Shown: positions 1 to 64,000 of the stretch, in pieces
Layout of the letters: every line of letters starts with the position of its first letter
How positions within the stretch are numbered: the stretch's first letter is position 1
Assembly (NCBI RefSeq): GCF_024661895.1
Contig: NZ_CP102453.1
Location: forward strand, 248,001-312,000
Length of the DNA: 64,000 bases
Direction: 5' to 3'
Source of the DNA: Fundicoccus culcitae
Lineage (GTDB): Bacteria > Bacillota > Bacilli > Lactobacillales > Aerococcaceae
The notes under the pieces: model-generated
What the model was told of the DNA's origin: nothing
What the model saw: only the letters and a program-made list of their open reading frames with translations
Database searches by the model: none
Made by a program: the position numbers and the translations under genes

Positions 1-29
1 ATTAATCTAAATGAAAGAAGGAGAGGATT

Positions 30-1298
30 GTGTTAGATTATACGCAATTTCCTAGACGCTCCATCCTTTGCGTTGATAGTAAGTCTTTTTTTGCAAGTGT
101 GGAGTGTGCGGAACGCGGATATAATCCTATGACCAAAGAATTGGTTGTGATGTCACGGGGAGACTCTCAAGGTGGGCTGGTGTTAGCGGCTTCGCCTGCA
201 GTAAAAGCTAAGTATGGGATAAAAACGGGTAGTCGTCGCTTTCAATTTCCGCGCCAGCATCAAATTGAAATTGTTCCGCCGCGAATGGGATTATATATTC
301 AACGAAATCGTCAAATTAACGCTATTTTTAAGCGTTATGTAGCCGAAACAGACATACATACCTATAGCATTGATGAAAGCTTTCTAGACGTCAGTTTTAG
401 CCATGCTTTGTTTGGCAGTAGTTATCAAATTGCCCGTCAAATTCAAGATGAGATTTGGCAAAGTTATGGCATTCCTAGTTGTGTGGGGATAGGGGATAAT
501 ATGTTGTTAGCTAAATTAGCTTTGGATAATCGTGCCAAACTCGCGCCACCTTATATTGCTTATTGGTCGTATGAGCGAGTTCCTCAAACGGTCTGGAAGA
601 TTGAAAAGTTGAGTGATTTCCGGGGCATTGGCTCGCGGATGGAGAAACGTTTAAATCACATCGGTATTTATTCAATTTACAGTCTGGCTCAAACGAGTGT
701 TGATAAACTCAAAAAATATTTTGGCGTCATAGGTGAAGAGTTATACTACCATGCCAATGGGGTCGATTTAAGTACGATTCAAAATAAATATCAACCTAAA
801 AGCAATTCCTTGTCTTTAAACCAAGTGTTGGAACGGAACTATCATTTACAAAATGAAATTGAAATAGTTATTTTAGAAATGGTTGATCAGCTATCAACCC
901 GTTTACGCAAACATGAGCAGATGGCCGAACAAATTAGTTTATCCATTGGTCACGCTGAAGAAGCTTTATTTCAAAATTTCTCGCATCAAACGAAGATTTA
1001 TGCGACCGATCAACGCACCGAATTAAAAAGGCTATTTATTCAATTATTCCGCAAATATTATCAAGGTGGGCCCGTCCGTGTTATTGGTGTGGCTGTTGCT
1101 AAGTTAGTTCCTAAACAAGCGATGCAGTTAAATCTATTCGAGGATCCGGGGGTTATAGAAAATCGTGAGCAGTTGGATTTAATTATTGATGCCATCCGCG
1201 ATACCTATGGCTATAGTAGTCTAATTTATGCCAATAGTCTTCAGCATGGGTCGACAGCGATTGAACGTTCAAAACTGATTGGTGGACATCATGCGTAA
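30..1298 (+). CDS. Y-family DNA polymerase (UvrX/UmuC-like)
   Basis: Translesion DNA polymerase of the DinB/UmuC superfamily. The palm metal ligands are visible: D16 in the motif CVDSKSFF near the N-terminus and D115-E116 in SIDE. A helix-hairpin-helix stretch (about residues 195-225, FRGIGSRMEKRL) and a little-finger region follow. At about 420 residues it matches the Gram-positive UvrX/YqjW type. The start is a GTG preceded by AAGGAGAGG. A YolD-like gene follows directly, the same pairing as uvrX-yolD in Bacillus. Only 29 bp upstream are visible, so no LexA site can be judged. The subfamily assignment is from family knowledge. Confidence 0.93.
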   Translation: MLDYTQFPRRSILCVDSKSFFASVECAERGYNPMTKELVVMSRGDSQGGLVLAASPAVKAKYGIKTGSRRFQFPRQHQIEIVPPRMGLYIQRNRQINAIFKRYVAETDIHTYSIDESFLDVSFSHALFGSSYQIARQIQDEIWQSYGIPSCVGIGDNMLLAKLALDNRAKLAPPYIAYWSYERVPQTVWKIEKLSDFRGIGSRMEKRLNHIGIYSIYSLAQTSVDKLKKYFGVIGEELYYHANGVDLSTIQNKYQPKSNSLSLNQVLERNYHLQNEIEIVILEMVDQLSTRLRKHEQMAEQISLSIGHAEEALFQNFSHQTKIYATDQRTELKRLFIQLFRKYYQGGPVRVIGVAVAKLVPKQAMQLNLFEDPGVIENREQLDLIIDAIRDTYGYSSLIYANSLQHGSTAIERSKLIGGHHA

Positions 1299-1325
1299 GC
1301 AGTGAAAATGAAGGAAGTGGAAATA

Positions 1326-1700
1326 ATGAAGTATGAAAAAATGAATGATTATCATGATCGTGGGATGATGAAGTGGCAAGGCATGATTTTATCGGAGCAC
1401 CGCTCCGTTTTAGAGCAGGAGACACAAGCCTATCGACCATCCTATCAAGCGCCCATTCAGCAAAATAGGGATGAGATTATTGCGACCTTAAAAAGAGCCC
1501 ATAGTAGTCATTATCGTGTGTGGATAGCGTTAAATCAATTAGATGCCAATCAGGAGTATATCGAGTTAAAAGGGCGTGTATTTGGCTTTGAGAACGGGCA
1601 GCTAATTATTGAAAAAATACCCGTTAATTTAGAACTTATTCGCTGTGTCGAATTTGTTGATTCAGTCCCTTTTTGGAAAAATCATACGTCAGAATGTTGA
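1326..1700 (+). CDS. YolD-like family protein
   Basis: Small protein of about 124 residues. The N-terminal signature DRGMMKW followed by LSEHR is typical of YolD-like proteins, which lie next to Y-family polymerases and are thought to assist or control them, like UmuD in Gram-negative bacteria. An upstream GTG at 1302 is in frame, but AAGGAAGTGG at 1311-1320 sits correctly for the ATG at 1326, so I chose that start. It lies 27 bp after the polymerase stop, so the two are probably one transcript. The exact molecular function is not established. Confidence 0.85.
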   Translation: MKYEKMNDYHDRGMMKWQGMILSEHRSVLEQETQAYRPSYQAPIQQNRDEIIATLKRAHSSHYRVWIALNQLDANQEYIELKGRVFGFENGQLIIEKIPVNLELIRCVEFVDSVPFWKNHTSEC

Positions 1701-1705
1701 TAACA

Positions 1706-1758
1706 AAAAAACCAGTAAAGACTGTCATATTTCATGGACAGCTCTTTACTGGTTTTTA
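1706..1758. terminator. Bidirectional rho-independent terminator
   Basis: Stem AACCAGTAAAGA pairs with TCTTTACTGGTT, with A-tract and T-tract on the two sides. It lies between the convergent yolD-like and pbp1A genes and can serve both strands. Confidence 0.9.
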
Positions 1759-1762
1759 TTAA

Positions 1763-4700
1763 CTAGGGATTAGCATTTTCATCTTGCGATTCACTAGGTG
1801 TATCGGTATTTGTTTCATCTTGTGATTCGGTGGTTTCATCAACTGATGAGCTTTCCCCATTATTACTACTGCTACTACTATTAGCATTTTGTTGACGTTG
1901 AATGGATTCCTGTCTTTGCCGCTCGCGCTCTTCAGCAACATAGGTATTCCAAAAAGCGGCGTGCGTTTCATCATTGCCTCCCACCATAAAATTATATGAA
2001 AGATTAGAAGCAGGGTTTGAAAGCTTGAATAAATCAGTCGTTACTGGTTGCGAGATATTAATGGAGACACCACCTACCGTAATCGAACCAGGTAAAGTTC
2101 CCGTGCGACTTAGAATGGTTTGTTCTTGAACTGAATCGGGTTGTTGGAATGTTTGCTCAACACCAAAAATTTCAGGTCGCAGTGCATAGAGATCATTGAC
2201 CACACGTGCCCAATAACGTTGACTCCTAACACTTTCGCGATCATAACCATCATTTACATCAATGGTATAGTCGTAAAAACGACTATCATAACCTAACCAA
2301 GATCCAATGGTAATGGTTGGGGTAGAAGCGATATACCATACATCTTTTGAATTCTCACTAATACCTGATTTAGCAATCCAGTCACCAGCCATCGTCATTT
2401 GTTCACCGGCAGTTCGGCCGGTACCTTCAACATTGGTGTCACGGAGCATATCAATCATTAAATAATTCGAATCTTCACTAAAAACTTCAACCGGCTCATT
2501 GTCATGTTGATAAACAATGTTGCCATATGAATCTTCAATCCGTTCAATGTAATAACCGTCAACGTATTGACCATTATTCGCAAAAGTTGTAAAAGCTCTT
2601 GTTTGTTCAAAAACGGTTGGGCCTGTCGTTACACCACCTAGCGAAAAAGCAAGGTAAGAGGTATCTTCTGCAGTATATGAATCAACTGTATCAAAGCCCA
2701 TTCGTTCTAAATAATCAATGACAGGAATATCTTGATTCAACAATTGCTCGTATATACGTACGGCTGGAATGTTATCTGAGCGATACAAAGCGGTACGAGC
2801 CGTTAAATAGTCACCACTAACAACCGAACCATAATTCGTTGGTGCCCAAGAGGTCCCATCCTCGAAGGTTTGTACATAGGTTGTATCCGGGATAATAGAT
2901 GCTGGATTGATAATATTATGTTGGATCGCCGGTCCATAAACCGCCAACGGTTTAATGGTTGAACCTGGTGATCGATGCATACCAAAGGCATGGTCTATTT
3001 GATTATTTTCATAATCTGTCCCCGCAACGAAGCCAAGTACACGTCCAGTTTGATTTTCTATCACGACTAAGCCGTTTTGAATATCTTCAACATAATAGAA
3101 TTGTTCGCCAGTTTCAGGATCTTCATAGACTCCATCATAGCTGACAGCCACATCGTTAATATACTCTTGTGCGGATATCTGTAATTGATCATATATTTCT
3201 CGGTCAATCGTACCATAAACACGATAACCACCAATGCGTAATTGTTCCTCTGCTTGCGTATAGTACTCATTGTAACGTTCCACATCTGCATTAACGTCAT
3301 CCCAAACAGCTCCATCGGCTTGAACATTTAAATGCATTAATTGTTCGATAGCACCGTTCATAATAGCTTGGTATAGATAGGATTGACGTTCCTCTTCACG
3401 TGGTTCCGTTGGTAAGAAGTCTTGCGTAATATCATAAGTTATTGCTTCTTCATATTCTGCCTGACTAATCTTTTGATCGCGGTACATACGGTACAAGACT
3501 TCTTGCATCCGATCAATACCCGGTTGTAAATCCTCTCTAATAGTCCCGTATTGATCATAAGGCGTATACGTATAGGGATCTTGTGGTAGGCCGATCAAAA
3601 AGGCAGCTTGTGGTAAATTAACTTCATCTGGATTAACTCCAAAAATACCTTCTGAAGCTTTATCAATGCCTGCGACATTATCGCCATTGTTATTCCGACC
3701 AAAAGGTGAAACATTTAAATAGGCTGCTAAGATTTCATCTTTGTCAAAATAATTTTCTAAACGTAATGCTAAGAGAATTTCGTTGGCTTTACGGAAAAAA
3801 GTCACATCGTTACTTAACATTTGTTGTTTCACTAATTGTTGTGTAATCGTTGAACCACCCGTTCCAGTACCAGGTGAAATGACTTCTTGTAAAGCAGCAC
3901 GGATAATTGCTTTTGGCATAACACCAGGATGCTCATAAAAATACTCATCTTCCGTTGCAATCAAGCCATCAATGATATAAGGTGAGACATCTTCCAGCGC
4001 GACTGCCGTACGAACAACATCTGAACGGATACTCGCTATGGGTTCACCGTTTCCATAATAAAGGACACTTTGTTGCTCAAGGCGATGGATATCAGCTGCC
4101 ATTTCAGCTTCAGTTGGCGGGGTAGTTTCTGATACTAAGTAAGCAAAGTAACCTGTTGCTGCCCCTACAGCAGCTACACCACCAAATATAACCAAGATGA
4201 TTAGATAGATAGCCAAACGTTTAACGACATTGAAAAAGACATTAAAACCAAAAATAGACTTCTCTTTTACATTCAAACCAGCTAAAGAGTATTTATTTTT
4301 GCGTTTTTGTTTTTGTTCAGCTTTTTTACTTGAACGCGAGTCCGTGTGCTCTTCTATCAAAATAGGTTCAACTTCGGTGTAGCTTAGCACCTTAGGCGAA
4401 CTACCCTTGTCAGTTTCAGTAGCTGCAACTATTTCATCCGGTGTTTCAACACTCTTTGTTGCCTCGTCTTTGGGCGTGACATCAATAGCTGTGGAATCAG
4501 CGGGATTGAATGAACTAAGCTCAACCAAAGGATCGTTTTCATCTGTTGGAACAATCGCTTGCGTTTGTTCTTGCGTGTTAACTGTTTCACTCGTTTTATG
4601 CGACCGACCTTTAAAAGGCCAAAGTTTAAATGATTTAGTTTTACCAACGGCTTGAGATTCATTGATCGTAAGGTCCTTAGCTTCATTATCAGTTGCTAAG

Positions 4701-6178
4701 GTTTGCGATATTTGGTTACTTGCTAATCGTGAAAAATCCTTTGTTGAAGCAGATAGTGCATCTTTTAACTCGGTCGTATCTAAATAGACCGTATTATCAG
4801 TTAATTTCCCTTTACGCGTCAGTGCTTTACGCGAAATAATCTTAGTTGTTGCGTGATTATCTTTTTCTGGCTCATTGTGCTCAACAGCAGCTACAGTTGC
4901 CGTCAGTTCGACCGTTTCTTGAACCGCTGTATCAGGTTTTAGAAGCGTATCTTGATCTTGTTTAAGGGTGTTTTTAGCTGGTCTAATTGGCTTGGTTTTG
5001 ACTTTTTTCTGTTTCTCATCTGTGGGTTGCGTATATTTATCAGCATAATTTGGCCGGTAGGTTTGCTTAAGCTCCTCATCCGAATGTATATTTTCTAGCT
5101 GTGCAATACGTTCTTTTCGTCGACGCTCACGTTCTTTTGCAATGTCATCGGGGGAAGGTAAGTCTGTTTGTTGAGTCGATGCTGTAGCTGGTTGTTTTTC
5201 AACGGCTGCATGCGTCGGTTTATTTTCTTCTTCCCATACCGTTTTAGTCACTTCCTCAGTCACTTCCTGAGGAACTTCCTGCGTTACTTTCTGAGGAACT
5301 TTCTCATCCATCGACTTGTCTTGCAAAACAGGACTTAGGTCTTTTTCTTTCGTTAGTTCTGTTTGTTTCACCGTAGTTATTTCAGGCGTTTCAGCTACAA
5401 CTTGCTTGTTTTTCTCTTGGACAACCTTATTCTTCTGATAATGTTTATCCAAGCTACTACTTTGTTGAATAAAGTCATCTAAACGTTGTTTTTGTTGCTC
5501 TTCGCGTTTTTTGCGCGCACGATTAGAGGCATCTTCTTTTCGTTTCAAATAATCATCAACAACATCGCTTTTATAGGGGTTGTAGGCCGGTGCCTGGTTT
5601 TCTTCATTCAAAGAATTAAACAAAGTCCGTGCATGCCGAATAGAGCGATCTAACATAACCGACGTTTTTTGTGTCATTTTTGGTGATGGTTGACTGGCTT
5701 TGTTGGGTTGATTGGTTGTTGAATCAGACATAGTTTCAGCCTGATCAACTTTATCTTGCTTAGTATTCTTTTTATCTAAATTAGTAAATCCCCTCGGTGA
5801 TTGGGACGTTTGTTGTGACTGTGCCGTATTTTTTACCGTTTTTTGTTCGTGTTTAGCTAAACCATCGTCAGGATGTTTTTTCGGTACGTCAACATCTGAG
5901 GTGACTGAGGATTCAACTTCTTCAGATGGAGAGGCAACATCCAATTTCTCATGTTTAGAATCTAAGTATTGCTGACGCTGTTTCTGTTTAAAATCATCAT
6001 AAAAATTATCCCATTTGTGATAATTCGAAGATTCACTAGTTTTTTTACGAGTGTCAAGCTGGTCTGAATGACCTTTTTGATCAGCATAGGTTGGATAATC
6101 AAATGAGACATCATAATGATTAGATTCTGCTTGTTGTTCTTTGTTGGCTTGTGTCTTCTTATGATCGTCTTGCGCCAT
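1763..6178 (-). CDS. pbp1A: Class A penicillin-binding protein (PBP1A family) with giant N-terminal cytoplasmic tail
   Basis: Bifunctional peptidoglycan synthase of 1471 residues, roughly twice the usual 700-900. Residues 1-650 are a low-complexity, Lys/Gln/Glu/Thr-rich cytoplasmic region with coiled-coil-like basic stretches. One membrane segment spans about 655-682. The GT51 glycosyltransferase domain follows, with catalytic E743 in TEDEYFYEH and the GGSTITQQL motif. The transpeptidase domain has STIK (S1073), SDN (S1134) and KSG (K1270). The C-terminus ends in a Ser/Asn/Glu-rich tail (about 1425-1471). The start has AGGTGA just upstream. The tail shows no recognisable domain and may be a scaffold for division or elongation partners (inference). 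Confidence 0.95.
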   Translation of the reverse strand: MAQDDHKKTQANKEQQAESNHYDVSFDYPTYADQKGHSDQLDTRKKTSESSNYHKWDNFYDDFKQKQRQQYLDSKHEKLDVASPSEEVESSVTSDVDVPKKHPDDGLAKHEQKTVKNTAQSQQTSQSPRGFTNLDKKNTKQDKVDQAETMSDSTTNQPNKASQPSPKMTQKTSVMLDRSIRHARTLFNSLNEENQAPAYNPYKSDVVDDYLKRKEDASNRARKKREEQQKQRLDDFIQQSSSLDKHYQKNKVVQEKNKQVVAETPEITTVKQTELTKEKDLSPVLQDKSMDEKVPQKVTQEVPQEVTEEVTKTVWEEENKPTHAAVEKQPATASTQQTDLPSPDDIAKERERRRKERIAQLENIHSDEELKQTYRPNYADKYTQPTDEKQKKVKTKPIRPAKNTLKQDQDTLLKPDTAVQETVELTATVAAVEHNEPEKDNHATTKIISRKALTRKGKLTDNTVYLDTTELKDALSASTKDFSRLASNQISQTLATDNEAKDLTINESQAVGKTKSFKLWPFKGRSHKTSETVNTQEQTQAIVPTDENDPLVELSSFNPADSTAIDVTPKDEATKSVETPDEIVAATETDKGSSPKVLSYTEVEPILIEEHTDSRSSKKAEQKQKRKNKYSLAGLNVKEKSIFGFNVFFNVVKRLAIYLIILVIFGGVAAVGAATGYFAYLVSETTPPTEAEMAADIHRLEQQSVLYYGNGEPIASIRSDVVRTAVALEDVSPYIIDGLIATEDEYFYEHPGVMPKAIIRAALQEVISPGTGTGGSTITQQLVKQQMLSNDVTFFRKANEILLALRLENYFDKDEILAAYLNVSPFGRNNNGDNVAGIDKASEGIFGVNPDEVNLPQAAFLIGLPQDPYTYTPYDQYGTIREDLQPGIDRMQEVLYRMYRDQKISQAEYEEAITYDITQDFLPTEPREEERQSYLYQAIMNGAIEQLMHLNVQADGAVWDDVNADVERYNEYYTQAEEQLRIGGYRVYGTIDREIYDQLQISAQEYINDVAVSYDGVYEDPETGEQFYYVEDIQNGLVVIENQTGRVLGFVAGTDYENNQIDHAFGMHRSPGSTIKPLAVYGPAIQHNIINPASIIPDTTYVQTFEDGTSWAPTNYGSVVSGDYLTARTALYRSDNIPAVRIYEQLLNQDIPVIDYLERMGFDTVDSYTAEDTSYLAFSLGGVTTGPTVFEQTRAFTTFANNGQYVDGYYIERIEDSYGNIVYQHDNEPVEVFSEDSNYLMIDMLRDTNVEGTGRTAGEQMTMAGDWIAKSGISENSKDVWYIASTPTITIGSWLGYDSRFYDYTIDVNDGYDRESVRSQRYWARVVNDLYALRPEIFGVEQTFQQPDSVQEQTILSRTGTLPGSITVGGVSINISQPVTTDLFKLSNPASNLSYNFMVGGNDETHAAFWNTYVAEERERQRQESIQRQQNANSSSSSNNGESSSVDETTESQDETNTDTPSESQDENANP

Positions 6179-6215
6179 TCATTCACCTACTTTCTCAAAA
6201 AATTAATCCATACAA

Positions 6216-7187
6216 TTAAGCTATGTCACTAACCGATAGGGATTCGCCGATGGCGTTTAATCTGCTTTCCCATTCTTGTGTCGAAAGATTATTTTCGGCA
6301 ACATAACGATTACGTGGGTGTCGACGACATTCGGCCGAACAACCTCTAACGTATTTTGCTTCATTTTCTGGGGAAGCAAGGATTTGTTCGTTACATTCAG
6401 GATTAGCACAATTTACATAACGTTCACAAGGTGTTCCATCATACCAATCTTTTCCAACAATGGTTGGATTAACATGATTAATATCAACCGCAATACGCTC
6501 GTCAAAGACATACATTTTACCTTCCCATAAATCGCCTCGAACATCAGGATCTTTTCCATAAGTATCAATCCCACCATGTAATTGAGCAACATCTGAAAAG
6601 CCTTCGCGAATCATCCAACCAGAGAATTTTTCACAACGAACACCCCCTGTGCAATAGACAACAACTTTTTTATCCATAAATTGTTCTTTATTATCACGTA
6701 CCCATTGAGGCAATTCACGGAAATTGCGAATATCAGGACGGATAGCCCCTTTAAAGTGACCTAAATCATACTCATAATCATTGCGAGTATCCAACACAAT
6801 TGTATCATCGCTTGTTATGGCATCCCGAAACTCGGTTGGGTTTAAATATTTACCGGTTAATTCAAGCGGGTTAATATCATCGTCTAGATTTAAAGCAACA
6901 ATTTCTTCTCGGGGACGAACAAACATCTTTTTGTGCGCATACGTATCGGCTTCATCTTCTTTAAACCATAAATCTTCAAAGCCTGCTAACGAATGAACAA
7001 AGTCTTTATATTGATTCGTTTGATCAATGGTACCTGAAACCGTCCCATTAATTCCTTCTGTTCCAACCAATACACGACCTTTTAAACCAATAGATTTACA
7101 GAAAGCTAAATGTTCAGCTACAAAACTTTCTACATCATCAATCGTTTGGTATTTATAAAATAATAATACACGAAATTTTTTCTCCAA
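6216..7187 (-). CDS. trhO: tRNA uridine-34 hydroxylase TrhO (rhodanese family)
   Basis: Rhodanese-related protein of the YceA/YbfQ type that makes 5-hydroxyuridine at the wobble position of certain tRNAs. A ferredoxin-like N-terminal domain is followed by a rhodanese domain with active-site loop CTGGVRC (C179 to C185) and a Cys-rich C-terminal segment ([10 protein letters not shown] and [10 protein letters not shown]), as in the family. The reading frame extends upstream to 7226, but AAGGAGG lies 7 nt before a TTG at 7187, and the family begins with (M)[12 protein letters not shown], so TTG 7187 is the likely start. Monocistronic, with its own strong promoter. Confidence 0.93.
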
Positions 7188-7241
7188 AATAATTCCTCCT
7201 TGTAGTTGCAAGCTACAATCATTCAATAATAACTATCCTAT

Positions 7242-7270
7242 ATTATACGGATTATTGAAAAAAAACTCAA
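7242..7270 (-). promoter_or_regulatory. Promoter of trhO
   Basis: On the minus strand TTGAGT, 17 bp, then a perfect TATAAT (7247-7242), about 55 bp upstream of the TTG start. Typical sigma-A promoter. Confidence 0.8.
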
Positions 7271-7283
7271 TATGATGATAAAT

Positions 7284-7312
7284 TTCACGAAAACTTAATC
7301 CTATGGTAAAAT
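7284..7312 (+). promoter_or_regulatory. Candidate promoter of the lipid kinase gene
   Basis: TTCACG, 17 bp, TAAAAT, ending 23 bp before the start codon. Divergent from the trhO promoter; weaker -35 match. Confidence 0.5.
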
Positions 7313-7334
7313 TGACATAAAAAGGGGGGATGAA

Positions 7335-8243
7335 ATGAATAACATACTTTTAATTGCTAATCCAGGATCCGGTCGCGGTTTAGCGGAAGACTATGCGATT
7401 CGTTTAGGTAGATTATTACGCCGAGCGTATCAAGCCAAAGTTCAGATTTATTTAACTGAAAAGGCTGGTGACGCTTATCATTTTGCAGCAAAAGCACACG
7501 AAAACCAATTTGACACCGTAATTTGTCTAGGAGGGGACGGAACGGTTAACGAAACGGTCAATGGAATTTTTGAAAACGATGAATTGCCGACTTTTGGCTT
7601 TCTTCCTTTAGGAACGGTCAATGACTATGGACGCGTCCTAGGTTTTTCAATGGACCCGGAAGAAGCCATTCAACAATTTAAACATGTTGAAATTATTCAA
7701 AGCGATATTGCGCAAATCAATGATCAGAAATTTATTAATGTGGTAGCTATCGGCACCATTTCAGAGTCAGTGATGAAAACCGACTCACAAGATAAAAACC
7801 GTTTAGGCGTCCTAGCCTATTTAAAAGATGGCATCCCGGCTTTTTTCCAACAAAAAGGTCTGCCATTGACAATTACGAATGACGAAGGGCTTCCTAAAGA
7901 TATTTTTTCCAGTTTAATATTAATTGGCTCGACTAATTCGATTGCAGGAATAGAAGACATGGTACCTAACGCTCGCTATGATGATGGGTTATTGCATTTA
8001 ATTGCTGTTAAAGGGGATACGCCTTTAGATATGATTCGAGCCGCTTTAGCAGGTGGGGATCGCACAGCTGAATCCGATTCACTGTATATAGCCTCCAGTG
8101 CCAGTTTCAATATTGAAGTTCAAAAAGCTTATCTTTCAGAAATTGATGAAGTATTAACCAACGTCGATGGAGACGAAGGTCCTGCTTTACCTATTCAATT
8201 AAAGATTTTACCTCAAGCCCTTAACGTGATAAAACCCAAATAA
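7335..8243 (+). CDS. Diacylglycerol kinase-family lipid kinase (DagK/YegS type)
   Basis: Soluble lipid kinase of the DAGK catalytic family, 302 residues, the usual length. It begins with the nucleotide-binding strand MNNILLIANPGSGRG and carries GGDGTVNETVNG at about residues 64-75 and LPLGTVNDYGRVL at about 94-106, which are the ATP-binding and catalytic motifs. Members phosphorylate diacylglycerol or related lipids for phospholipid recycling. The exact substrate cannot be read from sequence. Start ATG follows AAAAGGGGGG. It is transcribed divergently from trhO and appears to be a single-gene unit. Confidence 0.88.
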   Translation: MNNILLIANPGSGRGLAEDYAIRLGRLLRRAYQAKVQIYLTEKAGDAYHFAAKAHENQFDTVICLGGDGTVNETVNGIFENDELPTFGFLPLGTVNDYGRVLGFSMDPEEAIQQFKHVEIIQSDIAQINDQKFINVVAIGTISESVMKTDSQDKNRLGVLAYLKDGIPAFFQQKGLPLTITNDEGLPKDIFSSLILIGSTNSIAGIEDMVPNARYDDGLLHLIAVKGDTPLDMIRAALAGGDRTAESDSLYIASSASFNIEVQKAYLSEIDEVLTNVDGDEGPALPIQLKILPQALNVIKPK

Positions 8244-8297
8244 ATATCGCTGCAAAAATCGCACTAAAAACCCTTTCCTGATTTATTTTTTTAATTA

Positions 8298-8306
8298 TGG
8301 TATAAT
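8298..8306 (+). promoter_or_regulatory. Extended -10 promoter before the DUF2187-like gene
   Basis: TGG directly followed by TATAAT (8301-8306) forms an extended -10 element. The -35 region (CTGATT at 8278) is weak. About 50 bp before the ATG at 8357. Confidence 0.65.
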
Positions 8307-8356
8307 AGTAGTATGTGGAATGTTTACTGAGCCATTATTGAGAAAGAAGGGTTTCA

Positions 8357-8731
8357 ATGGACGTTAAGGTAACAGCATCTACTCGTACGATTATTGAGCA
8401 GGAGTTGCGCCGAGGCACGAGTAAGTCACGTATTGCGAATATTCTTGAAGTGGATTACGCTCAAGGATTGGACATGATTGAAAAAGTGAAGGAATCTATT
8501 CGACCGGATATTGGTGATAAGATTACTTTTACATTTCGAAACAGTCAAATGAAGGGGATTATTACTAAATTACTAAGTAATAGTGCTGTCGTCGATATCT
8601 ATTGGGAAGAATCAGATTTATTAATGAAAGACATCTGTGAAGATAAAACAATTGTGAATTTCAAAGACATAAAAAGTTTTGTGAATTTGCCGCCTCAAAA
8701 AGAAGATGAGGACTTACGTTTTGATGAGTAA
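8357..8731 (+). CDS. DUF2187-like protein
   Basis: A 124-residue protein of unknown function. Residues 1-45 look like a small helical segment (LRRGTSKSRIANIL, helix-turn-helix-like). Residues 50-90 (IGDKITFTFRNSQMKGIIT, then SNSAVVDI) resemble the DUF2187 beta-barrel fold found in short Bacillus YkvS-like proteins. The C-terminus is acidic. Start ATG follows AGAAAGAAGGG. It is preceded by an extended -10 promoter and followed by a long hairpin terminator, so it is probably monocistronic. The DUF2187 similarity is a by-eye judgement. Confidence 0.7.
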   Translation: MDVKVTASTRTIIEQELRRGTSKSRIANILEVDYAQGLDMIEKVKESIRPDIGDKITFTFRNSQMKGIITKLLSNSAVVDIYWEESDLLMKDICEDKTIVNFKDIKSFVNLPPQKEDEDLRFDE

Positions 8732-8761
8732 CGATTTATAAAGAAGAACATAACACAAATA

Positions 8762-8840
8762 AACCGAACGTTCCATGATAGCGTTAAGAATGAGCCGGCT
8801 TGACTAGAGTCGGTTCTGCTATCATAGAACGTTCGGTTTT
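8762..8840. terminator. Long nested-hairpin bidirectional terminator
   Basis: A 21-bp outer stem with one mismatch joins 8762-8782 (starts AACCGAACGTTC) and 8818-8838 (ends GAACGTTCGGTT), followed by a T-run. A second hairpin (GAGCCGGC / GTCGGTTC, with wobbles) is nested in the loop. It lies between convergent genes. Confidence 0.8.
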
Positions 8841-8849
8841 TAACGAGTA

Positions 8850-9821
8850 TTAAGAAAGCGTTAATATTTTTTCTAACTCATTAAGGGCCTTTTGAAAATA
8901 AATTTTAGCCTTTTCAGATGGAGGATTTGAAAAATTAGAGGCTAATTGGTTATGTTGTAAAAATAAGGTAAGCCATTCATTGGGTGAGGCAAAGATATCT
9001 TCTATATAGGGATAATAAACCATCGCATGTAAATTAAAATGATGAATGATATCAAGCCTTAAATGGGGATTTTCTTGTTGGCTATAATCATTGATTGCAT
9101 CAAGGGTCTGTTTATAAAAAATTTGTTGATTGTAGGCAAGCAGGGAAGCTAAATTAATCACTTGTGATTGACCAAACCAATTTAACTCAAGCGGTGAATG
9201 ATAGTCTATCTTTAGCAAATAATGCAAAATATCATTTTTAACGAAATTTTCTAAGGCGGGTTGTTTTACGAGATAAAGCAATAATTGTTCTGTTTCCTCA
9301 ATTGGCAATTCGTATATTTTTTTTAATTGAACTAAGCATTCTAAAGGGCCATCTTGGTATAATGTTTGATAAATAGCTGCTAAATCATTGGGTGATTCAG
9401 TTTGACTCATCGCATCACGAATCGCTTTTGTTTTTTGCCATTCATTCAATAATTGATCAAAATGTTCCGTCGTTTGTTGTTGTTTAATGGTATAATCACG
9501 CAACTGATATAATTCGATAATAGCATGATCCAATGGAAACAGGTAAGGGACACTTATGCCATATAGGAAACGAAGGGTTTCATCCTGTATTCTATCTTCC
9601 TTGTCCGGTAAATACCTATCCCATAACTGTTTTAAATCTGAATATTGTTTTAAATTCAAATAAAGTTTAACTAATTCATCAAAAGCTGTTATCGTAAAGG
9701 TAATCGACAAGCTTTTTTCTAAGGCATCGATAGCTTCGGGATAACGTTGGCGTTGTATATAAGCGACAGCTTTCCCATAAAAATTTTCAGCGTTATTAGG
9801 TAGTTCAATACTATCAGACAT
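8850..9821 (-). CDS. Tetratricopeptide-repeat protein, function unknown
   Basis: A 323-residue soluble protein. The first 70 residues contain two TPR-like helical pairs (FYGKAVAYIQRQRYPEAIDALEKSL, then FDELVKLYLNLKQYSDLKQLWDRYL in shortened form). The rest is predicted helical with no catalytic motif I recognise. No signal peptide or membrane segment. The ATG follows AAGGATGTG. Its start lies only about 40 bp from the divergent RNase H-like gene, so both share a small promoter region. Probably a scaffold or protein-interaction protein (inference). Confidence 0.65.
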   Translation of the reverse strand: MSDSIELPNNAENFYGKAVAYIQRQRYPEAIDALEKSLSITFTITAFDELVKLYLNLKQYSDLKQLWDRYLPDKEDRIQDETLRFLYGISVPYLFPLDHAIIELYQLRDYTIKQQQTTEHFDQLLNEWQKTKAIRDAMSQTESPNDLAAIYQTLYQDGPLECLVQLKKIYELPIEETEQLLLYLVKQPALENFVKNDILHYLLKIDYHSPLELNWFGQSQVINLASLLAYNQQIFYKQTLDAINDYSQQENPHLRLDIIHHFNLHAMVYYPYIEDIFASPNEWLTLFLQHNQLASNFSNPPSEKAKIYFQKALNELEKILTLS

Positions 9822-9858
9822 TTATGTCACATCCTTTCAAGTTAATGAGGTGTTTTTA

Positions 9859-10251
9859 TTGATTAAAATTTATTGTGATGGGTCTTTTCAACAAGATACG
9901 AAAAAAGCGGGGATTGGTATTCTTTTCTATTATGAGGATGAACCTATCCGTTTTCAAAAAGCGCTTGAAGGCTTAAATGACAATCATGAAGCCGAATTTA
10001 TGGCCATTATTCACGCTTTTCAAGAGCTAAATAAAAGAGATGTAAAAAATCAACTGATTGTGATTCATACGGATAGTAAAATAGTCGCTAATTCAATCGA
10101 TAAACAGTTTGCTAAAAATCCAACCTATCATGATCTACTGCAACAGATTCTTCAATTAATGGACCCTTATACCTTAGCTTTTGTGAAGTGGATTCCTGAA
10201 AAAAGCAACCAAGCCGCCGACGCTTTAGCAAAACAAGCCTTGCGGAAATGA
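9859..10251 (+). CDS. RNase HI-family protein (YpdQ/YpeP-like)
   Basis: A 130-residue RNase H-fold protein that would cut the RNA strand of RNA-DNA hybrids. The four carboxylates are in place: D7 in YCDGS, E46 in NHEAEF, D72 in HTDSK and D121 in ADALAKQAL. It lacks the N-terminal hybrid-binding domain and the basic protrusion, as in short Firmicutes homologues, some of which have weak activity. A GTG at 9850 is in frame, but AATGAGG overlaps it and is correctly spaced for the TTG at 9859, so I chose the TTG. Confidence 0.85.
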   Translation: MIKIYCDGSFQQDTKKAGIGILFYYEDEPIRFQKALEGLNDNHEAEFMAIIHAFQELNKRDVKNQLIVIHTDSKIVANSIDKQFAKNPTYHDLLQQILQLMDPYTLAFVKWIPEKSNQAADALAKQALRK

Positions 10252-10262
10252 TTGCGATTTTA

Positions 10263-11387
10263 TTATTTCTTTCCCCAATATTGATAATAATCTACCTTCA
10301 ACGCACCATTATAAAGTTTACGTTTCTTGGTGGCTTTTTCACCGTAGAAATGTTCAAAATTTTCATGGCTACTTAAAATATATTTGCTCCATGTGGGCAT
10401 AGTCCGGTAAATGTCTCCCATTTGTTTATATAAGCGCTCTACTTGCGTTTGATCAAGTAGACGATCCCCATAAGGAGGGTTACTGATTAAAATTCCAAAT
10501 TCTTTATTGGGACGATAATCACTTAATTGCATTTGTTTAAATTCAATACTATCGCCAACGCCAGCCGCTTGCGCATTGCGTTTAGCGATTTCTATCATGC
10601 GACCATCTATATCTGTTCCAAGTATGTCTAATTTAATATCATGGTTAATCGCCTCAGTAGCTTCCTGACGCACAGCAGCCCATACTTCAGGTTGTAAATA
10701 CTCCCATGACTCAGCTGCAAAGTTTCGCTTTAAGCCAGGAGCGATATTATGTCCCATTAATGCCGCTTCAATTAAAATGGTTCCTGAACCACAAGTTGGA
10801 TCATACAAAGGTCGTTCGGGATACCAAGTTGTCAGCAGGACTAGAGCCGCTGCCATATTTTCTTTTAAGGGTGCACCACCTTTTTCGGTTCGGTAGCCGC
10901 GTTTGAATAGACTTGTTCCACTTGTATCTAAAGTCAGTAAGACATGATCTTTGAGAATAGATACTTCGATGTGATACAGTGCGCCTGTTTCGCTTAAAGG
11001 TGTTTTACGATGATAATAGTCCATCATTTTTTTAGCGATGGCTTTTTTGACAATGCGTTGTACATTGGGCACACTATGCAATTGCGATTTAATCGATTTA
11101 CCACTAACAGGAAATTCTGCGTCCAAAGGTAAAATTTCTTCCCAAGGAAGGGCATAGGTTTGATCGAATAAACTTTCAAAGGATTTAGCATCGAATTCTC
11201 CGAAAATAATTTTGATTCGATCAGCCGTTCTAAGCCAAATATTCGTTGTAGCAACATCTTTAGCGGTTCCATGAAAGCGAACACGACCATTTTCGACTTG
11301 TGTTTGATAATGTAAGTCCTTGAGTTCTTGATTGACAAGCGATTCGATTCCAACCGCAGCCGTTGCAATGAGTGGGTATGTTTTCAT
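10263..11387 (-). CDS. THUMP-domain class I rRNA methyltransferase (YpsC/RlmL-like)
   Basis: SAM-dependent RNA methyltransferase. The N-terminal THUMP domain (about residues 40-160) is followed by a Rossmann methyltransferase domain with DPTCGSGTI (SAM loop) and NPPYGDRL (N6-adenine/N2-guanine-type catalytic motif). This is the single-domain homologue of the RlmL N-terminal half, expected to modify G2445 of 23S rRNA (family knowledge). The open frame runs up to 11504 into rnpB; the ATG at 11387 with AGGAGT upstream and family-like MKTYPLIATAA is the correct start. It follows gpsB-rnpB on the same strand. Confidence 0.9.
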   Translation of the reverse strand: MKTYPLIATAAVGIESLVNQELKDLHYQTQVENGRVRFHGTAKDVATTNIWLRTADRIKIIFGEFDAKSFESLFDQTYALPWEEILPLDAEFPVSGKSIKSQLHSVPNVQRIVKKAIAKKMMDYYHRKTPLSETGALYHIEVSILKDHVLLTLDTSGTSLFKRGYRTEKGGAPLKENMAAALVLLTTWYPERPLYDPTCGSGTILIEAALMGHNIAPGLKRNFAAESWEYLQPEVWAAVRQEATEAINHDIKLDILGTDIDGRMIEIAKRNAQAAGVGDSIEFKQMQLSDYRPNKEFGILISNPPYGDRLLDQTQVERLYKQMGDIYRTMPTWSKYILSSHENFEHFYGEKATKKRKLYNGALKVDYYQYWGKK

Positions 11388-11411
11388 ATGTACTCCTATT
11401 ATTAAAATGAT

Positions 11412-11438
11412 AAAAAAAGACTCTTTTTTCAAGAGTCT
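11412..11438 (-). terminator. rnpB terminator
   Basis: On the minus strand AGACTCTT, short loop, AAGAGTCT, then a run of T. It ends about 25 bp before the methyltransferase ATG, so the downstream gene depends on readthrough or a very short promoter region. Confidence 0.85.
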
Positions 11439-11452
11439 GGGGTTACCTATAA

Positions 11453-11828
11453 AGTAAATTTCGATAAGCCATGTTCTGTCAAAATGAATGTGATAGGTAG
11501 CCATTCATTTTGGGTAATCATCTATCTACATAATAAATGTCTTTTGTTCCGTTGATTTCCAGTCGAAAAGCGCCCCTACCAATGTTTGGGTTGCTCGCTC
11601 GAGGGGTTTACCCGTTCCACCTTCAAGTTTCCTTGAAGTATCGTCACTGTGGCACTTTACAGCTTACTAATTCATAGCCAGAGCCTTAGAATGTTGGGCC
11701 GCCGTTAGTTTTTACACTACCTTAGCTTATTGTTTCGCTAAGCACGAACACTACAAGCATCTCAGCTTGTGCGAGTATGGACTTTCCTCAGTTAATATAC
11801 ATTAACCGCGATTACCTGAAATTTACTG
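11453..11828 (-). ncRNA. rnpB: RNase P RNA (type B)
   Basis: Catalytic RNA of RNase P, which matures tRNA 5' ends. On the minus strand it contains the conserved core GAGGAAAGTCCATACTCGCA, the universally conserved ACAGAACATGGCTTATCG near the 3' end, GTGCCACAGTGACGA, and TAGATAGATGATTACC. The termini AGTAAATTTC and GAAATTTACT pair as helix P1 and set the boundaries. Length of about 376 nt and features match the Bacillus type B form. The 5' end is only about 6 nt from the gpsB stop codon and I see no convincing promoter there, so it may be processed from a gpsB transcript or use a promoter inside gpsB. Confidence 0.97.
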
Positions 11829-11834
11829 TGAAAA

Positions 11835-12188
11835 TTATTTAGTTGATTGCGTAAAATTAGACGTGTTATCTGTGTTATTTATTTTTGATCCAAAAACATG
11901 TTTTTCTAAGTTCGATAAACGTTTTAAGATATCAAAGTTTGTCACACCACTACCGGGTGAAGCCGGTACGTTCTTTTTGGTCAAAGCTAATTGTTTGGTT
12001 AAGTCGTCGACTTTGCTCACTAAACGTTCGTTCTCATTTTTTAGATAAGCCACATCTTTTTGATAGGAATCATAATCACGAATGATGCTATCTAGATATT
12101 CGTCTACTTCAGCCACGTTATAGCCTCGCATCGATTTATTAAACTCTTTCTGTAAAATGTCTTTTGCGGTCAGGTTTTTTTCCGCCAT
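11835..12188 (-). CDS. gpsB: Cell-division protein GpsB
   Basis: DivIVA-family membrane-associated coiled-coil protein of 117 residues that coordinates penicillin-binding proteins between septal and peripheral growth. The N-terminal DivIVA domain contains DILQKEFNKSMRGYNVAEVDEYLD (in parts: KEFNKSMRGY then VAEVDEYLD), followed by a coiled coil (about 35-70) and a short C-terminal trimerisation segment. The frame is open to 12251, but GAGGTGATTGTA precedes the ATG at 12188 and the family starts there. A natural partner of the PBP1A encoded in this window, whose long cytoplasmic tail could be a docking surface (inference). Confidence 0.95.
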   Translation of the reverse strand: MAEKNLTAKDILQKEFNKSMRGYNVAEVDEYLDSIIRDYDSYQKDVAYLKNENERLVSKVDDLTKQLALTKKNVPASPGSGVTNFDILKRLSNLEKHVFGSKINNTDNTSNFTQSTK

Positions 12189-12481
12189 TACAATCACCTC
12201 TATATGAATTATCTTAGTACTAAATTTTTTTATATTGTATATTATCGTCAATCTGTTTTAGCCACGTTTAATATATTACTATTTTACTGATATTATATCA
12301 AAAAAATCTTACTATCTTTAAACCTTTTTAATAAAAATACCTTAATAAATTATCGTATAAAACATTATCTATCTTAAGACCGTAAAAAGTCAAGTAAAGT
12401 TTATACTTGCTATCTGTTTAGATAAAGATTGAAAAAAAGATAGCTCTCGGTCATAATAAGATAAAAGTAGGTGAAAGGTCA

Positions 12482-12997
12482 ATGGATAAAAATAATATTT
12501 TAGCTGTTTTAGAACAATTAATTATAGGTCAACACTTCCAATGTGAGTGGGGGATTGAATGGAATGAACAACAACATTATTTTGAATTGATTTTTCAATT
12601 CAGTCTACCTAATCCAAATGGGATAAGCTTTAAAGATGCATTTGGTAATAGCATCTCTTATACAACGATTCCGTACGAAACAAGTATTCTTTTTTATGAT
12701 AAGGATCATTTAAATGTTGAACATAGTAATTATGTGAACAGTATTCCAATTAGTCATAATCAAGGGATTGCCTACGGGGAATTATTTGCTATCGTCAAAT
12801 ACTTAAAACATTTAACCAGTAGTGTGCGAGTGGAATGGTTAGACTATTTATTTGATTCGCCACATGATGCCTATTTTGAAATTTGTTGGAATGATCATGA
12901 TTTTGCTCAAATAAAGAAAGGGCTAATTGAAGCCAACCGCTATAATAGTGCACCGGTATTTTTTCCAAAAAACGAAGCCAAAGGAGGCCTTTATTAA
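12482..12997 (+). CDS. DUF3013 family protein
   Basis: A 171-residue acidic protein with no signal peptide or membrane segment. The sequence and position directly before prmA match the DUF3013 family common in Lactobacillales, whose function is unknown. Visible features are several Trp/Tyr-rich strands (FQCEWGIEWNEQQHYFEL) and EWLDYLFDSPHDAYFEICW near the C-terminus. The ATG follows AGGTGAAAGG. Its stop codon overlaps the prmA start (TAATG), which implies translational coupling with the rRNA and protein methylation genes downstream. Confidence 0.85.
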   Translation: MDKNNILAVLEQLIIGQHFQCEWGIEWNEQQHYFELIFQFSLPNPNGISFKDAFGNSISYTTIPYETSILFYDKDHLNVEHSNYVNSIPISHNQGIAYGELFAIVKYLKHLTSSVRVEWLDYLFDSPHDAYFEICWNDHDFAQIKKGLIEANRYNSAPVFFPKNEAKGGLY

Positions 12998-13941
12998 TGG
13001 TCGAAACGTATTATTATATTACCATTACTAGTTCGATTGAAACGAGTGATCAAATTGATTTAGTCAGTCATGTCTTATTTGAAGCAGGTGCCTTAGGTAC
13101 CCAAGTTAGTTACGCTCCAGATTATTTAGACAATCATCCTGATTTATTTGGTGAAATCCCACTAAAATTACCCCAATGGTATTTAGAACACGCCACTGAA
13201 GTAGAAGGCTATTTCGATACGATGCCCAATGTGTTTGAAATCAAACACCAACTACAAGAAATGTTCCCGACAGAAACATTCAATGTTGTTGAAGGGAAGC
13301 TTGATCACGAGAATTGGCACAAAAACTGGATGAAATACTATCAACCAGAGCATATTTCGCGTTTTTTAACGATTGTACCATCTTGGCAAAGCTATGAAGC
13401 ACAAGCAGATGAATTGATTGTGCGAATCGATCCTGGCTTAGCCTTTGGTACCGGCAATCATCCGACAACTCGCTTAAGTGCTCAAGCTTTAGAGTTGTAC
13501 TTGCGATTGGGGGATGTTGTTTATGATGTCGGAACAGGCTCAGGAATACTTTCGTTTGTGGCAGATAAACTGGGGGCTAGTCACGTAATTGGCTTAGATT
13601 TGGATCCCCAAGCGGTTGAAAGTGCGAATAATAATTTAGACCTACAACAGGAAATTACGGGTTCAATTGAATTTAAAGTCAATGATTTACTAAACGGTAT
13701 GACGCAAAAAGCCAATCTTATTGTGGCTAATATTTTACCGCATATCCTGGTAAAGCTGTTAGATGATGCGCTTAAATTATTACATCCGGGGGGATATTTA
13801 ATTTTAGGGGGTATTTTGTTAGAAAAAGCGGAATCCTTATTGGATGTCATCAGACAATATGACCAACTGGAATTAATTCAACGCATGGAGTATAAAAACT
13901 GGGTGAATATTGTTGTGCAATTGAAAGTTGAGGACGCTTAA
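12997..13941 (+). CDS. prmA: Ribosomal protein L11 methyltransferase PrmA
   Basis: SAM-dependent methyltransferase that methylates lysines and the N-terminus of ribosomal protein L11. The N-terminal substrate domain (about 1-120) is followed by a Rossmann domain with DVGTGSGILSF (SAM loop), GLDLDPQAVESANNN and IVANILPHIL (catalytic-region motif). Its 314 residues are the standard length. It overlaps both neighbours by the TAATG arrangement, forming a tightly coupled DUF3013-prmA-rsmE unit. The order prmA-rsmE is conserved across Firmicutes. Confidence 0.96.
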   Translation: MVETYYYITITSSIETSDQIDLVSHVLFEAGALGTQVSYAPDYLDNHPDLFGEIPLKLPQWYLEHATEVEGYFDTMPNVFEIKHQLQEMFPTETFNVVEGKLDHENWHKNWMKYYQPEHISRFLTIVPSWQSYEAQADELIVRIDPGLAFGTGNHPTTRLSAQALELYLRLGDVVYDVGTGSGILSFVADKLGASHVIGLDLDPQAVESANNNLDLQQEITGSIEFKVNDLLNGMTQKANLIVANILPHILVKLLDDALKLLHPGGYLILGGILLEKAESLLDVIRQYDQLELIQRMEYKNWVNIVVQLKVEDA

Positions 13942-14705
13942 TGCAACGATATTTTGTTGAAATTCCAAAAATAACTATCGGTGATACGCTCACTTTAAAT
14001 CAGAATGACAGTCACCATTTGATACGGGTGATGCGGGCTAAATTGAACACCGAAATTCTAGTTGTCGATAGCCAACAGCAAGTATTTATTGCAGCCTTTA
14101 TCCGCGCAAATGACCAACAACTAGCCGAAGTGAAGGTATTAACGGCATATCAGCAATCAGTTGAAATGCCAGTTGCGGTTACAATCGCTTGTGGCTTGTC
14201 TAAACATGATAAAATTGATACCATCGTTCAAAAGGGCACAGAATGTGGCATGGATGCCTTTATTCCCTTGGCCTTGGATAGGGATGTGGTCCAGTGGACA
14301 CACAATAAAAGTCTTGCTAAAATTGAACGGTTAAAAAAGATTGCTAAAGAAGCTGCTGAACAAAGTCACCGTCAAAAAATACCTGAGATAAAGGATTTAA
14401 TGAATCTAAATCAATTATTCGAAATCTGTTGGCAATATGATTATTTACTAGTTGCCTATGAAGAAACAGCGCGATCGACAGAACAATCGCAACTGAGTCA
14501 AGTATTTAATCAGTTGGAAAGAGGGAAGCGTATCTTAATTGTTTTTGGATCAGAAGGTGGCTTAACTGCAAATGAAATAACGTTATTGGAAGCCAATGGG
14601 TTTACAGCATGTAGTCTAGGCCCTAGAATTTTACGAGCTGAAACCGCGCCTATCTTTTTTTTAAGTGCATTAAGTTATAAAATAGAAATAGAAAATAAAA
14701 TTTGA
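13941..14705 (+). CDS. rsmE: 16S rRNA m3U1498 methyltransferase RsmE
   Basis: SPOUT-class methyltransferase (254 residues) that methylates U1498 of 16S rRNA. The N-terminal PUA-like domain contains [10 protein letters not shown]. The C-terminal knotted SAM-binding fold has [28 protein letters not shown] and [12 protein letters not shown], the signatures of this family. The start overlaps the prmA stop, so translation is coupled. deoC follows after 16 bp and is probably cotranscribed. Confidence 0.96.
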
Positions 14706-14721
14706 AAGAAGGATTCATAAT

Positions 14722-15393
14722 ATGAGATTAGCAAAATATATTGACCATACACTTTTAAAAGCCGACGCAACCCCAGAAATGATTGAAAAATTATGTCAGG
14801 AAGCGATTGAGTACGATTTTATGTCTGTTTGTGTCAATCCTGTCTGGGTTAAACTAGCCAGCAAGTTACTTGATGGGACAGAAGTTAAAGTTTGTACGGT
14901 AATCGGTTTTCCTTTAGGGGCATCAACGACAGCCACTAAAGTATTTGAAACCAAACAAGCTCTATTAGATGGTGCTAATGAAGTGGATATGGTCATGAAT
15001 ATTGGAGCTGCCAAAGCAGGTGATTGGGAGGTTGTTAAAGAAGATATTCATCAGGTAGTTAAAGCTACTGTAAGACCTGCCATTTTAAAAGTGATTCTAG
15101 AAACATCTTATTTAACGGCCGATGAAATTGTCCAAGCATCATTAATGGCAAAAGAAGCGGGTGCCGATTATGTTAAAACCTCTACTGGTTTTTCATCTGA
15201 AGGAGCGACGGTTGAAAATGTTAAATTGATGCGCGAAACAGTGGGTAACGAAATGGGCGTTAAAGCCAGTGGTGGCGTTTCTAACTATGAAGAAGCGATG
15301 GCCATGATTGAAGCGGGTGCGAGCCGCTTAGGAGCGTCCAAAGGGATTCAAATTGTCGATCATATCGATAGCTTAGATGAATCAAGTTATTAA
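14722..15393 (+). CDS. deoC: Deoxyribose-phosphate aldolase
   Basis: Class I aldolase cleaving 2-deoxyribose-5-phosphate to acetaldehyde and glyceraldehyde-3-phosphate in deoxynucleoside catabolism. A TIM-barrel of 223 residues with Schiff-base lysine K152 in YVKTSTGFS, the second active-site lysine in VKASGGV, and [11 protein letters not shown] is AGAAGGA. Its position between rsmE and rel, away from other deo genes, is notable; 16 bp separate it from rsmE, so it probably rides on that operon. Confidence 0.96.
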
Positions 15394-15413
15394 GCTGAAA
15401 TCAAGCATAAACT

Positions 15414-15442
15414 TTGATTTATAGGGCATATTAGCGTATAAT
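15414..15442 (+). promoter_or_regulatory. Promoter of rel
   Basis: TTGATT, 17 bp, perfect TATAAT (15437-15442), 31 bp before the rel ATG. A strong sigma-A match, so rel can be transcribed independently of deoC. Confidence 0.8.
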
Positions 15443-15472
15443 AGGAATATTAAACATAAAGAAGGTGAAACT

Positions 15473-17674
15473 ATGGCAAGAGGACAAGAATTAACCGCAT
15501 CAGAAGTTTTAGATATTTGTCGCAGCTACATGAATGAGGCGAATGTAGCTTTTGTTGAAAAAGCACTTAACTTTGCAACTAAAGCACATGAAAAACAAGT
15601 ACGTTTATCTGGTGAGCCATATATAGTTCACCCGATTCAAGTGGCGGGTATTTTAGCTAAAATTCACTTAGACCCCGCTACGGTTGCGACAGGTTTTTTG
15701 CATGATGTGGTTGAAGATACAGAGTATACCATTGAAGATATAAAAGAGAATTTTTCTGAAACAGTGGCTTTTCTAGTCGATGGCGTTACTAAATTAGGGA
15801 AAGTTCGTTTTCAAAGCAAAGAAGAAGCCTTAGCTGAAAATCATCGAAAAATGTTATTAGCTATGGCTAAGGATATTCGGATTGTGATGGTAAAATTAGC
15901 TGACCGTTTGCATAATATGCAAACCTTGAAGTTTCAAAAACCCGAAAAACAAATTGAAAAGTCTCAAGAAGCGATTGAAATATATGCACCCTTAGCTGAT
16001 CGTATTGGGATGAATTTAATTAAATGGGAATTAGAAGATATTGCTCTACGTTATTTAAATCCTACCGAGTATTATCGGATCGTTAAATTGATGGCTAGTA
16101 AAAGAGATGAACGTGAAAAGTATATTCAAGAAGCCATTGTTGAAATAAATGAAGCTGTCCAAGAGTTAGAAATTACGGCTGACGTTTATGGACGTCCGAA
16201 ACATATTTATTCAATTTATCGTAAGATGACCGATCAAAACAAAGACTTTAATCATATTTATGATTTGCTAGCTATTCGTGTATTAGTCGATAGTATCAAA
16301 GATTGTTATGCCGTTTTGGGGGCGATCCATACTAAATGGAAGCCTATGCCGGGTCGTTTTAAAGATTATATTGCCATGCCAAAAGCTAATATGTATCAAT
16401 CCATCCATACAACCGTAATAGGTCCCTATGGTAAGCCGATTGAAATTCAAATTCGGACACATCAAATGCACGAAGTGGCCGAGTATGGGGTTGCCGCTCA
16501 CTGGGCATATAAAGAAGGGAAAACAGATAAAACTGAACCTTCAGATAATATTCAAAAACAATTGGATTGGTTTAGAGATTTAGTAGAATTGCAAGACGAA
16601 GCCAAGGACGCTAGCGAGTTTATGGACTTTGTCAAAGAAGATATTTTTAAGGATCAAGTGTATATCTTTTCTCCTAAAGGTGACGTTTTTGAGTTACCTA
16701 AAGGCAGTGGTCCAATTGACTTTGCTTATCATATTCATACGGAAATTGGGAATAAAACCATAGGGGCTAAGATAAATGGTAATATAGTACCATTGAATTA
16801 CGAACTGAAAAATGGGGATATTGTTGAAATTTTAACGAATCCTAATTCGAACGGTCCTAGCCGTGATTGGCTAAAACTAACCCACACATCGAAAGCTAGA
16901 AATCGGATTAAACGCTATTTTAAATTGCTCGATCGCGATCGAAACAAAGATATCGGCGAACAGATGATGGAAAAAGAATTAAAAGAAATTGGGTATACCA
17001 TTAAAGAAATGACACGTAAAAACCGTGAAAAAGAACTCCTAGAACGGTTTAACTTTAATCAAATGGATGATTTATATGCTGCCATCGCTTTAAATGAGAT
17101 ATCTCCAACGACTATTATTAATCATCTAGGCTTAAGACCCAATAAATCAATTGAATCAACAAAACAAACGACCGTCTCTAAAGAAGTGTCAACCACCCCT
17201 AAAACACCACGCACCATTCATGAGAGTGGCGTGGTAGTTAATGGAATGGATAACCTGATGATCCGTTTAAGTCGTTGTTGTAACCCTGTTCCAGGTGATG
17301 AAATTGTTGGTTATATTACCAGAGGACGTGGGGTATCCATTCATAGAAAAGACTGCCCTAACTTTGTTAACGAACCCGAGTTACTCAATCGTACCATTGA
17401 TGTTGAGTGGGAAAATGCGGCTGAATTAGTTGATGATTATGAATCTGAAATTAAAATATTTGGTTTTGATCGCTCTGGTTTGATTAATGATGTTTTACAT
17501 GTCGTTAATCATACCGTTAAAAACTTACGGAATGTGAATGGGAAAGTTGATAAAGACAGTAATGCGATTGTCACGATAAAGGTGGCCATTGCTAATACGT
17601 CACAACTCAATGACTTGATGCTCAAATTACGTAATATACCTGATGTCTATAGTGTCGAACGTGTTAGTTCTTAA
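15473..17674 (+). CDS. rel: Bifunctional (p)ppGpp synthase/hydrolase Rel
   Basis: Stringent-response enzyme of 733 residues. The HD hydrolase domain contains H77-D78 in LHDVVEDTEY. The synthetase domain contains the substrate loop KANMYQSIHTTV near residue 305. Then come a TGS domain (about 396-455, IFSPKGDVFELPKGSGPIDFAY in parts), the Cys-rich CC/ZFD helical part (LSRCCNPVPGDEIVGY) and a C-terminal ACT domain from about 660. All catalytic motifs for both activities are intact. The order rel-dtd is conserved in Firmicutes. CbpB, encoded in this window, is a known Rel-binding partner in Bacillus. Confidence 0.97.
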   Translation: MARGQELTASEVLDICRSYMNEANVAFVEKALNFATKAHEKQVRLSGEPYIVHPIQVAGILAKIHLDPATVATGFLHDVVEDTEYTIEDIKENFSETVAFLVDGVTKLGKVRFQSKEEALAENHRKMLLAMAKDIRIVMVKLADRLHNMQTLKFQKPEKQIEKSQEAIEIYAPLADRIGMNLIKWELEDIALRYLNPTEYYRIVKLMASKRDEREKYIQEAIVEINEAVQELEITADVYGRPKHIYSIYRKMTDQNKDFNHIYDLLAIRVLVDSIKDCYAVLGAIHTKWKPMPGRFKDYIAMPKANMYQSIHTTVIGPYGKPIEIQIRTHQMHEVAEYGVAAHWAYKEGKTDKTEPSDNIQKQLDWFRDLVELQDEAKDASEFMDFVKEDIFKDQVYIFSPKGDVFELPKGSGPIDFAYHIHTEIGNKTIGAKINGNIVPLNYELKNGDIVEILTNPNSNGPSRDWLKLTHTSKARNRIKRYFKLLDRDRNKDIGEQMMEKELKEIGYTIKEMTRKNREKELLERFNFNQMDDLYAAIALNEISPTTIINHLGLRPNKSIESTKQTTVSKEVSTTPKTPRTIHESGVVVNGMDNLMIRLSRCCNPVPGDEIVGYITRGRGVSIHRKDCPNFVNEPELLNRTIDVEWENAAELVDDYESEIKIFGFDRSGLINDVLHVVNHTVKNLRNVNGKVDKDSNAIVTIKVAIANTSQLNDLMLKLRNIPDVYSVERVSS

Positions 17675-17688
17675 TCTAATCAATATCT

Positions 17689-17721
17689 GCATATAATAGC
17701 CAACTATTATATGCTTTTTTT
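17689..17721 (+). terminator. Terminator or attenuator between rel and dtd
   Basis: GCATATAATAG, 4-nt loop, CTATTATATGC, followed by seven T. It ends about 20 bp before dtd, so dtd is probably read by partial readthrough. Confidence 0.8.
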
Positions 17722-17741
17722 AAAGGGAGAGTAGGGAAAGT

Positions 17742-18188
17742 ATGCGGATTTTAATTCAAAAAAGTTTAAATAGCTCGGTGTCAGTCGACGGCAAAGTTAT
17801 TGGCGAAATTACAAAGGGTTTTGTGATTTTGGTTGGTGTTACACACGCTGATACACTAGAAGATGTGACGTATTGTGCTCGTAAAATCCGTCAAATGCGC
17901 TTGTTTGAAGACGAAGCAGGTAAAATGAATTTAGATTTGGAGGCTGTTAAGGGACAAATTTTATCCATTAGCCAATTTACCTTACATGCCAATACTAAAA
18001 AAGGGAATCGACCTAGTTTTATTGAGGCGGCTAGACCCGAACAAGCGGAAGAACTTTATCATGCTCTAAACAGACAACTGGAAGAGAGTGGTTTAACCGT
18101 AGCCACCGGAGAATTTGGAGCCATGATGCAAGTCAATATCTTAAATGATGGACCTGTTACTATCCTACTGGACTCAAAAAATCGTTAA
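17742..18188 (+). CDS. dtd: D-aminoacyl-tRNA deacylase
   Basis: Removes D-amino acids (and glycine from tRNA-Ala) mischarged onto tRNA. 148 residues, standard length. Signature motifs are SQFTLHANTKKGNRPSF (active-site Ser-Gln-x-Thr) at about 78-94 and the C-terminal NDGPVTILLDS, the Gly-Pro cis-proline region. SD is GGGAGAGTAGG. It follows rel, as in most Firmicutes, and ends at a strong terminator. Confidence 0.96.
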   Translation: MRILIQKSLNSSVSVDGKVIGEITKGFVILVGVTHADTLEDVTYCARKIRQMRLFEDEAGKMNLDLEAVKGQILSISQFTLHANTKKGNRPSFIEAARPEQAEELYHALNRQLEESGLTVATGEFGAMMQVNILNDGPVTILLDSKNR

Positions 18189-18191
18189 CTC

Positions 18192-18235
18192 AAAAAACGA
18201 CCATTTAACCCAATCGTTAACTGGTCGTTTTTTTG
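18192..18235. terminator. Bidirectional terminator between dtd and the amidase gene
   Basis: AAAAAACGACCA pairs with TGGTCGTTTTTT around a 20-nt loop; A- and T-tracts serve both convergent genes. Confidence 0.9.
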
Positions 18236-18243
18236 TAGATTAA

Positions 18244-19623
18244 TTAATTTGATGCCTCATTAGCTGCTTGGTTATCAAAATAATTGGATAAACCAGTAAC
18301 AATTGCTTCGGCTATATTATGGCGATAGTCTTCAGAACGAATAGAAACTAAATCGTTTGTATTACTCATATAACCAAGCTCCAGTAATACGGCGGGACGA
18401 CTGTTTTCACGAATGACATGATAATTACCAAAGTTGGTGCCATTATTAATCATATTCACATTAATCAGTTCATTATTAATGCTGTCAGCAATCGAAAAAT
18501 CACTTTCGTGATAATAATAAGTTGTTATCCCTGACCAATCTGGATACAAAGAAGCATCATAATGTAAACTAATGAACACATCAGCATTTGATTGATTACT
18601 AATATCAACAATCCCATTAAGTGGTACAAAGGAATCATCATCCCGTGTCATTAACACTTCAGCCCCTAGGGCTTCTAAATGGTCACGTATTATATAAGCC
18701 GTGTCTAAAGTGACGTCTTTTTCATAGGTTAATTCATCATAACTGATAGCCCCTGGATCTTCACCCCCGTGACCAGGATCAATCAATATGGTAGCATCGG
18801 CTAATGAACCAGGATTAGTTGTCCCAACGTGTCCGACCGAATCAGCTAAGTAGGCGACAAGTCGGTCTTCAACATAACCACGAATGCCATTTTCATCTTC
18901 TACAAAAGCAAATTCATTGCCGACATCATCGGTAACAATATCGAGTACTGTGAAGGTTTGATCGCGATCAATTTCATAAATATAATCGGCATATACCGAA
19001 GGTGAATCGTATAATAGTTGAAAATCAGAACGGATAACACCGATATCTTGTAACGCAAGCCTTTCAGCTTCAAGTGCCTGTTCGTCCATCGCTTCTTCTG
19101 TGAGTTCAGCTGTTGGAACTTGTTCAGGATTGATAAGACCCACAAGTCGGGTTCTAAAATAACCAACCCCATCTGTTAAGGTGACGCTAATCCAACCGTT
19201 ACTCTCATAATTTATGGGTAAATATTGACCAGATTCTAGGTTGGTGATTAGCTCTGAATTTTCATCCGGACTGGAGTAGACAGGGGTATTGACTAAAATT
19301 TGCGCATATATATTTTGATCAGATACTAATTGCTGATTATCAAGTAACCACTGCGGAATCCAACCATCATAAGTCCCAAAGCGGACACGATTCCAACCGT
19401 TATCGGAAGAAATAACCGTTACTTGATCGCCACTCGATAATTCAACAATGGCATTTGAATTGGTTGCTGCGCTTTCTCTTATCACAACATTATCTTGCTC
19501 AATGATAATGGTTGTATCACTTAAGAGATTTGCGATAGCTAAAGACCCTATTAGTAAAACTAAAATCGTCAAAATAGGGGGGAAATACTTTTTAGAAAAG
19601 ATTTTCTCTAAAATATTTGACAT
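18244..19623 (-). CDS. Membrane-anchored N-acetylmuramoyl-L-alanine amidase with SH3b domains
   Basis: Cell-wall hydrolase (Amidase_3 family) cutting the bond between muramic acid and L-alanine. An N-terminal anchor (about 14-36) is followed by bacterial SH3 domains (about 43-100, 110-165 and 195-265) and the zinc amidase domain from about 278. Zn ligands H285 (DPGHGG), E301 (YEKDV) and H354 (SLHYDA), and catalytic E415 (LLELGYMSN), are all present. TTG at 19635 is in frame; I prefer the ATG at 19623, although the SD is poor either way. It resembles LytC/YrvJ-type amidases often found upstream of hisS. Confidence 0.92.
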   Translation of the reverse strand: MSNILEKIFSKKYFPPILTILVLLIGSLAIANLLSDTTIIIEQDNVVIRESAATNSNAIVELSSGDQVTVISSDNGWNRVRFGTYDGWIPQWLLDNQQLVSDQNIYAQILVNTPVYSSPDENSELITNLESGQYLPINYESNGWISVTLTDGVGYFRTRLVGLINPEQVPTAELTEEAMDEQALEAERLALQDIGVIRSDFQLLYDSPSVYADYIYEIDRDQTFTVLDIVTDDVGNEFAFVEDENGIRGYVEDRLVAYLADSVGHVGTTNPGSLADATILIDPGHGGEDPGAISYDELTYEKDVTLDTAYIIRDHLEALGAEVLMTRDDDSFVPLNGIVDISNQSNADVFISLHYDASLYPDWSGITTYYYHESDFSIADSINNELINVNMINNGTNFGNYHVIRENSRPAVLLELGYMSNTNDLVSIRSEDYRHNIAEAIVTGLSNYFDNQAANEASN

Positions 19624-19672
19624 GACATTAATCAACTCATCTCATAATTCTCTAATTTATTTTATATGCTTT

Positions 19673-19701
19673 ATTATATAAACATCAAAAAACATATTCA
19701 A
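19673..19701 (-). promoter_or_regulatory. Promoter of the amidase gene
   Basis: On the minus strand TTGAAT, 17 bp, TATAAT, about 50 bp before the start. Upstream lie two GTTAAC-centred sequences (TTGTTAACAA near 19714 and GTGTTAACAA near 19761), possible operator sites. Confidence 0.7.
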
Positions 19702-19860
19702 TGAAATATTCGCTTGTTAACAAACAGTAAGATTTATGTGATAGAATTGATATCTTTCGCGTGTTAACAAAAAAAGTATACCATATAAACTCACAAAAAG
19801 AAGCAAAAACGCTATTTATTGGCGGTGGGGTTGATTTTCACAGCTTAATTAAAAATCTAC

Positions 19861-19889
19861 TTGACTTTTGCCCAATATATTTGTAAGCT
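19861..19889 (+). promoter_or_regulatory. Candidate promoter of the hisS-aspS leader
   Basis: TTGACT, 17 bp, TAAGCT. The -35 is good and the -10 weak; position fits the start of the T-box leader. Confidence 0.4.
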
Positions 19890-19895
19890 AAATCT

Positions 19896-20120
19896 AATTT
19901 AATAGTTAAATCGATGAAGTAGATAAGTAGTTGATAACCCAAGAGAGCTAATCTTAGAGCTGAAAATTAGCATGCATCAACGAAGACACTATGGAGAAGA
20001 ATAATGCAAAGTTATTCCATTAGTCATGTTACGACTTAAAGGTAATGGTAAAAATTACGAATTTTAGGTGGTACCACGTTATTAAATACGTCCTATGACT
20101 TTATGTCATAGGCTTTTTTT
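19896..20120 (+). promoter_or_regulatory. T-box riboswitch of hisS-aspS
   Basis: Leader RNA that senses uncharged tRNA. The T-box sequence AGGTGGTACCACG lies at 20066-20078. The intrinsic terminator CCTATGAC / GTCATAGG followed by seven T lies at 20092-20120 and would be replaced by the antiterminator on tRNA binding. In the Stem I region GAA is followed by GACAC (19985-19989), which can be read as GAC (Asp) or CAC (His), matching both downstream genes. The variable T-box base (UGGN) is U, which can pair with A or wobble with G. Confidence 0.9.
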
Positions 20121-20139
20121 ATTTATTGGAGGAATGATT

Positions 20140-21459
20140 ATGATACAAAAAATGAAAGGGACAGAGGATACTCTGCCTCAAAATATGGATGCCTGGCATT
20201 TTATCGAAGACACTGCCCGTGATGTGTTTGAAAGTTATTTATTCAAGGAAATTAGAACGCCTTTCTTTGAAGCTTTCGATTTGTTCAGTCGTTCGGTAGG
20301 TGATGAAACGGATATCGTCTCCAAAGAAATGTATGATTTTTATGATAAAGGTGAGCGTCATATTGCCTTAAGACCGGAAGGGACGGCTGGGATTGCACGG
20401 TCATATATCGAAAACAAATTATATGGGCCCGAACATGCGCAACCTTTAAAAGTGTACTACATGGGACCCATGTTCCGTTACGAACGCCCTCAAGCCGGTA
20501 GACAACGTCAGTTTAATCAAATTGGGATGGAAGTTTTAGGCAGTACAAATCCGGCTACAGATGTTGAGGGCATTGCCTTAGCTTGGGATTATTTTAATGA
20601 GTTAGGAATTGAAAACATTAGTTTACAAATCAATTCATTGGGGAAAACGGCTGATCGTAAAGCCTATTTACAAGCCTTAGTCGATTATTTTGAGCCATTA
20701 TATACTGAATTGAGTGAGGATTCAAAGAAGCGGTTAAAAACCAATCCGTTAAGAATTATTGATAGCAAAGATCCTTCAGATCAAAAATTAGTTCAAGGCG
20801 CACCCCTGATTCTTGATTATTTAAGTGAAGACAGTCGACAACACTTTGACTCGGTTAAAACCCTTTTAACCCAATTACAGATTCCCTTTGAAGTGAACCC
20901 CTATGTCGTTCGTGGCTTGGATTACTATCAAGATACCATTTTTGAAATTGTGGTTGATGATGACACCATCGGTGCTCAATCAACCATATGTGGTGGTGGA
21001 CGTTATGATGGGTTAATCGAGCAATTAGGTGGCCCTGCTACACCCGGTTTTGGTTTTGGTATTGGGGTCGAACGCTTGTTAATTTTACTCAATGAACAAG
21101 GAGTGGAACTTCCAGAAGCTGAACCCGTTGATGTCTTTGTTATGGGACTAGGTGAAAAGAGTAATGGTTTGGCCTTACAAGTCGTCCAAGCTGCGCGAGC
21201 AGCCGGGCTAATTGCAGACCGTGATTATTTGGGGCGCAGTATGAAATCCCAGTTTAAAACAGCAAGTAAATTGAATAGCAAAGTGATCATCACGATTGGT
21301 GACCAAGAAGTGGAACAACAAGTCGTGCAGTTGAAAAACCAAGCAGATGGTAAACGTGCTACGGTCGCTGTAGATGAATTATTAAATGATTTTGAGACAT
21401 ATTATCGTCAGATGGTACTGGATACATCGGCCATCGATAAATACTTTAGAGGTGAGTAA
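20140..21459 (+). CDS. hisS: Histidyl-tRNA synthetase
   Basis: Class II aminoacyl-tRNA synthetase charging tRNA-His; 439 residues, standard. Motif 2 ([17 protein letters not shown]), the His-specific motifs LVRGLDYY-type (here [14 protein letters not shown]) and CGGGRYDGL, and motif 3 ([11 protein letters not shown]) are visible; a C-terminal anticodon-binding domain follows. The frame is open back to 20095 through the terminator, but GGAGG at 20128 fits the ATG at 20140. It is controlled by the T-box directly upstream and is followed by aspS after 1 bp. Confidence 0.97.
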
Positions 21460-21460
21460 A

Positions 21461-23245
21461 ATGGGGAAAAGAACAGTTTATGCAGGCAAAGTCAATGAAT
21501 CGTTGGTTGACCAACCAATTATTTTAAAAGGCTGGGTACAAAAGCGTCGTGACTTAGGTGGTGTGATATTTATTGATTTAAGAGATCGGGAAGGTTTTTG
21601 CCAAGTTGTTTTTAACGCGGAGAACTTATCCGCTGATGAGATGCATCAAGCCGACCGCCTAAGAAGCGAATATGTGGTTGAGGTGGCGGGTACTCTACGC
21701 AAACGTGCAGCCGAACAGATTAATCCAAAAATTCCAACGGGTGAATATGAGCTGATAGCTGATCAATTGACGGTTCTAGCGGTTTCTAAAACCCCACCTA
21801 TTTATATTGAAGAAGACTTGGATGTTGATGAGGAAGTCCGTTTACGTCATCGATTTTTAGATTTAAGACGACCAAATATGTACAACAATTTGCGTTTACG
21901 TCACACGGTAAGTCAGTCTATTCGTCAATTTTTAAATCAAGAAGAATTTATTGATGTTGAAACACCTTACTTAACCCGCTCCACACCTGAAGGAGCACGT
22001 GATTATTTGGTGCCAACCCGACGGGAACCAGGAGCCTTTTATGCTTTGCCGCAATCACCTCAGTTGTTTAAGCAATTATTGATGGGTGCCGGTTTTGACC
22101 GATATTACCAAATTGTTAGATGTTTCCGTGATGAAGATTTACGGGGGGATCGTCAACCGGAATTTACACAAGTCGATATTGAAACGAGCTTTTTAACTCA
22201 GGCAGAAATTCAGGCTTTGACTGAAAATATGTTGAAAGTCGTGGTTAAAGATGCCCTAGACATAGAATTAACCGAAGCTTTTCCAACGATGACTTATGCG
22301 CAAGCCATGTCTGAGTATGGTAGTGACAAACCGGATATCCGTTTTGAGATGAAACTGGTTGATTTATCTGAATTTGCTCTCCAATCGGATTTTGGCGTGT
22401 TTAAATCAGCAGTTGAAAAGGGTGGTAAAGTAAGAGCTATCAACCTTAAGGGCTTAGCAGACGCTTATACACGTAAAACAGCCGATGAATTAATTGAAGT
22501 AATTAAACCTTATGGCGCTAAGGGATTGGCATGGCTAAAAATAACAGACGAAGGCTTTAATGGGCCGATTGCTAAATTTTTTGCTTCAGAAGCTGATTAT
22601 CAAGCGATTGTTGAACCCCTTAAGGGTGAAGTCGGCGATATTTTATTTTTTGTGGCTGACAAACAAGACGTTGTCGAAGCGTCACTCGGTGAGTTGAGAC
22701 TCCATTTAGGTAAAAAGCATGAACTATATGATCCCAATGAATTAGCTTTCTTATGGGTAACCGATTGGCCATTATTTGAATACGATGAAGAAGCTGGCCG
22801 TTACGTTGCCATGCACCATCCGTTTACAGCCCCACAAAATATGGATGTAGAAGCCTTGAAAAACAATCCTGATACAGCTTTAGCGCAAGCTTATGATATC
22901 GTCTTAAATGGTTATGAAATCGGTGGGGGTAGTTTAAGAATTTATACCCGTGACATGCAAGAACAAATGTTTGAATTGCTTGGTTTTTCTCAGGATGAAG
23001 CGCAAGCGCAATTTGGTTTCTTATTAAATGCGTTTGATTATGGTTTCCCTCCACATGGTGGGATTGCCTTAGGCTTGGATCGCTTAGTGATGTTGCTAGC
23101 TAAAGAACCGAATATTCGTGAAGTGATCGCCTTTCCAAAAACAGGGCGTGGGCTTGATTTATTAATGCAAGCACCAAGTCAAGTCGATAATAGCCAATTA
23201 CGCGAGTTGCATTTATCAGTAAAAGAAGACAAAAAAGTGAAGTAG
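21461..23245 (+). CDS. aspS: Aspartyl-tRNA synthetase
   Basis: Bacterial-type class IIb synthetase of 594 residues. The N-terminal OB-fold anticodon-binding domain ([22 protein letters not shown] in parts), catalytic motif 2 ([18 protein letters not shown] in parts), the GAD insertion (about 290-420) and motif 3 ([12 protein letters not shown]) are all visible. The start ATG at 21461 follows GAGGTGAG, 1 bp after hisS. hisS-aspS is a conserved Firmicutes operon under common T-box control. Confidence 0.97.
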
Positions 23246-23257
23246 GGAGTGCGGTAG

Positions 23258-24151
23258 ATGTATTTAGGATCCCATGTCTCATTAAGCGGAAAAGATATGT
23301 TACTTGGCTCAGCTAAAGAAGCCGCATCATATGGCGCGAATGTTTTTATGGTTTATACCGGTGCGCCACAAAACACACGTCGTAAAGCCATCGATACATT
23401 TCGTATTGACGAAGCAAAGGCGTTTATGGCAGCGAATGGGATTGAATTTTTTACCGTTCATGCACCTTATATAATTAATCTAGCCAACACAACTAAAGAA
23501 GGCTATTTTGATTTTGCCGTCGAGTTTCTAAGAGATGAAATCCAACGTGTCACGGCTTTAGGAGCCACCCAAGTGACCTTGCATCCTGGCTCACATGTTG
23601 GCGCCGGGGTAGAAGCGGGGTTGACACAAATCATCAAAGGGTTAAATGAAGTCATCGATAAAGACCAAACCGTCCAAATTGCTTTAGAAACCATGGCCGG
23701 CAAAGGCACCGAGTTAGGCAAGACGTTTGAAGAACTGGCTGAAATGATTAGTGGTGTGACACATAACGAAAAACTATCCATCACCTTTGACACTTGTCAT
23801 ACTTATGATGCCGGCTACGACATTGTGACCGACTTCGATGAAGTCCTCAATCAATTTGATCACCGCATAGGGATTGACCGTCTGAAAGTCTTGCACATTA
23901 ATGATTCAAAAAATCCTTTTCATAGCAACAAAGACCGTCACGCCAACATTGGCCAAGGTAGCATCGGCTTTGACGTCTTAAACAAAATCGTACACCACCC
24001 CCAGTTAAAAGACATCCCCAAAATTCTAGAAACCCCTTGGGTTGCTATTAACGACAAGGACAAAGTGGCACCCTATAAATACGAAATCGCTATGTTTAAA
24101 GCCCAACAAGAAAACCCCCATCTCATGGAAGATATTACAACCCCTAAATAA
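23258..24151 (+). CDS. nfo: Endonuclease IV (AP endonuclease)
   Basis: Zn-dependent AP endonuclease of base-excision repair, a xylose-isomerase-like TIM barrel of 297 residues. Metal and active-site motifs are [10 protein letters not shown] (about 68-77), TLHPGSHVG (about 108), [11 protein letters not shown] (about 145), [13 protein letters not shown] (about 178-190), [23 protein letters not shown] in parts, and LETPW near the C-terminus. SD GGGAG. It begins 12 bp after aspS, so it is likely cotranscribed. It is the last gene before the first repeat island. Confidence 0.96.
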
Positions 24152-24163
24152 ATACCTCTGCTA

Positions 24164-24207
24164 CACCAAACCCGAAATTTCACACGGTTGAAATTTCGGG
24201 TTTGGTG
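24164..24207. other. Perfect 19-bp hairpin after nfo, without T-tract
   Basis: CACCAAACCCGAAATTTCA (24164-24182) is fully complementary to TGAAATTTCGGGTTTGGTG (24189-24207), with a 6-nt loop. No T-run follows on either strand, so it is not a standard intrinsic terminator; it may mark the 3' end of the nfo transcript or be a repeat-like element. Confidence 0.6.
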
Positions 24208-24414
24208 CGTTCATTGGTTCTGGATTATAGCGCCGGTTTAAAGCTAACTTTCTGAGAGCGGGCTTATCTCAGATTTGTCTGAATGATAATAGACCAAATG
24301 AGTAAAAATAGATAGGCAAGATTATTCTGTCCAAAAAAGAGCTGAAAAAGGACAGAATAGCTTTAATCAACTAGCAAGCAATCTTAAGCTGACGGCCCGT
24401 TATTTCCTGCATAT

Positions 24415-24494
24415 GCCCAACCGCCTGAGAGTAAGCTGAGAGGCGGATGGGAACGCCCAACCGCCAGAGAACAAGCTGAGAGGCGGATGGGACA
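24415..24494 (+). repeat. Two tandem 40-bp units (GCCCAACCGCC family)
   Basis: Copies at 24415-24454 and 24455-24494 begin GCCCAACCGCC and end AGGCGGATGGGA; each can fold with CCGCC against GGCGG. Fragments recur at 24920-24945 and 25128-25159, and an inverted copy lies at about 41752-41795. Confidence 0.8.
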
Positions 24495-24539
24495 CCCAAA
24501 CCGGTAAGCGGGAAGTGAAGCACCGTCATTTCTCATTTA

Positions 24540-24752
24540 CCGCGAACTGGGGCGCTCACATATTCTAGTGCTTGTTGTGTGCGCGAACCAGAGCGCTCAC
24601 ATATTCAGGCGCTTGTTGTGTGCGCGAACCGGGGCGCTCACATATTCGGACGTTTGTTGTGTGCGCGAACTGGAGCGCTCACATATTCGAGCGCTTGTTG
24701 TGTGCGCGAACTGGGGCGCTCACATATTCGGACGCTTGTTGTGTGCGCGAAC
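24540..24752 (+). repeat. Five tandem 41-bp units (GCGCGAAC family)
   Basis: Copies start at 24540, 24581, 24622, 24663 and 24704, with a partial GCGCGAAC at 24745-24752. Shared blocks are GCGCGAAC, GCGCTCACATATTC and TTGTTGTGT; three bases before the CGC/TGC step vary. All three forward frames stay open through the array, which gives spurious ORFs. Confidence 0.9.
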
Positions 24753-24768
24753 GTAAGCGGATGTTAAG

Positions 24769-24858
24769 TAAAGCTAATCGGTCAACAAATGACTGATTTC
24801 GTGACTGAATAAAGCTAATCGGTCACGAAACATCTGATTTCATGACCAATTAGCTTTA
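24769..24858. repeat. Direct plus inverted 41-bp repeat (TAAAGCTAATCGGTCA family)
   Basis: TAAAGCTAATCGGTCA starts at 24769 and again at 24810, a 41-bp step. The second copy also forms a 21-bp imperfect hairpin arm (24810-24830) with 24838-24858, which ends AATTAGCTTTA. A related element in the same orientation as the hairpin's second arm is at 41394-41434. Confidence 0.85.
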
Positions 24859-24996
24859 TCGTAGTCTATTTTACGGTAATATATTTCCTGCTTACGCTCG
24901 TTCACTTCCCACTTACCAAACCGCCAGAGAACAAGCTGAGAGTTGGCGGTTGGAAGGATGATTCAAGGCTATTTTGATTCCAAATAGTAGCTTATT

Positions 24997-25108
24997 GTCA
25001 TGAGGGAAAATCTGAGTGACAATGGGGCGGTTTAATGTCATGGGAGAAAATCTGAGTGACAATGGGGCGGTTTAATGTCATGGGAGAAAATCTGAGTGAC
25101 AATGGGAG
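24997..25108 (+). repeat. 2.8 tandem copies of a 40-bp unit (GTCATGGGAGAAAATC family)
   Basis: Copies start at 24997, 25037 and 25077; the unit contains GTCATGGGAGAAAATC, TGAGTGACAATGGGG and CGGTTTAAT. Copies 2 and 3 are nearly identical; copy 1 differs at GAGGGA. Confidence 0.88.
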
Positions 25109-25242
25109 GGTCCGTCACTTCCCACTTACGCTGAGAAGCGGATGGGAATGCCCAACCGCAATAAACCATACCAACTTTCCAACTCCTACTCACAAACAAA
25201 GACACTTACGTTTATTTTACCCCTCATCCTCATTTACTTTCA

Positions 25243-25271
25243 TTGTTAAACGCTACTATTAGTAGTAAAAT
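25243..25271 (+). promoter_or_regulatory. Promoter of nagA with palindromic spacer
   Basis: TTGTTA, 17 bp, TAAAAT. The spacer contains the palindrome CTACTATTAGTAG (25253-25265), a plausible repressor site for a sugar-responsive regulator. Confidence 0.6.
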
Positions 25272-25306
25272 ACAAATAGATTATCAAAGATTTAAGGAGA
25301 GATAAT

Positions 25307-26458
25307 ATGCAACAAATTATTAAAGCGAAATATATCGTTCTTGAAAACGAGGTTCTTGAAAATCATTATTTAGTGGTGGAAGATGGTAAATTTAAAGCCT
25401 GTGTAGATACCCTACCTGATAACAGTGATGTGATTGATTATGGGGATGCCTATATATCAGCCGGCCTAGTGGACACACACATCCACGGATATAAAAATGC
25501 AGATATTATGGATGCCGACCCCGAAGGACTACAAACAATTGCGAACGGAATAGTCGAAAACGGAGTGACATCATGGCTACCTACAACCTTAACAGCAAGT
25601 GTTGAACAATTGGATAGAGCCTGTCAAGTAATTGGCGAAAATGCAGACAAAATTACAGGAGCAAAAGTTCAAGGTATTTTCTTAGAAGGCCCATATTTTA
25701 CTGAAAAGTATAAAGGCGCGCAAAACAAAGATTATATGAGTGACCCTTCGATTGAACAACTATTAAAATGGCAAGAATTAGCCAATGGTCTAATTAAAAA
25801 AATTGCCATTGCACCGGAACGCAATGGAGTTAAGGAATTTATTGAAGTGGCTAAAGAAAATGGCATTTATGTCGCATTAGGCCATAGTGATGCCACCTAC
25901 TTTCAAGCTTCTCAAGCCGTTGAAAATGGAGCAAATATTTTTGTTCATACCTTCAATGGAATGCGAGGCTTACATCACCGGGAACCCGGTATGGTTGGAG
26001 CTGCTCTTAACTTAAACGATGTATATGCCGAAGTAATCGCCGACGGCTTCCATCTCCACCCAGCAGTCATTCAGTTAATTGTCAAAACCAGAGGAACGGA
26101 TGAAACCGTCTTGATTACCGATTGTATGCGTGCCGGAGGCATGCCAGATGGTCGCTCAACATTAGGTGAATTTGATGTCATTGTACAAGACGGTATGGCA
26201 CGTCTAGCCAGTGACGGTAATTTAGCCGGCTCCATCCTAAAAATGATTGATGGGGTTAAAAATGTCGTTAACTGGGGGATTGTTTCATTACCCGATGCCC
26301 TACGTATGGCATCTTTAAATCCAGCCAAATCAGTTGGCATCGACAATGTTTGTGGAAAAATTGAAGCAGGTTATGCAGCAGACTTTATTGTTGTAACGCC
26401 TGAAGCAGATTTACTTGCAACCTATATCGATGGGGAAGCAAAGTATTTAAAAGTTTAA
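25307..26458 (+). CDS. nagA: N-acetylglucosamine-6-phosphate deacetylase
   Basis: Amidohydrolase converting GlcNAc-6-P to glucosamine-6-P and acetate in amino-sugar use and cell-wall recycling. 383 residues. Visible are the metal-site motif DTHIHGYKNADIMD (about 56-69), the catalytic-loop LEGPYFTEKYKGAQ (about 128-141), ALGHSDATY (about 189-197), HTFNGMRGLHHREPG (about 214) and LITDCMRAGG with catalytic Asp (about 267-276). SD AAGGAGAG. nagB is not in the window. The DEDD exonuclease gene starts 1 bp downstream. Confidence 0.96.
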   Translation: MQQIIKAKYIVLENEVLENHYLVVEDGKFKACVDTLPDNSDVIDYGDAYISAGLVDTHIHGYKNADIMDADPEGLQTIANGIVENGVTSWLPTTLTASVEQLDRACQVIGENADKITGAKVQGIFLEGPYFTEKYKGAQNKDYMSDPSIEQLLKWQELANGLIKKIAIAPERNGVKEFIEVAKENGIYVALGHSDATYFQASQAVENGANIFVHTFNGMRGLHHREPGMVGAALNLNDVYAEVIADGFHLHPAVIQLIVKTRGTDETVLITDCMRAGGMPDGRSTLGEFDVIVQDGMARLASDGNLAGSILKMIDGVKNVVNWGIVSLPDALRMASLNPAKSVGIDNVCGKIEAGYAADFIVVTPEADLLATYIDGEAKYLKV

Positions 26459-26459
26459 T

Positions 26460-27059
26460 ATGAAAAATACCAATGATTTTGTGGCATTAGACGTCGAAAC
26501 AGCCAATGCCAATGCGCACAGCATTTGTTCCGTAGGTATTGCGAAATTTTCAAACGGCAAACTAATCGATCAATACTATCAACTCATAAACCCAGAAGAA
26601 TCCTTCCGTTCAATAAATATCTCTATTCACGGCATACGCCCACGGGATGTACAATCAAAACCAACCTTTCTTGAAATGAAAAATGACATGATTAAGTTTA
26701 TTGACGGATTACCCTTAATTGCTCATAATGCAGCGTTTGATATGGGAGCTTTGAAAGCCGATTATATTCGCTACAATCTCTCTTATGATATGATTCAATA
26801 TATGTGTTCAGCTACCTTATCACGCGCCTTAGTTAAAACGGTACCTAATCACAAATTAAGCACTATGGCTAACTATTATCAAATTGAACTGAATCATCAC
26901 CATGCCTTGTCGGATGCAATGGCATCAGGAGCTATTTTAATTAATTTGATGGCGGATTTGCAGGAAAATGATTTATTTGAATTTCTACGCCGTGTTCAAT
27001 ATCCAAACTTAGGCGAACTAGGTGGCAGAGGATTTAAAAAAGCGACAAAAAAAATATAA
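26460..27059 (+). CDS. DnaQ-like 3'-5' exonuclease (DEDDh family)
   Basis: A single-domain exonuclease of 199 residues. Exo motifs are ALDVETAN (Exo I, D and E near residues 10-12), HNAAFDMGALKADY (Exo II, about 95) and HHALSDAMASG (Exo III, about 141-151). It resembles the proofreading epsilon-like or ExoX-type enzymes found alone in Lactobacillales; the substrate is unknown. It has no good SD of its own and starts 1 bp after nagA, so translation is probably coupled. A strong terminator follows. Confidence 0.88.
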   Translation: MKNTNDFVALDVETANANAHSICSVGIAKFSNGKLIDQYYQLINPEESFRSINISIHGIRPRDVQSKPTFLEMKNDMIKFIDGLPLIAHNAAFDMGALKADYIRYNLSYDMIQYMCSATLSRALVKTVPNHKLSTMANYYQIELNHHHALSDAMASGAILINLMADLQENDLFEFLRRVQYPNLGELGGRGFKKATKKI

Positions 27060-27063
27060 GACA

Positions 27064-27098
27064 AAAAGCTTGTTGGTAAAATTCCCAACAAGCTTTTT
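27064..27098 (+). terminator. Terminator of nagA-exonuclease operon
   Basis: AAAAAGCTTGTTGG, 7-nt loop, CCAACAAGCTTTTT. Confidence 0.92.
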
Positions 27099-27121
27099 CA
27101 TTGTATTCTAAATAACATTCA

Positions 27122-27150
27122 TTGAAGTAAACGGATACATTTTGTATAAT
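27122..27150 (+). promoter_or_regulatory. Promoter of kbl-tdh with cre-like spacer
   Basis: TTGAAG, 17 bp, perfect TATAAT. Bases 27126-27139 (AGTAAACGGATACA) match 12 of 14 positions of the CcpA cre consensus TGWAANCGNTNWCA, which would place a catabolite-repression site between -35 and -10. Confidence 0.65.
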
Positions 27151-27182
27151 ATATATGAAAACAATCATATAGGAGTGGTTAA

Positions 27183-28373
27183 ATGGATTCACCATTAACA
27201 TCTTTTTTGCAAAATGAAATTCAAGCGAAAAAAGATAAGGGATTATACAATGAAGTAGATATTTTAAGTAGTGAAAATGGCCCCATTATCAAAATAAATG
27301 ATCGAGAATTAATTAACTTGGCTTCGAATAATTATTTAGGATTAGCAACAAATCCCGCATTAAAGGAAGCGGCAATTGATGCGATAAATACTTTTGGTGT
27401 GGGAGCCGGCGCTGTACGTTCGATTAACGGAACGATGACCTTGCACCAAGAATTAGAAACAGCTTTAGCAGAATTTAAAGGCACCCAAGCAGCTTTAGCG
27501 TTTCAATCCGGATTTAATTGTAATATGGGAGCTATCAGTGCCATCATTGATAAAAATGATGCTGTTTTATCAGATGCTTTAAACCACGCTTCAATTATTG
27601 ATGGTTGTCGTTTATCCGGAGCTAAAATAATTCGTTATAACCATTCCGATATGGAAGACTTACGCCAAAAAGCTAAAGAAGCTAAGGAAAGTCAAAAGTA
27701 TAACAAAATGATGGTCATTACTGATGGTGTTTTCTCAATGGATGGGGATGTGGCTCTATTACCAGAAATCGTTGAAATAGCAGAAGAATTTGGATTAATG
27801 ACCTATGTAGATGATGCGCATGGGTCCGGAGTAATGGGGAAAGGTGCTGGAACAGTTAAGCATTTTGGGCTTCAAGATAAAGTAGATATCCAAATGGGGA
27901 CTCTATCAAAAGCCGTCGGTGTCATCGGTGGGTATGTTGCAGGTAAACAGCTTTTAATTGATTGGTTAAAAGTTTCTGCAAGACCTTTTCTTTTCTCCAC
28001 AGCCAGTACACCTGCCGATACAGCAGCGGCATTGACAGCCATCAAACAACTAAAAGCATCTGACCAACTACAAACACAACTATGGGAGAATGCGCGATAT
28101 TTACAGAAGGGATTAAAAGATCTTGGGTTTACTTTATCGCCGACTGAAACACCCATTACACCTGTGATTATTGGCGATGAAAATATCGCACAAACTTTCT
28201 CAAAACGTTTAATGGAAGAAGGCGTTTATGCCAAAGCGATTGTTTTCCCAACGGTACCATTAGGTACGGGCAGGATTCGCAATATGCCAACCGCAGCCCA
28301 TAACAAAGCCATGCTTGATCGTGCCATTGAAGTTTACGAAAAAGTAGGGAAAGAATTAGCGATTATTGAGTAG
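27183..28373 (+). CDS. kbl: Glycine C-acetyltransferase (2-amino-3-ketobutyrate CoA ligase)
   Basis: PLP enzyme of the alpha-oxoamine synthase family, cleaving 2-amino-3-ketobutyrate with CoA into glycine and acetyl-CoA. 396 residues. Visible are NYLGLATNP (about 46), [13 protein letters not shown] (about 77), [10 protein letters not shown] (about 207) and the PLP lysine K243 in [12 protein letters not shown]. BioF has a similar fold, but adjacency to tdh identifies Kbl. SD AGGAGTGG. tdh follows 17 bp downstream. Confidence 0.94.
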
Positions 28374-28390
28374 TTAGAGAGGAGTAAGCC

Positions 28391-29353
28391 ATGAAAAATA
28401 TTTTAGTAACTGGGGCATTAGGTCAGATTGGAACAGAATTAGTTAGCGCCTTACGCCAAAAGTATGGCGAAGACCATGTAATAGCTTCAGATTTAAGAGT
28501 GTTAGAAAATCATCCAATCAGCCAAGGTAAAAACTTTGAAATCCTTGATGTGATGGATTACGAACGCTTCAAATATGTCGCAAAGCGTTACGAAGTGGAT
28601 ACCATCATTCACTTAGCGGCTTTACTTTCAGCTGTTGCTGAGGCTTTTCCAAAAAGGGCTTGGGAAATCAATATGACAGGTTTAGTCAATGGTTTAGAAG
28701 TAGCCCGTGAATTAAATTTGCAATTCTTTACGCCATCTTCCATCGGAGCCTTTGGACCCAACACCCCTAAAATCAATACCCCTCAAGTAACCATTCAGCG
28801 TCCAAGTTCCATGTATGGCGTCACAAAGGTAGCTGGTGAATTACTGTGTGATTATTATTTCACTAAGTTTGGTGTGGATACCAGGAGCATGCGTTTCCCA
28901 GGCTTAATCAGTTATGTGTCATTACCGGGTGGAGGAACAACCGATTATGCTGTTGATATTTTTTATGAAGCATTGAGAAAAGGCAATTATGAATGTTTTT
29001 TAAGTGCAGATACCCGGCTTGATATGATGTATATGGATGATGCGGTTCAAGCTGTCATCGATTTAAATGAAGCAGAAGGTAGTCGCTTGTTGAATCGCAA
29101 TGCCTACAATGTTTCCGGTATGAGTATTACGCCGGCAGAATTAGCTAAAGCCATCCAAGAGGAAATCCCAGCATTTGAAATTTCCTATAAAATAGACCCT
29201 GTCAGACAAGGGATTGCGGATTCGTGGCCAGATCAAATCGATTGCCAATCTGCCAAAGACGAATGGGGATTCAATCCTCAATACACTCTTGAGTCCACGG
29301 TAAAAGAAATGTTATCCCAGTTAAACAAAAAATTGTTTGTGGCTGTGGAATAA
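28391..29353 (+). CDS. tdh: L-threonine 3-dehydrogenase, SDR/epimerase type
   Basis: NAD-dependent enzyme oxidising threonine to 2-amino-3-ketobutyrate, the substrate of the Kbl encoded just upstream. Extended short-chain dehydrogenase of 320 residues: TGALGQIG dinucleotide motif at about 7-14, catalytic Y142 and K146 in YGVTK, and SIGAFGPNTP. This is the UDP-galactose-epimerase-like TDH, not the Zn-dependent MDR type. SD GAGAGGAG. kbl-tdh make one operon ended by a strong hairpin. Confidence 0.93.
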   Translation: MKNILVTGALGQIGTELVSALRQKYGEDHVIASDLRVLENHPISQGKNFEILDVMDYERFKYVAKRYEVDTIIHLAALLSAVAEAFPKRAWEINMTGLVNGLEVARELNLQFFTPSSIGAFGPNTPKINTPQVTIQRPSSMYGVTKVAGELLCDYYFTKFGVDTRSMRFPGLISYVSLPGGGTTDYAVDIFYEALRKGNYECFLSADTRLDMMYMDDAVQAVIDLNEAEGSRLLNRNAYNVSGMSITPAELAKAIQEEIPAFEISYKIDPVRQGIADSWPDQIDCQSAKDEWGFNPQYTLESTVKEMLSQLNKKLFVAVE

Positions 29354-29392
29354 GACAGCAAAATAAATTTATGTAACTATGTATAAATAACG

Positions 29393-29432
29393 AACCTTCA
29401 AAGGCTCATGGTCTAATGAGCCTTTGAAGGTT
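29393..29432. terminator. Bidirectional terminator between tdh and rgg-1
   Basis: Perfect 17-bp stem from AACCTTCAAAGGCTCAT and ATGAGCCTTTGAAGGTT with a 6-nt loop, between convergent genes. Confidence 0.88.
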
Positions 29433-29456
29433 TAAATTTATTTTTGCTATTATATT

Positions 29457-30329
29457 TCAAATTTCCGAATTTATTCTAAGTAATAAAGCTTCTAATTCTA
29501 ATTGCAAAATATTAGCGACTTCAGAAGCTCCAAAATGTGACATCAACCGAATGGATTCTTGACATAATTCTACTCCTTCATCTACTTGTCCAATTCTTAT
29601 TTTATAAACTCCTTTAATAAAATTCAAATGATTCTTATCATAGAAGTAGTTATGTTTAGATAATTTATACTCTATATCCTTAATCAATGGTGCAATTGGT
29701 TCTAAGTAATCTTGATCAAAAAAAAGATTGATAACATTCATCATAATGAGAGCATAATTTGATGAGTTTACTTGTAAATTATCATATCTAAGAGAGCGTT
29801 TATTAGCAGTATGACTTAAATTTTCAATTTGAGAACGATTCATAAAGAAAGTACTGTTACCAAATAAACTAACTTCGTAGTATTGCCATTCATCACTATT
29901 TAATAGATATTTGAAAATTACTTTTGCCTCTTCTTTATCAAACGGTTTTCCATAGATTTTTTTTAAGCGTTGATTCAATATAATAACATTGTGATAATGG
30001 CGTATATTGTCAGAATTCAAATATAGTTTAGTTTGTGAATCAATTAATTCAGATAGTTTAACAAGATTTTGTTTTCTATAAGCATCGCCATATTGAGCTA
30101 AAAATTGTTGTTGAGATTTATCACCAAGATCTTCCGATAAAAGTTTAAACTCACTAATATCAACGTTTATTCGCTTTAATAATGAAAGAAAATTTGACAA
30201 AGAAATATCGCTTTCATTTTTTTCAAATCGAGAAAGAAATTGTACTGATACTATTCCATCCGAAGTTTGTTTGAGTGTCATGCGCTTTGCTTTTCTAAAA
30301 TATCTAAAGGTACTACCAATATCTGACAA
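29457..30329 (-). CDS. Rgg/MutR-family transcriptional regulator 1
   Basis: A 290-residue cytoplasmic regulator. The N-terminal XRE-type HTH (about 3-58: FRYFRKAKRMTLKQ, VSVQFLSRFEKNE) is followed by an all-helical TPR-like domain, as in Rgg, MutR and ComR regulators that bind imported peptide pheromones. It is a paralogue of the regulator at 58.5 kb: shared spots include DIG near the start, R.Y.HNVI.LNQ, W..YE..LF, and KG.Y....G....G.EL near the C-terminus. The start is TTG with GGAG upstream. Divergent from a candidate peptide gene and a secreted-protein/ABC operon that it probably controls (inference). Confidence 0.88.
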   Translation of the reverse strand: MSDIGSTFRYFRKAKRMTLKQTSDGIVSVQFLSRFEKNESDISLSNFLSLLKRINVDISEFKLLSEDLGDKSQQQFLAQYGDAYRKQNLVKLSELIDSQTKLYLNSDNIRHYHNVIILNQRLKKIYGKPFDKEEAKVIFKYLLNSDEWQYYEVSLFGNSTFFMNRSQIENLSHTANKRSLRYDNLQVNSSNYALIMMNVINLFFDQDYLEPIAPLIKDIEYKLSKHNYFYDKNHLNFIKGVYKIRIGQVDEGVELCQESIRLMSHFGASEVANILQLELEALLLRINSEI

Positions 30330-30415
30330 AATAAATCATCTCCTTACTTGTTTTTTCATATATAACATATAGTGGAATTTTATTAATCAATGTTAATAAA
30401 TGTGTTAGACTTCTA

Positions 30416-30556
30416 TTGAAAGGGGGAGTTGTAATAAAAAGAATTTTATTATGTTGTTTGTTGCTTTTCTTTTGTATGGGAAATGAGGAGGGTTATACTT
30501 TAGAAAAATTTGTCGTTATGCCAGACTATGAGCATGTAATAGGTGAAAAGGATTAA
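30416..30556 (+). CDS. Candidate short signalling peptide next to rgg-1 (uncertain start)
   Basis: Open frame of 40-46 codons, too short for usual gene finders. After KR comes a hydrophobic core ILLCCLLLFFC and a charged tail ending EHVIGEKD. The only standard in-frame start is TTG 30416, which lacks an SD. A good SD (AGGGGGAG, 30421-30428) instead precedes a non-standard ATA at 30434, so the true start is unresolved. Size, basic-hydrophobic layout and position divergent from an Rgg gene resemble SHP-type pheromone precursors. An alternative 11-codon ORF at 30451-30486 in another frame is less likely. Confidence 0.4.
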   Translation: MKGGVVIKRILLCCLLLFFCMGNEEGYTLEKFVVMPDYEHVIGEKD

Positions 30557-30677
30557 CATATTATTTAAAAAAGCTGTACAATTATTATATATTGTTTAGA
30601 CTGTATAGTAAATGATTATGTTTTTTATTTTATATATCCAATCGATTCAGAGTTTAAAATATGAAAGGAATAAAATA

Positions 30678-31088
30678 ATGAGGAATAAATTTCTTAAAAA
30701 GGTTGCATTAACGTTCTTGTCAATCTCAATGCTTACTCCGATTACAACTGCAAATGCTGAAAAGGATGGCTTTTATTTTAACTTACTCATAAATGTTAAC
30801 GAGGGACGTGTTTATTCAGATAGAATTTTGAAAACTGATTCTGAAAATTATGGGGCTGTAACTACAAATTATAATGATTTAATTTGGTCAGATAAGGTTT
30901 ATTATAAAATCCACCGAAATAATTGGTATGGTGGACGCATAGAAGCAACAGGCTATTATCGAGTAACTGGGAATGGTACCCTTAATTTATGGTATTATAA
31001 CGGTCAGAGTGTCTATAATAGTAATTACCAACTTGAAGGTGATACTGATGTTCATAATGCAGTTGTATCGGGTATTTGGGAACCATAA
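30678..31088 (+). CDS. Small secreted protein of the first Rgg locus
   Basis: A 136-residue exported protein. Signal peptide 1-27: basic MRNKFLKK, hydrophobic core, cleavage expected at ANA/EKD. The mature part of about 109 residues is rich in Tyr, Asn, Gly and Trp and probably all-beta; it ends in VSGIWEP. Residues 84-100 (YGGRIEATGYYRVTGNG) faintly resemble the repeat in the secreted proteins at 59.6 and 63.4 kb. The frame is open from 30612, but AAAGGA fits the ATG at 30678. No Cys, no double-Gly leader. The overall look recalls DUF2712-type proteins; function unknown. Confidence 0.75.
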   Translation: MRNKFLKKVALTFLSISMLTPITTANAEKDGFYFNLLINVNEGRVYSDRILKTDSENYGAVTTNYNDLIWSDKVYYKIHRNNWYGGRIEATGYYRVTGNGTLNLWYYNGQSVYNSNYQLEGDTDVHNAVVSGIWEP

Positions 31089-31115
31089 TCGAAAAATTAT
31101 TTAAGGAGTTAAGAC

Positions 31116-32216
31116 ATGGTAGCATCAAAAAAAAAATTCTTTATTTTATATCTTGTATGCGCATTTATTTTAAGCGGGTGTTTCCCAACTGATAAAAGAG
31201 CGACCATCATAAATGAAGAAGAGGAGATTGATTCTCTGCAGGTACTAGATGAACATGTTGATCTCCAACTTACAGATAAAGTAAAAATTCAAGGGACAGT
31301 TAATATTGATTTTAGCCAAGAGTTTTATAATTACCAAACGAATTATTACCAATTTACTAAAGATGATCTAATGATCATTGATTCAGTGTTAGCAACAGAT
31401 GGCGAAGTGTATCGAGAAGAACATAATGATTTCTTTTATGAACTTTATCAATTGAATGATTCAAAAGCAAGTATTTACCCTGCTATATTAGATTATTCTA
31501 AAATTGGAAGAGAGTGGAATTTTTTAGTAACCTCATTGCTTCAAGTAGATAATATATATAATCTATCGTCTTTTGATAGTGATCCATATGATTTAGAACA
31601 AGTAACTATTGCTCATGCAATTAAACAGGCTAATGAAGTTATTGAAAAATTATCACTAGAAACTATGGGAGATCCTCAAGTTTTTACATTGGATTTTAAC
31701 ATACTTTCAGAGATAAATCAGTTACGATTGAAGGTTAAAACAGAATTGGATCAATTTGATGAACACGATCAAGGGCAATTGTTAGTATATCAATTAGGGA
31801 TTGAGGGTATTCCTATGGGTAATGGTTCATTTTCATTAGATAATGACGGGGTTTTTCCATACAATGGAAGCAATATGATATTCATTTATACTGAAGATGG
31901 TTTAACATGGCTTTCAATTGATGATGCATTTGCTAGACCTGTTGAAAAAGAAGAAATTACTAATCATATTAGTTTCGAAGAGTTACAAAGCTTGATTATT
32001 CAAGAATATGGACAAATAATTGGAATAAATGCAATCGTGATTGATGACATACGTATCGCTTTATTGCCTGAAATTAAAAATATAGAAAATTTTTCTTTTG
32101 AATTGAAACCATATTATCAAGTCAGGATAATTAGTGAACGGTCAAGTGGTGATAAAGAATCTACAATTATGACAATTGATTACTATTCATTATCAAACGG
32201 AGAAAGATATAAATAA
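31116..32216 (+). CDS. Lipoprotein of unknown function
   Basis: A 366-residue protein with a type II signal peptide: KKK, hydrophobic stretch, lipobox LSGC with lipidated C22. The mature part is acidic with alternating strands and a helix-rich middle (HAIKQANEVIEKL). The C-terminal 130 residues (ISFEELQSLIIQEYG, then ELKPYYQVRI) have a layout seen in YycH/YycI-like or PepSY-like extracytoplasmic domains, but I cannot assign a family. SD AAGGAG, 27 bp after the secreted-protein gene. It may protect against, bind or sense the secreted protein (inference). Confidence 0.75.
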   Translation: MVASKKKFFILYLVCAFILSGCFPTDKRATIINEEEEIDSLQVLDEHVDLQLTDKVKIQGTVNIDFSQEFYNYQTNYYQFTKDDLMIIDSVLATDGEVYREEHNDFFYELYQLNDSKASIYPAILDYSKIGREWNFLVTSLLQVDNIYNLSSFDSDPYDLEQVTIAHAIKQANEVIEKLSLETMGDPQVFTLDFNILSEINQLRLKVKTELDQFDEHDQGQLLVYQLGIEGIPMGNGSFSLDNDGVFPYNGSNMIFIYTEDGLTWLSIDDAFARPVEKEEITNHISFEELQSLIIQEYGQIIGINAIVIDDIRIALLPEIKNIENFSFELKPYYQVRIISERSSGDKESTIMTIDYYSLSNGERYK

Positions 32217-32220
32217 TTGA

Positions 32221-32254
32221 AAAACTCAGAGAAAGTTTCTCTCTGAGTTTTCTT
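32221..32254 (+). terminator. Internal terminator/attenuator of the first Rgg locus
   Basis: AAAACTCAGAGA pairs with TCTCTGAGTTTT around a 7-nt loop. It lies between the lipoprotein and ABC permease genes and would lower transporter expression relative to the secreted proteins. Confidence 0.75.
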
Positions 32255-32273
32255 ATAGGAGAGGGAAATATTA

Positions 32274-33044
32274 ATGAAATTATTTAAAATTGAGTTGAAC
32301 AAATATTTATTAACGAAATGGAGTTTAATTTCATTAGTATTAGCTTCTGCAATTTTCATATTTACCATGTACACATCTATTAATGAACAAGGCATCATTT
32401 ATTTAGTCGAAATTTTTATAGGTTTGTCTTATACTAAGAAATTATTCATAGTTGCGATAACCATTCCACTGGCTAGACTGTATGTCGATGATGTAAATAA
32501 TAAGTATTTAAATTATGTGATTAATCGCACATCGATTAAAAGGTATTCTTTGAATAAAGTATTAGTGAGTTTTCTTGGAGCTTTTATCCTGTCTATTGGA
32601 TCATTTGGGATAGTAGTTTTTATTTTTTCATTGATTGGGCTTCCAATCTACTCTAGAATAGATTTACTGCGTTTAAATCAATATTCATATTATGTAGATT
32701 TAATTGAAAATGGACATACAATATTCATACTATTTATATATGTATGGAATTATTCGCTTTCTGTAGCATTTTGGAATACTACTGGTTTATTATTCTCAAG
32801 CTATTTACCAAACAATTTTATTCCATATATAAGTCCATTTGTGATTAGTTATTACGTGGAAGAGTTTGCATTAAAACTACCCAATATGATTAGTATCTAT
32901 AGTTTAGGCCGATCAAGTCTTGCATTCCCCAATCAACCAATTTGGGTTAATCAACTTTATGTAACGGCATTTTTCTTGGTTCTTACTGGGACTGTTGGTT
33001 ACTTATTTTATAGACAAATCAAAAGGAAGGTGCCATATGCATAA
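32274..33044 (+). CDS. ABC-2-type membrane permease A (first Rgg locus)
   Basis: Integral membrane protein of 256 residues with about six hydrophobic segments (near 15-35, 50-72, 96-120, 160-180, 188-205 and 228-248). After segment two it carries YVDDVNNKYLNYVINR, the cytoplasmic 'E/D-x-G-like' stretch typical of ABC-2 exporters that move small peptides or antibiotics. No peptidase domain. SD AGGAGAGGG. It overlaps the second permease gene by 8 bp and would form a heterodimer with it, driven by the ATPase at 33.9 kb. Confidence 0.8.
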   Translation: MKLFKIELNKYLLTKWSLISLVLASAIFIFTMYTSINEQGIIYLVEIFIGLSYTKKLFIVAITIPLARLYVDDVNNKYLNYVINRTSIKRYSLNKVLVSFLGAFILSIGSFGIVVFIFSLIGLPIYSRIDLLRLNQYSYYVDLIENGHTIFILFIYVWNYSLSVAFWNTTGLLFSSYLPNNFIPYISPFVISYYVEEFALKLPNMISIYSLGRSSLAFPNQPIWVNQLYVTAFFLVLTGTVGYLFYRQIKRKVPYA

Positions 33045-33870
33045 TATTCGCTCAATTTGGTGGATGACACGGACGAACATCTCTAAATGGAGTCGCGATT
33101 TACGTATTATTTTAATCGTTATTTTATTAGCTACATTAATTCATATGCATTTATCAGGTCTGATTAATTTTGTTCATAGTGAGAACGAAATGATTAACTT
33201 TGCACTTTTGCCATTTTTAACAGAATCTCGTTATGGGAAGATTTTATTTATTTTACCGATATTTATTTTGTTTGCTGATGCTCCATTTATTGATAACAAT
33301 CAAATATTTCTTATTATGCGTAGTAACCGAAAAAATTGGATTTTATCTCAAGCATTGTACATTTTTATAACAAGCTTATGTTATGTACTTTGCTTAGCGG
33401 TCTTGTCTTGCATATTTTTCGTGCCTCGATTAGATTTTACTAATGAGTGGGGTAGCGTGCTTCACACTTTAGCAAAAACAGATATACGATTTCAGTTAAA
33501 TGTTCTAGTTAATTTCCCTAGGAAAATTATAGATTATTTTAGTCCATATCAAGCTATGTTCTTTAGTTTGATATTACAAACTTTGGTTATTAATTTACTA
33601 GGATTGATTATTATGTTAATTAATATTTGGTCTTCTCATCGTTATTTAGGAATGTTTTTTGCTGCAACACTATTAATGTTTGACGCTTTAATCTATTCAT
33701 CTGGGATATTGACTTGGGTATCTCCAATCACATGGATGCAACTATCGTCAATTAATATCAATGAAGGTTTATCTCAGCCTAATTTTTATCAGATATTATT
33801 AATTTTAATGCTATTATTTTGTGGATTATTATATCTGATTATACGGCGTGCACGCTGGTATGAGGTTTAG
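33037..33870 (+). CDS. ABC-2-type membrane permease B (first Rgg locus)
   Basis: Second permease subunit, 277 residues and about six membrane segments (near 23-43, 68-86, 106-130, 171-198, 203-226 and 252-272). It has a short cytoplasmic MRSNRKNWI stretch comparable in position to the coupling region of partner A. The frame is open from 32995, but AAGGAAGG fits the ATG at 33037, which overlaps the end of permease A. No family more specific than ABC-2 exporter is recognised. Confidence 0.78.
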   Translation: MHNIRSIWWMTRTNISKWSRDLRIILIVILLATLIHMHLSGLINFVHSENEMINFALLPFLTESRYGKILFILPIFILFADAPFIDNNQIFLIMRSNRKNWILSQALYIFITSLCYVLCLAVLSCIFFVPRLDFTNEWGSVLHTLAKTDIRFQLNVLVNFPRKIIDYFSPYQAMFFSLILQTLVINLLGLIIMLINIWSSHRYLGMFFAATLLMFDALIYSSGILTWVSPITWMQLSSININEGLSQPNFYQILLILMLLFCGLLYLIIRRARWYEV

Positions 33871-33887
33871 AAGGGGGCTATAGCAAA

Positions 33888-34541
33888 GTGGAAAATATCA
33901 TTGAAGTGAATCAAGCGACTAAAATAATCGGTGATAAGATTATTTTAGATAATATTAATTTAAGTTTTGAAACTGGAAAAATCCATGGAATCATTGGACG
34001 TAATGGAGCAGGAAAAACCATGTTAATGAAATCCATCTGTGGATTAATGAGACTTAGTTCAGGTAACATTCAAGTAGGTAAAATAAATCTAAATGAAAAG
34101 ACAGATGATATTCCAGAAGATATTGGAATTATTATTGAATCGCCAGGTTTTTTACCGCAATTTAGTGGGTTTAAAAATTTAAAGTTTTTAGCAGGTATTA
34201 AAGATTTGATATCCGATGATGAAATTCTACAAGCTTTAGAGATTGTTGGTCTAACACATGCAAAAGACCTAAAGGTAGCAAATTATTCTATGGGTATGAG
34301 ACAACGATTGGGGTTAGCACAAGCCTTTATGGAAAACCAACACATACTAATTTTAGATGAACCAATGAATGGTTTAGATAATCAAGGTGTGCAAGATATG
34401 CGGAAGTTATTACTTGAATTAAAAGATAGCGGTAGAACCATTATTTTAGCGAGTCATACACAAGAAGATATAAAGATTTTATGTGATACCGTCGTCGAAC
34501 TTGATCATGGTAAAGTTATTAACAAAGAGACATTTTCATAG
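33888..34541 (+). CDS. ABC transporter ATP-binding protein (first Rgg locus)
   Basis: Nucleotide-binding subunit of 217 residues with Walker A GRNGAGKT (about 37-44), ABC signature YSMGMRQRL (about 131-139), Walker B ILILDEP (about 150-156) and a switch His in ASHTQED. It resembles BcrA/CcmA-type ATPases of antimicrobial-peptide or lantibiotic-immunity exporters. The start is GTG after GAAGGGGG. Last gene of the operon, with a clean terminator after it. Confidence 0.93.
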   Translation: MENIIEVNQATKIIGDKIILDNINLSFETGKIHGIIGRNGAGKTMLMKSICGLMRLSSGNIQVGKINLNEKTDDIPEDIGIIIESPGFLPQFSGFKNLKFLAGIKDLISDDEILQALEIVGLTHAKDLKVANYSMGMRQRLGLAQAFMENQHILILDEPMNGLDNQGVQDMRKLLLELKDSGRTIILASHTQEDIKILCDTVVELDHGKVINKETFS

Positions 34542-34549
34542 CATAAAGC

Positions 34550-34582
34550 AAAATCCGAAGCCACTAAACAGCTTCGGATTTT
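34550..34582. terminator. Terminator after the first Rgg locus
   Basis: AAAATCCGAAGC pairs with GCTTCGGATTTT around a 9-nt loop; it also faces the convergent gcvPB gene. Confidence 0.88.
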
Positions 34583-34608
34583 AACGTACAATCGAATTTC
34601 TATTCAAC

Positions 34609-36075
34609 TTACTCCCCAAAAGCATATGTTACTTTTGGCTTTCTAGCAGCCAATGTCTCATCCAATCGACGAACGGACGTTTCATGAGGAGCAGAAGTTA
34701 TGACTTCTGGTTCACTTGCTACGGTTTGAGCAATTTCAATCATAGCATCAGCAAAAGCATCTAACGTTTCCTTTGATTCTGTCTCAGTCGGTTCAATCAT
34801 TAAACTTTCTTCAACAATTAATGGGAAGTAGACAGTTGGGGCGTAAAAGCCATAATCCAACAAACGTTTCGCCATATCTCGCGTACTGGCACCTTGTTTC
34901 TTCTGACGTTTACCACTCAAAACAAACTCGTGTTTACACACTTGCGGATAAGGTGTATCAAAGTAATCTTGCAAGCGTACTTTCAAATAATTCGCATTTA
35001 AAACCGCATCTTCCGTCACTTGTTTCAAGCCTAAAGGTCCCATCGTTCGAATATAGGCATAAGCACGCACATTGACACCGAAATTCCCATAATACCCCTT
35101 AACCCGCCCAATACTTTGAGGAAAATCACTATTCAACGAATAAATATCACCGTTTTTCTCCACTTGTGGTACAGGCAAGAATGGTTTAAGAAAGTCTTTT
35201 ACCCCAACAGGTCCAGAACCAGGTCCGCCACCGCCGTGTGGTGTACTGAAAGTTTTATGCAAATTCAAATGAACCGCATCAAACTCCATTAAACCAGGGG
35301 TAACTTTACTTAAAATAGCATTGGAATTGGCTCCATCATAATACAACAATCCACCGGCATCATGGACGATTTGAGAGATTTCTAATATATCACTTTCAAA
35401 TAATCCTAAGGTGTTTGGATTGGTTAACATTAATCCAGCAGTGTCAGGTCCAACTGCGTCTCGTAAAGCATCCACACTAATGGTTCCATTTTTATTGGAT
35501 TTAATCTCAACAATGTCAAAACCACAAATGGCTGCTGTAGCCGGATTTGTTCCATGAGCAGAGTCTGGTATTAACATTTTCTTACGCGTTTCACCATCAC
35601 CGTTCGCTTGATGGAATGCTTTAAAAATAAGAAGGGCAGTCCACTCACCTTGAGCACCCGCTGCCGATTGTAAGGTTACCGCATCCATGCCTGTAATTTC
35701 TTTAAGGTATTCTTGCAATTCAAACATTAATTGAAGCGCACCTTGAGCTGTTTTTGCAGGTTGCAATGGGTGAATATTTGCAAAACCATCAAAACGAGCA
35801 ATGTCTTCATTGATTTTTGGATTGTATTTCATGGTACATGATCCCAGAGGGTAAAAGCCAGTCTCTAAGCCAAAGTTTTTATTCGCTAATGCCGTGTAAT
35901 GACGCATTAAATCCAATTCTGAGACTTCAGGTAAGCGTGCAGCTTCTTCACGATTTAAATGACTTGGTAATTCATCAGCTAAATTAAAAGTAGGAATATC
36001 ACTTTCAGGTAAGCTGTATGCTTTACGTCCAGCCTTTGAACGTTCAAATATCATAGGAGTATTTTTTTCCATCAT
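34609..36075 (-). CDS. gcvPB: Glycine dehydrogenase (decarboxylating) subunit 2
   Basis: PLP-bearing half of the split P-protein of the glycine cleavage system; decarboxylates glycine and passes the aminomethyl group to lipoyl-GcvH. 488 residues. PLP lysine K274 lies in [16 protein letters not shown]. The start ATG at 36075 follows GGAGG and overlaps the gcvPA stop codon by one base. The split PA/PB form is typical of Firmicutes. Last gene of gcvT-H-PA-PB. Confidence 0.96.
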
Positions 36076-37418
36076 TAGTTGGCCTCCTTTAATAAAGAAA
36101 CGAACTGATCAATTTCTTCCTTAGATCTTTTTTCAGTAGCACATAATAATAAAGCAGGTTCATCAAAGTAAGAGCTCACATCTAAACCACTCATCATGTG
36201 ATTGTCTAAAATAAAGTCATTGACTTCTTTAACGGGTTTATTCAATTTAACAACAAATTCATGGAAGAAGGGTTGATGACCAACTAGATCAAAACCATTG
36301 TCCTTCAATTGTTGTGCTAGATAATGAGAAGCATTGATATTTTTTTGAGCCATTTCTTGTAGACCGACTTTACCTAAGGCGGACATGAAAACAGCTGAAC
36401 CTAGCGCATAAAGTGCTTGGTTGGAACTCATGTTACTAGTCGCTTTTTCACGACGGATATGTTGTTCTCTTGTTTGTAAAGTCATCACAAAACCGCGTTT
36501 ACCTTCAGCATCCACTGTTTCACCTACGATACGACTCGGCATTTTACGCATATATTGTTTAGTGGTTGCAAAGTAACCACAGTGTGGTCCGCCATAGGAC
36601 ATTGGAATACCTAATGGTTGTGTATCCCCAACGACGATATCTGCTCCAAGTTTACCTGGGGCTTCTAAAACAGCTAAAGCTAGTGGATTGGCTACGACAA
36701 TTAATAAGGCTTTTGTGCCATCTAATAGTGATTTAATGGCTTTTATATCTTCTATAGTTCCAAAGAAGTTTGGGTATTGAACGACAACAGCTGCTGTATC
36801 TTCATCAATTAACGCTTCTAGTGCTGTTAAATCAGTTGTGGTATCGTTTAAAGGACTAACGACAACATCATACTCCATCCCATAAGCATAAGTATTAACT
36901 ACTTCAATCCCTTGCGGGTGAACACCTTGCGAAATAATTACTTTAGATTTTTTAGTAGCCCCATAGGCTAAATTACAGGCTTCGCCTAAGGAAGTAAAAC
37001 CATCATATAAACTCGAGTTGGCAGCTTCCATTCCAGTTAACTCACAAATCATGGTCTGAAACTCAAATAAGGCTTGTAACTCACCTTGACTAGCTTCCGC
37101 TTGATAAGGCACATAGGCTGTCATGAATTCTGATTTTAACATCACATGATTCACCACTGAAGGGATAAAATGATCATAGGTACCAGCCCCTAAAAAGTAG
37201 GGCATTTGACTAGCCGTCGTATTTTTATCGGCTAAACCTTTCATTAATTGAACTAATTGATGCTCACTTAATGAATCAGGTAAATTTAAATCATCTTTTA
37301 ATCGAACAGATGAGGGAATATCTGCAAATAAATCTTCAATACTATCAACGCCAATCGTGTTTAACATTTCCTGACGATCTTCGGGTGTTATAGGTAAATA
37401 ACGATGCGAAAAGCTCAT
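36075..37418 (-). CDS. gcvPA: Glycine dehydrogenase (decarboxylating) subunit 1
   Basis: First half of the split glycine decarboxylase; it forms an alpha2-beta2 complex with GcvPB. 447 residues with motifs [15 protein letters not shown] (about 79), [16 protein letters not shown] (about 101) and GGPHCGYFA (about 274). TTG 37424 is in frame, but AGGAGG with 7 nt spacing supports the ATG at 37418. It lies between gcvH (33 bp upstream) and gcvPB (overlapping). Confidence 0.96.
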
Positions 37419-37451
37419 GGACAATCCTCCTTATATTTAAGTTATTGAAAA

Positions 37452-37835
37452 TTAATCTTCAATCAATTTTTCGTAAGCTTCAAGATCTAACAATGAAGAG
37501 GTATCTAAAGCTTCATCTAAAGTAATCTCAATTAACCAACCGTCAACATAAGGATTATTATTGATTAATTCTGGTTCATCAACTAATGCAGCATTGACAG
37601 CCGAAACCACACCTGTTGCTGGCGTATAAATACCTGAAGTTGATTTTACCGATTCAACAATGGCGAATTCATCATCTGCATGGTAGTTTGCCTCTAATTC
37701 TGGTAATTCTACATAAACAATATCTCCCAATGAATCAACTGCAAATTGCGTAATGCCTAAACGAATTTTGTTATCTTCTAAAACCTCAACCCACTCATGT
37801 TCCTCTGTATAAAACAAATCTTTTGTATCTACCAT
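37452..37835 (-). CDS. gcvH: Glycine cleavage system H protein
   Basis: Lipoyl-carrier protein of 127 residues that shuttles the aminomethyl group between the P, T and L proteins. The lipoylated lysine is K64 in VESVKSTSG. HEWVEV at the N-terminus and NPYVDGWLIEI near the C-terminus are family hallmarks. SD AGGAGG. A gene for the L protein is not in the window. Confidence 0.97.
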   Translation of the reverse strand: MVDTKDLFYTEEHEWVEVLEDNKIRLGITQFAVDSLGDIVYVELPELEANYHADDEFAIVESVKSTSGIYTPATGVVSAVNAALVDEPELINNNPYVDGWLIEITLDEALDTSSLLDLEAYEKLIED

Positions 37836-37851
37836 AATACATACCTCCTAA

Positions 37852-38949
37852 TTATAAATGATTTTTGTTTGCAATTTTTGCTGCAACGGTTTTGTTACGG
37901 ATGACTAATTGAATCGTTTCTAAGTCAAGAGAATCCACATCAATATAAGCCATCCCAATCGCATGTTCTTGCGTAGGGACCATTGTACCCGAAGTAACAT
38001 AACCAATCTCATTGCCTTCATTGTCTTGGATTAATATATTTTCACGGGCTAACCCACGGCTCAACAATTCAAAACCAACCAATTGACGTTTAATTCCAGC
38101 TTCTTTATATCGAAGTAAAGCATCCCGACCAATAAAACCACCCGTTTTTTTCAACTTAATTGCAAAATTTAAATCGGCTTCTAATGGATTAATCGATTCA
38201 GATAACTCATGACCATATAAAGCCAGCCCTGCTTCAAGTCTTAAGGTATCTCTGGCGCCTAAACCACAGGGAATCAGCCCATATTCACTCCCACGATCTA
38301 GTAATAATTCAAATAATTCGGTGGTTTTGTCCCACGGTACATACAACTCAAAGCCATCTTCACCTGTATAACCCGTACGTGAAATTAAAATCGAATCAAG
38401 TGAACCAACGTTTTGCTCACTTAAAAAGTGAAAGGATTTCAATTCAGCAACATCAAAATCAACTAGTGATTGTAAAATGGCTGTTGCATTTTTACCTTGT
38501 AAAGCTAATTGTCCAATTTGATCTGAAATATTATTAATTTCAACATCAGCATCCGCTTGATGACTAACGAGCCAATTATAGATTTTATCTGCATTAGATG
38601 CATTGGGGGTAACTAAAAAATTATCGTCTGCTAATTTATAAATTAGCAAATCATCTAGCACAAATCCATCCTCATTTAAGACAAAATTGTATTGCGCTTG
38701 ATTGATAGTTAACCGAGTCAAATTATTAGTCACCAGACTATTTAACCAATTTAGTGCATCAGGTCCTTTGACAATTATTTCTCCCATATGGGACGTTTCG
38801 AATAGTCCCGCCTGGTTTCTAACGGCTAAATGTTCATCTTGGATTTTGCTGAATTGAATGGGGAGAGCCCATTGGCTAAAATCAACTAATTTGATGCCAT
38901 TCTTGACGTAATAATCATAGAGTGGGGTGTGTTTCAAATCTTCTGACAT
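37852..38949 (-). CDS. gcvT: Aminomethyltransferase (T protein)
   Basis: Transfers the methylene group to tetrahydrofolate, giving 5,10-methylene-THF and ammonia. 365 residues. Visible are ALPIQFSKIQDEHLAVRNQAGLFETSHMGE (in parts: VDFSQWALP, LFETSHMGE), RTGYTGEDGFELY (about 187-199, folate site) and CGLGARDTLRLEAG (about 224-237). First gene of the gcv operon. No glycine riboswitch fits in the 77 bp between it and ppsR. Confidence 0.96.
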   Translation of the reverse strand: MSEDLKHTPLYDYYVKNGIKLVDFSQWALPIQFSKIQDEHLAVRNQAGLFETSHMGEIIVKGPDALNWLNSLVTNNLTRLTINQAQYNFVLNEDGFVLDDLLIYKLADDNFLVTPNASNADKIYNWLVSHQADADVEINNISDQIGQLALQGKNATAILQSLVDFDVAELKSFHFLSEQNVGSLDSILISRTGYTGEDGFELYVPWDKTTELFELLLDRGSEYGLIPCGLGARDTLRLEAGLALYGHELSESINPLEADLNFAIKLKKTGGFIGRDALLRYKEAGIKRQLVGFELLSRGLARENILIQDNEGNEIGYVTSGTMVPTQEHAIGMAYIDVDSLDLETIQLVIRNKTVAAKIANKNHL

Positions 38950-38991
38950 TTATTTCCTCCTTTAAATTTTGCTTACTTATTAATTCTAACA

Positions 38992-39005
38992 TGTAAGCGT
39001 TTTGA
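38992..39005. promoter_or_regulatory. Putative cre site upstream of gcvT
   Basis: TGTAAGCGTTTTGA matches 13 of 14 positions of the CcpA consensus TGWAANCGNTNWCA. It lies just upstream of a possible -10 (TAGAAT on the minus strand, 38988-38983), so it could repress the gcv operon. Confidence 0.5.
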
Positions 39006-39026
39006 ATGCATTTAGTTTTTTGATTA

Positions 39027-39839
39027 TTAATTCCAAACTTGCAATTGTTGCATAATTAAACCAGCAGTTTCTTCAATACTTCTTTCAGAAACATTAATGA
39101 CATAACAACCTAACTCCGCATAAATTTGATTAGCATACTCCAATTCTACGTTCACACGATCCATTGAGGAATAACGGGATTGACTCACCCCATAAGATTC
39201 CATTCGTATTTCACGGTGTCGATTGATAACCGTAGCATCATTGGTTAAACCGATGATTTTTTTGCTACTCACTTGATAGATTTCCTCTGGCAGCTCTTTC
39301 TCGGGAATTAAGGGGATATTGACAACTTTAAAACCATTCATAGCTAGATACATGCTTAAAGGGGTTTTACTGGTTCGGCTAATGCCTAGTAAAACAATAT
39401 CAGCCTCTTTAATAGCCGAAGGGTCTTTTCCATCATCGTAAGCAATACAAAACTCCATCGCATTCACACGTTTAAAATAATCTTCAGAAAGTTCATGTTG
39501 AGCGCCAACTTTCCAAGAAGCTTGAATACCTAGCCGTCTTTGAATTTCTAACGTAAAAGGTTGAATCAAATTATAACAAATCAACCCCGTTTTGATACAA
39601 AAGCGTTCAACATAATTAGCCATCACAGCGTTTGCTATCGTCATAAAGATTAAGCCATCAATTTCAACAGCTTCATTTAAAATTTTATCTAAATCTTCAA
39701 TGTTTGAAATAAAGATGTATTTATGTAATACTGTATTTGCATCAGGAAATTGAGCGATAGCAGCATTAGCTACTTTTTGCGCCGTTTCCCCAATGGAGTC
39801 GGATAAGATATAGTAATGTAATGTGGGTTGTTCTTTCAT
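39027..39839 (-). CDS. Pyruvate, phosphate dikinase regulatory protein (PPDK/PpsR family)
   Basis: Bifunctional serine/threonine kinase and Pi-dependent pyrophosphorylase (DUF299) that switches PPDK or PEP synthase off and on. 270 residues. P-loop-like GISRTSKTPLSMYLA at about 150-164 and YYILSDSIGETAQ at the N-terminus are diagnostic. SD AGGAGGTG. The target gene (ppdK or ppsA) is not in the window. Divergent from the Fur-family gene, with a 55-bp shared intergenic region. Confidence 0.93.
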   Translation of the reverse strand: MKEQPTLHYYILSDSIGETAQKVANAAIAQFPDANTVLHKYIFISNIEDLDKILNEAVEIDGLIFMTIANAVMANYVERFCIKTGLICYNLIQPFTLEIQRRLGIQASWKVGAQHELSEDYFKRVNAMEFCIAYDDGKDPSAIKEADIVLLGISRTSKTPLSMYLAMNGFKVVNIPLIPEKELPEEIYQVSSKKIIGLTNDATVINRHREIRMESYGVSQSRYSSMDRVNVELEYANQIYAELGCYVINVSERSIEETAGLIMQQLQVWN

Positions 39840-39894
39840 ATAAAGGCACCTCCTAGTTTACAATTAGTTTAACATAGAAAGAGAGCTACAGGAA

Positions 39895-40389
39895 ATGAAT
39901 GTAAATAAGGAAAACATTAATTTTGAAACAGAATATTTAACGGATGAACAAAAAAAGCAAACCTTGAATGATGGACTTGCGCGCTTAAAAGCAGCGGGGT
40001 TTAAAATGACGAAAAAACGTCAAGAAATTTTGGAGATATTTATTGAAGAAGGAAAATACCTTCGTGCCAAAGAAATCCACGATCGTTTAACCAATAAATA
40101 TCCCTCTATGAGTTATAATACAACCTATCGCAACATTTATGACTTTATTAAAGTGGGTATTTTGGAGTCGACGGAATATAATCAGGAACAATTGTTTAAA
40201 ATTAATTGTATGGACCAAGAACATGATTCTAATCACCACCATCACCATTTCATTTGTCGTTTATGTGGCTTAAGTATTCCTCTAAAAGCATGCCCCATGG
40301 ATCACATCGATACGGATTTATCGGATGTTTTAATTGAAAGCCATCGTTTTGAAGTTTTTGGTTTATGTGCGACGTGCAAGTTAAAATAA
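39895..40389 (+). CDS. Fur-family metal-responsive regulator
   Basis: Ferric-uptake-regulator-family repressor of 164 residues. A winged helix (FKMTKKRQEILEIFIEE, then SYNTTYRNIYDFIKVGILE) is followed by a dimerisation/metal domain with a His-rich HHHHHFICRLCG and a second FGLCATC, the paired CxxC structural zinc site. A 30-residue N-terminal extension precedes the HTH. Cannot be resolved between Fur, Zur and PerR by eye; the His cluster and CxxC pair make Zur or Fur more likely than PerR (inference). Confidence 0.88.
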   Translation: MNVNKENINFETEYLTDEQKKQTLNDGLARLKAAGFKMTKKRQEILEIFIEEGKYLRAKEIHDRLTNKYPSMSYNTTYRNIYDFIKVGILESTEYNQEQLFKINCMDQEHDSNHHHHHFICRLCGLSIPLKACPMDHIDTDLSDVLIESHRFEVFGLCATCKLK

Positions 40390-40464
40390 CCTAATAAATA
40401 TCGGATTATTTTGACTAAAAATTGTGTTTTTTTACGATTAATGCAAGAAATTCAATGAATTCTA

Positions 40465-40492
40465 TTGTAAATTCTTTATAGTTTGCTATAAT
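40465..40492 (+). promoter_or_regulatory. Promoter of rpsU-yqeY
   Basis: TTGTAA, 16 bp, perfect TATAAT with TGC before it. About 70 bp before rpsU. Confidence 0.8.
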
Positions 40493-40565
40493 AACGAAAG
40501 AACTTTGTTTAGATAATTGATTATCTAAAGGAAGGTTACTAAAAGCTCGGAGGGAGGGAAATCAA

Positions 40566-40739
40566 ATGTCTAAAACTGTCGTTAAAGATAACGAATCTTT
40601 AGATGATGCTCTTCGTCGCTTTAAGCGTAATGTTTCTAAAACCGGTACTTTAAGAGAAGCCCGCAAACGTGAGTTTTATGAAAAACCAAGTGTTAAGCGT
40701 AAAAAGAAATCAGAAGCAGCTCGTAAAAGAAAGTTCTAA
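40566..40739 (+). CDS. rpsU: 30S ribosomal protein S21
   Basis: A 57-residue very basic protein of the small subunit, needed for pairing of mRNA leaders with 16S rRNA. It starts [20 protein letters not shown] (in the family's N-terminal pattern) and ends with a Lys/Arg-rich tail ([14 protein letters not shown]). SD GGAGGGAGG. Followed after 27 bp by yqeY, the conserved rpsU-yqeY pair of Firmicutes. Confidence 0.97.
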
Positions 40740-40766
40740 TTCTGCTAGAAAAGTAGGGTGATTTTT

Positions 40767-41216
40767 ATGACACTTACGGAGCAAATTAACCAGGACGTTA
40801 AGCAAGCGATGAAAGCTAGAGATAAGGATACACTGAAAGTGATTCGTATGTTGAAAGCTGCTTTGCAGTTGCAACAAATCGAACAAAAAGACCCTTTGTC
40901 TACTGAACAGGAGATATCCATCATTGCGCGTGAATTGAAACAGCGTAAAGAATCTTTAGCAGAATTTGATAAAGCGGGTCGGCATGATTTAGTTGAAGAA
41001 TTGGAAAAAGAAATTAAAATCGTAGAACAGTATTTACCCAAACAACTCTCAGAAGATGAAATCAATGTAGCCATTGATGCAATCATAACCGCTACAGGGG
41101 CATCTTCCATGAAAGACTTTGGAACTGTGATGAGCCAAACAATGACTGAATTAAAAGGACAAGCTGACGGACAAACAGTCAATCGTTTAGTAAAAGAACG
41201 ATTGTCAAACAATTAA
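40767..41216 (+). CDS. YqeY/GatB-tail domain protein
   Basis: A 149-residue cytoplasmic helical protein related to the C-terminal tRNA-binding tail of GatB. Motifs are MKARDKDTLKVIRMLKAAL (about 15-33) and VEQYLPKQLSEDEI (about 88-101). The upstream ATG at 40758 is in frame; AGTAGGGTG fits the ATG at 40767 better. The molecular function is not clear; family members may help tRNA-dependent amidation. A large minus-strand frame over the same bases (40745-41212) is a shadow. Confidence 0.93.
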   Translation: MTLTEQINQDVKQAMKARDKDTLKVIRMLKAALQLQQIEQKDPLSTEQEISIIARELKQRKESLAEFDKAGRHDLVEELEKEIKIVEQYLPKQLSEDEINVAIDAIITATGASSMKDFGTVMSQTMTELKGQADGQTVNRLVKERLSNN

Positions 41217-41223
41217 TTTAAAG

Positions 41224-41246
41224 CACCTCATTTGAGGTGTTTTTTT
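41224..41246 (+). terminator. Terminator of rpsU-yqeY
   Basis: CACCTCA TT TGAGGTG followed by seven T. Confidence 0.93.
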
Positions 41247-41393
41247 GTTTTCTTAAATTTTTGTTCTTCACCCGCCAAATGAAGGCTTGTTTGGCCGTCG
41301 ATTGTAAATAGGTCGCCAAATGAGGGCTGGATTGGCTGTCTCTGTATAAGCGGGAAGCGTATTACCGTAATATACACTACAATTAAGGCTATT

Positions 41394-41434
41394 CGCTCAT
41401 GAAATCAGCTGTTTGTTGACCAATTAGCTTTATT
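41394..41434 (-). repeat. Dispersed copy of the TAAAGCTAATYGGTCA element
   Basis: Read on the minus strand it begins TAAAGCTAATTGGTCAACAA and contains CTGATTTCATGA, about 85% identical by eye to the 41-bp unit at 24769-24809 in island 1. Confidence 0.75.
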
Positions 41435-41751
41435 CGGCTGCCTTTCACTTTCAGCTTACAACGAACGGTTGTTGATTGCGATAGACCAACGCTAGAAAAG
41501 GCTGATTCTCTTAGATGAATCTTCTCAATTTGATATATTTGCAGAAATCTCTAATTAACAGAGATTTATCAGGCCACCGCTAACCGAGTAATGACCAGAA
41601 CAAGCATTTGTCTAATAATTATTGTGAATTTCTTCTTTGGATTTCTTCTATAGGTGAGCTATTATAAACTGATGGTCATTCGCTTGTCACATTGTCTGGC
41701 TAAGTGCAACAAACTCAGCCGGAATATTCCACTTCCGGCTTTCATAGGGGA

Positions 41752-41795
41752 TACCATCTGCCTCTCAACTCATTCTCTGGCGGTTGGGAGTAAGC
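41752..41795 (-). repeat. Dispersed inverted copy of the CCGCC...GGCGG element
   Basis: CATCTGCCTCTCAA and TTCTCTGGCGGTTGGG correspond in reverse complement to the 40-bp unit at 24455-24494. GCGGGAAGTG follows on the plus strand, as near the units in island 1. Confidence 0.7.
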
Positions 41796-42090
41796 GGGAA
41801 GTGTAGGAACAGGTTGATTTCGGATACAGTATCGTGACAAATAAAAATTGCTTAATTTTGGTGGCGAAACTCTTGTATCTCTTCACTACCAATTAAAATT
41901 TTCCTTTTTAGATGGACTAATCTTAGGTTGACGGTAAATTATTTATTTTCCACTTACTCACAGTTAAGTGGGTCGTCAAATGAGGGGGTCTGATTGTTGC
42001 GCTAGTAGAGCATTGGCTAACATCTAACAAAACGTGGGTGAAAAGTGGTTGTTAAAATTTCTACTATAGCTTGCATGAGTAATTTGATGA

Positions 42091-42729
42091 ACGCTTGTAC
42101 TTCTAATGACTCAGAAGTTAAAGTGAAAGGGAAACGCTTGTACTTCTAAAGGTCCAGAAGTTAAAGTGAAAGGGAAACGCTTGTACTTCTAAAGACTCAG
42201 AAGTTAAAGTGAATGGAGAACACTTGTACTTCTAAAGACTCAGAAGTTAAAGTGAAATGGAAACGTTTGTACTTCTAAAGGTCCAGAAGTTAAAGTGAAA
42301 GGAGAACGCTTTAACTTCTAAAGACTCAGAAGTTAAAGTGAAAGGGAAACGCTTGTACTTCTAAAGACTCAGAAGTTAAAGTGAATGGAGAACACTTGTA
42401 CTTCTAAAGACTCAGAAGTTAAAGTGAAAGGGAAACGCTTGTACTTCTAAAGGTCCAGAAGTTAAAGTGAAAGGAGAACGCTTGTACTTCTAATGATTCA
42501 GAAGTTAAAGTGAAAGGAGAACGCTTGTACTTTTAAAGGTCCAGAAGTTAAAGTGAATGGAGAACACTTGTACTTCTAAAGACTCAGAAGTTAAAGTGAA
42601 AGGGAAACGCTTGTACTTCTAAAGACTCAGAAGTTAAAGTGAAAGGGAAACGCTTGTACTTCTAAAGGTCCAGAAGTTAAAGTGAAAGGGAAACGCTTGT
42701 ACTTCTAAAGACTCAGAAGTTAAAGTGAT
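42091..42729. repeat. Tandem array of fifteen 43-bp units
   Basis: Units start every 43 bp from 42091 (42134, 42177, 42220 and so on to 42693) without any insertion or deletion; the fifteenth is truncated by 6 bp. The unit is ACGCTTGTACTTCTAAAG, a variable GACTC/GTCC core, then AGAAGTTAAAGTGAA and GGGAA/GGAGA. ACTTCT and AGAAGT pair around the 8-nt core, so each unit can fold as a small hairpin. Two core types (AAAGACTC, AAAGGTCC) recur in mixed order. Confidence 0.95.
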
Positions 42730-43143
42730 CCATAAACAACAATACAGTCTTCATTGGGTAAGTTGATTTGGCAAAAATAAGCAGGAAATGATGGCAGGAT
42801 TTGCTATCTATCTTTTCTCACTTACGTCAATGGTGACTTTCTTATTTCGATTCAAATTCGGAGCTAACTTTCTTACTTCGTTCCCATTTCTAAGCTAACT
42901 TCACCTTTCAAAAATAACTCAACACCAACTTTCACCATGAATGACGTTTATCTCTTAGTTAAAGTGATTGACACCACACCTTAGCTTACCACTAGTATAA
43001 GAAATCAACCATATACAGTAACTTAATAACAACGTCACGTCTAACAAAAAATTCAGGTTTTCTCATTTAACAGACAACATGGTTCTCCCTAGCTGTGACA
43101 AGTTTTTAAAATTTAGATATTTATTTACTCAAAGTACATTTTT

Positions 43144-43172
43144 TTTACAATTTGTGTTACTCTTACTATATT
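43144..43172 (+). promoter_or_regulatory. Promoter of the phoH-recO cluster
   Basis: TTTACA, 17 bp, TATATT, 27 bp before the phoH TTG start. Confidence 0.65.
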
Positions 43173-43198
43173 GAGAATATTTAAAAGGAGCATATTAT

Positions 43199-44158
43199 TT
43201 GAATCAACCTCAAACGTTTACTGAAAAAATTATTATTTCTAATCCCGACTGGTTAATCGCCATTTTAGGCAGTCAAGATCAAAACATTGAATTGTATGAA
43301 TCGAATTTTGATGTCAGTATATCTAATCGTGGCGAAACATTGACGATTACCGGTCAAGATGAAGCACAAGTTCAATTAGTTAAAGACTTGATACTAAAAC
43401 TTGTGCAGCTATTAGAACGTAAAATTACTCCGCGTAAAATGGATATTGTGACAGCTATTAAGATGGCACAAAATGGTACATTAGACCATTTAATCAATAT
43501 TTATGAAGAAGTTGTTGGACGAGCTGCTGACGGTAGTGCGATTCGCGTTAAAAATTTCGGGCAATTAGAATATGTTAAAGCCGTCGCGCATTCTGATGTC
43601 GTTTTTGGTATCGGCCCGGCAGGAACAGGGAAAACCTTTTTAGCTGTCGTTTTAGCCGTTCAAGCTTTGAAAGAAGGGCGCGTCAAACGAATTATCTTAA
43701 CACGACCAGCCGTTGAAGCGGGCGAAAATTTAGGTTTTTTACCGGGTGATTTGAAAGAAAAGGTCGATCCTTACTTGCGACCGGTGTATGATGCCTTAAA
43801 TACAATCTACGGGAACGAGCATATGAATCGCTTAATGGAACGTGGCATTATTGAAATTGCCCCATTAGCTTATATGCGTGGTCGGACGCTCGATGATGCT
43901 TTTGTTATTTTGGATGAAGCGCAAAATACAACCATTGCACAAATGAAAATGTTCTTAACCCGTTTAGGTTTTGGGTCTAAGATGATAATTAATGGGGATC
44001 AAACTCAAATCGATTTACCTAAAGGTGTCAAATCCGGTTTGATTGATGCTGAAATGAAGTTAAGAGATATTAAACGTATTAAATTCGTCATGTTTGATGA
44101 ATATGATGTTGTTAGACATCCTGTCGTAGCCGATATTATTCGAGCATATTCGGATTAA
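43199..44158 (+). CDS. phoH: PhoH-family ATPase
   Basis: P-loop ATPase of 319 residues found next to ybeY in nearly all bacteria and thought to act in RNA metabolism with it. An N-terminal KH-like part (about 10-75) is followed by the ATPase with Walker A GPAGTGKTF (about 139-147) and Walker B FVILDEAQN (about 236-244). The start is TTG after AAAAGGAGC. First gene of the phoH-pgpH-ybeY-dgkA-era-recO cluster, all in the same direction with gaps under 25 bp. Confidence 0.95.
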   Translation: MNQPQTFTEKIIISNPDWLIAILGSQDQNIELYESNFDVSISNRGETLTITGQDEAQVQLVKDLILKLVQLLERKITPRKMDIVTAIKMAQNGTLDHLINIYEEVVGRAADGSAIRVKNFGQLEYVKAVAHSDVVFGIGPAGTGKTFLAVVLAVQALKEGRVKRIILTRPAVEAGENLGFLPGDLKEKVDPYLRPVYDALNTIYGNEHMNRLMERGIIEIAPLAYMRGRTLDDAFVILDEAQNTTIAQMKMFLTRLGFGSKMIINGDQTQIDLPKGVKSGLIDAEMKLRDIKRIKFVMFDEYDVVRHPVVADIIRAYSD

Positions 44159-44180
44159 AAAAACCTATTAGGAGGTTGCT

Positions 44181-46382
44181 ATGAATTTCCAGTTGCAAAA
44201 AGTCATTAAACGAGCCGGCAAATATTATCGACCTTTCATCATTGGGTTAATGACACTAATTGTTTTCGGGCTTGTCTATTCTAGTTTAGAACCGCGCCGT
44301 TATGAGATTAATTTAAATCGGGTAGCCAACGAAACCATTCGGGCACCTTACACCATTGAAGATGAGGAACAAACCGCAATCAATCAAGATAGAGCCCGCG
44401 AAGCCGTCCCAGATGTCTTTTTGTACCATCCGGATATACGTGAAGGCCAATTAAATATCATTGAACGCTTTTTTAGTGAGATCCGAACCATTCGCTCAGA
44501 CCAATATACCACTGAGATGTTGCTCAATGCAGCTGAAGAATTACAAGTTGCTGACCAATTGACCGAGCAAATTGATCGCGAAAATCGCACTGAAACACAA
44601 GAAGTGAATTTTGGTCAATTAAATAATAGTGAACGCTTAATTGCGTATTTTGATGCTGTAGCGAATATTCCTTCTGATGTAAAAGACTTGGCAGATAATT
44701 TAAGTCAAACATCTATTTTATATATTTTAACGATTAATGATACAAACTTGACTGAGTTTCAAACGATGTTGACGAATATTACTTCAGAAGCTCTTGAAAG
44801 TGATATTTATGCCAATGAATTAATTGTTTCCATCCAAGAAATTAGTCGCGAAGCCATCTCTAATTATCAAATGACCGCTGAACAACAAGCCATTCAATCC
44901 TTTTTACAACAATTGATTGTGCCTACTATGGTCTATAATGAAGAAGAAACTGAAGCTAACCGCGAAGAAGCCGCTGCTGAGGTTCCACCTTCTTATATTT
45001 TACAAGGACAAGTCATTATCCAAGAAGGCCATATTGTCGATGCCCAATCCATGCATCAACTTGAGTTGTATAATATTTTAGATACAGATGCACCACCCTA
45101 TATTCTATTTGCCTTTGTTGCCATTTTAATCTTACACGCTTTTGTCTTATATCGATTGTTAGGTGAAGATGACCAATTAGAGGCTGGTATCACGTTGACA
45201 GCCTATAGTCTCGTTTTAACGACATCGACAATTATTTTAAAAGGTATGTATATGATTCAAGAAAATGGAACAAGTTATTTTACCTTGTTATTTCCAGCCA
45301 TCATTATTCCCTTATTGCTAAATAAATATGTCCGCTCCAAGTTTAGTTTGCTGGCCTTTGCTATGTTCATTATTTTTTCAATGTTTATCTTTAACAACGG
45401 CGATAATATTTTATCGATGGTTATTCCAATTATTTATTATGTTTTAAGTGGTTTGACCGCTTTTATCTTAGCCAAGTTGAAACATAATAAGTTATATCAT
45501 CATGAATTTATGTTTAATTTTGTGGTCCATTTTGTTTTTGCTATTTCGATCATTACGATTTTTAGCTTTGATGTCTTTTCAAACACATCCTATATGTTAA
45601 TCATCTATATGTTATTGAATCTAACCGCAGGTTATGGCATTAATCTATTAATTTATCCTTATTGGGATCAATTATTAAGTGAGAAAGCGGCTTTAACATT
45701 GAATCAATTAGGCAATTTAAATCACCCATTACTAAAAAAACTAATTGAGGTAGCACCAGGAACGTATAATCATAGTATATTAGTTGGAAACCTTAGTGCC
45801 AATGCGGTGGAAGCCATTGGTGGAGATAGCTTGTTGACGCGGGTTGCTTCCTACTATCATGATGTAGGAAAAACCGTTCATCCACTCTTTTTTATCGAAA
45901 ACTTACCTACCAGTATGGAATCGCCGCATCAGATGATTTCTGATGAAGAAAGTGCCCAAATTATTATTGGGCATGTTACAGAAGGCGTAAAATTACTTGA
46001 AGAGTACAATATTCCTAAAAGTGTTATTGATATTTGTAAACAACATCATGGCACGACGGTGGTTCAATATTTCTATCATCAAGCCAAAAAAGATAATCCT
46101 TCTGTAGATATTAAAGACTTTACTTATCCGGGTCCCGTACCCCAAACAAAAGAAGCTGTCGTTATCATGTTGGCAGATTCCATTGAGGCTGCCTCACGAA
46201 CGATGGAAGACCATTCACAAGTATCCATTGAACAATTGGTGACCAAAATTATTGATGGTAAAATGAATGAAAATCAATTTGCAGAGAGTCCTTTAACGGT
46301 ACATGAACTTAAAAAGGTGAAAGCCTCATTAATTTCGGGTGTTGGGAGTATGTACCATACACGGATTCAATACCCAGAATAA
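44181..46382 (+). CDS. pgpH: Cyclic-di-AMP phosphodiesterase PgpH (7TM-HD)
   Basis: Membrane protein of 733 residues that hydrolyses the second messenger c-di-AMP. One N-terminal membrane segment (about 18-38), an extracellular 7TMR-HDED domain (to about 300), seven membrane segments (about 308-500), then a cytoplasmic HD phosphohydrolase with H560-D561 in YYHDVGKT, IIIGHVTEGVKL and CKQHHGT. Full length and intact. SD AGGAGG. Its partner sensor CbpB is encoded at 57.5 kb. Confidence 0.95.
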   Translation: MNFQLQKVIKRAGKYYRPFIIGLMTLIVFGLVYSSLEPRRYEINLNRVANETIRAPYTIEDEEQTAINQDRAREAVPDVFLYHPDIREGQLNIIERFFSEIRTIRSDQYTTEMLLNAAEELQVADQLTEQIDRENRTETQEVNFGQLNNSERLIAYFDAVANIPSDVKDLADNLSQTSILYILTINDTNLTEFQTMLTNITSEALESDIYANELIVSIQEISREAISNYQMTAEQQAIQSFLQQLIVPTMVYNEEETEANREEAAAEVPPSYILQGQVIIQEGHIVDAQSMHQLELYNILDTDAPPYILFAFVAILILHAFVLYRLLGEDDQLEAGITLTAYSLVLTTSTIILKGMYMIQENGTSYFTLLFPAIIIPLLLNKYVRSKFSLLAFAMFIIFSMFIFNNGDNILSMVIPIIYYVLSGLTAFILAKLKHNKLYHHEFMFNFVVHFVFAISIITIFSFDVFSNTSYMLIIYMLLNLTAGYGINLLIYPYWDQLLSEKAALTLNQLGNLNHPLLKKLIEVAPGTYNHSILVGNLSANAVEAIGGDSLLTRVASYYHDVGKTVHPLFFIENLPTSMESPHQMISDEESAQIIIGHVTEGVKLLEEYNIPKSVIDICKQHHGTTVVQYFYHQAKKDNPSVDIKDFTYPGPVPQTKEAVVIMLADSIEAASRTMEDHSQVSIEQLVTKIIDGKMNENQFAESPLTVHELKKVKASLISGVGSMYHTRIQYPE

Positions 46383-46403
46383 ATTTTTAAGAGGAGCTTG
46401 CTT

Positions 46404-46895
46404 ATGTTAATTGAAATTATTGATGATGCTAATTATTTAACGGATCAGCAAACGGAAATCATCGAGGCTGTCATTGAATTAGCTGCCAAAAGATTACAGC
46501 TAGGTTCCCATGTTGAGTTGGATATATCCTTAGTTTCGAATGAAGACATACATGACTTAAATAAAACCTATCGGCAAATCGACCGTCCTACCGATGTATT
46601 AAGCTTTGCGTTAAATGAATCGATTGATGATTCAGATCAACTTTTTAATCAATTTTTTGATTCAGAAGATGAAGCCAGTGACTTGCCGCTTCACTTAGGC
46701 GATATCATTATTTCATATCCCAAAGCGGTCGAACAAGCGGAAGATTATGGTCATTCGCTTGATAGAGAATTGGCTTTTTTAGCCGTCCATGGTTTCTTAC
46801 ATTTAAATGGGTATGACCATCAAACGGAAGAAGATTCTAAAGAAATGTTTGCCATTCAAGAAGAGGTGTTACAAGAATATGGCCTCAGCCGATAA
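46404..46895 (+). CDS. ybeY: Endoribonuclease YbeY (rRNA maturation)
   Basis: Zn-dependent RNase of 163 residues needed for 16S rRNA 3'-end maturation and ribosome quality control. The zinc motif HGFLHLNGYDH at about residues 128-138 is intact, and RPTDVLSFAL (about 59) is the family signature. The ATG at 46404 is 7 nt after GAGGAG; an in-frame TTG at 46398 is too close to the SD. The last 17 bp overlap the dgkA start. Confidence 0.96.
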   Translation: MLIEIIDDANYLTDQQTEIIEAVIELAAKRLQLGSHVELDISLVSNEDIHDLNKTYRQIDRPTDVLSFALNESIDDSDQLFNQFFDSEDEASDLPLHLGDIIISYPKAVEQAEDYGHSLDRELAFLAVHGFLHLNGYDHQTEEDSKEMFAIQEEVLQEYGLSR

Positions 46896-47292
46896 AACAC
46901 CCCCAGAGAAATTTAGTTTAAAAAAAGAATTAATTGGTTTAAAAAATTCGTTTAAATATGCGGGCGAAGGCTTAAAGCATGTTTTAGTGAATGAACGGAA
47001 TTTTAGAATTCATACTCTAGCTGCTGTGATTGTGATAGGTTTAAACTTTTATTTTCAAATTGAATTTTATGAATGGATTGCGATTATTTTTTGTATTGCC
47101 TTTGTTATGACTTCGGAGTTATTCAATACCGCGATTGAAGTCACTATTGATTTAGTCACCAAAGGTGAGTATCATCCATTAGCAAAAATCGCCAAAGATG
47201 TGGCAGCCTCAGCTGTTATTGTGGCTGCTATTGTTTCAGTGGCGGTGGGATTAATTATTTACATACCCTATATTTTTAAAGGATTATTTTAG
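46879..47292 (+). CDS. dgkA: Undecaprenol/diacylglycerol kinase DgkA
   Basis: Small integral membrane kinase of 137 residues with three membrane segments (about 47-65, 69-87 and 110-132). The catalytic motif SELFNTAIEVTIDLV lies between segments two and three. In Gram-positive bacteria this enzyme mainly phosphorylates undecaprenol for cell-wall lipid recycling. The frame is open back to 46807, but the homologous region and AAGAGGTG support the ATG at 46879, overlapping ybeY by 17 bp. Confidence 0.93.
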   Translation: MASADKTPPEKFSLKKELIGLKNSFKYAGEGLKHVLVNERNFRIHTLAAVIVIGLNFYFQIEFYEWIAIIFCIAFVMTSELFNTAIEVTIDLVTKGEYHPLAKIAKDVAASAVIVAAIVSVAVGLIIYIPYIFKGLF

Positions 47293-47304
47293 TTAGGAGT
47301 ATTT

Positions 47305-48213
47305 ATGTCAAATCAATCAAGTTTTAAATCGGGCTTTGTTGCCATTATCGGGCGACCTAACGTTGGAAAATCAACGCTCCTCAACCGTTTTGTGGGTCAA
47401 AAAGTGGCGATTATGTCGGATAAAGCCCAAACGACCCGCAATCGGATTCAAGGAGTCTATACGGATAAAGATGCTCAGCTGGTCTTCATTGATACACCAG
47501 GTATCCATAAACCGAAACACGCTTTAGGTGATTTTATGCTTAAAACGGCCTACAGTGCGATTAGCGGGGTAGATGTTGTTTTATTCGTTGTGAATGCTTC
47601 GGAAAAAATTGGACCGGGCGATCGTTTAATTATTGAACGGTTAAAACATGTTGAGGTTCCAGTTATTTTATTAATTAACAAAGTTGATTTAGTTCATGCT
47701 GATGATTTATTACCCATTATCGATAGTTATAAAAATGAACTCGACTTTAATGCGATTTTTCCCATTAGTGCTACGCAAGGGGATAATGTAGCTGAATTGG
47801 TAGAGCATATAAAAACGCTTGTGCCGGAAGGACCACAATATTATCCGGCTAATCAAGTGACAGACCATCCGGAATATTTTGTTGTGGCTGAATTTATTAG
47901 AGAACAAATACTGCATTTGACCCGTGAAGAAATTCCGCACTCTGTGGCGGTTCAAGTACAAAGTATGCAACGGAACGAAGATGACAAAGTAGAAATCCAA
48001 GCAACCATTATTGTTGAACGCAAAAGCCAAAAAGGCATTATTATCGGGGCACAAGGTTCAATGATAAAGAAAATCGGTCAAGGAGCAAGACGTGAAATCG
48101 AAAAGTTGTTGGACGATAAAGTCTATTTAGATTTATGGGTGAAAGTCCAAAAAGACTGGCGCGACCATCAAACGCAACTCAATGACTACGGTTATAAATC
48201 AAACGATTATTAA
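47305..48213 (+). CDS. era: GTPase Era
   Basis: Ribosome-assembly GTPase binding the 3' end of 16S rRNA; 302 residues. G1 GRPNVGKST (about 14-22), G2 region [12 protein letters not shown]3 [14 protein letters not shown]4 NKVD (about 124), and a C-terminal KH domain with [25 protein letters not shown]. Followed after 15 bp by recO, the standard order. Confidence 0.97.
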
Positions 48214-48228
48214 ATAAGGTTGTTGTTT

Positions 48229-49023
48229 ATGAAAAATGAACGTTTTGAAGGGATTGTTTTATTTAAACGTCCTCATCGTGAAAAAGACAATCTGGTGAAG
48301 ATATTTACACAAAACCATGGGACAAAAATGTTTTTTGTTAAAGGTTTACAAAAACCGAACCATCCTTTAGTCAGTACGACGCTCCCCATGACATTAAATG
48401 AATATATAGGGACGATTAATCAGACGGGACTGTCTTTTTTGACAGAAGGCAATTCGCTGTCACTCTTTCGTTCAATTCAAGAAGATTATCTCCTACAAGC
48501 TCACGCTAGTTATATCATTCAATTAGTCGATGCTTCAATTGAAGATAATCAAAACCACCCCCAAACCTACGACTGGTTAAAAACGGCTTTATATGCCTTA
48601 GACAATCGCATGTTGCCTGATATTGTGACCATCAAAATGGAAATTGACCTGTTGAAAAATTTTGGAGTAGCTATTAATTGGCATCAATGTCGTATTTGTG
48701 GTAGCCAAGAAGAACCTTTTAAATTTAGTATGACTCGGCAAGGCGTGTTGTGCCAAAAACATTGGCAGGAAGATCCTTACCTCTTACCAACTTCCCCTCG
48801 AGCGATACATATTGTCAAACAATTAAGCCAAACCCCCATTAAAAACATCCATCAAGTAAATATCAGCCAAACAACACTTAAAGCGATTCGCCAATTAATG
48901 GAAGAAATTTATAGTGAATTTGTCGGTATCAAATTAAAAAGCTATAGTTATTTGAAAAAATTATCAGCCATGGACGCATCCATGCTAAATTTGCAAGCTA
49001 AAAGAACAAATTTTGAGAAGTAA
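48229..49023 (+). CDS. recO: DNA repair protein RecO
   Basis: Mediator of RecF-pathway recombination that helps load RecA onto SSB-coated DNA. 264 residues with an N-terminal OB fold (FEGIVLFKRPHREKDNLVKIFT in parts) and a Cys4-like zinc site in the C-terminal domain (CRICGSQEEP, then VLCQKHW, where the fourth position is His rather than Cys). TTG-like codon upstream at 48220 is in frame; the ATG at 48229 follows AATAAGG. Last gene of the phoH cluster. Confidence 0.93.
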   Translation: MKNERFEGIVLFKRPHREKDNLVKIFTQNHGTKMFFVKGLQKPNHPLVSTTLPMTLNEYIGTINQTGLSFLTEGNSLSLFRSIQEDYLLQAHASYIIQLVDASIEDNQNHPQTYDWLKTALYALDNRMLPDIVTIKMEIDLLKNFGVAINWHQCRICGSQEEPFKFSMTRQGVLCQKHWQEDPYLLPTSPRAIHIVKQLSQTPIKNIHQVNISQTTLKAIRQLMEEIYSEFVGIKLKSYSYLKKLSAMDASMLNLQAKRTNFEK

Positions 49024-49035
49024 TTCACGAAAAGT

Positions 49036-49065
49036 TTGCTTTCAATGATAAAGAAAGTTTATAAT
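49036..49065 (+). promoter_or_regulatory. Promoter of the phasin-like gene
   Basis: TTGCTT, 18 bp, perfect TATAAT. Confidence 0.65.
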
Positions 49066-49131
49066 TTACTTAATAGATATGATTAGATGAAAAGAAATCC
49101 GATTTTAACGATACGAGGAGGAATGGAAAAT

Positions 49132-49452
49132 ATGGAACGTGTAGAGAAGAGCATCAAGAATATTTTTTTAGCGGCAGTTGGCGGAACGGCTCTATCCTAT
49201 GAAAAAGCCGAAGATTTAGTTAACAAAATGATTGAAAAAGGCCAAGTAACTGTTAAAGAGGGTAAAGAGCTGACTGAAGATTTAACACGGACGATCAAAG
49301 GCGAACATAAAGTATCTGAAGATTCAGAACAAGCTAAGATGGAATTGGCAGAGGAATTAATGACATTACGATTGGATATCAATGAAATCAAACGTGAACT
49401 CGGTGAAATCCGTAAACGCTTGAGTGAAGCGGAAGAATTATCTGATATTTAA
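49132..49452 (+). CDS. Phasin-family coiled-coil protein
   Basis: A 106-residue protein matching the short 'phasin / polyhydroxyalkanoate-synthesis regulator-like' proteins of Firmicutes that lie beside ubiB-like genes. It has a small hydrophobic helix (NIFLAAVGGTALSYEKAEDLV in parts) and a long coiled coil in the second half (MTLRLDINEIKREL, IRKRLSEAEEL). AGGAGGAATGGAAAAT best supports the ATG at 49132; ATG 49123 and 49087 are in frame. No PHA synthase is seen here, so the phasin name says little about function. Confidence 0.8.
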   Translation: MERVEKSIKNIFLAAVGGTALSYEKAEDLVNKMIEKGQVTVKEGKELTEDLTRTIKGEHKVSEDSEQAKMELAEELMTLRLDINEIKRELGEIRKRLSEAEELSDI

Positions 49453-49467
49453 TTGTATCGTGCTACT

Positions 49468-49510
49468 GGACATTTTTGCCTTATCATTAAGGATAAAAAT
49501 GTCCTTTTTT
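49468..49510 (+). terminator. Terminator/attenuator before the UbiB-like gene
   Basis: GGACATTTTT and CCTTA pair with TAAGG and AAAAATGTCC, followed by six T. The next SD begins about 5 bp later, so it may attenuate the downstream kinase gene. Confidence 0.82.
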
Positions 49511-49527
49511 GTTAAAGGGGTATGATT

Positions 49528-51123
49528 ATGGCAACCAATGCAGAACGGTTACGAGAAATCATTAATGTGTTTGCCTCTTATGGCTTTACTGAATTGTATC
49601 GTCGTAATTTTAAAAAGCAGACTGTCGAAGAAAGTGCCACTAATTTACGGTTGGCTTTTGAGGAGCTAGGACCAAGTTTTATTAAAATTGGTCAAACATT
49701 AGCAACCCGTAATGATTTATTATCGGAACCATATATTAATGAATTGCAAAAGCTTCAAAATAGTTCACCGAGCTTCCCTTATGAAGAAGCAGACAAGGTG
49801 TTCCAAGGTGAGTTTGGGCAATCAATCAAAGCAACTTTCAAAAACGTGAATGAAAAACCGATTGCCACCGGATCAATTGCTCAGGTGCATTACGCGGAAT
49901 TGGATGATGGAACGGCTGTAATTATTAAAGTTCAACGCCCACATATTCAAGAGAAGTTAATTCGTGATATTGATTTATTTATTCGGGTGATTAATCGCAT
50001 TCCTTCCATATTTACCGATATCATTATTGATCCTGTTTTAGTTTTACAAGATATCCGTCAACAAAGTGTGATTGAATTGAATTTTATTTTAGAAGCTCAA
50101 GCACTCATAAAATTTAAAAAGAATCATCGTGAACGAACCATGATAAAAACGCCGGAAATCTATTTGGATTATGTCAGTGAGAAAATTCTTGTTCAAGAAT
50201 ACATAGAAGGCTATGATTTAACGCAAGTTCAAGCAATTAAAGACGCTGGTTATGATATGGATGAGGTGGCTGAAAAGATTGTAACGACTTTCCTTTATCA
50301 AGTTTTTACCGATGGTTATTACCATGCAGACCCACACCCAGGTAATATCATAATTGATAATGGCAAAATCGTTTATATTGATTTTGGTATTATGGGTGAC
50401 ATTCCACCTATGTACCAAACCTTATTAATCAATTTGTTAGAATCACTCGTTTTACACGATATTGATCAATTAATGCAGATCATTCTGATTGTGTGTCAAT
50501 CACATGGTGAAATTAATGAAGTGGATTTATACCGAGATTTAAAACTTTTATATAATCGTTATTTAACCAGTGGTTTTTGGAAGATGAATCTAAATGATAT
50601 GTTTCGAGATTTAATGAAAATTGCTTTAGCTTATAAATTAACCTTTCCACATGAATTTGTTCAATTAGCTAAAACCGTGGTTATTATACAAGGGATTGCA
50701 CAAAACTTAAGTCCTGAAATGGATTTTATGAAACTATTTGAGAAATACATTACAAGCAGTAATAAAATTTCGATTGATAAATATTTAAATCGTGAAAAGC
50801 TCTTACGACAAGCCAGTCGTACAGCTAAGGCGACCGTCAATTTTCCAGTGAAAATTGATCAACTCTTAGATAATTTGAATAATGAACGCCTGGGCATTAA
50901 TTTACAAGTTCCTAAAGTGGAATCCTATATCCGCGAAATTAATCAAATGCTGAATCGTTTAGTTATCGGGATACTATTAGCCTCCATTATTATTTCTGCA
51001 GGGCTAATTGCCTCTAGTGCAACCAGTGAACGGCTAATAAATTTTGGGGTACTCTTTTTCATTATTGGAATTGTCATGGCCGCTTACCTTTTGTATTCAT
51101 TTATTCGCTCACGACACAAATAA
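49528..51123 (+). CDS. UbiB/ABC1/AarF-family atypical kinase
   Basis: ADCK-type protein kinase-like ATPase of 531 residues. The KxGQ motif appears in FIKIGQTLATR (about 53-63), the Ala-rich-loop equivalent and ExD-type region follow (GSIAQVHYAEL, about 117), IKVQRPH (about 137), HADPHPGNI (catalytic-loop, about 268-276) and DFGIMG (about 289). Two membrane segments at the C-terminus (about 478-500 and 507-525). In bacteria with no ubiquinone the role is unclear; it may serve menaquinone or lipid metabolism. ATG 49522 is also in frame; AAGGGG spacing favours 49528. Confidence 0.92.
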   Translation: MATNAERLREIINVFASYGFTELYRRNFKKQTVEESATNLRLAFEELGPSFIKIGQTLATRNDLLSEPYINELQKLQNSSPSFPYEEADKVFQGEFGQSIKATFKNVNEKPIATGSIAQVHYAELDDGTAVIIKVQRPHIQEKLIRDIDLFIRVINRIPSIFTDIIIDPVLVLQDIRQQSVIELNFILEAQALIKFKKNHRERTMIKTPEIYLDYVSEKILVQEYIEGYDLTQVQAIKDAGYDMDEVAEKIVTTFLYQVFTDGYYHADPHPGNIIIDNGKIVYIDFGIMGDIPPMYQTLLINLLESLVLHDIDQLMQIILIVCQSHGEINEVDLYRDLKLLYNRYLTSGFWKMNLNDMFRDLMKIALAYKLTFPHEFVQLAKTVVIIQGIAQNLSPEMDFMKLFEKYITSSNKISIDKYLNREKLLRQASRTAKATVNFPVKIDQLLDNLNNERLGINLQVPKVESYIREINQMLNRLVIGILLASIIISAGLIASSATSERLINFGVLFFIIGIVMAAYLLYSFIRSRHK

Positions 51124-51157
51124 ATAACGCGTTAATTAAGAGGAAAGGAATATTAAT

Positions 51158-52834
51158 ATGAGAGATGTAACTGGAACGGCAGATGATAAAGAAAAAAACG
51201 GCTTTTTCAAAAAAAGAACAACATCAAAAACGAACAAAGGTAAATCGCTGAATTTCCGATGGCTTTACATTGTGTTATTGATTATCATTGCCGTCTATTA
51301 CTATATTGCTTTACCACCCATTCATTATGCTTCTGGTGAATTTTGGTTTTTTGCTGGTTTAATTTCAATTGGTATATTAATCATTGAAGTATTGAACGAT
51401 GGGGTGGAGTTATTTACTGAAAAAAGGAACTTTTCTTTTAAAAAGATTAGTTGGAAATATAAAAGCTTGCTCTTTTTATGGGTAGGCGTATTAGTTATCG
51501 CCTTAGTCAGTCGCGTTATTTTCTCGCCGTTTTTCTTTTCTGAAGCTTATAGTAATATGATTACCATTGAAACGGCTGATTTTGAAACAGATTTCCCAGA
51601 AACAAATGTGAATCAAATCCCTTTAATTGACCGTGATACGGCTATGCGGCTTGGGAATCGTCGTTTAGGGGCATTGACGGAACTTGTTTCTCAATTTGAA
51701 GTAGCCGATGATTACACCCAAATCAATATCAACGACTATCCCTACCGTGTTTCGCCCTTAGAATATGCTGGGTTCTTTCGTTGGTTAAATAATTTTAGAG
51801 ATGGGATTCCACACTATATCCGAGTGGATAATGTAACGGGGGATGTGACTTTAGAAACCCCTGAACAACCGATTAAATATAGCAAGTCTGATTTATTTAA
51901 TCGTGATGTCATGCGTCGCTTGCGCTTTAGTAATCCATTTACCTTATTTAATGATCCTTCCTTTGAAGTGGATGATAATGGCATCCCCTATTATATTGCT
52001 ACAACCTATACGAGAAATTTCTTTTTATATGAACCAGAAGCTAATGGTGTCATTACGTTAAATGCAATGACGGGTGAAACGACGCGTTATGGGATTGATG
52101 AAATCCCGACTTGGATTGATCGTGTTCATCCATCCGAATTAGTTTTACATCAACTAGAAATGAACGGGAAGTATAGTAATGGTTTTTGGAATTCCATGTT
52201 TTCGCAAGAAGGGGTAACGCAACCAACCGCTGGTTATAATTATCTACCGATTAATGATGATTTGTATTTGTATACTGGGATTACCTCCGTAGCAGCTGAT
52301 GAATCAAACATTGGTTTTGTATTAGTTAATCTAAGAACAAAAGAAGCAACGATGTATCCTTTAGATGCAGCTGAAGAATTTTCAGCCATGCAATCGGCTG
52401 AAGGTAGTGTCCAAGAAACAGGCTATACAGCTACTTTCCCCTTACTGATTAATTTAGAAGGTCGACCAATGTATATCCTATCCCTAAAAGATGGCTCTGG
52501 GCTAATTAAAGAATATGCTTTAATTGATGTACAAAATTATCAACGTGTGTATGTTGAACCTACCGTTGAACGTTTGTTATTGTCATACGCACAAGAAAAT
52601 CCTTTAAGTGTTGACGAAATTGAAACGGAAGAAGATTTGCAGGAGTTGACAGGCTTGGTTGATGATGTTCAAGCGGTTGTTGTGGAAGGCAATACCGTTT
52701 ATTATTTCCTGATGGATGGAAATGTTTACCGGGCCAATATATCAATTAACCAAGAATTACCTTTTTTAGAGGAAGGAACTCAAGTTGATTTCTTAACAAC
52801 TGAAGAAGGGCAAGTCCGAGAAATTTCTTGGTAA
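51158..52834 (+). CDS. Membrane protein with large extracytoplasmic domain, function unknown
   Basis: A 558-residue protein. The N-terminal 30 residues are Lys-rich and cytoplasmic, then three membrane segments (about 33-52, 60-80 and 100-122) and a 430-residue extracytoplasmic part rich in beta-strands, with DNVTGDVTLE and NAMTGETTRYG (PepSY-like or Tat-associated-looking turns) and a C-terminal OB-like strand region. It resembles long conserved hypothetical proteins of lactic acid bacteria sometimes called cell-shape proteins; I cannot name the family. SD GAGGAAAGG. It is probably an operon with the UbiB-like gene 34 bp upstream. Confidence 0.75.
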   Translation: MRDVTGTADDKEKNGFFKKRTTSKTNKGKSLNFRWLYIVLLIIIAVYYYIALPPIHYASGEFWFFAGLISIGILIIEVLNDGVELFTEKRNFSFKKISWKYKSLLFLWVGVLVIALVSRVIFSPFFFSEAYSNMITIETADFETDFPETNVNQIPLIDRDTAMRLGNRRLGALTELVSQFEVADDYTQININDYPYRVSPLEYAGFFRWLNNFRDGIPHYIRVDNVTGDVTLETPEQPIKYSKSDLFNRDVMRRLRFSNPFTLFNDPSFEVDDNGIPYYIATTYTRNFFLYEPEANGVITLNAMTGETTRYGIDEIPTWIDRVHPSELVLHQLEMNGKYSNGFWNSMFSQEGVTQPTAGYNYLPINDDLYLYTGITSVAADESNIGFVLVNLRTKEATMYPLDAAEEFSAMQSAEGSVQETGYTATFPLLINLEGRPMYILSLKDGSGLIKEYALIDVQNYQRVYVEPTVERLLLSYAQENPLSVDEIETEEDLQELTGLVDDVQAVVVEGNTVYYFLMDGNVYRANISINQELPFLEEGTQVDFLTTEEGQVREISW

Positions 52835-52849
52835 AATATTTTAAATTAT

Positions 52850-52938
52850 CTGGATTGTAATATTTTCACAAAATAAATCAATAGAACATTCTATATGATT
52901 TCAGCCGTTTTGTGAAAATAGAAGCAGTCCAGTTTTTG
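52850..52938 (+). terminator. Long branched hairpin terminator
   Basis: CTGGATTG... pairs with ...CAGTCCAG (outer), then a perfect 13-bp stem TATTTTCACAAAA / TTTTGTGAAAATA (52861-52873, 52908-52920) and an inner AAATCA / TGATTT step; five T follow. Ends the kinase-membrane protein unit. Confidence 0.75.
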
Positions 52939-53009
52939 CATTTATATTGTATTATAAAATTGAACTGTAGCTGTTTTAGTGCTATTATTTGAGTGGAGGT
53001 GATGCTTGG

Positions 53010-53918
53010 ATGTTAGAAGTTAAGCATTTGACAAAAACGTTTGGCACATTAAAAGCGGTTGATGATGTTTCATTCACAATAGAAGCAGGGACGATTTTAG
53101 GTATTATCGGACAAAATGGTTCGGGTAAAACAACCATTTTCCGAATGATTCTAGATTTCTTGACCCCAGAAGGTGATGGAAGCATTTTGTGGGACAATAA
53201 ACCAATCAAGAAACAAATTTATGATTTAGTTGGTTATTTACCTGAAGAACGTGGTTTATACGAAAAAATGACTGTTCAACAACAAATAACTTATTTTGCT
53301 GAACTACGTGGTATGAAGAAAGCAGACATCACTCAACGGATTGATGATTGGATGGACCGCTTTCAAGTAAAAGGAAAGAAAACCGATAAAATAAATACCT
53401 TATCTAAAGGAAATCAGCAAAAAGTCCAACTTATCTCTACCTTAATCCATGAACCCAGATTAGTGATTTTAGATGAACCTTTTAGTGGATTGGATCCTGT
53501 AAACGCAGAATTACTGATGTCAGGTATTTTGGATTTAAAAACAAAAGGTTCATCCATTATCTTCTCTAGTCATAATATGAATAATGTTGAAGATATTTGC
53601 GACAAGTTAATTATGATTCATTATGGGAAAACCGTTTTATACGGACCAGTTAATGAGGTTCGAAATAGTTTTGGACGGGTGAAGATATTTATTGAATCAA
53701 AAGATTGGACAAAAGAAAGCTTAGAGCAATTAGAGGGTGTCGTGTCGGTTGTGGAACAAGGTTATGATAATTATGTGTTGCATTTAGCCAACGAGAGTTA
53801 TGGCCAAGCATTATTTAACGCAATTACAAAAGGCAACTACTTACCTAAATTTAGTCAACAACCACCAACTTTGGAAGAAATATTTAAAATGAAAGCGGGT
53901 GAGTCCAAAGATGCGTAA
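53010..53918 (+). CDS. ABC transporter ATP-binding protein (YhaQ/NatA-like)
   Basis: Nucleotide-binding subunit of 302 residues with Walker A GQNGSGKT (about 38), ABC signature LSKGNQQKVQL (about 135), Walker B LVILDEP (about 155) and a C-terminal extension of about 85 residues, as in NatA-type exporter ATPases. The upstream in-frame codon at 52989 is less likely; GGAGGTGA supports the ATG at 53010. Its stop overlaps the permease start by 8 bp, so the two are coupled. Confidence 0.93.
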   Translation: MLEVKHLTKTFGTLKAVDDVSFTIEAGTILGIIGQNGSGKTTIFRMILDFLTPEGDGSILWDNKPIKKQIYDLVGYLPEERGLYEKMTVQQQITYFAELRGMKKADITQRIDDWMDRFQVKGKKTDKINTLSKGNQQKVQLISTLIHEPRLVILDEPFSGLDPVNAELLMSGILDLKTKGSSIIFSSHNMNNVEDICDKLIMIHYGKTVLYGPVNEVRNSFGRVKIFIESKDWTKESLEQLEGVVSVVEQGYDNYVLHLANESYGQALFNAITKGNYLPKFSQQPPTLEEIFKMKAGESKDA

Positions 53919-55194
53919 TTTATGGATTATCATTAAAGAAGTGTATTTTAAAAATGTAAAATCATGGTCGTTTGTTTTTATGGTGTTGGGTCCAATTTTG
54001 GTATTAGGCGTCATTGCACTCATTACTTTTTTCATTGCCCAAGATGAGCAACAATCTAGAGTGGGGGAAATTGCGATAATAGATGCGCCGACTGAACTCC
54101 AAGTAGCCATCGATGCTTCACCGGATAATAATACCATTCATTTTGATATAAGTGCTGAAGAAGCCAACACCTTATTGATTGAAGATAAACTTGATGGTTA
54201 TCTTGTGATAGAAGGAGAGCCAGACCATTTAGTGCCTTTATACTATCGTCGACCAACGAGTCGAGATATTAATTTAACAAACCTTGAACAAGTCATTAAT
54301 ACCTATCAATTAAATACCATTGCTGAGAATATTGGTTTAAATAATGAGCAATTGATGGAAATTCAATCATCGAATGTGGCGATTGATACGATAAATTTAA
54401 CCGTTGATGACGAGGGGACCATACGTGAAGAGTCAGCAAGTGATCCAAGTAATTTTGCCCGTATAATGATTGCCTATGTCGTTTCTTTTTTAGTCTTTTT
54501 CTTTATTATGACTTATGTGGGGATTATTTCGCAAGAAATCGCTGCCGAAAAAGGCTCTCGGATTATGGAAATTTTGTTATCTAGTGTTTCTGCTTCGACA
54601 CACTTTTTCGGAAAAATGTTGGGAATTGCTCTAGTGATTTTAACACAAATTATGGCTTATATTATTTTGTTTATACTCGCTCGTATTTTCTTTTCAAACC
54701 TAGATATTTTTAACTTTTTAAATGATATAGATTTTAATGTCATTTTTGCTAACAGTATGCCGGTGGTTTGGTTAGGGCTTGTGTTTGCGATTATTGGTAT
54801 TATGATTTACAGTGCTTTGGCCGGTTTTCTTGGCTCCCTTGTTTCTAAAACGGAGGATGTGAACAAATCCATCACGCCAATTATTTTTATCGCTTTAGCA
54901 GGCTTTTACATTGGTATGTATGCACTTAATTCGACCAATAATCCCATTGTCCGCATTGGGTCTTTAATACCATTTTTCACTCCTTTTGTGATGCCATTTA
55001 GAATCGCGGCTGAAACAGTCTCATCGACTGAAATTATTTTGGCAATCATTATTTCGATTATCTTTATGATTTTATGTCTTTGGTTTTCCGTGGTCTTCTA
55101 TAAAAGCAATGTATTGGTTTATACCGACAAAGGCATTATTCAAGCCATGAAGGACTCTTGGACCTTATGGCGTAGTGAACGACAATCGAAATAG
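53911..55194 (+). CDS. ABC-2-type permease (YhaP/NatB-like)
   Basis: Permease of 427 residues with the NatB layout: membrane segment at about 20-42, a 135-residue extracytoplasmic domain (FDISAEEANTLLIEDKLDGYLVIEG in parts), then five to six segments (about 180-205, 230-255, 280-310, 325-350, 365-395). The cytoplasmic motif EIAAEKGSRIMEILLSS (about 207) is typical of Na+-efflux and drug ABC-2 exporters. Substrate unknown. ATG 53911 is the family start; GTG 53899 is in frame but upstream of it. Confidence 0.9.
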   Translation: MRNLWIIIKEVYFKNVKSWSFVFMVLGPILVLGVIALITFFIAQDEQQSRVGEIAIIDAPTELQVAIDASPDNNTIHFDISAEEANTLLIEDKLDGYLVIEGEPDHLVPLYYRRPTSRDINLTNLEQVINTYQLNTIAENIGLNNEQLMEIQSSNVAIDTINLTVDDEGTIREESASDPSNFARIMIAYVVSFLVFFFIMTYVGIISQEIAAEKGSRIMEILLSSVSASTHFFGKMLGIALVILTQIMAYIILFILARIFFSNLDIFNFLNDIDFNVIFANSMPVVWLGLVFAIIGIMIYSALAGFLGSLVSKTEDVNKSITPIIFIALAGFYIGMYALNSTNNPIVRIGSLIPFFTPFVMPFRIAAETVSSTEIILAIIISIIFMILCLWFSVVFYKSNVLVYTDKGIIQAMKDSWTLWRSERQSK

Positions 55195-55204
55195 TTTGAC
55201 AAAG

Positions 55205-55246
55205 AGCAGATTAATCCAATTATTTTGTTGATGGATTAATCTGCTT
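55205..55246 (+). terminator. Terminator after the NatAB-like transporter
   Basis: AGCAGATTAATCCA and TGGATTAATCTGCT form a perfect 14-bp stem; the T-tract is interrupted (TCTTGTT). Confidence 0.8.
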
Positions 55247-55461
55247 CTTGTTGCTTGACTACCCATTAGATTCATGGATAAAGTAGCGTAATCCTAAAAG
55301 ACGGCGTTTACAAAAATAAGCTAAATGTTTAAAAAATCTTAGAAGATAACTGTCAAAAGTAAATTAACTATTCAAAATAACGAATATTTTTGGCGAAAAC
55401 CACTGGTAATCATATACTTAGTATAAGTGTAAACTACCAGAATATTTATAGTCTGTTTATG
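55247..55461. other. Intergenic region upstream of murI
   Basis: No gene seen. It contains an inverted repeat with CTGGTA / TACCAG arms (55404-55441) around an inner ACTTAGTATAAGT palindrome, 20 bp upstream of the murI promoter; possibly an operator. Confidence 0.4.
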
Positions 55462-55490
55462 TTGAGAAGGGATACAATCTTGTCTATAAT
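55462..55490 (+). promoter_or_regulatory. Promoter of murI operon
   Basis: TTGAGA, 17 bp, perfect TATAAT; about 90 bp before murI. Confidence 0.78.
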
Positions 55491-55579
55491 AATAGTAAAG
55501 GGTAGTGAAGAAATGATTCGTTTTTATCATTTTCACTTTCAAACAGTATCAAATATAACATAAAGAAGAAGGACACTTG

Positions 55580-56428
55580 ATGAAAAATTTACCCATTGGT
55601 TTTATTGATTCTGGATTTGGTGGTTTAACTGTTGCTAGACAAAGTTTAAGGCAACTACCAAATGAATCAATTATTTATTTTGGTGATAGTGCTCGCGTTC
55701 CCTATGGCCCGCGACCGCTAGAAGAAGTAAAAGAATATATTTGGCAGATGACAAATTTTTTGTTGGCTAAAGGCATAAAAATGCTTGTTATCGCCTGCAA
55801 TACTGGGACGGCGGCTGCCCTTAAAGAAGTAAGAGAAGCCTTATCTATTCCTGTTATAGGGGTGATTCATCCAGGCAGTCGTGCTGCTATCAAGCAAACA
55901 CATAATCGTCGGATCGGTGTAATTGCAACGGAAGGCACGATAAAAAGTCAAGTCTATAAGCAAGCGCTATTAGAAAAAGTAGAAAATTTAACTGTCTATT
56001 CGATGGCATGTCCTGAATTCGTTACAATTGTAGAAGAGAATCGGGTAGGGGACTTTGAAACGCAAGGAATTGTCAATGAGCGTTTAAAACCATTTGTAGA
56101 CAATGGTGTTGATGCATTAATTTTAGGTTGTACGCATTTTCCTATAATGCGCGGAGCCATTCAAGAAGCCGTTGGGGAATCCATTCAATTAATCGATTCA
56201 GGTGTTGAGACAATTAATGAGGTCAGTACTTTGTTAGATTATTTTGGTTTAAGTCGAACGGCGAATGATGCGAAACAATTCCCATCAACCCAAGTTTTTT
56301 ATACAACAGGGGAAGTCAATCATTTTGCTAAAGTTGCAAAAAATTGGTTGCATAAAGAAACCATTGAAGTTATTCAATGTGAAGTGAAAGGGAATGTTCT
56401 TATTGAAACTAATCATAGCGAGCCATAA
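55580..56428 (+). CDS. murI: Glutamate racemase
   Basis: Makes D-glutamate for peptidoglycan. 282 residues. Both catalytic cysteines are present: C73 in IACNTGTAAA and C184 in LGCTHFPIM; IDSGFGGLTV near the N-terminus and FGDSARVPYG (about 36) are diagnostic. TTG 55577 is in frame, but AGAAGGAC supports the ATG at 55580. First gene of murI-rdgB-yfcE-cbpB, a conserved Lactobacillales order. Confidence 0.96.
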   Translation: MKNLPIGFIDSGFGGLTVARQSLRQLPNESIIYFGDSARVPYGPRPLEEVKEYIWQMTNFLLAKGIKMLVIACNTGTAAALKEVREALSIPVIGVIHPGSRAAIKQTHNRRIGVIATEGTIKSQVYKQALLEKVENLTVYSMACPEFVTIVEENRVGDFETQGIVNERLKPFVDNGVDALILGCTHFPIMRGAIQEAVGESIQLIDSGVETINEVSTLLDYFGLSRTANDAKQFPSTQVFYTTGEVNHFAKVAKNWLHKETIEVIQCEVKGNVLIETNHSEP

Positions 56429-57026
56429 TAAAGGTAAAATTACTGAGTTTACCAATTATTTGACACCTTTAGGATTTGAAGTTTCATCTTTACTTGATTA
56501 TCCTCAAATACAAGAAGTTGAAGAAATTGGGCAAACCTTTGAAGAAAATGCCCGTTTAAAAGCTGAAACAATGGCAGAAGCCATGCAAGTATTTACTTTA
56601 GCTGACGATTCTGGTTTAGTTGTCCCATCATTAAATGGTGAACCAGGAATTTATAGTGCGCGGTATGGTGGTGAAGAAAAAGATGATACAGCAAACAACG
56701 AAAAATTATTAAAGAATTTAGTCAATAAAAGTCGCCAACAGCGGCAAGCATATTTTGTTTCTTGTCTGGTTTTAGCCTACCCTGGAGTGCCAAGCCTAGT
56801 GGCGCATGGCCAAATTAAAGGGGAAATTATCACTGAATACCGTGGAAAGAATGGTTTCGGTTATGACCCTATTTTCTATGTGGAAGAGAAGGGACAGACA
56901 TTAGCAGAGATGACACTTGAAGAAAAAAATCAAGGGAGTCACAGAGCACTGGCTCTAGACAATTTGATTAAAAATATACCCGTATGGTTAGAGGAGTTAG
57001 GCAATGAAAGTTTTAGTAATGAGTGA
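56403..57026 (+). CDS. rdgB: XTP/dITP diphosphatase (RdgB/HAM1)
   Basis: House-cleaning nucleotidase removing non-canonical purine triphosphates. 207 residues. SHNKGKITEF (about 6-15), ADDSGLVVPSLNGEPGIYSARYGG (in parts), and GKNGFGYDPIFY (about 147-158) are the family motifs. ATG 56394 is in frame, but the family begins (M)KLIIASHNKGK, which fits TTG 56403. It overlaps murI by 26 bp and the phosphodiesterase gene by 23 bp. Confidence 0.94.
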   Translation: MKLIIASHNKGKITEFTNYLTPLGFEVSSLLDYPQIQEVEEIGQTFEENARLKAETMAEAMQVFTLADDSGLVVPSLNGEPGIYSARYGGEEKDDTANNEKLLKNLVNKSRQQRQAYFVSCLVLAYPGVPSLVAHGQIKGEIITEYRGKNGFGYDPIFYVEEKGQTLAEMTLEEKNQGSHRALALDNLIKNIPVWLEELGNESFSNE

Positions 57027-57519
57027 CAATCATGGTAGATGGCAAAAAGTACAAGAAATCATCACGAAAAATCGACCATATGTGGATTATATTATTCATT
57101 GCGGAGATTCAGAGTTTCCTGCTGATGACCCCATATGGGATCAAGTAGATAGTGTTGTTTCTGGTAATATGGATTATGACCCTCAATACCGTCAGTTAGA
57201 TACATTAGGCACAAAAGAAGAAAAATTTTTAAATGTACATGGTCATCGACACAATGTAAATCATTCATTAAATGAATTAGGCCAATTAGCCCAATCTAAT
57301 CATGCTAATTTTGTTTTTTATGGACATACGCATAAATTAGCCCATGATTATCACAATGGTTGCTTGTTTCTAAACCCAGGTAGTCTAAGTCGCTCACGTG
57401 GAATTAACCCTGAAAAAACCTATGCTATAGTAACTATCGATTCAGAAACAATCCAAATCAAGTATTACAATGATGAGCATCAGCGCATTGACAGATTGAC
57501 TGCTATATACAAAAGATAG
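57004..57519 (+). CDS. YfcE/MJ0936-type metallophosphoesterase
   Basis: Calcineurin-fold phosphodiesterase of 171 residues. Metal-binding motifs are MSDNHGRW (about 5-12), HCGDSEF (about 36-42), GNMD (about 59-62), NVHGHRHNV (about 79-87, in place of GH-type motif IV) and YGHTHKLAHD (about 107-116). The usual role is hydrolysis of small phosphodiesters; the physiological substrate is unknown. It overlaps rdgB by 23 bp and is 15 bp before cbpB. Confidence 0.92.
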   Translation: MKVLVMSDNHGRWQKVQEIITKNRPYVDYIIHCGDSEFPADDPIWDQVDSVVSGNMDYDPQYRQLDTLGTKEEKFLNVHGHRHNVNHSLNELGQLAQSNHANFVFYGHTHKLAHDYHNGCLFLNPGSLSRSRGINPEKTYAIVTIDSETIQIKYYNDEHQRIDRLTAIYKR

Positions 57520-57534
57520 AAAGGTGAGTTTAAC

Positions 57535-58029
57535 ATGATTGACCCTTTAATTGAAGATGCCTTGTGGAATAATGTGGAAGACATTATGATTGAGGCAGAT
57601 AATGTTGCAAATGTTGCTACAACAAACACACTAAATCATGGGTTGCTGGTCTTATCGCAAATGAAATATTCTGTCATCCCCGTATTAACTCCAAAATCAA
57701 AATTAGCAGGTTTAGTAAGTATGCCACTAATTATTAATGGTGTGATGACGGATGATGCTTTTTTAACCGATCAATTGGATACAATGACTATTAGTGAAAT
57801 TATGTATGATAACCCTGTGACGATTAACTTAGATTCTGATTTGGAAGAAATTTTGCATTTGTTAATTGATAATAACTTTATCTGCGTCGTTAGTGAAGTT
57901 GATAATCATTTCTTAGGAATCGTTACACGGAGTGCCGTCATTAAACGTTTTAACAAATTTGTTCATACTTTTAGTAAACAAACAGAGTTAAAAGAAGTGG
58001 TTGACTATACTACAATTTTTCAATCATAA
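57535..58029 (+). CDS. cbpB: CBS-domain protein, probable c-di-AMP-binding CbpB/DarB
   Basis: Two CBS domains (about 15-75 and 90-150) in a 164-residue cytoplasmic protein. Size, domain pattern and place after murI-rdgB-yfcE match CbpB (B. subtilis DarB/YkuL), a c-di-AMP sensor that when unliganded stimulates Rel and, in Bacillus, pyruvate carboxylase (family knowledge). NHGLLVLSQMKYSVIPVL and DNNFICVVSEVDNHFLGIVTR (in parts) are the ligand-cleft strands. SD AAAGGTGAG. The assignment depends on context as well as sequence. Confidence 0.83.
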   Translation: MIDPLIEDALWNNVEDIMIEADNVANVATTNTLNHGLLVLSQMKYSVIPVLTPKSKLAGLVSMPLIINGVMTDDAFLTDQLDTMTISEIMYDNPVTINLDSDLEEILHLLIDNNFICVVSEVDNHFLGIVTRSAVIKRFNKFVHTFSKQTELKEVVDYTTIFQS

Positions 58030-58042
58030 TAAAAAAATCAAT

Positions 58043-58098
58043 ACCCCCATAGAAACAGTGAAATTAGTTACTCTAACTGTGTTCTATGGGGGTTTTTT
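58043..58098. terminator. Terminator after cbpB
   Basis: ACCCCCATAGAAACAGT pairs with ACTGTGTTCTATGGGGGT (one bulge), followed by six T; it may also stop the minus-strand peptide transcript. Confidence 0.9.
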
Positions 58099-58151
58099 AT
58101 CATAAATTGTTTAAAAGTGAAAAGATTTGAAAAAAATAAGTTAACTTTGGT

Positions 58152-58180
58152 TTGACAGTTAAATCATTTAACAGTACAAT
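58152..58180 (+). promoter_or_regulatory. Orphan consensus promoter with palindromic spacer
   Basis: Perfect TTGACA (58152-58157), 17 bp, TACAAT (58175-58180). The spacer contains the perfect 15-bp palindrome GTTAAATCATTTAAC (58158-58172), a clear candidate operator. No ORF with an SD follows until rgg-2 at 58509; the RNA would be antisense to the candidate peptide gene at 58272-58409 and could be a long rgg-2 leader. Confidence 0.75.
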
Positions 58181-58271
58181 ATTTTTAGGTAAACGATTAG
58201 CTTTTTTTGTATTCGTTCATATGAAAGAAATTTAGTTACACGTGAAGGTTTGTTCTCCATTGGTCAAAAAA

Positions 58272-58409
58272 TTACTCTAAATTAATAACTTCGATAATGC
58301 AATTTGGTAAATTGTGATTATTACTAAAATTATCCATTTGTCCAGTTGAAAAATGAAACAGAACCATTATAACGATAAAATACTTTCTGATTTTTACTCC
58401 TTTACTCAA
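58272..58409 (-). CDS. Candidate signalling-peptide precursor next to rgg-2
   Basis: A 45-codon ORF, TTG start, with a strong SD AAAGGAGGTG 8 nt upstream. The peptide has a basic N-terminus (MSKGVKIRK), hydrophobic core YFIVIMVLFHF and a polar tail STGQMDNFSNNHNLPN ending CIIEVINLE. It is divergent from rgg-2, as SHP pheromone genes are from their rgg genes, although it is longer than the usual 20-33 residues. The comparable ORF beside rgg-1 also has a GV.I(K/R)(K/R) stretch before its hydrophobic core. A pheromone role is inference. Confidence 0.55.
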   Translation of the reverse strand: MSKGVKIRKYFIVIMVLFHFSTGQMDNFSNNHNLPNCIIEVINLE

Positions 58410-58470
58410 AGACGACACCTCCTTTGTTACTAATAGACTATATTATTTTTGAATATAATGTCTATATTTA

Positions 58471-58484
58471 TAAACTATAGTTAA
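58471..58484. promoter_or_regulatory. Putative Rgg operator upstream of rgg-2
   Basis: TAAACTATAGTTAA contains the palindrome AACTATAGTT and lies 25 bp before the rgg-2 ATG. The first 12 bases are identical to the site at 59364-59377. An ATAGAC...GTCTAT inverted repeat lies just upstream (58434-58465). Confidence 0.5.
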
Positions 58485-58508
58485 ATCTAATATGAAAAGA
58501 GGGTACTA

Positions 58509-59366
58509 ATGAATGACATAGGAAAAGTGGTAAAACAAATCAGAAATGATAAAAGAATTACTCAGCAGTGTGCAATTGAAGGAATTGGTTCACTTACTTA
58601 TATATCAAGGATAGAAAATGGTTTAACTAGACCCTCATATGAAAAATTAATCAAGATATTAGATCGTTTAAATGTAACACCTACAGAGTTTTATAGATTA
58701 ATCCAACAAAATAATCCAAATAATCAATTTTCCTTTATTAATCGATTAACCAACATCATTAGAGAAAAAGATATTTACCTGATAAATAGGGAAATAGAAG
58801 ATGAAATTAAAAGATATAAAGAAGATAAAAATTATAGACATACTCACAATGTTATATTGCTTAATCAGTATAGAAATTTATTTTTAAATTTTCAACTAGA
58901 GAGTCAGCAAATTTCAAAGTTATCTGATTATTTGTTTAAAGTTAGAACATGGGGGATTTATGAAATTAATTTATTCAATTTATGTGTTGTTTTTTTTTCA
59001 AATAGTAACAATCAAGCTTTATTTAAAATCGCCACTGCTAGGTTGGGGAAACTTGTAAATAAAGATGCTTATTATACAAGTGTCTTTAGAATTGGTTTTA
59101 ATATACTTTTGAAAACGATTGAATCTAGTGATTTTTTCTTGTCTTCCTTGATAATTGAAAATTTGGGAGACATTCTTGATGGAACAACATTTTATTATGA
59201 GATTATTAAGCTAAAGTATATGAAGGGAATATATTTAATGAAGAAAGGTAACAATAAAGATGGACTTGAACTGGCTTTAATTGCTGTTGATTTAATGTAT
59301 AAATTGGGTGATGAAGTAAATGCAAGAGCACATAAAAAAGAAATAGAGAAATACTATTCGACTTAA
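58509..59366 (+). CDS. Rgg/MutR-family transcriptional regulator 2
   Basis: A 285-residue cytoplasmic regulator: N-terminal XRE-type HTH (about 3-60; VKQIRNDKRITQQ, LTYISRIENGLTRPS) and a helical TPR-like peptide-sensing domain. It is a paralogue of regulator 1 (DIG near the start, YRHTHNVILLNQ, WGIYEINLFN, KGIYLMKKG). SD AGAGGG. Its gene is flanked by two copies of TAAACTATAGTT, the second overlapping its stop codon and lying upstream of the secreted-protein promoter, so it probably activates that operon (inference). Confidence 0.88.
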   Translation: MNDIGKVVKQIRNDKRITQQCAIEGIGSLTYISRIENGLTRPSYEKLIKILDRLNVTPTEFYRLIQQNNPNNQFSFINRLTNIIREKDIYLINREIEDEIKRYKEDKNYRHTHNVILLNQYRNLFLNFQLESQQISKLSDYLFKVRTWGIYEINLFNLCVVFFSNSNNQALFKIATARLGKLVNKDAYYTSVFRIGFNILLKTIESSDFFLSSLIIENLGDILDGTTFYYEIIKLKYMKGIYLMKKGNNKDGLELALIAVDLMYKLGDEVNARAHKKEIEKYYST

Positions 59367-59412
59367 ACTATAGTTTAGCTAAAATTTGCTTAAATTTTTT
59401 CTTATGTATAAT
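59364..59412 (+). promoter_or_regulatory. Putative Rgg operator plus promoter of the second locus
   Basis: Perfect 14-bp palindrome TAAACTATAGTTTA (59364-59377), whose first bases are the rgg-2 stop codon, lies about 30 bp before TATAAT (59407-59412). No good -35 is present (TTGCTT is only 15 bp from the -10), the arrangement expected for activator-dependent transcription. Confidence 0.6.
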
Positions 59413-59602
59413 GAATGTAAGTGGATGCTGAGATTGAAATGAAAATGATTTAAATATTTTTTATATTACAGAATATATTTATACATTTATTTCAAATTTC
59501 TGCGAAGCTAATAATCTTAATAGGAGTGGTGCTAAATCATATTTTATGAGTTACTTTAATCATATGTCAATTTCTATGTCAAAATATACAAGGAGAAGAT
59601 AA

Positions 59603-59923
59603 ATGAAAAAGAAGGTATTAAGTTCACTAATTACAATAATGTCCATTTTTTCTTTCATGGTTACTACTAACGTAGAATATGTGCAAGCTAATGAAAGCAC
59701 TCAAATAATTGAACCAATGTCTGCAATATACGTAACTCATCAACAATATATATCAAGCTTACCTGCTCCTAATTCGTTATATATCACTCGAACACAAAAT
59801 GGTAGACGGTATGCTGGAACTGTTTATTATACGGGAAGAGCAGATTTGATAAATGGTAACTTCATCGCTCATTATAGTGGAACTTTATATTTCACTGGCC
59901 AAATTCAATCAGACACTCATTAA
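59603..59923 (+). CDS. Small secreted protein with one NGxxYxG repeat (second Rgg locus)
   Basis: A 106-residue exported protein. Signal peptide 1-29 (MKKK, hydrophobic core, cleavage expected at VQA/NES). The mature part of about 77 residues has one copy, about 59-93, of a repeat with pattern L-x-[IV]-[ST]-[RQ]-[ST]-x-N-G-x-x-Y-x-G-x-[VLI]-x-Y-[TS]-G-x-A-x-[LI]-I, seen twice in the protein at 63.4 kb. No Cys and no double-Gly leader. SD AAGGAG. An 18-codon ORF (59546-59602) ends directly before the ATG and could couple translation. Function unknown; possibly a bacteriocin or surface factor. Confidence 0.8.
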   Translation: MKKKVLSSLITIMSIFSFMVTTNVEYVQANESTQIIEPMSAIYVTHQQYISSLPAPNSLYITRTQNGRRYAGTVYYTGRADLINGNFIAHYSGTLYFTGQIQSDTH

Positions 59924-59996
59924 TATTTGAAGAAAAGTAATCGATTAAAATCTTTTTGTAAAGCTTTTTTAAAATGAAAGATATTGAATGAAATTG

Positions 59997-60043
59997 AGGT
60001 ATTTGCTGACAACAGTAAAATGTAGTAGGTAAATACCTTTTTT
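59997..60043 (+). terminator. Internal terminator/attenuator of the second Rgg locus
   Basis: AGGTATTT pairs with AAATACCT across a 26-nt loop, followed by T. It separates the secreted-protein gene from the transporter genes, as in the first locus. Confidence 0.6.
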
Positions 60044-60065
60044 ATAGAATGGAGGAGAGTGTCTG

Positions 60066-60773
60066 ATGAGCATCATTAATATAGAAAATATACAGAAATC
60101 CTTTGGACAACATCAAGTTTTAAAGGATGTAACGTTCGCTATAACGCAACCGGGTATTTATGCATTGGTAGGACCCAATGGGTCAGGTAAATCGACGTTA
60201 ATGAATATTATGATGAACCTTATAAAAAGTGACAGTGGAAAAGTAGAATTATTGGGCGAATCTAACAAAAATGTACAAATATTTAACCGAGTTTCTTTTT
60301 TAAAAGATAATACGGTGTTGTACCCTTACTTGACGGGGTTTGATCATCTTAATTATGCTGCTAAAGCGTACGGGGTTAATGCAGCGCAGGTCAATCAAAT
60401 AGTAGATAAAATGGGAATCCAAAGTTATGTTCATAAACGTACAGGAAAATATTCATTAGGTATGAAACAACACTTGTTAATTGCTTTATGTATTTTAAAT
60501 AATCCAGATGTTTTAATTATGGATGAACCGTTAAATGGACTAGATCCAACAAGTATTTTGAGCGTAAGGGATTTAATTAAAGCTTTAGGTAATGATGGTA
60601 AAACGATTCTAATTTCATCACATATTTTAAGTGAAATCGATGCGGTGACAAGAGACGTTTTATTTCTTAAAGATGGTGAAGTTTATGTTGAAAAATTATC
60701 CGATTCGCATGCTGAAGATAGATATAGTGAAATTTACCGTGATTCTTTAATACTGAATTCAGGCGGTGAGTAA
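60066..60773 (+). CDS. ABC transporter ATP-binding protein (second Rgg locus)
   Basis: Nucleotide-binding subunit of 235 residues: Walker A GPNGSGKS (about 37-44), signature YSLGMKQHL (about 131-139), Walker B VLIMDEP (about 149-155), switch His in SSHILSE. In the BcrA/CcmA-like group, as in the first locus. SD GGAGGAGAG. Its stop abuts the permease start (TAAATG), so the two are translated together. Confidence 0.93.
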   Translation: MSIINIENIQKSFGQHQVLKDVTFAITQPGIYALVGPNGSGKSTLMNIMMNLIKSDSGKVELLGESNKNVQIFNRVSFLKDNTVLYPYLTGFDHLNYAAKAYGVNAAQVNQIVDKMGIQSYVHKRTGKYSLGMKQHLLIALCILNNPDVLIMDEPLNGLDPTSILSVRDLIKALGNDGKTILISSHILSEIDAVTRDVLFLKDGEVYVEKLSDSHAEDRYSEIYRDSLILNSGGE

Positions 60774-63314
60774 ATGAAACACTTATCTTTTGAAATGTTA
60801 AAACATTGGCGGAATAAGACTATTTTTCTTGTCATTTGTAGTGCAATCATTCTATCGTTAGCCAATATGATTTTCTTAAATGCTCAAATAGGTCAAAATA
60901 CGAATGAACAAAATGACTTAAATTTTTATGCTTCAGACTTATACCAAGCTGTCATACCGTATGGATCCATCGCAGTTGATCAATTTGGTGAACCTATTTT
61001 AACAGAAGCACAGGAAAGAGTGAATACTTTTTTAGTGCCTGTTGAGGATGAAACAAATAGTGATATTGTTGCGTATATACCATCTACTAGCTATCCTTTT
61101 TTTCAAGCAGTGGCTGATGCGGTGGTAGAAGATGATATCGTTCTGTCTGAACAATTAGAAGCAGATTTAAAATATGCATTGATTGCATCCGAACATCAAT
61201 ATCATCAAATAGAGGCAAATCCAAATTATCAATCAACTGGATCAGTGACTTACATTAAGAAAGGGTCAACCATATTATTTGGCATTTTATCCTTGCTATT
61301 ATTTTTCATTATTGCTATCCGTATACATAGTGAAGATTATGAAAGAGGAAGTTTAGTTTTCAATTGGACTTTACCAAAATCTAGACAACAAATAATTATT
61401 ATGAGATGGATTAGTGTCATAATCCTTGCTATCATTTATGTTTTATTAATATTAACAGCAATCTCCATGTTTTCAATGATTAGTGGGGACGGATTAGGAG
61501 ATTGGCTGTATCCAAATCGTGTAATGAGTGAAAATCCATCGGTTATGACCAATCTTGAACTAATCGTACGTATGATAGGTGTTTGGTTATTACGTGTGGG
61601 TGTCGTTTCCGCCCTTGGATTGCTAGTTGCAAATATTATAAGGCTAAGAAATGTTGGAACAATCATGGGTAGTTTTTTCATAATGTTGATTTATTTTTTC
61701 ACTAATTACTTACCATCCTTACAAGAACCTTGGAATATTTTATATTTTAATTATATTGACCAACTTATTGGCGGTCGTTATCTCGATTTAAGTGTCACTG
61801 AACAAGGGCAAACAATAATTGGTGTTCAATTTATTTCACCTACTTCCTTAGTCATGCCGTTATTAATTAAGCTCAGTTTAATTATCTTGTTCTTGTTTCT
61901 AGCGAATCAATGGAACGAATTAGGCACATTTGATGGCTTTTTATCAAATAACGATCAGCAACCAACACCTTTCTATCAAACCAAATGGTATGGAGTTGGT
62001 TTTGAGTGGCAAAAACTACAACAAATTATTGATAATAAAACGTCAATGACTCTAATAGTCCTTTTCACAATTGGGTTGTATCTACTTTTAGTATTTAATG
62101 ACCGTCCTTTATTAGATGAGACTATCAATCCATCTAGTGTTTCTTCTTATGAGAATATAGTGACTTATAATCAAGTTTTTCTAGATGACATTAGTAATAT
62201 GAGTAAGGAAGAACAGGAATTTATGCGTTTTGTTCAAGATGATTTAACTCTTCAAAACGACTATTATCAAAATGCAATTAATCAACTAAATAATCGTTCA
62301 GCTGCTTATCAAACGAACAATAGTCATGATTTTTATGATAATTTTAACTTTGAAGTAGATGAATTTTTTGGTAAGGGTGATCAAATGGATATGATTGGTC
62401 GCAGTGGTGAGAGTATCTATTTGAATGGTGAATATGCTTCTAATTTTGCTTATGAAGTATCACTCGATCGACTAACTGAGCTTAAAATTCGTGATATTAA
62501 ACCAATCCCTCAAACTCACATTCATCGCACAATTTATGATCCATTAAAGAATCCTACAGATAATTTTGTAGAGAATTTAAAGTATCAACCAGCAGACCAT
62601 TCATTTTTGACTTCTTTATATCGATTATTTTTTTATTATCGATTAGATGTTATTTTGCTTATTATCTTATTACTTGCAAGTGGAGCAGGGTTTACGATTG
62701 ATCGGGAAAAGGGGAATGGTCTAAGTTGGATGTTCACCTTACCTCGAAAACGACGTAAAGTTTATAATGATAAAATTATGGCTGGAGTTTTACGGATTAT
62801 TACACTACTCGCTTTATTTATTGCTATTGTATTTATTTTAGGAATGCTTACGGATGGTTTTGGACAAACACGTTTTCCAATCTTACATTATGATTATTTA
62901 GCAGAACATGCCCAAAATGGGACTGGTTTTGAGGAAAGTTACTCTTGGATGAATTTAGGGACATTTATTATTCAGTCAATAAGTATTTTATTGTTAATTA
63001 GTTTGTTTTTACTAATTTTAGCTAATGTTTTATCCTTATGGATCAAACAGCCACTATTACTCTTTTCAATTGTCGGTTTATTAATGGTTGGTGGGTATAG
63101 TTTCATACACATTCCAGCCTTAAACGGGATAATCAGATTTACACCATTCCCTTATATCGATATTATGGGATTCCTGACGGGAGAAATAGCTGTTCAAAAT
63201 AATCTAGCATCGATGGATTATATGATGGGAGCAATTGTGTTATTAGCTTGGTCACTTGTGTTGTATCTTTTCGGTGTCAATCGTAGTGAAAAAATGTCAA
63301 ATGTGATTAGTTAA
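60774..63314 (+). CDS. Double-length ABC-2 permease (second Rgg locus)
   Basis: An 846-residue membrane protein that looks like two permeases fused in tandem. Half one (about 1-410): membrane segment about 17-37, extracytoplasmic loop, then five segments from 167. Half two (about 420-846): segment about 435-455, a 180-residue loop, then five segments from 630. The cytoplasmic coupling motif occurs twice: EDYERGSLVFNWTLPKSR near residue 185 and REKGNGLSWMFTLPRKRR near 643. No peptidase domain. One chain would form a full transmembrane channel with two ATPase copies. Substrate is probably one of the neighbouring secreted products or an antimicrobial (inference). Confidence 0.85.
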   Translation: MKHLSFEMLKHWRNKTIFLVICSAIILSLANMIFLNAQIGQNTNEQNDLNFYASDLYQAVIPYGSIAVDQFGEPILTEAQERVNTFLVPVEDETNSDIVAYIPSTSYPFFQAVADAVVEDDIVLSEQLEADLKYALIASEHQYHQIEANPNYQSTGSVTYIKKGSTILFGILSLLLFFIIAIRIHSEDYERGSLVFNWTLPKSRQQIIIMRWISVIILAIIYVLLILTAISMFSMISGDGLGDWLYPNRVMSENPSVMTNLELIVRMIGVWLLRVGVVSALGLLVANIIRLRNVGTIMGSFFIMLIYFFTNYLPSLQEPWNILYFNYIDQLIGGRYLDLSVTEQGQTIIGVQFISPTSLVMPLLIKLSLIILFLFLANQWNELGTFDGFLSNNDQQPTPFYQTKWYGVGFEWQKLQQIIDNKTSMTLIVLFTIGLYLLLVFNDRPLLDETINPSSVSSYENIVTYNQVFLDDISNMSKEEQEFMRFVQDDLTLQNDYYQNAINQLNNRSAAYQTNNSHDFYDNFNFEVDEFFGKGDQMDMIGRSGESIYLNGEYASNFAYEVSLDRLTELKIRDIKPIPQTHIHRTIYDPLKNPTDNFVENLKYQPADHSFLTSLYRLFFYYRLDVILLIILLLASGAGFTIDREKGNGLSWMFTLPRKRRKVYNDKIMAGVLRIITLLALFIAIVFILGMLTDGFGQTRFPILHYDYLAEHAQNGTGFEESYSWMNLGTFIIQSISILLLISLFLLILANVLSLWIKQPLLLFSIVGLLMVGGYSFIHIPALNGIIRFTPFPYIDIMGFLTGEIAVQNNLASMDYMMGAIVLLAWSLVLYLFGVNRSEKMSNVIS

Positions 63315-63350
63315 GAATTAGAATTTTCTAAATTGATTAGGAGTGAAAAA

Positions 63351-63866
63351 ATGATAAAACGATTGGTTAGTATTTTATTTGTTAGTATGTGTGTTCACGG
63401 TCAGTTATTAATCGTTCCTATGTCGGTTAATGCTGAAAATAATCCAACGCAAGACAGCCTAACCGTTTCTGAAACTTATACAATTGATGTGGGTTCTCAA
63501 GTATCAGAGTACTTACAAGTGAGCCGGTCAAGTAATGGGAATCGATATGTTGGACAATTGCAATATTCTGGCAAAGCAAGTATCATTAATGGCAAAATTC
63601 TGGCAGAGTATAAAGGGTATATTGAACAACCCTCACATGTTGCTATAAGTACACAAGATAACTATACCTATTCAGCAAATAATGCAATGAACATTTCCCA
63701 TATTCAATTTATTTCATTAGAAGAATGGATTCCCGAAACGTTATCAATTAGTCAATCGATTAATGGCATGGATTACAGCGGCGAAATAGCCTATACAGGA
63801 GATGCCCAGCTTATTGGAGATGAAATGATATTTTATTACGAAGGAATCATTGAAGCTGATTCCTAA
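63351..63866 (+). CDS. Secreted protein with two NGxxYxG repeats (second Rgg locus)
   Basis: A 171-residue exported protein. Signal peptide 1-28 with cleavage expected at VNA/ENN. Two copies of a roughly 37-residue repeat: about 55-91 (LQVSRSSNGNRYVGQLQYSG) and about 131-167 (LSISQSINGMDYSGEIAYTG), each continuing A-x-[IL]-I and ending Y-x-G-[YI]-I. The linker (about 92-130) is polar. TTG 63333 is in frame, but TAGGAGTG supports the ATG at 63351. Last gene of the operon, followed by a terminator. It is evidently homologous to the 106-residue protein at 59.6 kb. Function unknown. Confidence 0.8.
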   Translation: MIKRLVSILFVSMCVHGQLLIVPMSVNAENNPTQDSLTVSETYTIDVGSQVSEYLQVSRSSNGNRYVGQLQYSGKASIINGKILAEYKGYIEQPSHVAISTQDNYTYSANNAMNISHIQFISLEEWIPETLSISQSINGMDYSGEIAYTGDAQLIGDEMIFYYEGIIEADS

Positions 63867-63870
63867 TAAA

Positions 63871-63920
63871 AACCTACTATTTCAGATTAGTGATTCTAAG
63901 CCGAAATAGTAGGTTTTTTT
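63871..63920. terminator. Bidirectional terminator at the end of the second Rgg locus
   Basis: AACCTACTATTTC pairs with GAAATAGTAGGTT, flanked by A and T runs. Confidence 0.9.
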
Positions 63921-63921
63921 A

Positions 63922-64000
63922 TTATGAATTGAAAGAACTCGTTGGGAACTTAATGTTTTGTTCTTGAAAAGCCATTAAAAAAGCTTGGTAAAATACGCTG
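63922..64000 (-). CDS. Possible C-terminal end of a minus-strand gene (partial)
   Basis: On the minus strand one frame runs from the window edge to a TAA at 63924-63922, encoding SVFYQAFLMAFQEQNIKFP and ending SFNS, 26 codons, directly before the shared terminator. Convergent placement at a bidirectional terminator supports a real gene end; nothing more can be said. Confidence 0.35.
   Translation of the reverse strand, partial: SVFYQAFLMAFQEQNIKFPTSSFNS

Follow-up and report, generated by a model that had tools for sequence, protein, structure and literature searches.

Near one end of the window, the 64,000-nt stretch of Fundicoccus culcitae DNA analysed here, lies what we read, at a probability of roughly 0.5, as an Rgg/pheromone quorum-sensing locus yielding Sec-secreted, bacteriocin-like beta proteins together with an ABC transporter that most likely protects the producer. 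The genes, the homology of the secreted proteins, their linkage to one ABC family, a pair of predicted operators and a conserved pheromone end are established at the sequence level. No description of this type of locus was found in the literature. The features are as follows.

58037..58100, +, hairpin terminator (-25.5 kcal/mol, z -5.2) that ends the upstream CbpB-like gene and isolates the locus
58152..58180, +, promoter-like TTGACA-17-TACAAT, near consensus (11/12 matches)
58272..58409, -, gene of the 45-aa pro-pheromone MSKGVKIRKYFIVIMVLFHFSTGQMDNFSNNHNLPNCIIEVINLE, divergent from rgg and starting at TTG (RBS, conserved C-terminus)
58437..58464, -, pro-pheromone gene promoter, TAGACA-16-TATAGT (promoter scan, spacing to box 1)
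58471..58484, no strand, box 1, palindrome TAAACTATAGTTAA lying between rgg and the pro-pheromone gene, predicted operator of Rgg
58509..59366, +, rgg, Rgg-family transcriptional regulator, 285 aa (PF21259, TIGR01716, PDB Rgg 4yv6)
59364..59377, no strand, box 2, perfect palindrome TAAACTATAGTTTA ahead of the secreted-protein operon, predicted operator of Rgg
59386..59412, +, putative operon promoter, TTGCTT-15-TATAAT (hexamers read from the sequence, spacing to box 2)
59603..59923, +, small secreted protein, 106 aa, signal peptide and one beta domain (ORF, family HMMs, model)
59996..60045, +, attenuator-like or partial-terminator hairpin separating the small gene from the ABC genes (-17.9 kcal/mol, z -5.0)
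60066..60773, +, ABC ATPase, 235 aa, BcrA/LanF-like (PF00005, 5.9e-26; TIGR03740)
60774..63314, +, fused double ABC-2 permease, 846 aa (PF13346, 3.4e-6; TM profile)
63351..63866, +, secreted protein, 171 aa, signal peptide and the domain of the 106-aa protein twice in tandem (repeat test, HMMs)
about 63870..63921, +, terminator closing the operon (-22.1 kcal/mol, z -6.5)

Regulator, pro-pheromone and predicted operators

Profile searches assign the regulator to the Rgg family (Rgg_C PF21259, E 1.6e-25; HTH_3, 1.2e-9; TIGR01716, 1.4e-22), with PF21259 and TIGR01716 scores above the curated cut-offs and the combination of HTH and Rgg_C repeat domain by which an Rgg regulator is recognised. Its residues 3-275 can be aligned to solved Rgg structures (PDB Rgg 4yv6, 4e-19). 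An earlier interpretation based on the letters and ORFs of this DNA (the sequence-only reading) had named an Rgg-type regulator, and these matches bear it out. The same reading had placed the peptide gene on the + strand at 58152-58235. That ORF has no RBS and its TTG 'start' falls within the -35 box TTGACA of a promoter, and we replace it with the minus-strand 45-aa ORF at 58409-58272 as the credible pro-peptide gene. The latter has a strong RBS (AAAGGAGG) 7 nt upstream of its start and corresponds to the small hydrophobic pro-peptide gene, adjacent to and divergent from the regulator gene, of Rgg/SHP systems. Its C-terminus, PNCIIEVINL, is similar to PNEIIEIINI, encoded by the divergent ORF of a second Rgg locus in the same genome (L213), a likeness reached in 0 of 1000 shuffles of a 10-mer test; GIIELIDG at L215 is alike by eye, and not significantly so in that test.

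The palindrome TAAACTATAGTTWA is present at two places in the whole 3.22-Mb genome (0.21 expected), both within the Rgg locus. The centre of box 1 lies 35 bp from the -10 of the pro-pheromone gene promoter and that of box 2 lies 36 bp from the start of the -10 of the promoter of the 106-aa gene and its operon, a near-equal spacing that sets an inverted repeat beside the -35 of both the pro-peptide and the target promoter, as in Rgg/SHP systems. A sequence search found the exact palindrome absent from L213, L215 and L219, so the operators there differ. Quorum-sensing control, as already proposed from the letters, is supported by the divergent Rgg/pro-peptide pair, the paired palindromes and the pheromone C-terminus kept at L213.

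The secreted protein family and its ABC partners

Both the 106-aa protein (mature part about 76 aa, net charge about 0) and the acidic 171-aa protein (pI 4.1) have Sec-type signal peptides and mature parts without Cys. The repeat common to the two scored 99 where shuffles reached at most 62, and the internal tandem duplication of the 171-aa protein scored 95 where they reached at most 59 (0 of 2000 shuffles in each case), confirming the sequence-only description of two repeat-sharing secreted proteins. We define the family here by a signal peptide and a beta domain of about 75 aa with two YxGx[LIV] strands, encoded beside an ABC-2 permease/ATPase. The two proteins fit this definition and were still found by HMMs from which they had been left out (E 3e-6 and 0.007), leave-one-group-out HMMs recovered nearly all members, and the motif [YWF]xGx[LIVW] was found in 19 of 19 adjacent small domains (3.2 expected). 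Aligned mature domains of 18 diverged members gave a confident four-stranded beta model with a pLDDT of 89, up from 49 for an earlier, poor model based on 6 sequences. Comparison of the better model with the PDB returned no match with E <0.001, and a second comparison gave MrkH/YcgR-like beta domains at a best Z of 3.7, not above background, an absence of matches that does not in itself demonstrate a new fold.

Searches of Pfam and NCBIfam gave no assignment for the secreted proteins, and together with homology across orders this supports the proposal that they form an undescribed product family. The 106-aa protein matches the LMxysn_1693 'colonization' family (NF046016) at E 6.6e-4 with 19.7 bits, where >70 bits over the whole protein are required; the match starts at residue 1 and takes in the signal peptide, the similarity is at signal-peptide level only, and the reverse search of LMxysn_1693-type proteins with the small-family profile gave a best E of 0.18. 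Neither the 106-aa protein nor the window permease had a match in a plasmid search, and a scan of genome contigs with the 171-aa protein yielded no relatives.

The ATPase and permease are separate genes; of the 'fused ABC exporter' in the sequence-only reading, the ATPase and double permease stand, and the fusion proves to join two permease halves. Each half comprises TM1, a long extracellular loop (about 36-165 and 442-623) and further TMs according to the TM profile, and the 846-aa protein is homologous to split gene pairs elsewhere (373 and 415 aa), one group of these relatives having repeated lipoprotein genes. Among NCBIfam models the ATPase is closest to the lantibiotic-protection ATPase TIGR03740 (1.4e-53), at 181.9 bits under the curated cut-off of 309.75 for this LanFEG-type family, a shortfall that counts against our preferred explanation. 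Folding energies agree with the attenuator-like hairpin (59996-60039, then T6) and the closing terminator reported earlier (z -5.0 and -6.5).

Scanning genome contigs with an ATPase segment proved useful. The small protein and the same ABC family, fused or split, are kept together in Aerococcaceae including Falseniella, in other Bacilli, in an Erysipelothrix MAG and in Anaerococcus. Nearly all members have Sec-type signal peptides. Most mature parts are hydrophilic and either neutral or acidic; typical membrane-active bacteriocins are cationic, and this difference speaks against the preferred explanation. Small genes without such an ABC nearby occur at several Aerococcaceae loci, another observation that weighs against the preferred explanation, and many permeases have no small gene. 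Two arrays (G813 and G851) have several small genes and permease genes adjoining one ATPase, with signal sequences identical at 79 of 81 nt and mature domains 30% identical.

Co-occurrence with both Rgg and the ABC genes, the check set by the sequence-only reading, holds for the ABC pairing, whereas Rgg adjoins such small-protein genes only within this genome, a confinement that likewise tells against the preferred explanation; elsewhere the regulator is NprR-like or absent. Within the genome, L213 has another Rgg paralogue divergent from a pro-peptide, with a short secreted protein, an ATPase and a related permease, and L219 a further paralogue divergent from a pro-peptide, with an ATPase and a permease. 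At four Bacilli loci (L064, L118, L122 and L127) the small protein and permease adjoin an XRE-TPR regulator of NprR size (416-423 aa), whose stop is overlapped by 4 nt by a pro-peptide ORF of 42-48 aa; all four loci belong to a single genus and have homologous regulators, so they may represent one event.

Proposed mechanism and alternative explanations

We propose that the 45-aa pro-peptide would be exported and cut, and that its C-terminal end (around PNCIIEVINLE) would be re-imported by an oligopeptide permease and bind Rgg. The regulator would then work at TAAACTATAGTTWA, which adjoins the -35 regions of two promoters, that of the pro-peptide gene (giving autoinduction) and that of the operon. 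Expression of the operon would yield much 106-aa product, with read-through of the hairpin giving less ATPase, permease and two-domain 171-aa protein. The secreted proteins would leave by Sec, and the ABC transporter, with its long extracellular loops and LanF-like ATPase, may recognise the cognate protein at the membrane and remove it, conferring immunity. Peptide activation, antibacterial activity and the immunity role are what we infer from this arrangement. The logic of weapon and immunity is supported by the proximity of the ATPase to the lantibiotic-protection subfamily, by the fixed signal sequences and diverged mature domains of the two arrays, by the many permeases without a small gene, as in orphan immunity, and by the split permeases with repeated lipoprotein genes, as in LanFEG-LanI.

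Alternatively, the small proteins may serve the permease as extracellular partner subunits or as ligands in a sensing or substrate-handling ABC system, rather than being toxins, with quorum sensing governing an envelope-remodelling or export machine. The adjacent small and permease genes of G813, the long extracellular loops, the mostly non-cationic products and the position of the two-domain form after the ABC genes all agree with such a role, which we nevertheless consider unlikely, as small genes occur without ABC in several Aerococcaceae, ABC genes occur without small genes in many genomes, and diverged mature domains behind near-identical signal sequences look like antagonistic diversification. 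Export of the small proteins by the ABC transporter, the function assigned in the sequence-only reading, was not borne out and seems improbable despite their tight linkage: nearly all members have Sec-type signal peptides, solitary small genes exist, and neither a C39 peptidase domain in the ATPase nor a double-Gly leader, the hallmarks of Rtg and Blp systems, is present. Given their signal peptides, the 106-aa and 171-aa proteins can probably leave the cell without the ABC.

We regard a role as pheromone-controlled surface or host-interaction (colonisation) factors as similarly improbable; the subthreshold match of the 106-aa protein to the 'intestinal colonization' family and the location of the Listeria LMxysn_1693 protein in an island with ABC genes (PMC9320622) would favour it, against which the match includes the signal peptide and the family profile misses LMxysn_1693-type proteins. 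It is more improbable still that Rgg and the operon are unrelated chance neighbours: homologous cassettes of other Aerococcaceae do lack an adjoining Rgg, yet the palindrome occurs in this locus only, twice and at the same promoter spacing, and similar Rgg-ABC arrangements exist at two further sites of the genome.

Returning to the reading of a pheromone-controlled toxin with ABC immunity, the recurrent pairing of small protein and ABC in distant Gram-positive bacteria suggests that the product is a weapon or signal governed by crowd sensing, with a protection system of its own. More tentatively, and at somewhat less than even odds, these may be modules of a widespread, undescribed class of Sec-secreted beta domains, each with a fused ABC-2 permease of its own that recognises it; on this view Rgg and NprR-like switches would have captured the modules independently, and the modules would diversify as mature domains are swapped behind a fixed signal sequence. 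The locus ties peptide quorum sensing in the little-studied Aerococcaceae to a secreted family and an ABC-2 subfamily unnamed in the databases searched, and both the pheromone end and the predicted operator are named and directly testable. Should the products be antibacterial, they would represent a new class of bacteriocins whose immunity partner can be recognised, and a function would follow for many 'orphan ABC permease' genes of Gram-positive genomes.

Comparison with known systems

The lactococcin 972 family likewise links a small Sec-secreted beta-rich protein to a large membrane protein and an ABC ATPase. It differs from the present system, in which the motif YxGx[LIV] occurs twice, the permease family is another, and the NCBIfam Lcn972 models gave no match to the 106-aa and 171-aa proteins at E<=1. 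The XRE-TPR regulators and overlapping exported pro-peptides of the four Bacilli loci resemble NprR-NprX (RRNPP) of Bacillus, although they are linked to a small-protein/ABC cassette and not to a protease gene. LanFEG/LanI and BcrAB-type transporters share the nearest ATPase model, ABC-2 permeases (two genes in relatives) and, in one group, the repeated lipoprotein genes; by contrast, no lantibiotic genes were seen here, the ATPase falls under the curated cut-off, and the permease halves are larger, fused and equipped with long extracellular loops.

Streptococcal Rgg/SHP systems (Rgg2/3-SHP, RopB, ComR) similarly combine an Rgg regulator with a divergent small hydrophobic pro-peptide gene, and the inverted repeat adjoining a weak -35 at Rgg2 and ComR promoters (PMC4162386) has its counterpart at the pro-peptide and target promoters of this locus. 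The pro-peptide is 45 aa here rather than the 22-23 of SHP2/3, the pheromone ends are IIEVIN here and PDYxxVIGExD at other loci, and the product is a beta protein secreted by Sec and accompanied by an ABC-2 system. Pneumococcal RtgR/RtgS-RtgAB joins Rgg, an SHP and an ABC transporter to several diverse small secreted peptides (PMC7595303), a composition matched here by Rgg, pheromone, ABC and small secreted products; whereas Rtg relies on double-Gly leaders and a C39 peptidase ABC exporter, the present locus has Sec signal peptides and a peptidase-free ABC-2 permease.

Gene layout and predicted Rgg control

The locus at 58.1-63.9 kb of the window is flanked by two terminators in a chromosome of 3.22 Mb. 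The Rgg regulator, two secreted proteins, hairpin, ABC ATPase, double permease and closing terminator recognised in the sequence-only reading are all present:

58509-59366, Rgg regulator
59603-59923, secreted protein, 106 aa
59996-60045, hairpin and T run
60066-60773, ABC ATPase
60774-63314, double permease, 846 aa
63351-63866, secreted protein, 171 aa

Directly upstream (57535-58029) are a CbpB-like cyclic-di-AMP-binding CBS protein (150.8 bits against NF041630; cut-off 125) and then a strong terminator.

The plus-strand peptide gene initially proposed at 58152 was discarded, its ORF having no ribosome-binding site and a TTG that begins TTGACA-17-TACAAT. A 45-aa minus-strand ORF, preceded by TAGACA-16-TATAGT, starts with TTG at 58409, 7 nt past AAAGGAGG, and is divergent from rgg; its predicted product, MSKGVKIRKYFIVIMVLFHFSTGQMDNFSNNHNLPNCIIEVINLE, resembles an exported pro-pheromone in its layout.

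The palindrome TAAACTATAGTTWA occurs in the genome only at 58471-58484 and 59364-59377 of the window (about 0.2 occurrences expected by a second-order model), a count that is post hoc because the motif was spotted by eye at both sites before the genome was searched. Independent of this count is the near-identical promoter geometry, with 35 bp from palindrome centre to -10 for the pro-peptide gene and 36 bp for the TATAAT before the 106-aa gene. Rgg2 and ComR promoters have no canonical -35 and carry an inverted repeat in that region (PMC4162386). The two-site count, the spacing and this promoter likeness support, without proving, that Rgg controls both the pro-peptide gene and the operon, with the palindrome as putative operator. 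By sequence criteria, the predicted regulation belongs to the Rgg/SHP class. The quorum-sensing part of the proposed "quorum-sensing-controlled secretion system" is thus supported though unproven, and secretion by the ABC is not.

Related peptide-sensing loci

The host genome has five Rgg genes. The nearest paralogue (L213; 38% identity) has a divergent 49-aa ORF ending PNEIIEIINIK, and the 10-mer match between PNCIIEVINL (window) and PNEIIEIINI was equalled in 0/1000 shuffles. Divergent ORFs at L219, ending PDYFDVIGENDN, and at the rgg at 29457-30329 of the window, ending PDYEHVIGEKD, appear to represent a second pheromone type (match 0/1000 shuffles); an RBS scan found no obvious site for either. 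At L213 and L219, Rgg is divergent from related ABC ATPase-permease pairs. The second Rgg locus inside the window spans 29457-34541, with rgg on the minus strand.

Features of the other Rgg loci in the host genome
G000:C1:445000-458000 (L213), Rgg, divergent pro-peptide, ABC ATPase/permease, short secreted protein
G000:C1:431000-442000 (L219), Rgg, divergent pro-peptide, ABC ATPase/permease
30416-30556 of the window, divergent ORF, 46 aa, ending MPDYEHVIGEKD
30612-31088 of the window, secreted protein, about 138-158 aa
Same window locus, 366-aa lipoprotein, two permeases (256 and 291 aa), LanF-like ATPase (217 aa)

At L026, the fused permease comes after a lipoprotein-permease-permease-ATPase set similar to this one. 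At L192 (G214:C1:1373000-1384000), an Rgg-like regulator is divergent from a degenerate match to the small secreted family (E 3.4e-4, one internal stop), possibly a decayed version of the window locus.

In one Bacilli genus, the cassette adjoins an XRE-TPR regulator of 416-423 aa at four loci (L064, L118, L122 and L127). In each, the regulator's stop and the start of a 42-48-aa ORF carrying an export signal overlap by 4 nt, the NprR-NprX layout; the L064 regulator has an in-frame stop. AAGAATnnTCGGCCGATATTCTT or close variants lie upstream of three small genes of this genus (L122, L127 and L129). The difference between Rgg and NprR-like regulators argues for repeated coupling of modules of this kind to peptide sensing; the four NprR-like regulators are themselves homologues (27-44% identity), and these cases may be one event.

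A family of small secreted proteins

The repeat said to be shared by the two secreted proteins was confirmed by alignment, the mature 106-aa protein aligning to the 171-aa protein and the two halves of the latter to each other. Homologous cassettes were sought outward from permease and ATPase, with small proteins picked for their position and, in nearly every case, a signal peptide. They were found in Falseniella, other Aerococcaceae and a second site in the host genome (L027), and farther off in an Erysipelothrix MAG (L042), Anaerococcus (L045), several Bacilli and a more distant Bacillota family (G813/G851). Same-family relatives among the genomes searched were Falseniella ignava and Ignavigranum ruoffiae.

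The motif [YWF]xGx[LIVW] is present in 19/19 small-protein domains (3.2 expected), and a second strand of this type in 18/19 (0.6 expected). Leave-one-group-out profiles recovered nearly every group directly after the training rows, including the window proteins (3e-6 and 0.007); L027 was not recovered when omitted jointly with L025. AlphaFold2 predicted a four-stranded antiparallel sheet from 18 aligned members (pLDDT 89, pTM 0.71), with no confident match among the solved structures compared; six full-length members gave pLDDT 49. Searches of Pfam at E<=1 returned no family, and the sole NCBIfam match, to LMxysn_1693, was sub-threshold; the proteins fit no known product family among those tested, in agreement with the earlier suggestion of an undescribed family. 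Near permease genes at L076 (4836-5264, minus), a 142-aa protein has nearly the family's signal sequence and an apparently unrelated mature part, possibly a domain swap.

The ABC partner and the proposed function

The permease is built of two ABC-2 halves; in both, TM1 is followed by a long extracellular segment. Elsewhere the halves are separate genes (415 and 373 aa) flanking the ATPase, and the window version is therefore a gene fusion. The ATPase is nearest to the lantibiotic-protection subfamily, with a score under its cut-off. Within the order the permease was found in Aerococcaceae only (395 genomes searched); it was also found in other Bacilli (10/399 genomes, host genome counted) and in 19/101 relatives of genome G628, often with no small gene.

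Pheromone-induced production of a bacteriocin-like protein, together with ABC-2 immunity, is the best reading. The pheromone would induce a Sec-exported beta-domain protein, and the immunity system would be expressed via read-through of the hairpin. We infer this function; the homology, the linkage and the operator come from the sequence itself. In the main rival reading, the transporter would have the small proteins as its partner subunits or ligands. Two small genes of G813 each adjoin a permease gene, there is one ATPase for three permeases, and the small genes are identical at 79/81 nt of their signal sequences and 19/64 residues of their mature domains. Searching independently with the profile of the small family, we found small genes adjoining a fused or split ABC at most loci of the Bacilli genus (L184, L185, L188, L190 and L191), and none at L187. 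That the ABC exports the small proteins, as the sequence-only reading had it, is unlikely because they carry Sec signals and also occur where this ABC is absent, as that profile search showed in other Aerococcaceae (L178-L183).

At L178 (G225:C1:628000-640000, Falseniella ignava), four small beta-domain genes form an array with 180-190-aa secreted partners, and the 12-kb stretch has no ABC-2 permease of the window's family. At L184 and L185 (Bacilli genus g150), such genes alternate with lipoprotein genes beside the split ABC; the lipoproteins (about 190 aa, lipobox LSAC or LHAC, no Pfam family) are possibly immunity lipoproteins.

Under the bacteriocin-immunity reading, the locus would work like Rtg, which combines Rgg, SHP, ABC and diverse small products (PMC7595303), and like LanFEG immunity. 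As with streptococcal shp2/shp3, divergent from rgg2/rgg3, its pro-peptide gene is divergent from the regulator (PMC4162386).
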